DNA of 64,000 nucleotides from Polytrichum commune (taxonomy: Eukaryota; Streptophyta; Polytrichopsida; Polytrichales; Polytrichaceae): contig OX485808.1 in the NCBI GenBank assembly GCA_950295325.1, positions 5,396,501 through 5,460,500 on the forward strand, written 5' to 3'. Position 1 is the stretch's first letter. The number at the start of each line of letters is the position of its first letter. A model generated the notes under the pieces. That model ran no database searches. It saw only the letters and a program-made list of their open reading frames with translations, and had not been told where the DNA came from. Both the position numbers and the translations under genes were made by a program. Below are positions 1 through 64,000 of this stretch, one piece after another.

Positions 1-1170
1 CCAACGGGTGATCATTCAATTGAACACCATTAAAATATGAGTTGGCGATGGTGTTAATTTTGTGGAATACCTTAGTCCACGTAGGTTTTTAAGTGGTATT
101 GAATTGCCGCTAATGAATAGCTGGTTAGAAGGCCGGGGCCGGGCGGCCAAGAGAGGCGCCGGCCCTCCTATGTCCCGCACCTAGGGGCAAGGACAACCAG
201 GAAGGCAATCTCCCTAGGGTGGCAGGTGTCAACACCACAAGCCTCGCGGGCAACCACCTTCACCAAGGAGGTGTCGACACTTGGCAGGGTGTTGGCCCAC
301 GAGGCTTCTGAGCCGTTGATGTGCCTGGCGCAATCTAATGGCCCGGATTCGAGGGTTTAGGGTGACCCCTTCCGCTCTCTCCTTCTCTCCCCTCCTTTTT
401 TTTTTTTTTTTTTTTTTTCTTCATCTCTTCCTCCGCGCCAAGCGCCGCTCTTGGAAACGCCGCCGCCACTTTCCATAGCACCGCGCCAAGCGCTTCCACT
501 CCCACCTGTTTATTTTGTCTTGGACGCGCCGCTTCCCGCTTCTTTCTCTTCATTTCTCTCCTCCTCTCTGATGCTTATCCTCCTTGGCTTTGATTCTATT
601 ATGTTTCTCACGCATTGAATGACTTCAGTTTGGTTTTGTTGTGTTGAAGTCCTTTCTTGTTGCAGAGTGCATGCAGTGAGTGACATCAGATTAGGGTGTG
701 ATAGAGAGGTAGTCTCCTCCTCTTTTCTGATTCTATTTTGTTTCTCTCTTCTTGTTGTAGAATGCACGCATTGAGTGACTTTAGGCAGGTTTTGTTGTAT
801 TGAACTCTTTTCTTGTTGTAGAGTGCATGCATTGAGTGACATCAGATTCGGGTGTGATAGAGAGGCAGAGTTCTTTCAAATTAGGCCTTAGCTTGCAAGA
901 ATCAGGGTGTTTGTGAGAGGGTTTTAGTGTGCTTGTGAGAATCACAGTTCATCTCAGGTGTTTCTGAGTGTAGATTTTTAGTGATATCATAGAGATTCTG
1001 GGTTCTGGTTCTAAAAATCAGATTTGAGAGCAGCTTGAAAGACTGTGATCAACAAGGCATACAATTTCACTTGACCTAATTTGCTTCATTTATTTAGGGT
1101 CCTGTTTCATATACAATGTATAAGCATTGTATATCTTGTCTAAACATTAAACATGTTATGGAAATTCAAC
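1..1170. other. Non-coding region upstream of the ParB-like gene
   Basis: I see no convincing gene here. The first 350 bases are moderately G+C-rich, followed by a long T run (about 392-418) and a C/T-rich stretch that generates poly-lysine and charged spurious reading frames on the minus strand. From about 600 the sequence becomes a direct repeat, listed separately. It could include the promoter or an upstream 5' untranslated exon of the gene starting at 1961, but no TATA box or start site stands out. Confidence 0.5.
611..872. repeat. Direct tandem repeat, two copies, about 157-base offset
   Basis: Two similar copies lie at about 611-715 and 767-872. Each begins with an ACGCATTGA-like string, passes through a TTTTGTTGT segment and CTTGTTGNAGAGTGCATGC, and ends with GAGTGACATCAGATT and GTGTGATAGAGAGG. 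The copies differ at a modest number of positions. No function is evident. Confidence 0.75.
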
Positions 1171-1602
1171 AGTTTTGGGAGACGACCCAAACCACAATTT
1201 AAAATCTAATAAAACATTGAAAATTGGCTTGAAAATTAAGTTAAAGTTTGGGTCGTTCGACCCAAACTCTTGCCTCATCATGTTTGGGTTGATCGACCCA
1301 AACAGTGCAGGGAGACGAAATAAACCACAATTTAAAATCTAATAGAACATTGAAAACTATCTTGAAAATTAAGTAAATGTTTGGGTCGAGCGACCCAAAC
1401 ATTGCAGCGTCATGTTTGGGTCGTTCGACCCAAACTATTGCCTCATCATGTTTGGGTCGATCGACCCAAACAGTGCAGGGAGACGAAGTAAACCACAATT
1501 TAAAATCTAATAGAACACCTAAAATTATCTAGAAAATTAAGTAAATGTTTGGGTCGAGCGACCCAAACATTGCAGCCTCATGTTTGGGTCGTTTGACCCA
1601 AA
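1171..1602. repeat. 168-base tandem array carrying palindrome A
   Basis: This is an array with an exact 168-base period. Palindrome A (GTTTGGGTCG-NN-CGACCCAAAC) starts at 1246, 1414 and 1582; a second position in the unit starts at 1282 and 1450; a third starts at 1379 and 1547. A degenerate copy lies at 1171-1192. Between palindromes a spacer beginning ACCACAATTTAAAATCTAAT recurs. The central dinucleotide varies (TT, AT, AG) while the arms stay nearly fixed. The array lies upstream of the ParB-like gene at 1961, possibly inside a 5' intron because a splice-acceptor-like TTACAG directly precedes its ATG. Confidence 0.9.
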
Positions 1603-1820
1603 TAAAGCATATACCCTCAATCCTAAACCCAACTCAAATGATGCCCAAATTAAAATCCTCCAAACATAAGGACTGGGTCTGGCGTCCCCAAACAGAAATT
1701 TATATTTAATGTTGCCAGAAATTGAAATTGGTGGACTCATAGATATAAGCATATACTATACTAATACAACAATACTCTCTAACGAGGACCTATCAAGAAC
1801 ACGCGCAACATGGGTTCAAG

Positions 1821-1933
1821 GTTTGGGTCGATCGACCCAAACCTTGAATTCATGATGTCAAATATAATAAATTTCTCTCAATCCTCCAAATGTTAAATGC
1901 ACTTTGCAATACTTTGGGTCGATCGACCGAAAC
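1821..1933. repeat. Two further palindrome A copies just before the gene
   Basis: A perfect copy with AT centre is at 1821-1842. A slightly degenerate copy at 1912-1933 has one mismatch in the right arm (GACCGAAAC in place of GACCCAAAC). The second copy ends 27 bases before the ATG at 1961. Confidence 0.85.
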
Positions 1934-1960
1934 TGACATTCTCGATTTCTTGAATTACAG

Positions 1961-3286
1961 ATGGCCCCTAAGAAAAGACCAGGTGAAAGGTGGTTCATGC
2001 TCACGCCAGACCACCTTTGGCAGGAGTATGAAACACCACAGGACGATTCATACATCCCAAAAGATGGCAACGTTCTGGCATGGTCCGTTCAGGTGGTGAA
2101 GGCCTCCATGTTCAAGCTGTTATTCGTGGTGAAGGTGGGGACCCACGAGCAGCACATCTGGGCAACGCTGACGGGATGGGAGGTGGCGTCCGTCCAAGCT
2201 CTCGGGGACTACGTCGACGTCATACTAGAGAATTCCGCCGTGCAGAACGTCCACATGTTCATGCACCAGTTCTCGGAGCCCTTCGACCCCCTGTACGCCA
2301 AGGAGACTTGCGTTGACCTTGAAACCATAAAACCGGAGGCCATATTCATAGATGGCAGTGTAACCAACACGAAGGTTGCGAGCAGGTTCACGAAGTTAAA
2401 ACAGGCTATCACGGTTCTCAACAAGGCGCTGCAAAACAAACCCAAGACGCAGCAGCCTGTGAGGCGGAAGGCAACGACAGAAGAAGGCACAGGGTCCTCA
2501 AGACCACAAACTGTGAGGAAACCGCGGGCGGTCCCTGCAGACTCGAGACGGACGAGCATTACAACAACGCCGGCTGACAGCGAGACGCCAACGCCATCAA
2601 CAAGCCGTCAGATGACCCCTTCCAAGAGGGGAAGAGAGTCATCAGGGATGACTGACGAGCCTGTTTCCCCGGAGCTCCGGATGCCGAAGCCTGGCCAAGA
2701 GGTGGATGCAGGCGAAATACAAAAAATAAACAACAACTTCGAGACAAAATGCCTGCACTACTTCTTCATGGGCAGGGACTTCAAATTCGAGGTCAACATT
2801 GCGCAGTGCCACCTTGCGCCACCAGAGAAGTGCGTCCGAGCCAAGGAGGACGCCTGCGTCGACTGGATGGTCGCTCAAATCTTGGGCGGGCAGTTCAAGG
2901 ACGACAGGCAGACAATTGTTGTCATGCCACAAGGGCTGAAAAGAATGCCGACGCCTGAGATGTGGCCGGCAATTTCCAAAGGAGACTTCTGGCTGATTGA
3001 CGGGCAACACAGTGTGGAGGCCTCGAAAAAAATCCAGCTGATGACCGAGTGGGACGACCCGAACAACCAGAAGGAGAAGCTAAAAGTTTGGAAGGCTTTG
3101 GTGGTTTGGTCGGACAACGAGACGGTCCTCAGCGACATCTCCAGGTTTTTCAACATGGGGAACAAAAAGAGGGCCTATCAGGCATCGTGGATCAGAAACA
3201 TCATGGCCTCGAGGGAGGTGTGGGAGTTTTATGGCAGGCCTCCCAAGGAAAGGGAGAATACTAAAGACAAGAACCCCAAATGGGAG
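1961..3286 (+). CDS. Exon 1: novel N-terminus plus ParB-like domain
   Basis: This is an open exon of 442 codons starting MAPKKRPGERWF, directly after an acceptor-like TTACAG, and ending KWE before GTGAGT. Residues 1-150 are an unfamiliar globular region. Residues about 160-235 are a basic, Ser/Thr/Pro-rich linker that looks disordered. Residues about 245-440 contain the ParB-like segment: GRDFKFEVN, then a region placed where ParB proteins list their key residues, then IVVMPQGLKR, FWLIDGQHSVEAS and an R-rich helical tail. DGQHSVEA corresponds to the GxHR-like motif of ParB/sulfiredoxin-fold proteins, with Ser where Arg is usual. The ParB assignment rests on motif pattern only. The same layout recurs in the second gene at 62.4-64 kb. 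Confidence 0.6.
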
Positions 3287-3720
3287 GTGAGTATGTTTGG
3301 GTCGATCGACCCAAACTCCTACATTGTTTTATTGTCTTCAACAGTTTCATAGTTTGGGTCGGTCGACCCAAACTCCTACATTGTTTTATTGTCTTCAACA
3401 GTTTCATAGTTTGGATCGGTCAACCCAAACTCCTACATTGTTTTATTGTCTTCAACAGTTTCATAGTTTGGGTCGGTCGACCCAAACTCTTCCATTGTTT
3501 TGTTGTCTTCACCAGGTTCATAGTTTGGGTCGATCGACCCAAACTCTTCCATTGTTTTGTTGTCTTCACCAGGTTCATAGTTTGTTTCGATCGACCCAAA
3601 CTCTTCCATTGTTTTGTTGTCTTCACCAGGTTCATAGTTTGTTTCGATCGACCCAAATTGCTGTTGCATTTGTTGTTCCATTATGTGTTGTCTAACATGT
3701 GCTAATGACTTCCTGTGCAG
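3287..3720 (+). repeat. Intron made largely of a 57-base minisatellite with palindrome A
   Basis: The intron runs from GTGAGT at 3287 to the CAG ending at 3720. Palindrome A starts at 3295, 3352, 3409, 3466, 3523, 3580 and 3637, a strict 57-base spacing over seven units. The spacer changes from an ATTGTTTTATTGTCTTCAAC type (first units) to an ATTGTTTTGTTGTCTTCACC type (last units). The last two units have a damaged left arm (TTTGTTTCG). Frames reading through this repeat give long but meaningless repetitive ORFs on both strands. Confidence 0.9.
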
Positions 3721-5051
3721 GACTTCAAATATCAAATGATCAATAAATTCTCCTCGATCGACAATGCTAGCCACAAGCAGAATAAGTTTAACGAGCTTAG
3801 AGGAGAAATCTATTTGATCACAGCGTCCGATTCCGTGTGGGCAAGATGGAAAAGTGTTTTCGAAAAACACGAGATGGGTGACCTCATCGACCCCGACACC
3901 GGCATGCTCTTCAACCAGACTGCGCGCTTCAAGCAAATGAAGCCTCTAGTGAGGGAGTTCTTCAGAGCGCTTCAAGGTCTCTTCGAAACAGAGATGGGAA
4001 AAGCGGCGTCCCACATCCTACACGTGGAGACGACGGCGAAGAGATGCTGGGTCCACCCTTAGATCGTCTTCACCAAACCCAAGATCTTTGTCCCTTCATG
4101 CTACACCATGAAGGAATGGACGGAGAACAAGAAGAAGAAGACGACCATCGTCCAGGAGCTGCACAAGCTGGTGCCCGAGAAGAAGCTCATCGTGGACAGA
4201 GAGGTCGACGAGGCGCACTGGAGGGCCTTCAAAGCCGAATATAAGTTTACCAGTGCGTCCATGGCGGCACTCATGAGGAAGACGGGAGACGACTTCCTGA
4301 GATCCAAGCTCGTGAAGGGAGGAAAAACCGGGCGCTTCCTGAACACTCAGTGCAGGCCTTCTCCAACTTCATAAAGGAGAAGAAGATTGTCAGTTTCGAA
4401 GGCGATGCGCAATTCAACATGGTCACCGTCGATCCTCTCAGGATCCAAGGTTGGCCGGGCTCTGAGTCCAGGAAGGCGATCAGGACTAAAGCCGGGGACC
4501 GCTTCCCCTTCGGAATGATAGACTTCAGGAACATCCCTGGAGCCTCATTCGAGGGGACTATGAGCACCCCTTTTTACGATCCTTTCTTGTCGAAGTTCGT
4601 AGACTACGCCAGCCCCAAATTTAGGGAGGTCGACGTCTGGCTCTGGATTGTCGAGGATAGGAGGGCAGAGCAGGTTAACGAGATCGTGCGCAAATTGCAG
4701 CCGGAGTATGCCGTCTCGAAATCTCACTACGTTGCTGCACCGGCGGAGGGGGCGTACAACACGTTGAAAGACAAGAAGACGAAGATCATCAACGTGTTGT
4801 GCTTGTAATTTGTGTACAAAGCTGATCTACTTAAGGTGCCCAACCATCCTATAGCCAGGATGGAAAAACTCTTCCAAGTCCAAGAAGGGTTGGGTACCAG
4901 CAGGAGCTTGTATGACGAGGCGAAGTACGCCAACTACCCTGCGGATGAGCTGCGCATGGAGTTCTACCTGCGGATGATGAGGACCCTCACGAAGAGAGGG
5001 GACTGCATCTTCAACGTTTTCGGGGGCTCCAAACCGGTTTTTGCAGCCATG
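3721..5051 (+). CDS. Exon 2: conserved DF-start region and first half of methyltransferase-like domain
   Basis: The exon starts with codons Asp-Phe immediately after GTGCAG and ends GCC ATG before GTAAGC. It holds a conserved block (WARWKSVFEKHEMGDLIDP) shared with the second family member at 63.8 kb. After an in-frame TAG (4060) the same frame continues as IVFTKPKIFVPSCYTMKEW. A frameshift near 4345 leads to the frame containing MIDFRNIPGASFEGTMSTPF and YDPFLSKFVDYASPKF, then an in-frame TAA (4806), then ELRMEFYLRMMRTLTKRGD and NVFGGSKPVFAAM. The order, catalytic-loop-like TPFYDP first and the FGGS motif I-like AdoMet loop later, is that of beta-class N4-cytosine/N6-adenine methyltransferases. 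The usual DPPY/SPPY tetrad is not preserved, so activity is doubtful. Confidence 0.5.
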
Positions 5052-5191
5052 GTAAGCAAAAAACCCTGAAGGCCCTATACGGACGGTTTGGGTCGAGCGA
5101 CCCAAACTAACTATTCTTATTTTGTTTTGGATGTCATTTTCCCTTATTTGTTCATTTGGTGATACTAATAGTATTGATTTTGATTGTCCAG
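5052..5191 (+). repeat. Short intron carrying one palindrome A copy
   Basis: This 140-base intron has GTAAGC donor and GTCCAG acceptor. A perfect palindrome A with AG centre lies at 5086-5107. The intron splits the motif-I-like region of the methyltransferase-like domain between FAAM and MSGLNIYSYVED. Confidence 0.8.
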
Positions 5192-6651
5192 ATGTCTGGG
5201 TTGAACATCTACTCCTATGTGGAGGATGCCGATGTTCAATTCTACAGTACCCAGAAGGCGCTGACCAAGAGAATGGACATCTTCGACTGGATACCCGGAT
5301 CCTACATCGAAGAGATCGCCGAGGGGGCGAGAATCCTTTGGATATGGCGAGGCGAATCAACCCGGGTGAATTCGCCATACGGGCCCCCGTTCAATTGCCA
5401 AAGCCGCTCATCGGGTTGCATGTGGGCAATCCGTCTATGGGAGCAGGTGGCGAGGTTGGGGAGGAGGGGGAGGAAGAGGAAGCAGAGAAAATGGAGGGGG
5501 AGGTGGAGGAAGGGGCAACAGGATTCACTCAAGAATCCGAGGCCCCTCAGCGGAAGAAGGCCATGCGGGCTGCCACGCCGCAGAGCAGGCTGGTGCCCGC
5601 GTTGACGGTGGACGACGTGAAGGACATGTACTCGAGGGACACAACGGCCACCTTCAGGGAGCGGAGAAGGCTGAAGGGGAAGAAGCTGTACGGCGACTAT
5701 GCGGTGGAGGAGATGATCGCAATAAGCTTTGAGGACGAGGACGACATGGAACTCGCCAAGAGGCTGAGGTCGGATCCTGCCTCCCCCAGAGCGTTCGCCG
5801 GGAATGTGAGGGTGAAACCGGAGGTCCTCACCGTGGAGGAGGCGAACGCAAAAATGCTCAGAGACGAGGAGTAGTGTGTGCGACTGCAGAGGGTTGCCGC
5901 CGAGGAACCCTCGGTCCGCAACGAAGTCGCGGAGTTGAGGGCTCTCCTGTTGGAGCAAGAGCGGCAAAGGGCGATGGCCCAACCTCCATCCCAAGCGGAG
6001 CTCATCACGCAAGTGATCCAGGGCATGCTGGCGCAGGGATTGGTGATGGCTCCCCCGAGTTCATTCCCTCACTTGCCCGCAGGCTTCCCTCCACAGGATA
6101 TCCGCCCGCGGCCGGTGTTGGAGCATTCCTTCAGCTTCGCGCATTTGCTGCAGCCGCACGCCCACCCTTACGTGCCTGTCCAGCAGGTGGACGACCCCAA
6201 CCTTTGGCGCGTCCCCGGAGCGTCTAGCTCGTTGGCACCCCCGCCGTTCCGGCCTCCCATCCTCTTGCCCCCACACCACCAGCGGGACGACCCCCACATG
6301 TTTGGGTCGTCCGACCCAAACATTGCCGACGTTGCAGCATCCCAGAGCGACCCGAGCCAAGCAGCAGGGTTTGGGTTGGCCGACCCAAACCCCGTCCCCG
6401 ATCAGACCCCGGTTGACGAGCCTATGCTAGATGTTGAAGGCCCGCAAGGGCCTGGTGATACCTCTACTCCTAACCCAGTCGATGAACCAATGCATGATGC
6501 GCATGCGGAGGTTGGGTTGGGACAAAGGCCTGACAGTCAGCCTTTGCAGGAGCAGGTTGCGGCTGACATCGTCGTCGGAGTCGGCGGTGACAGAGGTGGG
6601 GCAGCGCACGCGATGCCGGCATCAACGTCGTCAAGGCACGACCAAGGCGAG
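5192..6651 (+). CDS. Exon 3: end of methyltransferase-like domain, acidic coil, Pro-rich linker
   Basis: It starts MSGLNIYSYVEDADVQFYST, which fits the strand and acidic residue following motif I of an amino-methyltransferase. A frameshift near 5325 moves to a frame with an acidic run (EEGEEEEAEKMEGEVEEG), then a charged segment with DDVKDMYSRDTTATFRERRR. The in-frame TAG at 5872-5874 is followed without frame change by LQRVAAEEPSVRNEVAELRA and LLLEQERQR, a clear coiled coil that began before the stop. The last third is Pro/Gln/Ala-rich and low complexity and ends QGE before GTAATG. Two palindrome A copies lie inside the reading frame (6300-6321 and 6369-6390). Confidence 0.5.
6300..6390 (+). 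repeat. Palindrome A copies inside coding sequence
   Basis: Copies at 6300-6321 (centre TC) and 6369-6390 (left arm GGGTTG, centre GC) are read in frame as FGSSDPN and FGLADPN within a disordered Pro-rich linker. Both keep the frame open. This resembles the behaviour of bacterial palindromic elements that insert in ORFs, but here in a plant gene. Confidence 0.85.
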
Positions 6652-7152
6652 GTAATGCACTAACCCCACTCAGTTTGGGTCGGTCGACCCAAACTCCCTG
6701 GGTCTTTGACTTCTTGCCTTGGTCGTGTCCCCTAGCTAGGACGAACTTACGCGACCCCCCCCCCCCCGGCACTCGCGCCCTTCGTCACCCCCAGCGACCA
6801 TTCGTTCGTCCACCTACCCCGGCTTGCGACGAAGTCTTCATCAGGGCGGCGCGTCTCTTCAAAGTTTGTTAGATGTAGAACTAGGCTAGTTTGAACACAT
6901 CGTTCAACGCGGCTCCCCCCCAATCAAGATGTACATAGAGCATTGTATATAATACAATCACCATTTTTGACTCCTATATACTTGTATATTGTGTTTGAAT
7001 GTATTTTGTATGCTCTTGTATCCCTTGTTGCACCCCCTCCAAAATGAATCAAATGTTTTGTGTTTGCACGGAGAACACTCATTTCTTTAATGTTTCCTTT
7101 GGACATAGCATGACATAAGTCGCCCACCGTTTTCTCTCGATCGTATCCGCAG
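6652..7152 (+). other. Intron with one palindrome A copy
   Basis: This 501-base phase-0 intron has GTAATG donor and CCGCAG acceptor. Palindrome A with GT centre is at 6673-6694. A 10-base C run sits near 6757. The remainder is A+T-rich with no gene. Confidence 0.65.
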
Positions 7153-7965
7153 GGCTCGGAGCATAGCGTAGCGGCTCCCCGACGCTCTTCTCCAAGGAGC
7201 GGAGAGGGCAGCGCGGCGGCACCCCTGGTTTTACCCGCCCCGCCCCCACTACCGAAGAAACGATTCCTGGTGTTAGACCTGAACAGGGTCCTCGTCCAAT
7301 GCGTTCATTGCCCTAGGACCCCCACGGTGCCCTTTTGCAAGCCCGAGGACGCGAATTACGACGGGCCGCCCACGTTCATAAAGAGCAAGCTAGTTCACCT
7401 CCGCCCGTGGCTTCGGACCTTCCTCCAGATCGCCCAACAACGATGGTGGGTGGTCGTGTGGAGCTCCATGAAGGCCGAGAACACCAATGCCGTCGTGGAG
7501 TTCATCTTCAAGGGCATCGAGTCCCCGTGCATGGTCTTAGCACAGGAAGCCTGTAGAATATTGTACACACCGGACGGCAAAGTCATCAAAAAACCAAACA
7601 ACCCCGCTTCCCCCCAATATCTCAAGGTCTTGAAGCCCATTTTTTGGGACCAGCGTCCGTCCTTGATAGGCGTTCCCTACGACGTCCGTCCCACCCGCGA
7701 GAACACGCTCATGGTGGACGATAGCGCCGCCAAAAACATGTTGAACCCGACGGCCAACTTCATAGTTTGCCCTACGAGGACGGTCGAGAAGGTCCGGGAC
7801 CTATTTTTGTTAGACCTTAGTAAATACCTCCAGGTGCTCTGGGGAAGCGGACTACCCGTAAACAATTTTGTTAGGAATAATCCAATAGGCGAGAGATACT
7901 TGGATCCACGAGACCATTTGTACAGAGAGTTGTTCTCACACGTGAAATTTAACAAGCTCATTTGA
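7153..7965 (+). CDS. NIF/FCP1-like HAD phosphatase domain exon
   Basis: This is an uninterrupted reading frame from the acceptor at 7152 to the TGA at 7965. After a basic, Pro-rich lead (ending LPAPPPLPKKR) comes FLVLDLNRVLVQ, the nucleophile motif I. The first Asp is kept and the second is Asn, as in plant NIF-like proteins with DLNG. Then follow HLRPWLRTFL, WVVVWSS (motif II Ser), KPIFWDQ (probable motif III Lys), and LMVDDSAAKNMLNP (motif IV Asp pair). Plant relatives are small-CTD-phosphatase-like NIF proteins of the HAD superfamily that act on phosphoserine or remain uncharacterised. A GTGAAA donor at 7942 (phase 0) could splice to the next exon at 8103; otherwise the protein ends FNKLI at 7965. 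This is the best-preserved part of the gene. Confidence 0.75.
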   Translation, partial: GSEHSVAAPRRSSPRSGEGSAAAPLVLPAPPPLPKKRFLVLDLNRVLVQCVHCPRTPTVPFCKPEDANYDGPPTFIKSKLVHLRPWLRTFLQIAQQRWWVVVWSSMKAENTNAVVEFIFKGIESPCMVLAQEACRILYTPDGKVIKKPNNPASPQYLKVLKPIFWDQRPSLIGVPYDVRPTRENTLMVDDSAAKNMLNPTANFIVCPTRTVEKVRDLFLLDLSKYLQVLWGSGLPVNNFVRNNPIGERYLDPRDHLYRELFSHVKFNKLI

Positions 7966-8102
7966 GGCACTACGTGTGTTTGTATGTGTGTGTGTGTGCC
8001 CGCCCACTGTGTGTAATATATGCTTCATTTGTATCTTGATTTTCACGCGCTCTATCTCCCCCCTTTCCCTTGGGTTTTGTTTTGTTTCAATTTTGGCTCC
8101 AG

Positions 8103-8456
8103 CGTTTGGAGCCCTCGATTGACATCGTCAGCGAGTCAAACTTGGGGAGCTTCTTCTACGAGACCGTTTACGACGCCGCGTCCACCATTGACTACTCCAA
8201 GGAGCCTATTGACGCCGGCATCGTCGATAGCCCCCCACCCAAGCAAATCTTCCGGCGATCTGCGTCCCCGTCGCCGCTCAAGGGCATAGATCGCAAATGC
8301 GTCCGGACGTCCCCCTCTCGACCCGGCGGCCATATTACACCTCAACGGCGGCTACGGATGGACGCTCGGCCTGCGAAGAGTGGCACCCTTCCTATTCCTT
8401 TGCGGGACGCATTGCCCCTCCTCGCCAACTCCGACGGGAACGCCCCCGGTGACAAG
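8103..8456 (+). CDS. Probable downstream exon, disordered Pro/Ser/Arg-rich tail
   Basis: This is a phase-0 exon between GGCTCCAG and GTGAAC. It encodes RLEPSIDIVSESNLGSFFYE followed by an acidic then Ser/Pro/Arg-rich stretch including SPPPKQIFRRSASPSPLKG. No known domain is visible. Frame and splice signals fit a continuation of the NIF-containing gene. The intron that follows (8457-8586) starts with a C run and holds a degenerate palindrome A-like string near 8530-8553. Confidence 0.45.
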
Positions 8457-8586
8457 GTGAACCCCCCCCCCCCAAACATGGTTAACCGCGCATTACAATC
8501 ATCCCGCACTTAAAAAATGAACGTGTGACACGTTTGGGTCTTCCTCCCTAAACTAACACATGTGTTCTTGCATTGACGCGTTGCAG

Positions 8587-8670
8587 GTTGCTTCCACCCG
8601 TAAACCTATGCGGGCTAGTGCGTCCGTCGAGTTGGAGCGTTTCTACTCCATGACCAGAAATGCAAGATAG
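8587..8670 (+). CDS. Probable last exon of the ParB-like/NIF gene
   Basis: After TTGCAG at 8586 a phase-0 frame reads VASTRKPMRASASVELERFY and ends SMTRNAR followed by TAG at 8668-8670. It is short and has no domain. It is assigned by splice signal and phase only. Confidence 0.4.
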   Translation, partial: VASTRKPMRASASVELERFYSMTRNAR

Positions 8671-9353
8671 TCCACTTCATCGTATTCGAATTCTTCGTCG
8701 TATAATTCGGGCGGCCGACGGAATCCAAAATGTGTTATTGATGGCGGTCACCCCAAGAATGGCTATAGTCGCGGGGCGGAGATTTTCAGGAATGTTGAAG
8801 CAATGTGAGCAAAAGAAGCCGCCGCAAAAGAAAAAGAGGCAAAAGAAAAAGAGGCAAAAGAAAAAAAAGCAAAAGAAAAAGAGGCAGTCTCCGAGGCTAG
8901 ATAGGCCATAGTAGGCGTAGGGTTTTGGGGCATAGGCAACATCATTTTGGGTCGCACTCTCCAATGGATGTGTGGTGTTAGCATGCTATGCATTTTACAT
9001 GCCATACTTTGTATGTTCTATTTGCAATAATATAAGTGTCACATGATTTCCCCTTCCATATGGTCTAAGGTTTGGATTGCCCTACCTAAACCATATTCAT
9101 ACAAGCTCTAATATTTTGTGTGCAATAATATGAATGTTTTAAGGTTTCCCCTTCAATTTGGTCTAAGGTTTGGGTTGCCCACCCTAAACCATCACAAATA
9201 TGAGTTATATATGGGGTTCTTGGTCTAAACACCCGCTTCAAAGTGTTCGCATCTTACAACTTTCTCCAATATGTGTTCCATTTATCCTTGTTCTTATTTA
9301 TGTGAATGTCTCAAAATGCCCAAAAAGTCTCAATTTAACGAATATAGTGTTAA
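8671..9353. other. 3' flank with Lys-rich microrepeat and a degenerate palindrome repeat
   Basis: At about 8815-8885 an AAAAGAGGC-type microsatellite encodes only lysine/glutamine runs and is not treated as a gene. Two related segments at about 9020-9090 and 9120-9195 each contain TTCCCCTTC, then TGGTCTAAGGTTTGG, then a TTGCCC centre and CTAAACC. They form a loose palindrome resembling a decayed palindrome A. No other gene is visible. Confidence 0.5.
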
Positions 9354-11792
9354 ATGCAAAATCTTTAATTTTTATCAGTTATAAATGCCTCAACCTTAGC
9401 ATAAGCCCTCACTGATAATTGACTCATGTTTTACAAGTGTTGCACTCTTTTATATGGTGATATCAGGTCCACCAAACCTGAATACCTTAAGTGATACAAG
9501 AATTTCTTCCGGTTAGATAGGTTCTATCATATACTAAATGGCACCATGGATTCACCTACGTACCAAATTTCTAACCTTCACTCTTTAGTTATGCAAGTGG
9601 GGAAACCTAACGTAAGTAGGTGCTAAGATAATTGACTTGGGGTGCACAAACATCTCGTGTCTGGTGATACCCACCACACTAACCAATACTTCAGCTAGTA
9701 TTATAATAACAATTTCCGGTTACATAAGGTCTTTTGTATAATTATTCGCCCAGGCGGTAGGATAGACCAATGGATGAGCCGCATGGATGAGGTTCTGTCG
9801 TGGAGAACAAGTAATCATGGATGAATGAAGGTGGGATGGGGGGGATGAATGAGAGGGCGAGGACATTGTCAGTCGAGAGGTTGGAGCTCTGTGTATTATA
9901 TGATGGCCACCTCACCTTCTCCTTGCGTCCACAATGAGCATTGTTCCTTGCCTTGTCTCGTGCATCGGAGTGCATGCCAATCGGCTCAAGCATCCGATAA
10001 CAAAGGCCAACAACAAGTTTGTGTATTTGTTGGTCCCAAGGCCCTTTGTTGGCCCCCCAATCCATGAGGGTTCCTTTTGTGCCTCGGGGGCCATCTCAAG
10101 GCTAACATTTTATAGATTAAAATATTAAATTAATTTGTTGGTCTTGACTCCTAGTCTAAAGCTCTTCGGGTTGGCCTTGAGCTCTCAACCAATAGGGGTC
10201 ACGAGATTTCCCTCTGTCCTTGGCCTCGACTTCTAGTGTAAAGTGGGCCTATTTTTTTTTTGCCTTGAATCTTGTGTGTGCATGTGGGGGAACCTCACAT
10301 AGGTGCTAGGATAATGGACGTGGGCGCACAAAACTCTTGTGTCTGTGATACTAGACCACTCAATCATTTTTTTCCTTCAAAATTGTTTTCAAGACAAAAT
10401 GTTTTATCACCATATGCGACTTTTGACCAAAGTAATTTGTGCCATTTTGGATGGATTAATCATACCAACCACAAGTTTGTATGAAACTTAAGGTCTTCCA
10501 TGGCCCCAAATGCATTTAGGGGCTATGTTGTTTTCAACAATTCGTCATACCATACATTCACTTGTAGACCAATTCAATAGCATATGCCAGTGGAGAAACC
10601 TAAGGTTGAGGCATCCATAGTGCACCATGTCCATTTAACCGCTCACTAGACTACCTACAATTCCAACATGGATGAGACTTATTAAGGTTCATGCAAACGG
10701 AGTTAACGTTTATGTGTTGGCAACTTTGTGTACACTGAGAAACCAAAATAGATGGCGGGATGAGTATGAATGTTATCAACTACTAACTACAATTGTTTGC
10801 CAAAATTTGTAGTAATGTGAGTGGTTGACATGTGGTTTCCAACTTTGAACGTGTGTAATTTAATGCAATCTCCCTTATTTTATTGGTTATAGATGCCTCA
10901 ACCTTACCCTCATAATAGTTTTGAAAATTATCGTGTAGCCAAGCATTAACATTTAGATGAGCTATGAGGGGTTAACCCATAAAATCAACTATGTGTTTAC
11001 CATTTCGAAATTTGTAGCAATTTCCATAATCATGTTTATTTTTTTAAAAAATTAAAAAATTGTTCTCCTTAGAAACTTAGAATATGATTCTGTTTACAAG
11101 AAGAATAATCCCCCGCAATTACTCCTCCTAACCAGATGCAAAATCTCTAGTTTTTATCAGTTATAGATGCCTCAACCTAAGCATAAGTCCTCACTGATAA
11201 TTGACTCAGGTTTTACAAGTGCTACACTCTTTTGTATGGTGATACCAGGTCCACCAAACCTGAATACCTTAAGTGATACAAGATTTTTTTCCGGTTAGAT
11301 AGGTTCTATCATATACTAAATGACACCATGGATTCACCTACGTACCAAATTTCTAACCTTCACTCTTTGTGTACGCAAGTGGGGAAACCTAACGTAAGTA
11401 GGTGCTAAGATAATTGACTTGGGGTGCACAAACATCTCGTATCTGGTGATACCCACCACACATACATACCAATACTTCAGCTAGTATTACAATAACAATT
11501 TCTGGTTACAACATAAGGTCTTTTGTATATTTATTCGCCCAGGCGGTAGGATAGACGAATGGATGAGCTCCATGGACGAGTTTCTGTCGTGGAGAACAAG
11601 TAACCATGGATGAATGAAAGGTAGGATGGGGGGATGGATGATGGGGCGAGGACGTTGTCAGTCGAGAGGCTGGAGCTCTGTGTATTATATGAAGGCCACC
11701 TCACCTTCTCCTTGCGTCCACAATGAGCGCTCTTCCTTGCCTTGTCTCGTGCATGCCAATCGGCTCAAGCGTCCGATAGCCAAGGCCAAGAG
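9354..11792. repeat. Long direct repeat pair separated by about 1.1 kb
   Basis: About 650 bases at 9354-10008 recur in the same orientation at 11137-11792 with scattered substitutions. Shared landmarks include TTTTTATCAGTTATA, CACTGATAATTGACTCA, GGATTCACCTACGTACC, CGCCCAGGCGGTAGG and TCAGTCGAGAGG. A third, much more diverged fragment of the same family lies around 10265-10350. The copies could be LTRs of a decayed element or a tandem segmental duplication. I see no clean TG...CA ends or target duplication. No protein is supported. Confidence 0.65.
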
Positions 11793-13864
11793 CAACGATT
11801 CTAGTGGTGAGTAAGAGTAGACGGAGAAGCTGAGGCGGAGAGACACACAGGGAAAGGTGGCATGTACATGGAGATGAGATGAGATCGAGGAGTGGAGTTG
11901 GGAGTAGGCGGGTTTGGAGAGGTTGGAGAAGCAATTGAAGGTCATGAGATGAAGTAGATTGTGATATGAATACGTATCCAAGCGAGGAGACCAGACGGTA
12001 GTATCCACGTCGACGCTCTATTTGCATCGTCGTTGTTGACTTTCCTTACAAAGTGCGTATCAACTTCACTAAGGTTGTCGCTTTGCTCATCATTGAGTTA
12101 TTAGTTTGCACCTTAGGATTGATTGCATTCATTTAACTCAAGATCCGGGATCTTATTCATGTTGTGCTTTTCTTTGTCATCTGGAGATTTGTGGCTCGTC
12201 GTGGTATGAAGTTGGCCGTTTTCCTTCAAACGCATGTTTGTGTGAACGTTGCTTTCAAGTGCATTGGCATAGACATGTGTTCCTGAGCAGTTGCAGAACA
12301 CACCAAGCTCCAAAGAGTCCTTCTATTGGCACTCATTCCAACGGGAATGGATCTAAATAGTAGTTTTGGTTTTAGTGGAACACATCTGAAACATGGCGAG
12401 GAATTTCATGTAGTTTTCATCATCAACAGAGAGATTTTGCTTCATATTTACCGTTTAGTTCCAAATTCTGAGAAGATCCTCTGGAGACTTATCCTCTTGC
12501 CATTTGATGTGTATTTGTTGGTTGTGGAGTGCACTGTTAACCATTTGTCGGCATCTATAAGTTGATTTAAAAAAAAAATATTCTAGAGGCCGGACGTGCA
12601 CACTTGGTGAATATAGCCTCTTCTTGCAAATTTGGTGACGACTTTGAGATAGATATAATTTACATGTTGTTTGAAAGAGATCGGAATATGTTTTCAGATC
12701 GTAGTCATTACTGCACAATGAATAGGGAATACAGTCGGGAGGACCTATGTTTCATTTAAGGAATCGACAAACATTCAATTCTAATAACCATAACTAAATC
12801 TTATGCCGTTTGGCTTTCAACCCAATATTTGCTTATGATCATTGAAAATTTGTTAGTTGTTATTTGGTTCGAAGTTGGAAAACATGAAAAACGAACCAAA
12901 TAACACCCACATATCTTAAGAGGAAGAAAGGGTTGCTCTTGGGACAACCCAAGGGTCATAGGTTGGTTTATGAAGTTAATTATTGAGTGTGTTGGTGGTC
13001 TGATTAACAACTTTGATAGCTAAATAATAGGATTTGTCATCAACATTATTCTACAGAAACTCAGAAAGTAGGTTTGTTATGTATCTTCAATGGTGCATCT
13101 TATTGATCTCTCTGAGCAAAATTATGTGATTGTCTTTGTGAGCTCCTTCGAACATCAAAGTTCAAACATCTGAGAAACTGAAAGGAATTGAAGAGGCTAT
13201 TTCAAATTCGTCATGTCATCCTAGCTCATAGTATATCACAATTCCTTGAATGGTCTTTCCATCATTTGATTTCAAACATATCGAATGAAGAGAGGAGGTC
13301 ACATTTACATCAAAAGCCCTCAAATAAATCCAACGGCATGGTACTGATCTTCCACTTAAGCGTAACCCTTAAAAACATAAAAAACACTATCAAAGATCAT
13401 AGGAAGAAGTTACGGTGGTCTGAAGCTGCAAGGGGCATCTAGCCCCAATGGCTAAGGGAAAATGTCTACTTGACCCCAACCCTTAGGAATGAGACAAAAG
13501 GTTTCTTGACAGTGGGGTAGGGGCCCTGCCCAGAGTCCTAGAGGCTTATATGGGTGAGGTGGCATTGCCCACCAACCCCACCCGGAGCATACTTGGCAAT
13601 TATGCTTCGGGTTGTTGTAGCAACACGATGATTAGTTCAAGAGTGGACTTTCATGGTTGGAAGTCCACATCTAATTATTGGCTACCTACTAAGGGGGGAA
13701 TCCCGAATGCATGTGTAGGAGGGTTTGGTGACCAAGCCGTTAGCTTGGAGGTTTGCGGTATGGGGAGCTAACCATGAATGTGTGTGGGATGTGTAGGTTA
13801 GCGCTCATGACACTTGCTAAAGTTGGGAAGCGGTCAAGACAAGTTAAGGGGCGCTAGCAAGGGT
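11793..13864. other. Intergenic stretch without a recognisable gene
   Basis: Only short, compositionally ordinary frames are seen. Around 12860-12920 there is a copy of a dispersed sequence also present (inverted) at about 34690-34750 in the palindrome loop (shared GTGGGTGTTATTT...TTTTTCATGTT). At about 13440-13800 a less A+T-rich non-coding segment contains TAGCCCCAATGGCTAAGG, which loosely resembles a polymerase III A box, but no matching B box was found. Confidence 0.4.
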
Positions 13865-13939
13865 TGCGACAATTAGGTTGACTCAAGAAATGCATTCACG
13901 TGGTCTATTATCTCAATCCCCTTAGCAATAATTTTTAGT

Positions 13940-15430
13940 GGTCTACAAGACTAAATATAACACTCTGGCCATCTCTAGTTTGGGATTGCAGATGATTATT
14001 GAATTTGAGACCTCTATTGTTACAAAATCTCTTTACGTGGGCAATGGTGCCAACATGGCTTTTAAAAAAAATTGAGAACAGATTGTTCACGTTATTTTTT
14101 TGGTGCATCCTAGACAACCCCCCTATATCCTTAAGGGAATTGTGACATACTATCTTGATGGTCCCTACATTATTCTCATCCCAAGACTTTAGTGACCATC
14201 TTTGATCATTCAAAGAATTAAATTTAAGGCGACCTTAAGATTGTCATGACCTTCAAGGTACATCTCCATAGCTAATTATGGTATAAGAGTGGGCTTTAAA
14301 AGACACTCTTGTGAGCCTTGCTGCACTTCCTCACCACTAACCCTAGAAGAAAATGCCGGACCGCGGGGGGGGGGGGGGGGTTGGGTGCGGTTCTCGAGGA
14401 TTTGCATGATGTGGTTGCTTGCAGACGGAATCCTAGAGAGGAATGTCATTGGACACAATAGAGTTTGCAACCTCCTCCACGTAGCGACACTTTGGTGCAA
14501 CCATGGTCTCACTATTGACACATATAACGTTTACAATAGGAGGGACCATGTTCAAAGACTCGAGCCTCATCCGGACCCGTATCCATTCCTCGATATCGAA
14601 AAAATGAAATGGCCAGTCAAGGACATTTTTTCCCCCGGATTAGACCTCAAAATAACCTAACAATCACCCTCTTCAACGCGGACATGACCAAAGAAAATGG
14701 TTTGAGGGTCTTCTTGCTCCAAGTGTAGAGTTTTACCCTAAAACTCTATAAACCCAACCCCATTGTCCCAAATATCTAGAGAAAACCACAAATATAAGGA
14801 GAATAACATTGTAAGCTCAAAACAACAAACATGGACAAAGCAATGGCCAGAGAAATCCCTTATTAGGTACAAGAAACCCTTGATTGCAAACCATGGAATG
14901 ACTTGGTCAAGCTCCACAACCCTAATCCACGAAGTTGTTTTATAGCCAAATCACGCTCCACAACAATGAAACCCTAAACTCTCTCCAAAGAAATGCATGT
15001 ACCACAAACGATGCGATTGCTTAGAGCAGTGCATAATCTTCTCCATCGAGGAATTGCTAGGCATGTAGAGCACAACATGCATTGAAACATTCAAAAGCAA
15101 CAGTAGGGCGCAAAATCATGGGCAACCACAACCTTAGATGCTTCAACAGAAAGTGGAGAGACGAGTGCGTGCAAACAAGATGGAAACCTTGACAACTTCA
15201 TCTTTGAAACAAATGAGAAAATAACAAATTTCCATCCAAATAGTCTATTTTCAAGATGAGGTAGGGACCTCCCCAAACGGGTTCCTACCATCCATTTTTG
15301 AGTACCCTATGCGTAGTTCTACTAAAAAAAGTAATTCAATACATTACAAAGTATTGTATCATATTTATAATATACTATGTGAATACAAATGATGCTAAAT
15401 TACCTTGAATGTCTTAAAAATATTACCCAG
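13940..15430. other. Outer left arm, non-coding
   Basis: This is paired with about 50480-51950 of the right arm. It contains a 17-18-base G run near 14363 that the right arm lacks and a region whose minus strand gives short frames (for example SRMHQKNNVNN). No recognised gene. The right-arm counterpart is equally non-coding, and sequence conservation between arms reflects shared origin only. Confidence 0.5.
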
Positions 15431-16736
15431 GTGGATATTCTACATAGAGACTTGCAGTTGATACGAAAGAGTTGTTGAAATTAGCTCTTTGCTTTCGTCA
15501 AATTCTTCAATATCTATTAGAGAGCTACCATCAATCCACTCCCGAGAATCATCACGAACTACTGAAATGTTCGATTCTCCAAGTAACATTGACAACGCAG
15601 TGAGCATATTTGGTCGTTTCTTGGGCTTGGTTTGGATACACATTAGGGCAGTTTCAAGTGTGCACCGCACTTCCATTTGTTCCTTGAGGTTATTCATGTG
15701 TAGTTGAGGGTCAACAAGGTCCAATAGCTTGTCTTCACGTTGTAGTCTCCAAGCCTACACAATAGGGCAGTGGACATTGGATTTGCGTTTTATTGCAACA
15801 TGAAGTAAATGAGCTTGAAATTGCAATGCAATTATGTCAAGGATTCATTTAAAGTTTGGAAAGTGTTCTAGTATATATTTGAGATACATTTAGGAACTTA
15901 TTACTTGGCAGTAACTATGTGCAGAACCACGAGACTATAAAATGTCTATAACCCTCAATCAAATGATGGCCATACATTTATGTTCTCTAGAATTCCGAAT
16001 CAAATGAGGACCATCCAAATTCATCATTCAACTCTTCAACAATGATTATTGAATACAGGGAATCAAAATTGAATGAACTACTTCATGATGTCTTCATTTT
16101 GAGCCATTGGTATGACAAAGAATAAGTGATCCTAGACCTTCCATCATATTTCTATTATATTAGATTAAGAATTTGAATCTTTGCATAGCTTGGCCATATT
16201 GACATGGAGTTGTTAAGTGTCTAATGACTTTGTAAATCACCAATTGTGGTTATTGGTTTGGAATCAACACTTGTTTTAAGGTATGACATATTGAATTGTG
16301 TGACTCATACATACACTTCTTTTGATATACTTAAATAAAATATTACAACACTAAGAGTACTTGATTATGATGCCCTATGATTATTATGCAAGGTCATTGA
16401 GCAGTTGACATTCTTATGCCTTTTCTAAAAATATACTTGATTGTAATTGTATTGGCCTCCTCGTGGACTTAATGTTCAATTCTTTAGTTAATATTTTACC
16501 AAACCTTATGCTTCTTGGGAACAACAACTTTTTTGAATACAATTGTATTTGGGTTATCAAGATATTCAAAGTGCAAAATCTTTGCTTGATATGATGGACG
16601 AAGGATTGTAAATGGACAAAAGAATAACTCAAATTGTTCATATTCTTTCCATCTTGTTTCTAAGTGATAGTAGAGTGTTGACAAGAATTGAATCAAACTT
16701 ACCAAATTTGGAAGATAAACTTCTTCTTCTTGCATG

Positions 16737-18474
16737 CTTGTATCCAGGGTTGTCTATCGCGACGTCATGACGGTGTCGTGCCGTCATGTCGTGTCGTGTC
16801 GTGACGGACCCCTCCGTCACGACACAATAGGGTCCACGTAGGGTCAACATAGGGGGAACGGACTAGGGTGGGTAAAATACTTACCTTCTTGCCAAGGTGG
16901 CGTCCTATGTGGCAGAAAACGCCGACGTGGTCGTGGATATGCCTAGCGCCAGGTAAATCATTTTGCCATTTTGTTTAACATTTTGTTAAAATCAAAGTAG
17001 TAAAAAATGACTAAGGAGGGTGTGGGGCGGACGGGGGACGAGGGTGGGGCGGACCGGGGTGGGGGGGGAACGGAGCGGACGGGGTCGGGAACGGGGGGGA
17101 ACGGAGCGGACGGGGTTGGGAACGGGGGCGGACGGGGGGAACGGGGGCGGACGGGGGGAACGGGAGCGGACGGGAACGGGGGCGGACGGAGGGGGGGGAA
17201 TTTTTAAAAAAAAAACAGATTGGGGCGGACGGGGAAGGGAAGGGGGGGGGGGGAAAAAAAAAACTGGGGCGGACGGGGGAGCGGATGGAGGGGCGGACGG
17301 GGGGGAACGGGGCGTACGGGGTTGGGAACGGAGTGGATGGGGTCGGGAACGGAGCGGATGGGGTCGGGAACGGAGCGGATGGGGTCGGGAACGGAGCGGA
17401 TGGGGTCGGGAACGGAGCGGACGGGGGGGGGGGGGGGGATTTTAAAAAAAAAAAAATGGGGCGGACGGGGAAGGGCGGGGGGGGGAAAAAAAACAAAACA
17501 AAACTGGGGCGGACGGAGGGGCGGACGGGGGGGAACGGGGCGTACGGGGTCGGGAACGGGGGCGGACGGAGGGGGGGGAAATTATTATTTTTTTAAATGG
17601 GACGGACGGGGAAGGGGGGGGGGGGAAAAAACTAGGGCGGACGGGGGAGCGGACGGAGGGGCGGACGGGGGGGAACGGGGCGCGGACGGGGGGGAACGGG
17701 GCGTACGGGGTTGGGAACGGAGGGGACGGGGTCGGGAACGGGGGCGGACGGAGGGGGGGGAAATTAATTTTTTTGTAAATGGGGCGGACGGGGAAGGGGG
17801 GGGGGGAAAAAAACTAGGGCGGACGGGGGGGAACGGGGCGTACGGGGTTGGGAATGGAGCGGACGGGGTCGGGAACGGGGGCGGACGGAGGGGGTGAATT
17901 TTTTTTAAATGGGGCGGACGGGGAAGGGGGGGGGGGGGGAAAAAAAAAACTAGGGCGGACGGGGGAGCGGACGGAGGGGAACGGGGCGCGGACGGGGGGG
18001 AACGGGGCGTACGGGGTTGGGAACGGAGCGGACGGGGTCGGGAACGGGGGCGGACGGAGGGGGGGAATTTTTTAAAAAAAAAAAATGGGGCGGACGGGGA
18101 AGGGAAAAAAAAAAAAAAAAACTAGGGCGGACTGGGGAGCGGACGGGGGAGCGGACGGGGGGGAACGGGGCGTACGGGGTTGGGAACGGAGCGGATGGGG
18201 TCGGGAACAGGGGCGGACGGGGGGGCGGACGGGCTCTAGTAAATTTTTCCCCACTTTACCTTTACTTTGCTGACATGTCATCACACGTGGACATTGTAAA
18301 TCCTACGTGTCCGAATTGGGTTAATGTAATTACACAAAAAAATCGGTAAAATTCAAGTCCGTCAGGATAAAGACAACATCCGGCATAATGTCGTGACGGA
18401 TACGTGTCGTGACGGCACGACATTATGCCGGGATTACCCTCCGTCACGACACAATAGACAACCCTGCTTGTATC
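16737..18474. mobile_element. Non-autonomous hAT-type transposon in a kinase exon
   Basis: The element spans 16745-18466 (1,722 bases). It begins CAGGGTTGTCTAT and ends ATAGACAACCCTG, giving perfect terminal inverted repeats. It is flanked by the 8-base target duplication CTTGTATC (16737-16744 and 18467-18474). The right arm has the empty site at about 49150-49157 with a single copy (one mismatch). Subterminal parts carry repeated CGTCACGACA-like strings in both orientations. An 8-base duplication and CAGGG ends are hallmarks of the hAT superfamily. No transposase ORF is present; the interior is a G-rich tandem repeat. Confidence 0.9.
17020..18235 (+). repeat. G-rich tandem repeat inside the hAT element
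   Basis: About 1.2 kb consists of irregular units built from GGGGCGGACGGGG, GGGAACGGGGCGTACGGGG and GGGTCGGGAACGGAGCGGA, punctuated by A or T runs (for example near 17205, 17440, 17580, 17770, 17935 and 18070). The G-strand has dense runs of four or more Gs and could form G-quadruplexes. Long Gly/Arg-rich or Pro-rich reading frames across it are compositional artefacts and are not reported as genes. Confidence 0.9.
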
Positions 18475-19018
18475 TATGCTTCGCCTACCACTCACAATTT
18501 CCAAGAGGAGAACCCCAAAGCTATAGACATCAGCCTTTTCACTGAGTTGACCCCACATCAAGTATTCCGGTGCCAAATAGCCTCTACACATATGCCACAT
18601 GATATGTGAATTTTAGGGTCAATGCACATTTTTAGCATTCATATGTTATGTCTTGTTGTGAGGCATAATGTTAGTGTCATACGTCTTAAAAAGGTTTGTA
18701 TGCACCGGTCCACTTTGCAGCTTGGTTAAATTCTATTCCTACGATCTTCAAACCCTTACTAGTTGGTTGCCAAACACATGCATGGAGTATTGATGATGGA
18801 GACCCACGCCACGTACATACCTTGATGTTGCAATATCCATGACATATGTTCCTTTAAACAAGTAGTATGAATCACGGTTCACATGTTAAATTTTGTCTTG
18901 TTAGAAAGGTAAAGCATGAGCTACACAATTCCAGATTTTAACATGTGATTTTTATGCAATCCACGCAGACTGCAAAAGGATGATATAAAGCAAGAAAATG
19001 GATAGTAACGATTTTCTA

Positions 19019-19297
<279 letters not shown>

Positions 19298-21217
19298 TCA
19301 CACAAAACACTTACAAACATTATCTTTCGTGCATTATATCACAAAGAGTGCCATAAAGATTGATAGTACAAGCTTGGCGTTGTTGAACTGATAACCTCTT
19401 TACGGAGAGAAAAATACCTCATCAATATACACATGTTATCTAATGTTCACATCAACAATATTTGCATGATCAATGTTGAATCTGAAAGGATGTTGCCAAA
19501 TGTAAATACTAACAAAAATGTGTTCTGTAATTCAACACTTTCGTACCAAACAAAAAGTTAGATCCAGTATATTGAGAGTTATTTATAAACTTGTACAGCA
19601 ATGTTGTATAGAAGAAAGACAACATGATAACTACGCATTTACAATTAATATGCGTTTTAGGGGAATTCCAAAATTTTAAATATGAGTTACTTAAGAATAT
19701 CAAAAAGAAAATTTGTGAAGAAAATAAGAACTCTCAACTTGCTCGTTATTTTGGACGAGTTTCACCAAGATTCCGATATTTACTCCAACCATGAGTTACT
19801 TAAGTTCATATATCTTAATCATAGGACTATTCTAATATCTGCTTTTCCTTATGAGAGGTTGTGAATTTCACCAAAAAACCAACACTTGTGTTGCTTGAAT
19901 TGCGATAATTGAAGTCCTTAGCATCACAATTTGCACAAGTTAGTCACTAAGTTGCATTTCATCGTTCTTTTAGTTTATAAATAAGTGGGTGCAAGCATGG
20001 TAAAGTGGATAATATACTTGCTCCAATATACTAAAACCATAACGTTTTTGGTCAAAGCGCTAAAAGTAGTAGCAAAGCGTTGTTTAAATTGAATTTCTTT
20101 TTATGATGATCTTTGTTGTTGTGTTGAATACTCAAATGTAGAAAATCAAGTTGAGATCTTCAAAACATATCATTAAAAGTGATGTTTAAAAGCAAATGGT
20201 TGGGTCTGGTTTTGGACGTAGATTTCATGACCTTAACTATTTTGAAGTTGGATTATCTTTCATTTTCCTTGAACTCATTTTCTACTTTAGGGCATCGTTA
20301 CAAAACTTTGTGGAAACCATCAATTTAAGGTAATTTTATCATACTTTAAACAAATTTTAGACAATCACCTGTTCAATATCACCTACTTGCACAGCGTTTG
20401 TATCGTCTTCTAGATATTAGACTTTTCTTGGAATTTTTTTTTTCATCATAATTTGCTTGGCTTCGTAGATCAACATGTTTCTAAAATGTCTATGATTTTC
20501 TCTTCACAAAATTCAAAGTTAGTGTATAGTTTTGAATCACTTTCACTGAACACTAGGCATGGATCAAAATCTGTCCACTTTACCGTGCTTGCACCCAAGT
20601 GATCATCATCATGTTATAGAAATTGCATGATCTTTAAGTTCATAGTAGTGTTGGAATACACTTACCAAGAAGAAGCTTTCCCAAGTCAGCATTGTCAATG
20701 TAATCGTATACCAAGAGCATCTCTTTTCCATTCAAACAATAACCGCGTAATTTCACGAGGTTCCGATGTTGCAAATTGGTTATCAATACAATTTCATTGA
20801 TAAAATCGATACTAGCTTGTTGAGTCTTCATGAACAATTGTTTCACAGCAATAACATTGTTGTTTGATAACATACCCTGCACAAAATGAGCATGTTTTTT
20901 GATTCATATCAAAATCACATCAATACATAACAGTTTGTGTATTATTCACGTTGTTTTGTTCATACATATAAAAATGGATAACACTTATATTTTACAACAT
21001 ATCATATGTGGAGTATTTGATTAGCCCAAGGCTACAAACCAATGTACGTATGAGGTGGGTTTTTCTAACAACCCTAATCATACAAACTTGATTAGTCATT
21101 GTTCATCCCATAATTGGGTGAATATTTTAACAAAATATTCAACCACACCTCATAATATCATAATTTCTAGAAAATGAAAACTTGACAAATGATACTTGAA
21201 TTCAAACGATTATTCTG

Positions 21218-24150
21218 AATAGTATGAACCCTTAGAGTGGTCCACCACTCCGCGGGATCACTTTTAGTTAGAATGTTAGCATTAAAAGTTAGAATTGATA
21301 GGGAATTTAGGGAAAATTAGTTAATTTAGCATTTAACCTAGAAGAAGGAAGGTAAAAATGAAACTAAATAGTACTAGAAGATAGCGAAGTAGAAAAAATA
21401 TGCTAGCTAGAAAAAACACCTAGCTAAGCAAATAGTAGTTGAAGCTAGCTAAGCAAATATTAGTTTATCAGTTAATAGGGGTCACACAAGACTATTGGAG
21501 GTGTTCGGCGTAAGAAGACGAAATCGTCTTAAAGACATTTGAACAAAAATAGAAAGAGAGCAAGGAGGCTACTTTCCACTTGTCCCCTTGCCAACTCGAT
21601 GGCAAAAAATTAGAAAGATTTATAAGGTTTCCCGTCGGAGCCACCTGGGTTAGAGGGTGCCAACCTCAACCGGGAAAACCGGGAAATTTCGGGAAAGGGT
21701 TCGAAAAATGGAGTCGGTGGCAGAGGGGTCCAACCTTTTTTTGAAAGGGTTTAAAAACCCCTCCTTCCACCTTGTAGACACTCTTTCTTTCTCTAATGCT
21801 TGGGCGAAGTCCTACTTTAATGTAGTTAGGAAAAAATCCTTTAGTGTGCATTCTCAATGGCCTAAGACAAAGACTTGAAAAAATCCTCTACTCTCTTTCC
21901 TAATTAGAATGTGTATTTATTAACACACCAACAAAATTCTTCTTTTCTTTTGTAGAGGTAGGTTGGATTGTAGAATTTTGAGTGGAGGCATTGTAGACCT
22001 CATCTGCCAATGCCCTGAAGGCTTAGTTCAGAAGCTAGAAAAAAATACTTATCATTTTTTTCTTAGAGAAATTTCCTATAGCTATCTATAGCCGTTTTCC
22101 AATTGTGATTTGGTTAAGGTGACAATTAGTTACGGAGTAGAAAAACTGGATGGTCCTGTGGGTAGCGGCTGCTGGATCACATCTGCTAGTCCAATAAGAA
22201 TTTTAATTCTAAAAAATTCTATTTTTCCCAAATAGAATTTTGTTTAGCTTTCAAAAACTGCTTATAACGTTTGATTTGAGCATGATTTTTGAATTAGATA
22301 TGAATTGTTGAAGACGGAATACATAGTTTGATAATTCTTGATGACTGCTGCATTACAGAGGGTCTGTTGGGTTCACTTTGGCTCAACTTGCTAATTATAT
22401 ATTTTCTCAATTAGATATTTTTAATATCTCTCCATGGTTATATAGAAAGTTTGATTTGAATAGGACTTGAAGTAGATATGAATTGTTGAAGGCGAGATAC
22501 ATAGTTAAAGATTTCCTGGTTGGTTGCGGTATTACAATAAGTCTGCTGAATTTGTATTGGTTTAACCTGCTAATGTCATATTTTTCCTACTTAGAACTTG
22601 TTAATAGCATTCTAATGGTATAAGGAAAGCCCATATCCAAGTAGTAACGAATTCACTATGAATTTTTGAAGTTAGAAGTTAGATAGGTGGGTTGGAATGA
22701 TCGGTTGAATCGACCTCGCACTTCCAACTCTCATAACTTTTGCATTTCTTATCCGATTAAAGTGAATTTTAGATCGTTGGAAATATAATTACGTGCACTA
22801 AGTAAATGTATTATGATTAGGCCTAAATTACAATGTAAAAGAAACACTTATATTTTAGTTGTTAACTAAGGTACGCTTTACCATCAAACTAGGTACAAGG
22901 AAGGAGGCAAGGTCGACGTCCGGGAAGTGGAGCAACGAAGGAAGTAGCGGCTTGGCCTACATTGAGCCCAATCAACCGAGGAGAATTAAAATAAATTAAC
23001 TAACCCTAGCCTTCCATTTAGGGTTGGAGGGAGCACGGCTCAGGTATGCATTTCTAAACCCACCCACCTATCTTGTAAGGTCAAGTGGCTTGACCACTTG
23101 ACCGCCAAGGGAATACCCAACTCCATTGTTTTCGGGCCCCTTGGTATGTTTTGTGGTAGTAGTTTTATTTATTAGCAAGTTTTGTATGTGATAAGTCGGA
23201 TTAATCACTGACACATCCACTCTGAATGTTGTTGGTGGAAATGTGGGATTAATCACCCGCGAATCCACTATTATGTTGTTGGCCCCATAGATTGGGAGTA
23301 ATGGCCCCAATGTATAAAGATTGTGCAACGGGTTAAACCTACAGGTTGTCCGTCACCCTAGTCCCATTAACTTGAATTTTGTGGTCTATCCAGTGTAAAC
23401 ACGCTTAACAATTAAAATATAAAAAATAAATCGTAAATCCTTGTTGGCAAGAAACCCAAATCGGAAACTTAACTCGGTAGAGTGACACCACCCTTCGAAC
23501 CATTGATGTCCGAATGGTTTGAGATGTCATTCGACCTTCAAAGGACCTGTACGAGGCCTTAGAAGGTTCCGAGATAAGGGGTGCACCAACCAGGTTAAAG
23601 GTGATGCATAATATATGAATGTAGTGAGGTAGGATGTGCAAATGAAAGTAAGTAATTAAGAAGGAATTTGTGTGAAGGGTGGGACTTAGGCCAAGTTCCC
23701 CCGCTTAGAAAACTAAATAGAACTAAGTAAAGAAATAAGAAGAATTGAATGGTCCATCAAATTGTCGTTATTCCGTTCATTGAGCTAGGGTGGTATGAGT
23801 CACACCCGGTTGGTGTGTATCAGAACCATCTCAATTCATAAATTAGGATTGCCTTGGTTTCAAGGCTGGTACGTCTGCTCGTAGAATAGGTTGTAGGTTA
23901 AAGTTAGAACTAGATATGAAATTGGTTAGTGGAGTGTAGAGCTACAATAGTAAAAAACCAAGGCCCAACCTCCGGAGGTACTACGACACATATTTAATTT
24001 CCCTTAAAAATCTAACTACTCACATTATACACCTATCATCTGGGTTCGGCTTGGGCACCTGCAAGTGCAGGCCACCTTCACCGAAGGGCTTGTGTGATAC
24101 TTTTAAGCTCCTTCGGAAGGGGGTGGCCCAAAAGTACCACAAATAGTATG
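21218..24150. mobile_element. 2.9-kb insertion unique to the left arm, 9-base target duplication
   Basis: The sequence AATAGTATG at 21218-21226 recurs at 24142-24150. The 2,915 bases between are absent from the right arm, where the site is intact and single (near 46395-46410). A 9-base duplication fits Mutator-like elements, but the ends (AACCCTTAGAG... and ...AAAGTACCAC) show no clear inverted repeat, and no transposase is recognisable. Its interior includes short frames only. It lies in the kinase gene's intron between the GGFGVVYK and IAVKQL exons. Confidence 0.8.
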
Positions 24151-27100
24151 TAGTTTACAAATATAATCATTAGTAGTAATTTATACAAGTAGAACACAAT
24201 TTAACTTGAATACAACTAGAATGCAAGTTTGACATAGCTTTAAAGAAAAATTTCATTCTCGAAAACATAGGAAACAACTAGAAAGTATCTTTCTAATAAC
24301 ATTTTATACATTATGGGTATCATAGAATCACATCAATTTGTATGTCAACTTGTACATCAAGTGTTGAATGTAGTACCTTATAAACCACACCAAACCCACC
24401 AGCACCAAGAATCATATCGTCATCAAAGTTCTTTGTTGTTGACCGTAATGTATTATAATTGAATTTGATTGGGTTGATATTTGCCTCGTCAATTTCTACG
24501 ACATCAAATACACTTTGGTAAGCTTAGAATTTGGATCCTTTGAATCTTGAAGCGAATGCATGTTGGTTTATCACCCAATTACCTTTAGCCTCCCACAAAT
24601 GATTCACGTGTGAGATTTATGATGAATGATGTAATTTTGGTAGATTCTCGTGTGTAGTACATGGTAAATTTTCAGAGAATTATTGTCACTTACTTTTCAA
24701 GAACTCCCACATCATCCGCTTCTTACTTCGTTGAACCAAAATAATTGAGACGAGGATCACCACAGTCACAAATATTGCACTGGCACTCGCTGCAATTACA
24801 ACAACCAAAGTGATCGAAAGTAACTTGGTACTTGAACCTGGATCAAATAGAATTCGTCAGTATAATTGAACTGGCAAAAACAAATCACACTCATTGTCTA
24901 ATAGGCTAGGGTGTAGTCATTTGATGATTCACCGTGATACGCAATAAATCCTACGCTTGTAACAAGAGGAGAGGCAATAAGCCTTATACTTGTAACAAGT
25001 AGACTCTTGAACAAATTAGGGTCAATGGGATTCAAATTCATGTTACTGAATACACAAATGTTTCTTTTCTTTTCTTTTCTTATTTGATTCAAGGCAAAAG
25101 TACAATATTGGTTGTGAATTTATTAGGATGTAGGTTCACTTCCTCTTAGAAAGCAATCAAAATTCTCATACTATTCCCCAAGGCGCAATCACCTTGCATG
25201 GACTTATCAACTGTCGTCAACTTTGGATTTACATGCAATATTATGCTAGACTAGCCCTAGTGAATTAATACATAGGATTTAAAGTTGGTTAGTTTACAAA
25301 CCTAAAGCAGGGAAACATTGTTGTTCACAATAACATCGAACACCATCATCCTTGGAGTTCTTGGAGTTATTGCAATATGGGTTGCCTTGTAAACTGTACA
25401 TGTGTGTAATACAACAATATGACATTCACATTAAAGAAGCTAATGTTTGATACTCACAAAAGAAATATAAGAAAAATAAATAAATAATATTTATGGAGAA
25501 AAAACAGTGAAATACATGATATATTTTACCTCTATTTTGGATACTTGGATTTGTTTTTCTTTGTTAAGGTAATGAATTTATGTTATTCCAATTCGTAGAT
25601 GGAGATGCTTTATTTACTATGAAACTACTTAAACGGGTCATGATTTGGTGCCAATGTAGGTAGGAATAGGACTTATTGGTTGGCATTGGACCAATCATGC
25701 AATAGTGAGCTCAACAAGCTAAATAAGCTAAACAATGGTCCATTTGGCCCTAGGAGTAAATTGCTGGCCTTTTGTACATAATTGTTGATAATATTAAAAT
25801 ATGTACTTTCTTGCTATTGAACCACACACCTTTTACTTAAGAATTGAAGGATTGAGGTTCTTATGATGTCAAATAATCGAGCAATCCAAGAAGTAAGTGC
25901 AACTTTGTTTATGGAGTTTATTACAATCACTCGTTATTGAGAGTTACACAGTGCTACACCTTTTTACTTGAAATGTAGGTTCTAAATCCAATGATTTCCA
26001 TTTCCATCTCCATCTCCTATAAAGTATAGAGTACCTCAAAATTTAAAATTTGTTTGTATAATTATGAAATCCAAAGAATCATGTGATGACTAGATATCAT
26101 AACAATTGCTCATTCAAGTGGAGAGCACTTCCAACAACTCTCTTGTGGCTTTTTAATCTGCGCATGTAACATTTCATCTATAGCATGTAATTTATGTTCA
26201 TGAGTAGCCTAGTTATGTCCCATAAACGACTTGAGTAGGTGGATGTCTCATTGTTGACACAAACTCATCATCCACTCTCCTCTCCTTGTTTATGTAATTC
26301 ATAAATCACTAGAAGGACTAGTATTGAGGTTCTTTACACTCTAAGTGCATTGAGTTGAAGATAGTAAATTAACTTACAGACTTATTATGTGAACATGTTT
26401 GTACTTGTATTCAACGAGGTCTAAATGCTCAAGAATAAATTGGACGCCATGACTTGGTTCGAGGCATGTTTCAAATACACAACAAAACTGTGGAGTCTCT
26501 TGTATAAAGACTTACTAGATAGTTGTTCCCACATCCTTGACAAGATTATGGTCAAATTTCACTTCAGTGATCTTGTTATTCTTCAAACTCAAAACTTCTA
26601 GCATTCCCCGGGCAGAGTTGCTACTTTGGGAGTATTGTGGAAACAATTGTGACAATTCTGTGATGTCTAAAGTACCATTGAAGGCATTGTCATCCAAATA
26701 TCTGCATAAAGAAATGACATGTAGTCATACCATTTTTCTTGACCTATGTTCCAAAAGCTAAAGTTTTCTTTATTGATTAAGTTATATGGGCTTTGGAGCC
26801 ACTTAGATAGACCCACACAAATAAATTACAAAACTCTTATTAGCTCACTGTCAAACCACTTGGCATTGTGAATTTCACATGCAATTATTTGTGTGTAAGA
26901 TGCTTATGTCACGGTGTTTATTGCAACATTGAACATGTTGCTAGGATGTTGGTTTTATTAAGCTACACTGTAGATTCACTACAATCTAAGAATGTACATG
27001 GAATTGCCACATTTAGATCAATTTTGTAGTAATGTAGCAACCTCCAAAATATATTCAAACAATACAAATTGGAAACAATGTGTTTAACACAACATAGAAT

Positions 27101-30100
27101 TGGAGACCATGCCCTTTGAAAATTGTATTTGAACAATATGATTCAATTAGTTTTTTTAAGAAGTTCAGATTACAACATTGTTAGGACGATTTTCATCTTT
27201 AATACTAATGACTTTATTCTTTGGCAAAGAAATTTATTATGTGCTTAACTTCAACAAGGTTGAGAAGCTCAACCTTGTTCAACAATGTTCAAACAATTAT
27301 TGTCCAGAACAAATGTTGTAAAATCAATATGTTATGAGACTAAACACCAACTGTCATTTAGCTTACTTACATTGCTTACTAGGGCTTTCAGAAAATTTAA
27401 TTTTACATATTTAGAAATGTTGTAAGATAAATTAACAAATACAAGTATACTTCTCTAAGTAGGAAAACCTGCATGAATGGAGTCTCTTCACTTGGAAATT
27501 AACTTAATGGCACCCTTGAGTTGTTGATAATTTACATCAATAAGGGATTATATATGGAGCAAATGATGGGTTGAGGATATGTACATGTCAAAACAAATAC
27601 AATTCAATAGATGTCATCAATGAACTGATAACTATTGGTTGCTTGAATTTCACCTAATGATGGGAAAAGAGAAGTACACATACAAGTTCTTTAAGCGTAG
27701 CAACATGGAGAAATCAGGTAATAGTCCATCAAATTTGTTTTGGGAGAGATCTCTGCACACGAGTCAAGTCACATATTTCAATCATGAACTATAATGTATT
27801 CGGTCATTTATAGTTTAGTATATTAAAACTATTTACGTATGGAGTTCAATGCACATTAACATCATTGTTCAAAATCAAACCACATGATTCAAATCACCCC
27901 CAAATCCACCTAGTGTTTTGGTATATGAATGATGTCACCCCCCCCACACACACACAAACCTTTCCCCTTCCATGTCATGGTCAATGTTTTGATTTTTGTC
28001 CACATAATGACTTAAAGACTATGATACGATGCATGTTCCAAGATCGTCTTACACTACTAGCATATGAGCCCCATGCAATGGTCTTGCTTTGGTGAGAGTA
28101 TATGCAAATCTACCCACGATGATAGATTTACAATTTTTTGGATGACACATGATAATTTTCCAGTGATAGTGGACAATTACTAACAACTCATATGCTTGGA
28201 GTGTTTAATGATTTCTATAAGTCATGGTTCCACATTACTTGACTCTGAAGGCCAATCATTGTTTCCACCCAAATGATGTTAAACAAATTTTGACCTCATC
28301 ATAACAAACAAAGTCAGTTCTCAATTGCTGGGTGCTTTCCTAGCAATATGGTTGTTATTTGACCTTGGAGGTTTACACATGCCTACGCAAACTACACTGA
28401 AGAATTGCATCTACTATATGGTAGGCATTCAATGACCAGCCACAGATCCAGTTATGCTATTGTATTGAGGAATTTGGAATATGCTCTAATAGGAATTGAC
28501 TCAAAGAGTCTTACATAACTTAAGTAAGTCCTAAATTTCTTAGCAAAATTTACAAAGTGATACTTACAGAGTGACCAAATTTGTTAGAAACCCAAATGCT
28601 TGTCGAGGTATCTCTCCTGAAATTTGGTTGCGAGCAATGGAGAATTTTTGGAGTGTGCCAGATTCGCCAAATTGAGTTGGAAACTGGCCAGTAAATTGAT
28701 TGCCACTCAAATCCCTACAACATTACATGTATAATACATTCAGATCTCAATGTCTCATAGGAAAAAGTGCATGAACATTCAAGACAGCCACATTATATTT
28801 CTTACAGTGTTTGCGGATTGTGCAGACTTGATAACTCCTCTGGAATAGTCCCATTGAAATTGTTGTCATGAAGGTCTCTACAATAGAAGAATGGTACAAA
28901 AATCATCACAGAAATTACTGATTTTTTGGTACCAATTATACCATACTTCCTTTGAAAGCATTTTTACCACTGAGATCAATGTGACGTTCTTCTCTAACTG
29001 AGGTGGTATGTGGTTGAAAGGCTTGCTGATCTAATGTTTGTAATACTATATATCAAATAATTTATTTGATGGATGTTAAACAGCATATACCACATTCATC
29101 AGCTGTCTCATATACCCAATGTAAAGTTCTGTCGAACACATGCTGAATCAATCATCAAGGCCAAATTGAGAATGCTCATGTTGGCTCTTACAGTGTGTTT
29201 AGAGGAAGCCCACCAAGCTCCTTGGGGAGATTACCAGTTAGGTTAGGATTTCCAGTCAAGGACCTGTACATGCCCCAAAGCAATGCCATCTCGTAAAACA
29301 ATTTGCAAGTTGATACTGTTGCCACATGCACTCGAACCACGTTGCGCTTATTATAACTTGGATTGGGTACAGTGCGACTCACAATGTAACCAGGTAAGAA
29401 AAGTTTGATATCCCTGGGGGCAGAATACCATTGATGGATGCATTGTTGAATGTCCTGTTTCACCCAATGCACTCGCCTCTCAGTCAGTCGTTTTCTCTCT
29501 TAATCTCTCCTGATCTCTCTCGCCCATTGTGTGTGTGTGTATATATATATATATCTAGAAACTCTCTAAATGATAACAAAATACACTACGAACATCTGAG
29601 TGTTAGACGATTGTTGTGCGTCATTAGTCTCTAGTTCTACACCCCTTTCAAAATCCACAAGTCAACCATAGTGGTAGATTGCATTGTTTTTTCATTGGCG
29701 TGGGACATATGCGGGTAGTGATATTGAAGCTAACTGTCTATCAGGTGCAACACTAGTAGCCATTCACGGCTCTCCAGGTCGCAGGGGGACCAAGATGCCC
29801 TTGCAGGACCATTAGTCTAAAAGTGTCACGCACAAGATTTCAACAAGTAAACCAACCTTGAAAGCTCAAGACGTACATTCTGATCCTGAACCTGAATACA
29901 TTTTGACTCTGACACAAGTCAAGGGAGTGAAGTAGGAGTTCTTCAAGTACAGGGAATACCATATATACTTACAAGCCCACTATCCAAGTATTTGAGTCAA
30001 AGAAGGTATGATTGGATATGTATCTCAAGCAGGATACCCCTTGCCAATTAAACTTCGAATTCGTGCAAGGAAAATCAGTGGAGTTGGCTCCTGTGCCAGA

Positions 30101-30172
30101 ATGCCAGCCTGGCAAATTGGTGCTTGGATCCGGTGTACTTGTATTCCACGCTGCCCACAGATATTGCAATCC

Positions 30173-33100
30173 CTGCACTGATCTCCAGCACACGCAACAT
30201 CAGAAACACACAAATTCCTATCCCTGCTGCATTGAATTCATGCCGTGTTGGAGTTAATGAAATGATTTAAAGTAAAAATATTTTTTTAACGTCAGATGAT
30301 GCTGTTTTCTGATGAGTCTCTGTAGCAGGAAAAAATTCTCACAGAAACTTCACGAACTTCCAAACAACAAGTATTGTTTTGGGGACCAAGTTGTGACCCA
30401 GCGCGCTATATATGGACTACACAAGGTAGATAGGTCTTGAATGGTTCCTTTTTTGTTTTTTTCCCCATCTAGCTCACTTCTGCTAGAATATGAAACATGC
30501 GATTAATACAAGATGGTTAGCAAATCCGAGTAGAGGCCATCACCACTTTCCTCATAACATCTGGAGCGTGTATGAATATCTTATGTATGGTCAAAGTGAA
30601 GATTCTCGTGCTCATTAAATAGCCGTGTAGGTCAACCCCAATTATGTTGACTATTGAGTTTAAAATGGTTATTGTATTTTGAGCACGTAGTCCATTCTTT
30701 TTTAAACCCAAGTCTTCTTGATATCCGTTCTTGGAGCCACACCAAACCACATAACACTTAAATGATGGTGTCCTAATAAGAAAAGTAATGAAATAAGGGA
30801 TGTGACCTTAATGAGCGAGAGGAAGATGACGAGCTGCAATCTAGCAACTAGACATCCATTGACTCACCCGTTTTGGGACACAACTGGATTTCTCATGGAT
30901 GCAAACTATAGTTTATGGTTGAAATGTCCTATGTGTGGATAGTAAACGTGTCAAGGTAGATGTTGGGAGTGCCATCCATTTAAATGAGCACCCGGTTTTT
31001 GTCGTGAGTGGACACTAGTGGCCCATGTGCTTCACCTTTGCTCACATGTACATGCCCAACAACTCCATCAACATTGGTCATTCTAGGAATCACGATTCCT
31101 TACCATTGGTTTTGTTTCATGGAATGGTTATATAATTCAAAGCTAGAATAGATTTTTGATTCCATATTCATATATTTCAAACCCATGTAATGGAAGACAA
31201 CCAGTGGTAAGGAACCGTAATTCCTGTAGTGGGCGTGATCATTCTTCATATTTGTGCAGATGCTCTTATGGCCCCAAGGCTCTCTTTGGATCTTGGTGAT
31301 CAAGCTAGTTATAACGGGAACCAAGATATTTGAGAAAACTAGAAGGTATGGCTCTAACGGCGACTCAAAAACCATGTCCAACATTCCAATCCAACTAATC
31401 TATTGGGTTTCAGAATTTATACTGTCATTTGCTGAAAAGGAGACAATTGCGCTCCAAACATGCTTCTGGCATAACACAAAAACCATAGCAAACACCAGCT
31501 TCTCAAACACCCCCATTGTTGATTACTTAGCCGGTTTTTGTGGGGAAGGCTTCGCTTGAACAAGTTGTGGGCAAGAGTCGTCTCCCAAGTTTCAAACTGC
31601 AAACCTCACAAGAATCTTGATTTACTAGACAACCTTCCTTGGATTGGCCTCAGCATGTGAAGCCTATCTTGTCATCAAGATATAATATGTGAATACAAGA
31701 CAATGTGTTCTCAATAGAGTCATCCATGAAGTCCCTCAAAGTAAGACGAAACTATGGAGCTCCTTCTTTGGAAGGAAGTTTTATCAAGAGCTCATTAGGT
31801 CCACCCATCCTAGTAGAATGAGCTAGAAAGCTAGTATCTAATAGCCTAACACCAACCTTTGAGTATCTTAATTGAAGCACTACAAAAAACTTGTGAAGGG
31901 ATTTTATGCATAAGCTGTGAAACTCACATTTTAGCCCAACTCAACGGGACTTTGTTGCCAAGACTTTATAAATAACTCTGATATATAATGGATTTCTGTT
32001 ACTAGAAAAGGAAATAATTCTGGAATTTCGATTTCTCTAGTTTCTCCAATGGCCATACAGCTGCCTGACGTACCCTGAAGTCATGCATATATGAATTTCA
32101 AGAGATGCTAGGATATATCTAATTCAAAATAACACTAGCCAGATCTCAAAATTTCAGGTAAAACTTCTTGACCACAAGCTCAAGATTAATTATACCTGAG
32201 GGCAACTCAGGGTAGCAAGAGAAGCGAGCACCCCCAAAATGTAGCTGCAGGTTTGGCCTACTCCTCCATGCAATCTCTAAATAACATGCATCTGCCTGCT
32301 GCCCAAACCAAGCAACCTCAAATTCTTGATCACATGCAGAAAATATGAAACAACCCAACGAACAAGATGATCAGAACGGAAATTACCTGAAGAAATATTC
32401 TATTGAGTGATTCAACAGGCACAAGAGAAGATATGATCCAGTGCAGGTCATGAGTTGCCGGAAAACAACGATTCTGCACGAAAGCCACGAAGAAAGGAGA
32501 CGAAATTAAATTAAATGTCCAGAGAGGCCAAAGCTCCAGCTTAGCACTACTGTAAGGATTGGATGTGAATTACGTGGGAGGACAGTATTGCAAGCAACCT
32601 TGTCACCTCAAGAGGCATCGAGTTTAAAGCAGCAACACATGCACCTCAACTCATTTTCAGCCTCCACGGATTGACTTCACTAGCTCATCTAGCACAATAT
32701 ATGGACAGCAACAACCTCCCTATCTCATGAGGGAGCCTTGCAGCACAAGACCTTATAAGGGCTTCAGAATGATTCAGATCATTCTAAGAGCGAGATTATC
32801 ACCTCTTGTGTGAGTGTCGGAGACAATGCACCTCTTCACGCTGGGGGAGAGAGATTTGAAAATAATGTCATCAGAAGGTTTTTGGAAAAGGCATGAGGGT
32901 ACATATGATGACTCATATTAAAGTGAGCCCTTCAATGTCCTATCATGTATGAAAAGTTGGTGGAATTTGGAAAGCTTCCCAAGAAATTTTGTGCACTCAA
33001 GCTAGTTATAGGTTACCGACAACAATTTGTCCATCTACCCTTTTCTTGGATAGTCTGTCAAGGAACCTCACTTTCTCTACACCCAACTAAAAGGGATTTG

Positions 33101-33880
33101 ACAATCGGCGCAAAACGACAACCACTTGGAAAGCATTATAGGGCCTTCATAATGAGAAACCCTTGACATCCAACACCGCCAATACTTATATTTGATGTTC
33201 TCAAGCATGCCTTTCTCGTTAAAGAGTGGACCTCTTTTCACCTTTAAACATGAAAAATAATCAAATTACTTTTATCCCTTGAGTAGACTTTCTCAATCAT
33301 GAATGGCAATTGTACTTGAAGCAACCACTAACCCACCCAAAGCAAAATCATTATGGGTCACCACACCTCAAATCATAGACTTGTCATTTGAAAGTTGCCA
33401 GTGGTCACCTATCCCAATCCCTAGAGATATTAGCTAATGCCATTTGCTCTTTTACAATGAAGTTTGAAATGTGGCACAAAATTTTTACAATATTGAAGTG
33501 TTCCCTCTACAACTCCATTGGAAATGGATTTCCTTCCCTATTTCAGAACGCAACACTAGACAATCTCAAGTCTTTTTTTCAATCAAATACCTCATATATG
33601 TGACCACAATGAGTCATGAAAGATTATGGCTTGAGATTCCAAATCATAGATTGTTGCTAAAAGTTAGTTTCACATTTGCGAATCCAATAAAAAAATCTAA
33701 CTCTTAAACCCAAGTTGGGAATCATGGCAAGTAGCAAAAACCAACCATTCAAGACATGCCAACCTTGACCAGATGAAATCTTGTAACATATCAACAACCC
33801 GGGTACGCAACTCCCGTATTATATGGTCATGATTATAATCACTTATAATGCGTTTTAGTCCAATATTGAGTGATACAATT
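30173..33880. other. Inner left arm, mostly non-coding with exon-like remnants
   Basis: This pairs with 35325-39541. It includes the minus-strand counterpart of the unidentified exons annotated on the right arm at 37210-37503 (here about 32191-32310 encoding AWFGQQADACYLEIAWRSRP, and about 32390-32480). A small foldback around 31084-31225 has ends resembling GGAATCACGATTCCTTACCA and its inverse; it occurs in both arms. The pre-insertion site of the right-arm solo LTR is visible near 32920-32935. Confidence 0.5.
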
Positions 33881-35324
33881 TGTTTTAATGTAGGAAACCC
33901 TTGTAGCCGTTCTAACAAGGAATCCAAAAATGTAATTATATATAGGAAATGAATATATTTTGAAGCATATAATTGCATTAAAAAACTAATTATATGATTT
34001 TTTAATACATGTACCATAGGTCAAACTACCCAACTTTTTGGACTTTTTAATAAAATTTTAACATTGTGAATGAATTATAATTTTAATGGGAGGCAACTAT
34101 TCGTGGCTTATAATTTGAATGGGAGGCTTAATAAATATGCAACCCAACTTTTTTTTCATCTCATTTTATTTAATTTGGTCTTCACCCAACTTTTTGATCA
34201 TTTTAATTTGATATAATTTGATATAATTTGTACAAAAGCCGTCCTCTAAGCCGTTTTAAGTACGATGCCCCCTGCGTATAATATGGGAGTTGTGTACTTG
34301 GGATCAACAACTTTCAATATTTGTCAACCATGTTGAAAATCCTGTAATGTGACAGAGAGTTTTTTCCCCCTCGAGTCCGGTGAATCTAAGTTCATCATCA
34401 TTCCTGTGGCTTTGTACTTTTAGGAACCCTTTATTTATTCTATAGTTTTGCAGACAGCTGAAACATTGACAAAGTCAAGTTCATGGTCACCGGTCCTACA
34501 TTCCACACATGCTACATTGAAAGTGGTAAGTACTCTGGATCATTGAAGGGACCTTGAAACTTCGACACATTTTTCAACTCATGCGCTTGACACCCTCAGT
34601 TCCCATTACGTGGGGTGTTGCGTGGTTCATTTTTCTAAGGCTTCTCGTACTTCCACTCATTGAATGTCGGTGGCCAAAGTTGTCATACATTAAGGTATGT
34701 GGGTGTTATTTATTTTGTTTTTCATGTTCTCCAACTTTTATCAATTACATTTACACAACAAAAATTCGTGGCGTATTAGCAAATCTACGATGAAACATGT
34801 GCAAAAACCATTTTGAAAATTGGACCTCTTCTGATTTAGTTATGATTATCGGAGGTGTATGGTTGTTGGTATCTTAACTAGATACATAGGTTCTCCCAAT
34901 TGTGATCACTATTGAGTGTAGAACATGTGTTCTTTTTTTCTTAGCTACTTATTCGTGGTTGGAATAGTCTCCCGCTCATAAACAAAAATGATCATGATTT
35001 TGTTATTCACTCGACACTCAATAGTGAACGCATTTGGGAGGATCTATGTGAACCATTTAAACCTATTAATTTGCTTTACCATTAATTTTGGACTTACATG
35101 TTGCTATAACGTTTTACCAATAGTACCATTTTCAAATGGTAAACCGTAGGAAACCACATAATTAGGTGTAAATAGTGGGTTTTTTTTTAGAAAATCAATA
35201 CACATATCCTTTCACAAAAATGATAGTTCTAAATAAAAGGAGGTCCTATTTTCAATATGATTTTCTTTTGCTAATATTTCATTGTAGATTTGCTAATACA
35301 ACACAAGTTTTGTTGTGTAAAGGT
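33881..35324. other. Loop between the inverted-repeat arms
   Basis: This is 1.44 kb of A+T-rich DNA with no gene. Its right part (about 34741-35330) is itself a foldback: 34741-34800 is the inverse of about 35280-35330, and 34886-34917 is the inverse of about 35013-35047. The outer end of this foldback touches the first paired base of the right arm. The piece around 34690-34750 also resembles 12860-12920. Confidence 0.7.
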
Positions 35325-35330
35325 AATTGT
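34741..35330. repeat. Foldback (MITE-like) element at the palindrome apex
   Basis: Terminal segments include CAATTACATTTACACAACAA and its inverse ending TTGTTGTGTAAAGGTAATTG, followed inward by TAGCAAATCTAC and its inverse. The inner arms pair CTATTGAGTG with CACTCAATAG. Copies are diverged, with unequal arms. It could have seeded or stabilised the large inverted duplication, or it may have inserted later. Confidence 0.65.
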
Positions 35331-36277
35331 ATCACTCAATATTGGACTAAAATGCATTATAAGTGATTATAATCAGGACCATATAATACGGGAGTTGCGT
35401 ACCCGGGTTGTTGATATGTTACAAGATTTCATCTAGTCAAGGTTGGCATGTCTTGAATGGTTGGTTTTTGTTGCTTGCCATGATTCCCAACTTGGGTTTA
35501 AGAGTTAGATTTTTTTATTGGATTCGCAAATGTGAAACTAACTTTTAGCAACAATCTATGATTTGGAATCTCAAGCCATAATCTTTCATGACTCATTGTG
35601 GTCACATATATGAGGTATTTGATTGAAAAAAAGACTTGAGATTGTCTAGTGTTGCGTTCTGAAATAGGGAAGGAAATCCATTTCCAATGGAGTTGTAGAG
35701 GGAACACTTCAGTATTGTAAAAATTTTGTGCCACATTTCAAACTTCATTGTAAAAGAACAAATGGCATCAGCTAGTATCTCTAGGGATCGAAAGAGGTGA
35801 CCATTGGCCACTTTCAAATGACAAGTCTATGATTTTAGGTGTGGTAACCCATAATGATTTTGCTTTTGGGTCAATTAGTGGTTGCTTCAAGTACAATTGC
35901 CATTCATGGTTAAGAAAGTCTACTCATGGGATAAAGGTAATTTGATTATTTTTCATGTTTAAAGGTGATAAAAGGTCCACTCATCAACAAGAAAGGGATG
36001 CTTGAGAACATCAAATATAAGTATTGGCGGTGTTGGATGTCAAGGGTTTCTCATTATGATAGACCCTATAATGCTTTCCAAGTGGTTGTCGTTTTGCGCC
36101 GATTGTCAAATCCCTTTTAGCTAGGTGTTGAGAAAATGAGGTCCCTTGACACACTATCCAAGAAAAGGGTAGATGGACAAATTGTTGTCAGTAACCTATA
36201 GCTAGCTTGAGTGCACATAATTTCCTAGGAAGCTTTCCAAAGTCCACCAACTTTTCATACATGATAGGATATTGAAG

Positions 36278-36795
36278 GGCTTGTTGGGGGTAAAAGTGTG
36301 GATTTACTAGTGTTATAGGTTTTTACTTAGGATTAGAAAGTAGGTAGAGTTGTTAAGACTTTGTGGTACGTTCTAGAAGAGATAGATCAAGTGGCTAATA
36401 CTTGTCCACATCCAAGTTGCTAGAACGGTGACAAGGCCTACACCTCGTCAAGTTGATTAGGTAAGACTTTCTATATTAGTTATATCTAGATTATGATAGG
36501 TTTATGAGCCATATCTACGAGTAAGTAGATTTAGGTTATTTCTTGGGTAACTTCCTATTCCATAGTATATAAGGGCTCCCGGCGAAGCTTCCGACACCTT
36601 CTTCGAGTCCTTAGGATAGTGTTAGTTGTTATAGGATGGATTTGAGTGTTAGATTAGAGTTATGACTTCTTGTATTAAGGCCTTCGCCTTACGGGTTTAA
36701 TAAGGGTGAGAGCCATGTTCGTTTATGAGGTTTCTATGTGTGATTTTCTTGTCCTTAATGTTATTTCCCTTATGCCCAAAGGACCCCAACAGGCT
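36278..36795. mobile_element. Solo LTR unique to the right arm
   Basis: The element at 36282-36791 (510 bases) begins TGTTGGGG and ends CCCCAACA, and is flanked by GGCT on both sides (36278-36281 and 36792-36795). The left arm has the uninterrupted site (AGTGAGCCCTTCAATG near 32921-32937). A TATATAAG box lies at about 36566-36573 and an AATAAG signal near 36700, as expected for an LTR promoter and polyadenylation region. No internal retrotransposon domain is adjacent, so it is a recombined solo LTR. Confidence 0.9.
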
Positions 36796-37209
36796 CACTT
36801 CAACATGAATCATCATATGCATCCTCATGCCTTTATAAACCTTCCGATGGTATTGTTTTCAAATCTCTCTCCCCCAGCGTGAAGAGGTGCATTGTCTCCG
36901 ACACTCACGCAAGACGTGATCATCTTGCTCTGAATCATTCTCAAGCCCTTATAAGGTCTTGTGCTGCGAGGCTCCCTCATGAGATAGGGAGGTTGTTGCT
37001 GTCCATATATTGTGCTAGATGAGCTACTGAAGTCAAAGCGTGGAGGCTGAAAATGAGTTGAGGTGCATGTGTTGCTGCTTTAAACTCGACGCCTCTTGAG
37101 GTGACAAGGTTGCTTGCAATACTGTCCTCCCGCGTAGTTCACATCCAATCCTTGTACTGCTAAGCTGGAGCTTTGGCCTCTCTGGATATTTAATTTCGTC
37201 TCCTTTCTT

Positions 37210-37503
37210 CGTGACTTTCGTGCAGAATCGTTGTTTTCCAGCAACTCATGACCTGGACTGGATCATATCTTCTCTTGTGCCTGTTGAATCACTCAATAGA
37301 ATATTTCTTCAGCTAATTTCCGTTCTGATCATCTTGTTCGTTGGGTTATTTCGTATTTTCTGCATGTGATCAAAAATTTCAGGTTGCTTGGCTTGGGCAG
37401 CAGGCGGATGCATGTTATTTAGAGATTGCATGGAGGAGTAGGCCAAACCTGCAGCTACATTTTGGGGATGCTCGCTTCTCTTGCTACCCTGAGTTGCCCT
37501 CAG
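37210..37503 (+). pseudogene. Exon-like fragments of an unidentified gene
   Basis: Two stretches conserved in both arms look like exons. The first encodes FPATHDLDWIISSLVPVESL (ending LNRIFLQ before a donor-like site in the left arm, where the sequence has CAGGTAATT). The second, after TTTCAG, encodes AWLGQQADACYLEIAWRSRP followed by NLQLHFGDARFSCYPELPS and a GTATAT donor-like site at 37504. A third possible piece follows GACTTCAG at about 37627. I do not recognise the family. The donor of the first fragment is damaged in this arm (CAGCTAATT). It probably belongs to a captured or ancestral neighbouring gene fragment. Confidence 0.35.
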
Positions 37504-37639
37504 GTATATTAATTGTTCTTGAGCTTGTGGTCAAGAAGTTTTACCTGAAATTTTGAGATATGGCTACTGTTATTTTGAATTAGATTTATCGTAGCATCTC
37601 TTGAAATTCATATATGCATGACTTCAGGGTACATCAGGC

Positions 37640-39541
37640 AGCCGTATGGCCATTGGAGACACTAGAGAAATTGAAATTCCAGAATTGTTTCCTTTTCTAG
37701 TAACAGAAAATCCATTATATATCAGAGTTATTTATAAAGTGTTGGCAACAAAGTCCCGTTGAGTTGGGCTAAAATGTGAGTTTGACAGCTTATGCATAAA
37801 ATCCCTTCACAAGTTTTTTTGTAGTGCTTCAATTATGATACTCAAAGGTTGGTGTTAGGCTATTAGATACCGGCTTTCTAGCTCATTCTACTAGGATGGG
37901 TGGACCTAATGAGCTAATGAGCTCTTGATAAAACTTCCTTCAAAAGAAGGAGCTCCATAGTTTTCTCTTACTTTGAGGGACTTCATGGATGACTCTATTG
38001 AGAATACATTGTCTTGTATTCACAGATTATGTCATGATGACAAGATAGGCTTCACATGCTGAGGCCAATCCAAGGAAGGTTGTCTAATAAATCAGGATTC
38101 TTGTGAGGTTTGCAGTTTGAAACTTGGGAGACGACTCTTGCCCACAACTTGTTCAAGCGAAGCCTTCCCCACCAAAATCGGCTAAGTAATCAACAATGGG
38201 GGTGTTTGAGAAGCTGGTGTTTGCTATGGTTTTTGTGTTATGCCAGAAGCATGTTTGGAGCGAAATTAACTACTTTTCAGCAAATGACAGTATAAATTCT
38301 GAAACCCAATAGATCAGCTGGATTGGAATGTTGAACATGTTTTTTGAGTCATTGTTAGTGCCATACCTTCTAGTTTTCTCAAATATCTTGGTTCCCATTA
38401 TAACTAGCTTGATGCCCAAGTTCCAAATAGAGCCTTGGGGCCATTAGAGCATCTGCATAGATATGCAAAATGATCATGCCCACTACAGGAATCGCGGTTC
38501 CTTTCTACGGATTCTCTTTCATGACGGGTTTGAAATCTATGAATTTGGATTGGAAATCTATTCTAAGTTTAAATTATATAAGCACTCAATGAAACAAAAC
38601 CAGTGGTAAGGAACCATGATTCATGTGATGACTGATGTTGACGGAGTTGTTGGGCATGTGCCTATGAGCAAAGGTGAAGCTCATGGGCCACTAGTGTCCA
38701 CTCATGACAAAAACCGGGTGCTCATTTAAATGGATGGCACTCCCAACATCTACCTTGACATATTTACTATCCACACATAGGACATTTTAACCATAAACTA
38801 TAGTTTGCATCCATGAGATATCCAGTCGTGTCCCAAAACGGGTGAGTCAATGGATGTCTAGTTGCTAGATTGCAGCTCGTCATCTAATATCCTCTCGCTC
38901 ATTAAGGTCACATCCCTTATTTCGTTACTTTTCTTATTAGGACACCAACATTTAAGTGTTATGTGGTTTGGTGTGGCTCCAAGAACGGATATCAAAAAGA
39001 CTTGGGTTTTAAAAAGAATGAACTACATGCTCAAAATACAATAACCATTTTAAACTCAATAGTCAACATAATTGGGGGTGACCTACACGGCTATTTAATG
39101 AGCACGAGAATCTTCACTTTGACCATGCATAAGATATTCATACACGCTCCAGAGTCCAGATGTTATGAGGAAAGTGGTGATGGCCTTTACTCGGATTTGC
39201 TAACCATCTTGTGGTGATCGCATGTTTCATATTCTAGCAGATGTGAGCTAGTTGGAAAAAAAAAGAAAAAAAAAAGAACCATTCAAGACCTATGTAGTCC
39301 ATATATAGCGCACTGGGTAACAACTTGGTCCCCAAAACAATACTTGTTGTTTGGAAGTTCGCTTAGTTTCTGTGAGAATTTTGTCCTGCTACACAGACTC
39401 ATCAGAAAACAGCATCATCTGACGTTAAAAAAGTATTTTTACTTTAAATCATTTCATTAACTCCAACACGGCATGAATTCAATGCAGCAGGGATAGGAAT
39501 TTGTGTGTTTCTGATGTTGGGTGTGCTGGAGATCAGTGCAG
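37640..39541. other. Upstream region of the right receptor kinase copy
   Basis: I see no convincing gene. Short frames (for example at 38110-38295 and 38963-39217) are mirrored in the left arm, but neither shows a recognised domain. A foldback of about 140 bases near 38485-38625 has the same ends as the one at 31084-31225. The signal-peptide exon and promoter of the kinase should lie here or further upstream, but I could not place them. Confidence 0.4.
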
Positions 39542-50471
<10,930 letters not shown>

Positions 50472-50479
50472 TATTTTTA

Positions 50480-52015
50480 AAACATTCAAGGTAATATAGC
50501 ATCATTTGTATTCACATACTATATTATAAATACGATACAATACTTTGTAATGTATCGAATTACTTTTTTTGGTAGAACTACACATAGGGTACTCAAAAAT
50601 GGATGGTAGGAACCTGTTTAGGGAGTTTCCCTACCTCATCTTGAAAATAGACCATTTGGATGGAAATATGTTATTTTCTCATTTGTTTCAAAGATGAACT
50701 CGTCAAGAAGGTTTGCATGTTGTTTGCACGCGTAGGTCTCTCTACTTTCCGTTGAGCATCTAAGGTTGTGGTTGCCCACAATTTTGCGCCCTACTTACGC
50801 TTTTGAATGTTTCAATGCATGTTGTGCTCTACCCGCCTAGCAATTCCTCGATGGAGAAGATTGTGCACTAATTTGAGCAATTGCATCATTTGTGACACAT
50901 GCATTTCTTTGGAGAGAGTTTAGGGGGTTTATTATTGTGGAGCATGATTTGGCTATAAAACAACTTTGCGGATTAGGGTTGTGAAGCTTAGTCAAGTCAT
51001 TCCATGGTTTGCAAGCAAGGGTTTTATGTACTTGATAAGGGATTTCTTTGGCCATTGCTCTATCCATGTTTGTTGTTTTGGGTTTACGGTGCTATTCTTC
51101 TTATATTTGTGGTTTCTATGGATGTTTGGGACAATGGGGTTGGGTTTATACAATTTTAGGGTTTGGAGCCAAATGCGATATCGCTTAGGGTAAAACTCTA
51201 CACTTTGGAGCAAGAAGACTCTCAACCCCACTTTCTTTGGTCATGTCCATGTTGAAGAGGGTGATTGTAATGTTATTTTGAAGTCAAGTTTGGAAAAGAA
51301 AAATGTCTTTGATTGGCCATTTCATTTTTTGATGTTAAGGAAGGGGTACGGGTCTAGATGAGGCTCGAGTCTTTGGACACAATCCCTTCCAATGTACATG
51401 TTATATGTGCCGATAGTGAGACCGCATGGCGCCAAAGTGTTGCGACGTGGAGAAGGTTGTAGCCCATGTTGTGTCCAACTACACTCCTGTCCATGACTCC
51501 ATCCATGTGCAACCACATCATGCGAATCCTTTGGAAGCGCACCCTAGCCTTCACATGTCCTCTACTAGGGTTAGTGGTGAGGATGTGCAACATGGCTCAC
51601 AAGAGTATCTTTTGAAATCCACTCTCATACCATAATTAGCTACGGAGATGTACCTTGAGGGTCATGACAAACTTAAGGTCGCCTTCTTTGGAAGATCATC
51701 GATGGTCACTAAAGTCTTGAGGTGAGAATAATGTAGGGATCATCAAGATAGTATGTCACGATTGCCCTAAGGAGATAGGGGGGTTGTCTAGGATGCACCA
51801 AAAAAACAATGTGAACAATGTATTCTCAAATTTTAAGAAGAGCCATGTTGGCACCATTGCCCACGTAAAGAGATTTTGTAACAATAGAGGTCTCGACTTC
51901 AATAATCATCTGCCCTAGGCTAGAGATTGTCTTGAAGACTGAGATTAATTGTTAAGGGTATCGAGGTAATAGACCATGTAAATGCATCTGTTGAGTCGCC
52001 TCGACATTTGTTTGT
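50480..52015. other. Outer right arm, non-coding
   Basis: This is the 3' flank of the right kinase copy, mirrored by 13865-15430. There is no recognised gene; the frames present differ between arms in length and stops. The last paired bases are near 52010 (GTTGAGTCGCC region), after which the two sides diverge. Confidence 0.5.
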
Positions 52016-52527
52016 TGTTCATGGTGATGCATCATTGGATTTTGCTAAGTGTTTATTGGTGCAGGTGAAGTGCACCTACTGTGTGGACTATATGGACCTC
52101 TGCCAACCAAAGAAAACTTGAAGGCGAATCTAAAAAAATCATCTTGCGTCCACCAAAAATGTCAATGTTGTTGATTTTTGGACAAACCCCGCTGTTACGG
52201 ATTAGAAAAAAAAACATGCCTACTCAAATTCCAAATTAGACAGTATATGGGTTATGTCCAAAAGCAATTTTTTTCTGGGTAGATAAGCCTACCCATCGAT
52301 AACATGCCCTATCTGTAACTCACCATAGGCATATACATGATTACATGTATTACTTATGTGCAAGAAATAACAAATTCATGCCCTAATAACAAAAGGCACA
52401 ACAAAGTTGTCTGGGAACTACGTAAACTTATTATATCAAATAAAATATCAAAACATTACACACTTATGAACGTATGAACTTATTATGATTCATTCATACA
52501 ACATATTCTACATATAGCATATAATAC
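52016..52527. other. Junction between the inverted repeat and the A+T-rich block
   Basis: Composition drops sharply in G+C through this interval. No gene, terminal repeat or target duplication that would mark the border was found. Confidence 0.4.
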
Positions 52528-55500
52528 ATGCTACCTTCTAAGGTTTTCATATGTCTTACTAATATAGACAAGAATTCTAGAGATATTTGGTTTAAGGACA
52601 AAAATTTAAATAAATTTGGTACTTTCGATTATATTTGTTCAGGAAACTTAACAAGAAGATTAGTTTTAATTTTTTTTCTTTACTTGCATTATGATTTAAT
52701 AGATCGGGAGTGTCTGACCACAATTACAATGACAATTGATGGTGATGTGATACATCATCATGGAAACAAGATTCGTTTAGGAACGTAGTGAAGATAGAGA
52801 GTTTTGGTATCAAACATAAACATGCAGGTGAATTACAGAAAAGGTGATATACATTTTGTAATATTAATATTACAAAATATTAATGTCGTTGTTCTTCCTC
52901 CATTTGTATCTGAATTGATTCTAATATTTTATACAGAGACTTATATAAAAGATTTTAAGAAAATATGTCACAAAAGTTTTTCAATGGCTACGTTCAGTGC
53001 AATAATGGTTGGAATTAGAGGTCATTACAAGAACACAAATAATGATGATTTTTGTCAAGTGATTGTTGCAGATAATATTGTGGTAGAAGATCATAATCCG
53101 TTGAAATTTTGCAAGTTTTTTATGATGAATAGACCAAAATCAAGAGTGCCTTTGAAATTGGTGATAATATCTTCATGATGTTTAAAAATATTATCAATAT
53201 GGAATTGAATAAATATTTCTTAATTAATTTACATCACAAAAAAATCTTAAATGAAAATGAATATATCAAAATAATGTCCCTTAGTGTAACTAATAGAGGT
53301 GTGTGGGGTGATTTTACCACTATCAGTTGAATTTCAGATTATTTAATAAATCCAATTAATGTCTAGAATGTACATAATAGAAGGAATGTAAGTACTTTTG
53401 GTATAGTATTCAATATGGAAATAATTTATGTAGCATTTTATTCCAATAAAAAACAAAAAAATAAAAAACAAAAACAAAATATTTTGAACCAATCGAAACA
53501 ATTCCTAAATTAAAAGTTATAAATATCCCAACGGAAACAACACATGAAGAGCTTATAGATTTAACAAGTTATTGTATTTTAAAGCACGATAATAATAAGT
53601 ATTCAGAATATCTAAATATAAAAAATTCAAATTCAAATTCAAAATAATATATTAATACAATACAAATCATAATTATAAGTTTGGAAATTATCAAACATAT
53701 ATTCCGAAAAAACAAATTACCATAAGTATATGAATATAAATGAGGTGCTAAAAAAATATAACGAATAACGAATAACAACTTATTGGTATAGTGTAGGTGA
53801 TTGTTATTTGATTTAATATCTTATTTATATAACAATAAAAAAATCATCAACAATGTTGAAAATTAATACAATGCATCATTTAACAAAAAAATTGGATAAA
53901 AATACTCCAAAACCTAAAAAACTCATAAAAAATAATTGAAAAATGTTTTTTGAATGATTTACGCGACAAAATAGTTTTAAACAAAAATGATTATATTAAC
54001 AAAATGTCAATAATTACAAGTGTTGGAGAAATTTGAAATAATTTTATTACTCTCAATTGGATTTTTGATAATTTGTTCAGATCAATTATGATGTGAATAT
54101 AAACAATGGTGATAAATTAATCATTTTAAGTAAGAATTTTAACAATGATGTTATGCATGTAGCATTTGATTCAAAAATAAAACATTTTGATAGCATTAAA
54201 ATTATTTTTGAATTGATTTATTCATGTTAATATACTCATTCAACCATTAAATTATGACAACATAAATTTGGATAAAGAATCAATATTTAAATCAAATTCA
54301 ATTATTTCAATAAAACAAACTAAACAACTCCACACTATAGAAGTTATAAATGTAAAATTATTTGAATCAAACTCAAGTAATAAAATTAAAAATATAAAAA
54401 TATATTAAAAATATACATTCTTAAAACAATACAACGTGAATTTACAGAAAATTTTTGAATAAAAAGAAATTCAACCAGATTTATTTTAAATTAAATATTT
54501 TAAATGATAATATACTTCTCTATTATGACAAATTTTGTATTAACAATTACCATGATTAGATTCATTTTAGGAAAAAAGAAAACAAAGAATGTATTGGTCT
54601 ACACAAACGGATGAATTCTTGAGGAATGAATATTAGATTCAAATTTAGTTTACAAAGCTATAGCTATAAAATTCATTTCATTAAATGAAGGATTACACGT
54701 TATAATTTTATAAATTATTAAACATATTAAGTTATAACTTTTTATTATAAAAATAAAAAATAACTCATAAATAAAAATCTTAACATTAATGAACATGATT
54801 CAAACATAAAATATAAAAAATATACTTTAAAAATTAAAAATTCTAATAGGTATCGCATTAGAAAAAGCAAATTAATTGGAATGACATTAACAGCTAGTCA
54901 AATTACACAAGAATCTAATTTGGATAAAATTTTGCAATCATACATTTGTTTTCGTGATTTGGAACGACTCCGCACATCTCCAGACTACATACAAGATTTA
55001 AGAAAACAATTACTTGCAATGATAAGATTCAAACTCCTTGATTTTTATTCACTGGAATCTACTCATATAGAAAATTTAATAAGATCACATCCAATGACTT
55101 GTATATTATATTATAATCATCATTCCATAACATTTAGAAAATCAATAAAAAAGTAATATTCTATAATAGGAGAAGTTATTGATTTATTTATTGAAAGTGA
55201 ATTTTAATCTCGAAGCAGTGAACATTAAAAAGTCATAAACATTTTAAAACATATAAAAAATGGCAACCAGTTTGTAAATTTCTTAATCCACTTTCACCAA
55301 TATAAAATACAATAATTTTAAAACCTCTAAATCATAATGAAATTAAAATTTTGAATTACTTTAAAAAATATAAATAAATATTTGAATTTCTTAAAGAACA
55401 AGATATGGAAATAAAAATGACATTTGATGAATTTTTGGAAAAAATTCAATTAAACCGGTCAAATTATATAATATGTTTACAAATAAAATAAAATAAATTA
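52528..55500 (+). pseudogene. Very A+T-rich block with decayed ORFs, OTU-like domains
   Basis: Reading frames of 60-124 codons at 52528-52788, 52804-53178 and 54881-55156 are separated by stops and frameshifts. Two decayed segments on the plus strand, about 53175-53450 and about 53790-54200, share a pattern resembling OTU-family cysteine peptidases: a Lys/Asn-rich stretch, YI-x-MS, a WGDF-like element followed by a hydrophobic helix, then VAF-x-S-x-K (the second with KHFDSI, reminiscent of the His-containing end of OTU domains). A GDCYLI string upstream of the second could be a relic of the Cys motif. Such A+T-rich debris occurs for endogenised large DNA viruses and some transposons in early-diverging plants. 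I infer foreign origin from composition; the family call is tentative. Confidence 0.35.
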
Positions 55501-55719
55501 CAAATATTTCTAAAACATACGATTTCCAAAATCTGTACAAATGTTTTCAACAAAACTAGTAGTAGCTTGATATTCCTTAGGTGTGTGTTTGGGCTCCTGA
55601 ATAACGGGCCAATTGTATTCTACGCTTGAAAACGTAGCTGAAGGATTTCATTTACCACGTCTGTGACAAGGGCAAAAATTGGGATGGCTCGGCATTATTG
55701 GTGGCAGCTATAGAGGCCA

Positions 55720-57512
55720 TTGTCGCAAAACCCTGCGATATTAGATGACCGCGGGGACAGTCTTAGTCCGAGAGAAACCATAGTCTTCCAAAAGCCAACA
55801 TATGGCAGTCCAAGTTGGCACCGACTTCTCCTCAAATATATCAAACATCTGGGCATATTGCCCAAGGTATTTAAGAGTGGAAGGACTTCCTACCAAGGGT
55901 AAGTCTATGGTCGGGTAAATCGGAACAAATTCAGCAGGGGGTAGTTCAAACTGTCTATTCAAATTAAGCAAGGGTTGTTTTTAATCTGAAATTTCCCTTA
56001 CATACATCTCAAGCCTATTGACTACCTTGTCAAACTAGAAAATAGAATGGGAACTAGAAAATGCTTCACCAGGAAAAAAATGAAAGATGCTCAATATTAG
56101 TTGCTAACACATCTAACATAAAATTTGGATGACGGAACCGGGTTAATAAAGACTGTAAAATCTCTTGGCAGGGCTATAAATTTACCAGAGGTTGGTTCTG
56201 AATTTGAGGGGAAATCTGAACCCCATAATCCTGCCATGACACCTCTCATTTCTCTAGAGGAACTAGATATTACTTTCTTAGCACCTAGTGATGTTCTAAT
56301 GACTCATAATAAAGCAAATTTCGGGCTCCGAGGTCACCAATTACAACAAAGGTTGAATAAGGGTTTGACAAATATATTTTTCAACTAGACAAAATTTTTA
56401 TGAATAAATTCTCAACTCCCCACTCGCTATTCCATTGCCACAGTTTCATAAAACGATTGTGATCTATCCATTATGCCTTTTTTGGACCTATAATTAGAAA
56501 AAAACTACTTTGGTCAAAGTACAGTTGCAAAAAATTCTTAAGTGCAGGTTCTCTAGACTCCCATCCCCACAACTCAGTAGAAAATGCTAAAGGTGAAAGT
56601 GAAAAGTAGACCGGATTAAACACTTGCTGTGGACGGCAAAGAAAGTTGCCCGATACTTATGTGTCTGACCTTCGCCTTCTGTTGGCCCAACTCGAGCTCT
56701 TGCAACTTCAATTTCTCTTTCAGTTGTCCATTTTCTGTAATGACCAATCTCAATTTGACTTGCTCTTCATCCAACTGTTCCTTCATTTGTTGGTAGCGAC
56801 CCGATTGTTCTTGCATATTTAACCTCTCTTTCTCTTTCACTATCAGCTGCTCATGGTAATAATTCATAATTTTCTTATTTTCCTCAAATAATACATGCTG
56901 GTCCATCTTCTCCTTCATGGCTTGGGCCAATTTGAGTAAATGCTTCACATTAGTCGATTGACAACTAATTAAAGCTTCACTCTTTTCTATCAGTTGCTCC
57001 GATTTATCCCAAAGTAAATCCTTATATTTTCAACTGTAATTTTTGCATGTGATTCTCCTCAGCCAACTCCTCATAAACCCTTAAGTAGACAATGGACTCG
57101 GAAAATGTGATGAAGTAGTTTGGTTGCTCCCTATTGCAGGCCTAGGCAACTCTTGACAAAATCTTGAAATGTAAAACGCAAAATAAAGTTCCACCTTCCT
57201 AGGCTGCCCGACCTTGGTTTGTAAATTTTTTGCATAAATTTCCGCGTGCATAATGTGGGCCCAATTAATTCTCTTGCCCTCCCACGTCTGGATGGCTACT
57301 GCGATGTAAATCCGGGCCATGGTCTTGGGTTAAGGCCGAAAAATTAAATAATTGCTCACAAACTTCAGCCAAGGCCTCCAATGTTGTTTGGCCTTGTCAA
57401 TTCTCCATAATTTAGTATCTTTGGGGTACTCACCCTCAAAAATAATATCATACTGCTTCTTGAAAATCTTAGGCAGTTGCCCCTCATTAATACCATTTTT
57501 CGGAAGCCTCAA
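55720..57512 (-). pseudogene. Decayed retroelement-associated gene with coiled coil
   Basis: In minus-strand order: 57512-57330 (GINEGQLPKIFKKQYDIIF, then a segment ending AKQHWRPWLKFVSNYLIFRP), 57320-57081 (MARIYIAVAIQTWEGKRINW, continuing LYFAFYISRFCQELP), 56948-56616 (a long coiled coil rich in Glu, Lys and Gln) and 55971-55741 (PTIDLPLVGSPSTLKYLGQY and a Trp-rich end). The pieces look like one protein broken by stops and shifts. I recall similar uncharacterised, multicopy proteins in repeat-rich plant genomes but cannot name a family. Proximity of a primer-binding-site-like sequence at 58212 suggests it is the internal region of an LTR element. Confidence 0.45.
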
Positions 57513-57941
57513 GCATCTGCCTATGGCCTAATATGAGAATTCAACCTTTTGGCCATTGACTTGAGCGGTTCTTGTGCTTTTAGAGTACGTATCGATGACT
57601 TGACTGACCCGATTCACAAAGGTTGCTTTCGTCACTATTTGTATTTAGCAAAGATAATTGAAAACACCGGTTGTTTCCAATTTTACTTCATTCACCTTCC
57701 AAGTTTTTTTTAAGGCAGAGGTGATTGGTTGTAAAATCATTGGTCGTACTACCCACTTCCCATTACAGTCTTCTCTTGGTTCGGGCTCCATACTTCTTGC
57801 TTTGTCACTCAGGCAATTAACTAGGACCAGATAGAATACAGGTTATTCACAAACTAAGTAGAGAGGGGAAATGAAAAATAAATTGAAGATAAAGAACTAC
57901 CCTATCTAAGACTGCAAAGGCCCTCTATAGAAACGGTCTTA

Positions 57942-58127
57942 CTAAGAGAAATCTAATTGTAAGTCCAGTCCTACACACATTCTAATTTGCAGAAAGTAGG
58001 TGAGTAACTCCAGGCATTTGGTTTTTTGAGCTAATTTTGAAATTAAATTATTATCTTTAGGATTATGAAAAAGTGTAAGAAATACTAGTGAACTTATTTC
58101 TTTACTTTTTGAAACTCCAAAAGACAA
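57942..58127 (-). pseudogene. Short N-terminal-like fragment near the LTR boundary
   Basis: A 61-codon minus-strand frame (MSFGVSKSKEISSLVFLTLF...) lies between the primer-binding-like site and the larger decayed gene. It could be the start of that element's first protein. No motif is recognised. Confidence 0.25.
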
Positions 58128-58211
58128 AGTTTAAAATCTTTATTCAAAATCCAAGCCTATCAATATTTCCTAATAGACTCATCTACCTAGATTTAAATTG
58201 ACCGAAGCCTT

Positions 58212-58236
58212 CCTCGGCAGCGGCGCCAAAATGTAG
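58212..58236 (-). other. Primer-binding-site-like sequence and LTR edge
   Basis: On the minus strand the sequence reads CTACA, then TTTTGGCGCCGCTGCCGAGG. A CA-ending LTR followed by TGGCGCCG-type sequence is a familiar start of plant Gypsy-like internal regions (tRNA primer site). It sits just upstream, in minus orientation, of the decayed gene at 55.7-57.5 kb. Confidence 0.5.
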
Positions 58237-58239
58237 TTT

Positions 58240-60930
58240 AGTTTTTTGTTACAAACAAACCCAGGGAAACACTCATGAAAGACTTAAAAGATGACTTTTA
58301 CATCATCTAAGTGTCTCAAATAAAGTTTGTTAAAGAAAACACAAGGTTATTTCACTTCATTTTTTATTAGAACGGACAATTGGTTTACGGGTAAGGGATA
58401 AAAACATTAAAAACCTCTCCAATTCAGTACATGCAATTGTGACTCTCATTCACCTCACTCTAATTTCCAAGATAATTGTTTGGCAGTGAATTCATTTTAA
58501 TTGAAACAAGTGCGGTGCACAAGCATAGGCACAACCATAGTCAATGGTCTTGCATAAGTAACTCATTTTTGTCTCTCTACCGAAGTCAAGTGCGTTTCGG
58601 CATAGTCAATAGTCTTTCATTAATTAATTTCATTTAATGTAACTTGAAAAGGCAATGTGGTAATCCTTTTAGTATGATCAATTTTATTTTATTATATTCA
58701 ATCTTAATTATGTGGTCCAACAATAATTTCTTACTTGGCCTTGGCCAAGGTATTCATAAGTTCTTTCTTCAAGGCGATAAATCAAAACCACTTATGCGTG
58801 TTAACATATTCTCACCTAATTCATAAATTCATCTTGTTAATTTAAGGTTTCAATTCCCCACTTTTAGATCTTAAAACATTCATTTCATTTATCATTATTA
58901 TAAATAATGCTTAAGCAATTCAATTATGAAAGATGATGAAATTCCAAGTTAGACTTAATTCACTTAAAATTGCAATTAGTAATTAATACTTACCAACCAC
59001 ATAAGCGGCACATCTTTTTGTCTTCTCCGCATCCGGTTAACCTTTCGCAGTCAATAATCCCGACATGTTGACGTTTCATTTCCTATCAAAGGTTAATACA
59101 GGACAGTTTCTCCATTGACACTACAAATACCATAGTCTTGATCTTTGATCGATTGAATTATACTCTGGTATCCGGTGTTACGGCTCTCAATCTCTTTTCA
59201 CATATTACAACCACACCACTTTCTTCTTTCAAATTGATTTAAAGAATTGAATCTCATTTATGACATTTGGTTTGTTGGTGCACTCAGTTTTAGAGGCAAT
59301 TTAGGAAATATACGATTGTATCAATAGGCAGACTATAGCCTCTTAATTATGTCATGCAATCAGACCAATTTGTAACATGTTTAAACAATTTCATGTTATC
59401 ATTCAATTCAATTAAAGGTTTACATGTAAATCAACGACAAACTCACTCAAAGAATTACATTCAAATTTAATTGCATGAAAATTACCAACTTAATAATGTT
59501 GGGTACATTTATTGATAAAAAAAATCATATAATTTCAAAGTACATGAATTGCAGTTTCAATTATGCACTAATACGAGCCATACCATAGTCTTAATTAAAC
59601 ACCCTCGTTTTCAAACCGCCATACCCGATACTCAAATAAATTAATACTCAAAGACAATCAGTGCTCATAGATTATCAGTTCAATGCCATGACAATTTCAT
59701 TGGATTTACTTAATCCCTTCCAACCTCAGACTATCGACTTATTTGCAAAATTGGTAATTTATTATAGTATAAGGCTAAGTATGTTCAAGGCAATGATTGA
59801 CCTTGAATTAATACAAACATTAAGCAATTCAGATAATTAATGACGACTAACTACTGACAAATTACGCATACAGATTAACCTTAGGAATCACTCATGTTTA
59901 ACTTGCAAATTCACTCGCACTTAAAATGACTCTCCAAAAAGAAACAGAACCACATAGCTCCAATACATTCCCCGTGGAGATAGTTTAATAAAGTCACACG
60001 AAAGGGAATAGACTCCGCATATACGAATCACTCGCATATGCTATAATATATGCTTAACATTCAAGAATAGTTCAGAAAGTCATAATTTTAAAAGAAATTC
60101 AATAACATCCACCACATGCTCTCGGCCTCTCGCCTCTCGCCTATAAAAAGACTAGCCTCGCTCAACTTCTGAGAGAGTCTCTCTAATTTCTCCACCCTCC
60201 TGTAGCTCTAAGAGCCGGCCGAGTCTCTATAACTACCTCAGTTGCCAACAAACTATAGTCCTTACTAATAACTTTTATGATCTCATAAGATTATTGTCGT
60301 TTCCACTAGTCATTTTAGGCAATGTCTAGGTGAATAAAGACTTTGTTTCCATTTTTTTAAGAAATTAACTACAAAATTCAAATTTTACTACTACATTGTT
60401 ATTGAAAGATATGTTGATTGTGTTGGCCAGGTAAAAGACTATTATCAAACGATGTGATTAAGAATTTATGTGGTTGACCATCATGAAAGGATTACCGTAT
60501 CACCATTTCAAGTTATACTAAGTGGAATTAACCAGTGAAAGACTATTGACTATACCGAAATGTCGTTGGATTCAGTGCAGAGACAAAAATGGACTACTTA
60601 CCCAAGACCGTTCACTATGGTTGTGCCTATGCTTGTGCACTGCACTTGGTCCAATTAAAATAAACTCATTGCGAGATCATTGCATGAGAATTTAGAGTGA
60701 GGTGTGTGACCGTCACAAATATATCTACTGACTTTGAGAGTTTTTTAAACGTTTTTATCCCTTACCCGTAATCCAATTGTCAATCCAAACCCAAAATATA
60801 ATGAAATAACCTTATGTTTTTCTTGATGAAACTTATTTGAGACACCTAGATGATACACAAGTCACATTTTAAGTCTTCCTTGATTGTTTTCCTGGGTTTT
60901 GTTCCTAGTCAAAAAGTAGATTACAAGAAC
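58240..60930. repeat. Inverted LTR-like arms flanking an A+T-rich spacer
   Basis: About 520 bases at 58240-58760 match the reverse complement of about 60400-60930 with moderate divergence. Shared strings include GACTTAAAA, GTGTCTCAAATAA, AAGGTTATTTCA, TAACTTGAAA and GTAATCCTTT. The left copy abuts the primer-binding-like site. The spacer between them (58760-60400) has no recognised gene; it contains C/T-rich sequence near 60120-60200. It could be two LTR copies of opposite orientation or one LTR with internal inverted structure. Confidence 0.6.
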
Positions 60931-62370
60931 TTCTATTGAAATTGAACAACAATTGCAATGAGCCCACCAAAGAAAGCTAGTGAGCTCTCATTTTTTACGT
61001 GGATGTTCAGGGTTGATAACGTGGAAGGGGTTATTTTGAACGTGACCTGAAAATTTCAAGTCCATTGGTAAATGCCTGTGGGAATTGGAATGAGTAAGGA
61101 AAACAAGGGGGTATCCCACGGGCGTTCACCCCTAGGACTTGCATATCCCAATATGTAGCCTACGAATACATTGATTTTATGGGTTGTATCCTTACTTTGG
61201 AAATTATATATTTAAAAACTAGGAATTTAGTCCTAACATTCTATGCCCACGGGCGAATGCCCTTGGGACTTGAAGCAAGAGAGTTGGTTTACAATTTGCT
61301 TTGAGCAAGACAAAATTAGAATTGGTAACACTAAATATTATATTTAGTGTAGTTACTAGTTCATTCTCATATATGAACTAGTAACTACCGATTGGTTTAC
61401 AATATGTTTATAGGGCTAAAACTCTAAGCTACTGAATACCATTTTGAGGGTGCATTCTTTAAGATCACAGACACACACACACACACACACATTTAAAAGA
61501 AATGAAGTAGTTACAAATTTAAAATGTGATTCGCTAATTCCAGTATGTAACCTACAAATGCATGGATTTTATGGATAGTATCCATATTTTGGAAATAATA
61601 TATCTAAAACCTAGGAATTTAGTCCTGACCTTCCATACCCATGGGCGAACGCCCGTGGGACTTGAAGAAAGAGAATTGGTTTACAATTTGTATTGAGTAA
61701 GACAAATTAGAATTAGTGACACTAAATATCACACATGGACCAGTAACTACCAATTGGTTTACAATATGTTTGTAGGACTAAAACTCTATGCTAGTGAATG
61801 CCATTTTTAAGGTGTATTTTTAAGATCATATATATATATATATAAAGTAGTTCTAAATTTAAAATGAGATCAAACAAGACAAATGAATCCCAATATGTAA
61901 CTTACTCATAAGGGGATTTTAATTGGTGTCTCATGTATGTCTAGGTATAATTGTAGACCTACGAGGGCCATAGGCGAACACTTGTGGACCTTCTAGGTAT
62001 TTTATAGAATTTTGAGTCCCACAAGCGTTCGCCCGTGGGATTCAAAACCCTAGACATCACCATGGGTTTGTCCCACGGGCGGTCGCCCATGGCCCATAAC
62101 TTCTTTATGTTTCAACATAGTACAAATTTCTCTAGCATTACTTTAAAATAAATCTTAGTATATTCAACAAATTATAATAGACAGTGGGTGTTTCATTCAG
62201 GTACATAGACTTACCGCACTAATATTTTAGTTGATGAGAAATGACAAGAACTAACAACTCGTAAAGGTAGAACAACGTGACCTAAGTTTCTTGAAATATC
62301 ATGACATTTATTGAATTAAAGAATATATCAACATATCATGGGTACTAATATATGCATTTCTTTTCTACAG
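60930..62370. repeat. Tandem repeats carrying palindrome B
   Basis: Segments at about 61149-61490 and 61541-61850 are direct repeats with an offset of about 392 bases, and a partial third begins near 61885. Each carries palindrome B (consensus TCCCACGGGCG-NN-CGCCCGTGGGA). Copies are at 61114-61137, 61245-61269, 61637-61661, 61967-61990, 62017-62040 and 62071-62094, with centres such as TT, AA and GT and several decayed arms. A (CA)n run near 61464-61490 and a (TA)n run near 61830 occupy the same place in the unit. The array directly precedes the second ParB-like gene. Confidence 0.85.
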
Positions 62371-64000
62371 TGTTTGGAGGATCAACTAGAGTGGTGAATT
62401 GGGATATCGACGTTTTGGAAGAAGATGTGAAATGGTTTATGCAATACAATGTTTGGAGAGACAACGGTATTGTTATTATAAACCAAGACTAGAAATAACT
62501 CCACATAGAGGAAGTACATGAAAGCAAAACACGTATTGGATATTCAAGCAGATGGGAGACGAGCATTGATAATGTGCAAATCGGTAGAGTGGAAGAGGGA
62601 CTTCAAGGTTGTAGGATCTGTGAGGTTTTATTCCTATGAAATTATTAATGAAGAGTTAAATAATGAGGGAGAGAACATCCGCTCATTGAATGATAAATTC
62701 TTAACTTATTGTATTGTCTATTGTGAAACAAATGAATATACAAAGACTATGGAAGGGAGAGCAGTAATGATCGAGCAAGACTATAAATTTGCTAAGCGCT
62801 AGGTGAAGGTTATAGTGGAGGAGGCAAAGACAACAAGGATGGAAGCATCATCAAAGAAAAAACAAATATGAGATGGGAAGTCAAAGGTTAATTACAATAT
62901 CCGAGTGGAAACATAAAAAAAAAACGAGACATAATAATGACCTTAACATAACTATACATGACAATCCCGACGAGGATGTCGTTCCCAAGAAGGGAAAGAA
63001 AAAACACCTGATTCAAGTCATTTTCTAGAGGTCAAGAAGATTCCCAAGAAGTTGAAGCGTGGGCTCCCAGATAAATCCGTTGGAGACATGTTGATGGACA
63101 TAGAGCTTTTCAAGAATAAATACAATAGGGTGTGAGTTTTTGGTGAAAGAGTCTTTAGATATGTGAGTGTTTCAAATATAAAGCGTGGAGATGCAGGGTA
63201 TAATTGTCGACCCATATCCGAGGCGCATTTGAAAGAGGTGAAGACTTGGTTATTCAACTATGCCTTCATGCCGAAGAATTATCCCAACTTCCTTACAATT
63301 GTTTCTTTAGATAGAAGTAGAAAACCCGCCAGTTTTGAGGAAATTAAAGATAAATCATTTCATGTTGTCAATGGACAACTCACATTGGCAACATGTTTGA
63401 GGTATGTAAATGACCCCAACAACACTAAAGAGGTGAAGGAGTTTTTTTCCAAAATGATCATGTAATGTGTTCGGGGCTCCCGAATGTGAGGATGAATATT
63501 TTTTCCACCTTTATGGCATTCTTAATTTGGATAGTGCATATAGAAAGCATTTTCCATCATAGATGGAGTGCATTCAACACTCTAGAAAGACATGAATTAG
63601 AAGAGGAATGATGTCTCGAATTGCGCGTCAAAAGACAAGCAACTCATATGTTTTCAAGAAATAAAAGATATTTTCTAATTCTGGGTCCACTGAAAGCCTT
63701 GTTGCAGTGACATTCATGGGCGTATACCCGTGGAAAACTAACATCATATGTTTCAATGTTTTATATCGTAGTATTCACGATTCATTTTTGGACTTTAATT
63801 TCATAGGACTTCATGACGTGCATCATGTGGACCTATCATGTGGAGAATGAGGCCAATTTTATCATGGAACACGTCTTCCTAGCATTGAATGATGAACTAT
63901 AGATTAAGTGGGAGGGAATATTCATGGACTTTGAGATGAATGAATATATAGATGCAAAGACCTTTGGTCTCATGAAGGATACAAAGGATTATAAACCCAA
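62371..64000 (+). pseudogene. Second ParB-like family member, decayed, runs off the window
   Basis: After TTCTACAG (62370) a frame reads VVNWDIDVLEEDVKWFMQYN. A further frame at 62518-62802 matches the pattern of the first gene's N-terminus. From about 63045 to 63465 comes the ParB-like segment with RVFRYVSVSNIKRGDAGYN, CRPISEAHLKEVKTWLFNY, FLTIVSLD and FHVVNGQLTLATCLRYV (compare FWLIDGQHSVEAS in the first gene), then NDPNNTKEVKEFF (compare DDPNNQKEKLKVW). An intron ends TTTCATAG at 63806 and the next exon starts with Asp-Phe (63807), the same position and phase as the 3721 exon. It contains IKWEGIFMDFEMNEYIDAKT, like WARWKSVFEKHEMGDLIDPD. Stops and shifts are frequent and base composition is A+T-rich, so it is older or more decayed. 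The Gly-Gln core is kept but the Asp before it is Asn. Confidence 0.6.
63714..63734. repeat. Palindrome B copy in the conserved intron
   Basis: TCATGGGCG-TA-TACCCGTGGA lies about 70 bases upstream of the acceptor at 63806. It occupies the intron homologous to the palindrome A minisatellite intron (3287-3720) of the first gene. Confidence 0.75.

Follow-up and report, generated by a model that had tools for sequence, protein, structure and literature searches.

The 64-kb stretch of DNA analysed here (the window) carries two related genes, each accompanied by its own short palindrome: gene 1, of clade 1 of its family, with palindrome A, and gene 2, of clade 2, with palindrome B. The features at gene 1 are the following.

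1246-1933, no strand: palindrome A in nine copies (0-2 mismatches), upstream of gene 1
1961-3271, plus strand: gene 1 (clade 1), ParB-like exon 1
3295-3658, no strand: seven palindrome A copies in gene 1 intron 1, in 57-bp tandem units, with 0-3 mismatches
3721-5050, plus strand: exon 2 region of gene 1, resembling an MTase (IDFRNIP, GDCIFNVFGGSK); its reading frame is interrupted and so not fully intact
5086-5107, no strand: palindrome A in gene 1 intron 2
6300-6694, no strand: three palindrome A copies (6300, 6369 and 6673), those at 6300 and 6369 within the open frame 5878-6660
7270-7962, plus strand: NIF (FCP1-like) phosphatase ORF downstream of gene 1 (Pfam NIF, E=5.3e-10)

The features at gene 2 are the following.

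61114-61137, no strand: palindrome B copy, 3 mismatches
61136-61706, no strand: direct repeat, two units 392 bp apart (61136-61314 and 61528-61706), 84% identity
61245-61268, no strand: palindrome B copy, 3 mismatches, inside unit 1 of the direct repeat
61637-61660, no strand: palindrome B copy, 2 mismatches, inside unit 2 of the direct repeat
61967-61988, no strand: degenerate B-like palindrome, 7 mismatches in 20 arm positions
62017-62040, no strand: palindrome B copy, 2 mismatches
62071-62094, no strand: palindrome B copy, 3 mismatches
62393-63690 (outer limits approximate), plus strand: ParB-like exon of gene 2 (clade 2), decayed; matched in the genome search over 62446-63459 and 63413-63679, with many stops
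63713-63734, no strand: degenerate B copy, 6 mismatches in 20 arm positions, within the gap homologous to intron 1
63805-64000, plus strand: start of gene 2 exon 2 (MTase-like part), truncated at the window end; DNA 74% identical to the related locus L033

An initial annotation of this DNA had placed palindrome B at 61.1-63.7 kb, and this held: five copies with two or three mismatches and two degenerate ones were found there, although no copy in the 64-kb window was exact. None of the five would be expected by chance (0 in 100 shuffles), and among the B copies the de novo palindrome scan recovered the one at 61637 alone. As 19 of the 23 departures of the seven window copies from the B consensus were C>T or G>A, these copies look like decayed sites. 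The consensus that had been deduced for B proved to be real, with 177 exact cores genome-wide and none for the reversed control, and the tandem repeats claimed upstream of gene 2 were found as the direct repeat that holds two of the B copies. At up to three mismatches, B in the window was confined to 61114-62094, and A, with 20 copies, to 1246-6694, around gene 1. Looser settings added three A-like matches of 4 mismatches each (8532, 9070 and 9168) and, at 7.7-18.1 kb, eight matches to the B pattern with 6-7 mismatches, in which the arms paired poorly (3-5 of 10 positions). A symmetric extension of A beyond its core was dropped as a candidate; it measured 0-3 bases in 19 of the 20 copies and 6 in one.

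Gene 2 is a pseudogene, real but broken, of a family with open members elsewhere in the genome. Its own-genome matches fell into two pieces with 11 and 5 internal stops, plus a third short piece, so that the second ParB-like gene of the initial annotation is a true clade-2 relative but not an intact gene. Comparison with the less decayed L033 gave a DNA identity of 72% over 62157-63620; the similarity ended at 63620 and restarted at 63805, and the intron-1 gap between these positions holds the palindrome at 63713, in agreement with the claim that B also occurs in the homologous intron. The L033 locus has a single stop in exon 1, B in 10 copies upstream (at most 2 mismatches) and one B inside an open frame.

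Elsewhere in the window, receptor-kinase-like ORF fragments stand in mirror order at about 14-52 kb (in the ORF list, for example, 29188-29472 on the minus and 40263-40547 on the plus strand), which suggests a large inverted duplication. The region 17000-18300 has a strong GC skew and contains G-rich repeats of tandem-like form (GGGGCGGACGG...). Inverted arms (58257-58681 and 60474-60899, 78-80%) bound the region 58240-60899, which is probably an LTR-type element on the minus strand; the sequence at about 58220 resembles what we take to be a tRNA-Asp primer-binding site.

With gene 1 exon 1 as query, 47 proteins were matched; gene 2, read with X at its stops, matched 38, and three divergent members used as queries gave 9 matches, 6 of them new. 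Clades 1 and 2 are 14-17% identical (alignment A3). No Pfam family scored above cut-off among the scanned members, and Pfam, PHROGs, NCBIfam and PDB sequence searches yielded no firm name for the ParB-like exon; a weak ParB-like PHROG match was obtained for one protein, P0086 (E 0.048). Foldseek searches with the modelled domain returned no match at E<=0.001, and the five top-ranked matches were all of ParB type (best E 5.7e-3). Judged from this model, the exon-1 protein is predicted to be of the ParB-CTPase-like (ParB/Srx) fold; the GERR-type P-motif of ParB is presumably replaced by GQHS or GQHT in this family. The second part of the protein matched Pfam N6_N4_Mtase below cut-off (E=0.0064 and 0.056) and has a motif-I-like GSK and a conserved DFRN.P, at the place where the motif DPPY would be expected. 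A fold model of the MTase-like region of gene 1, built without an alignment, was uninformative (pLDDT 34). In viral-contig scans neither palindromes A and B nor the family proteins had a match. A short first exon ahead of some clade-2 genes begins with MARTKQTARK (L033:2306-2360, corresponding to G000:C1:~33085310; L032, minus strand, ~1278; and the N-terminus of P0062), a sequence that we take to be identical to the N-terminal tail of histone H3. It was not found at up to 3 mismatches in the window or in the distant contigs L001 and L002 (see below).

The initial annotation had proposed that the two genes with their private palindromes are what a co-evolving pair of protein and site would produce, and correspondence between palindrome type and protein clade had been set beforehand as the test. 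Many predicted family proteins run through the splice donor into intron 1, and because translation continues past the donor, the palindrome can be recognised in the protein tail; these tails are translations, and their DNA was therefore inferred by way of the codon table. Tails were used if they extended for 14 residues or more past the donor, which left 41 of 91 proteins (23 of clade 1, 14 of clade 2 and 4 of clade 3); P0038 (a false donor match), P0057 (which runs into exon 2), shorter tails and proteins with no donor match were set aside. A-type palindromes were present in 21 of the 23 clade-1 tails and in none of the 14 from clade 2, and B-type palindromes in 7 of the 14 clade-2 tails (one at 2 mismatches only) and in none of the 23 from clade 1; neither type occurred in the four clade-3 tails. 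A known palindrome was thus absent from 2 of 23 clade-1, 7 of 14 clade-2 and all 4 clade-3 tails, and among the 28 palindrome-bearing tails type was associated with clade (Fisher p = 8e-7). Sub-clades carry palindrome variants that are altered in both arms, A1 (GTTTCGGTCG), A2 (GTTTCGGGCG) and B1 (core CCCACGGGTG-NN-CACCCGTGGG), which were defined post hoc from the same tails. The A arm of the initial annotation alone matched 18 of the 23 clade-1 tails at up to 1 mismatch, and palindrome B alone, without B1, matched 5 of the 14 clade-2 tails. Palindromes with shuffled arms (300 each for A, A2, B and B1) had near-zero matches in the tails, and the single high null value, obtained for A, probably arose because the same arm was redrawn.

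In a tree built with FastTree, with 32 tips labelled by one of six palindrome types, 6 changes of type were sufficient (the minimum possible is 5), compared with a mean of 14.3 and a minimum of 11 in 2000 label shuffles on the same tree, a contrast whose significance the shuffle overstates because the tips are related. Six of the labels did not come from tails (genes 1 and 2 of the window, L033, P0057, L001 and L002). Palindrome type therefore tracks protein clade as had been predicted. The further step to co-evolution is only partly carried by this result: palindrome and gene are linked in one element, so that covariation by itself is no proof of co-evolution, and co-inheritance with a transposon, by common descent, would give part of it. 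A stronger argument than covariation is that the two-fold symmetry and the placement of the palindromes persist while their sequence is replaced.

A third lineage bears on this point. Scanning genome contigs with the family profile identified two contigs, L001 and L002 (CADCWO010000243.1 and CADCWO010000269.1), that are binned as a cyanobacterium (Synechococcales MAG81); as they carry intron-containing, transposon-type genes, they are probably eukaryotic contamination of the bin. The two are 71% identical to each other, they represent a distant lineage (25-28% identical), and both have the layout of a ParB-like exon 1, an MTase-like exon 2 and a further exon. In the matching introns lies palindrome C (ATTCAGCTCGA-N-TCGAGCTGAAT), which is unrelated to A and B. 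It is present in intron 1, in intron 2 and downstream on both contigs, and upstream on L002 (L001 starts too near the gene); at up to 2 mismatches, 15 of its 16 sites in the assembly were on L001 or L002, and the reversed control had 1. Downstream of the L001 gene, at 5224-6024, is a NIF phosphatase (NIF E=1.9e-14), in the same gene order as at gene 1. As a NIF ORF or its remnant follows the ParB/MTase-like gene in three lineages (the window, L001 and, by eye, L033 at ~7220-7800), the phosphatase is perhaps part of the module.

We then considered the distribution of genes and sites in the 408-Mb assembly. The clade-2 protein P0048 had at least 98 matches in this genome (95 of 837 candidates scored). 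Of these, 48 reached 600 bits or more, many of them without stops and several with equal scores, which is what recent copies would show; the rest were fragments and 23 remote matches (24-28%). Palindrome A with a TT/AA centre occurred 1000 times in the genome (control 0), and among the 100 A sites listed on C1 none was near a clade-2 gene. Some A sites on C1 (for example at 620729-624419, 3968867-3972500 and 32039514-32043205) are spaced almost constantly, in 158-bp steps and then at intervals of about 1.7-1.8 kb and 1.45 kb, a regularity that copies of an A-type element would show. Palindrome B with a TT/AA centre occurred 158 times, and 100 of these sites, up to C4:34.78 Mb, were listed and compared with seven B-group genes on C1-C4 (four full ones of at least 775 bits, and three partial ones added by hand). 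Of the sites listed, 71 lay within 15 kb of a B-group gene, 75 within 35 kb, and 29 farther than 15 kb from any; the outcome that was to refute the proposed pairing, B being equally common away from the genes, was not seen. For the sites listed, B was present within 15 kb at 6 of the 7 B-group genes, including all four full ones, and at none of 21 other long clade-2 genes on C1-C4 within the listed range, two more such genes lying past its end. When these sites were merged into 26 loci, 6 had a B-group gene within 15 kb, compared with 0.03 at random (the length of C2 being assumed), and the 20 that had none were mainly single sites.

One B-group gene could be placed within a transposon, of which two copies were delimited.

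C3:11260355-11285313: element copy on C3, 24,959 bp
C4:34760497-34785300: second element copy on C4

The two copies are about 99% identical at their ends (4.3 kb and 3.0 kb compared), and the similarity halts sharply outside. The ends are formed by one 30-base sequence in inverted orientation (ATGGCCTTATTAACTAAAATGAGCCAATTG), as terminal inverted repeats (TIRs), flanked in the two copies by 4-bp target duplications, CAGA and ATTC. Target duplications of 4 bp are made by the Sola superfamily, and as they occur in other superfamilies too, they are not diagnostic of it. On the strand opposite the ParB-like gene, the C3 element has a 689-aa ORF for which DUF7869 was the only Pfam match (E=1.3e-45); we infer that it encodes the transposase, and we take its stretches DNCAKDNK and GHTHEDVD as grounds for this reading. 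In the part of the element examined (all but about 7 kb), the ParB-like gene has a second B cluster on its 5' side, a single B follows 62 bases after the exon-1 match ends, and two further B copies are downstream. The window itself had no tblastn match to the transposase-like ORF at E<=0.01, and for the TIR nothing better than 11 mismatches in 30. Gene 2 and its B copies are probably the decayed remnant of an accessory module of such a giant transposon, by analogy with the copy for which the element was delimited.

The other B cluster of the element is a 47-bp tandem array situated 5' of the transposase-like ORF, and the last 800 bp hold degenerate B-like copies with 3-4 mismatches, as would be seen if the palindromes were transposase sites (internal or subterminal repeats) that match the clades because both genes ride on one element. 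We regard this explanation as unlikely, since the palindromes are densely clustered at the ParB-like gene, upstream and in early intron 1, in the A, B and C lineages, and in the one delimited element most of the listed sites are kilobases away from either end. A non-functional, hairpin-like satellite or mobile micro-repeat, spreading by slippage and gene conversion, appears still less probable: it would account for the tandem periods of 32, 47, 57 and 158 bp and for the orphan single B sites, but not readily for a symmetry that survives the exchange of one sequence for another between lineages (A, A1/A2, B, B1 and C), around a variable centre of 1-2 bases and in the same gene regions, nor for the near absence of shuffled-arm palindromes from the tails. 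A role in RNA, as hairpins within introns that steer splicing or serve as a source of small RNAs, is very improbable: many copies are intronic and close to splice donors, but dense groups also stand upstream of the genes, and one array lies 5' of an ORF that runs the other way. A palindrome of two perfect arms around 1-2 nt would also resemble a site for a dimer more than a stable RNA loop.

The reading that we favour, and consider likely, is that the locus is a decayed transposon accessory module in which a ParB-like and MTase-like gene is paired with a lineage-private palindromic site, in a system of transposon-encoded self-recognition that would follow the logic of VANC with a ParB-like protein. 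Copies of the private palindrome stand upstream of the gene, within its intron and in other parts of the element; the protein would bind this palindrome, with its two arms and variable NN centre, as a dimer, and so recognise its own element. Arrays 5' of the ParB-like gene and of the transposase-like ORF would raise the local density of the protein, which could perhaps spread in an NTP-gated manner like bacterial ParB, and the bound protein may shield the element from silencing or otherwise regulate it. Tandem duplication would spread new variants of the site, so that protein and site diverge together. It is also conceivable, in a bolder version that we put forward tentatively, that a ParB-type NTP-switched clamp loads at its own parS-like palindromes, spreads along the element, and sets its chromatin state through the MTase-like part and, in some copies, the histone H3-tail mimic MARTKQTARK, the specificity of site and protein having been re-invented at least three times (A, B and C).

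If the pairing is true, these elements would offer a natural series of protein-DNA specificities, each site written beside its gene, so that specificity could be read from the sequence and tested directly, and they would supply a concrete candidate target for the ParB+MTase transposon proteins of the algal type. The logic of VANC, in which an element encodes a factor that has an amplified motif of its own, would then have arisen a second time, on a fold of bacterial type.

The system that the initial annotation took to be undescribed is in part known. The text of PMC12477816 reports, for the alga Ectocarpus, that the transposon Sola1-1_Ec32 (21.5 kb) encodes an accessory protein with ParB and N4/N6-MTase parts on the strand opposite the transposase; its authors suggest that proteins of this class may bind the element that encodes them and modify it, and cite Iyer 2011 and the Bostrychia genome of 2025 for algal relatives. 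The palindromes do not figure there ("palindrom" has 0 occurrences in the main text), and no report of palindromes paired with ParB+MTase transposon proteins was found in the open-licence literature. By description, the likeness consists of a ParB-like and MTase-like protein within a DNA transposon of more than 20 kb, opposite the transposase or transposase-like ORF; the elements studied here differ in their plant-like host, the weak MTase similarity with DFRN.P, the private palindromes and the NIF-like neighbour. From bacterial ParB/parS they differ in being eukaryotic transposons, in having a site sequence that varies by clade, and in that neither ParA nor HTH scored above cut-off in Pfam scans of the chosen ORFs. 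The passages of PMC5735166 on VANC of the Arabidopsis VANDAL transposons describe a motif private to each sub-family that has multiplied in tandem repeats within introns and upstream regions, for which coevolution was proposed; binding by VANC and loss of methylation were demonstrated, and the motif, YAGTATTAY, is non-palindromic. In anatomy the likeness is close, that of an element-encoded factor with a private short motif in tandem repeats of its own non-coding regions; the motif here is palindromic. What the present analysis adds to these systems is a candidate site, its clade-specific sequence and its recurrence in three lineages.
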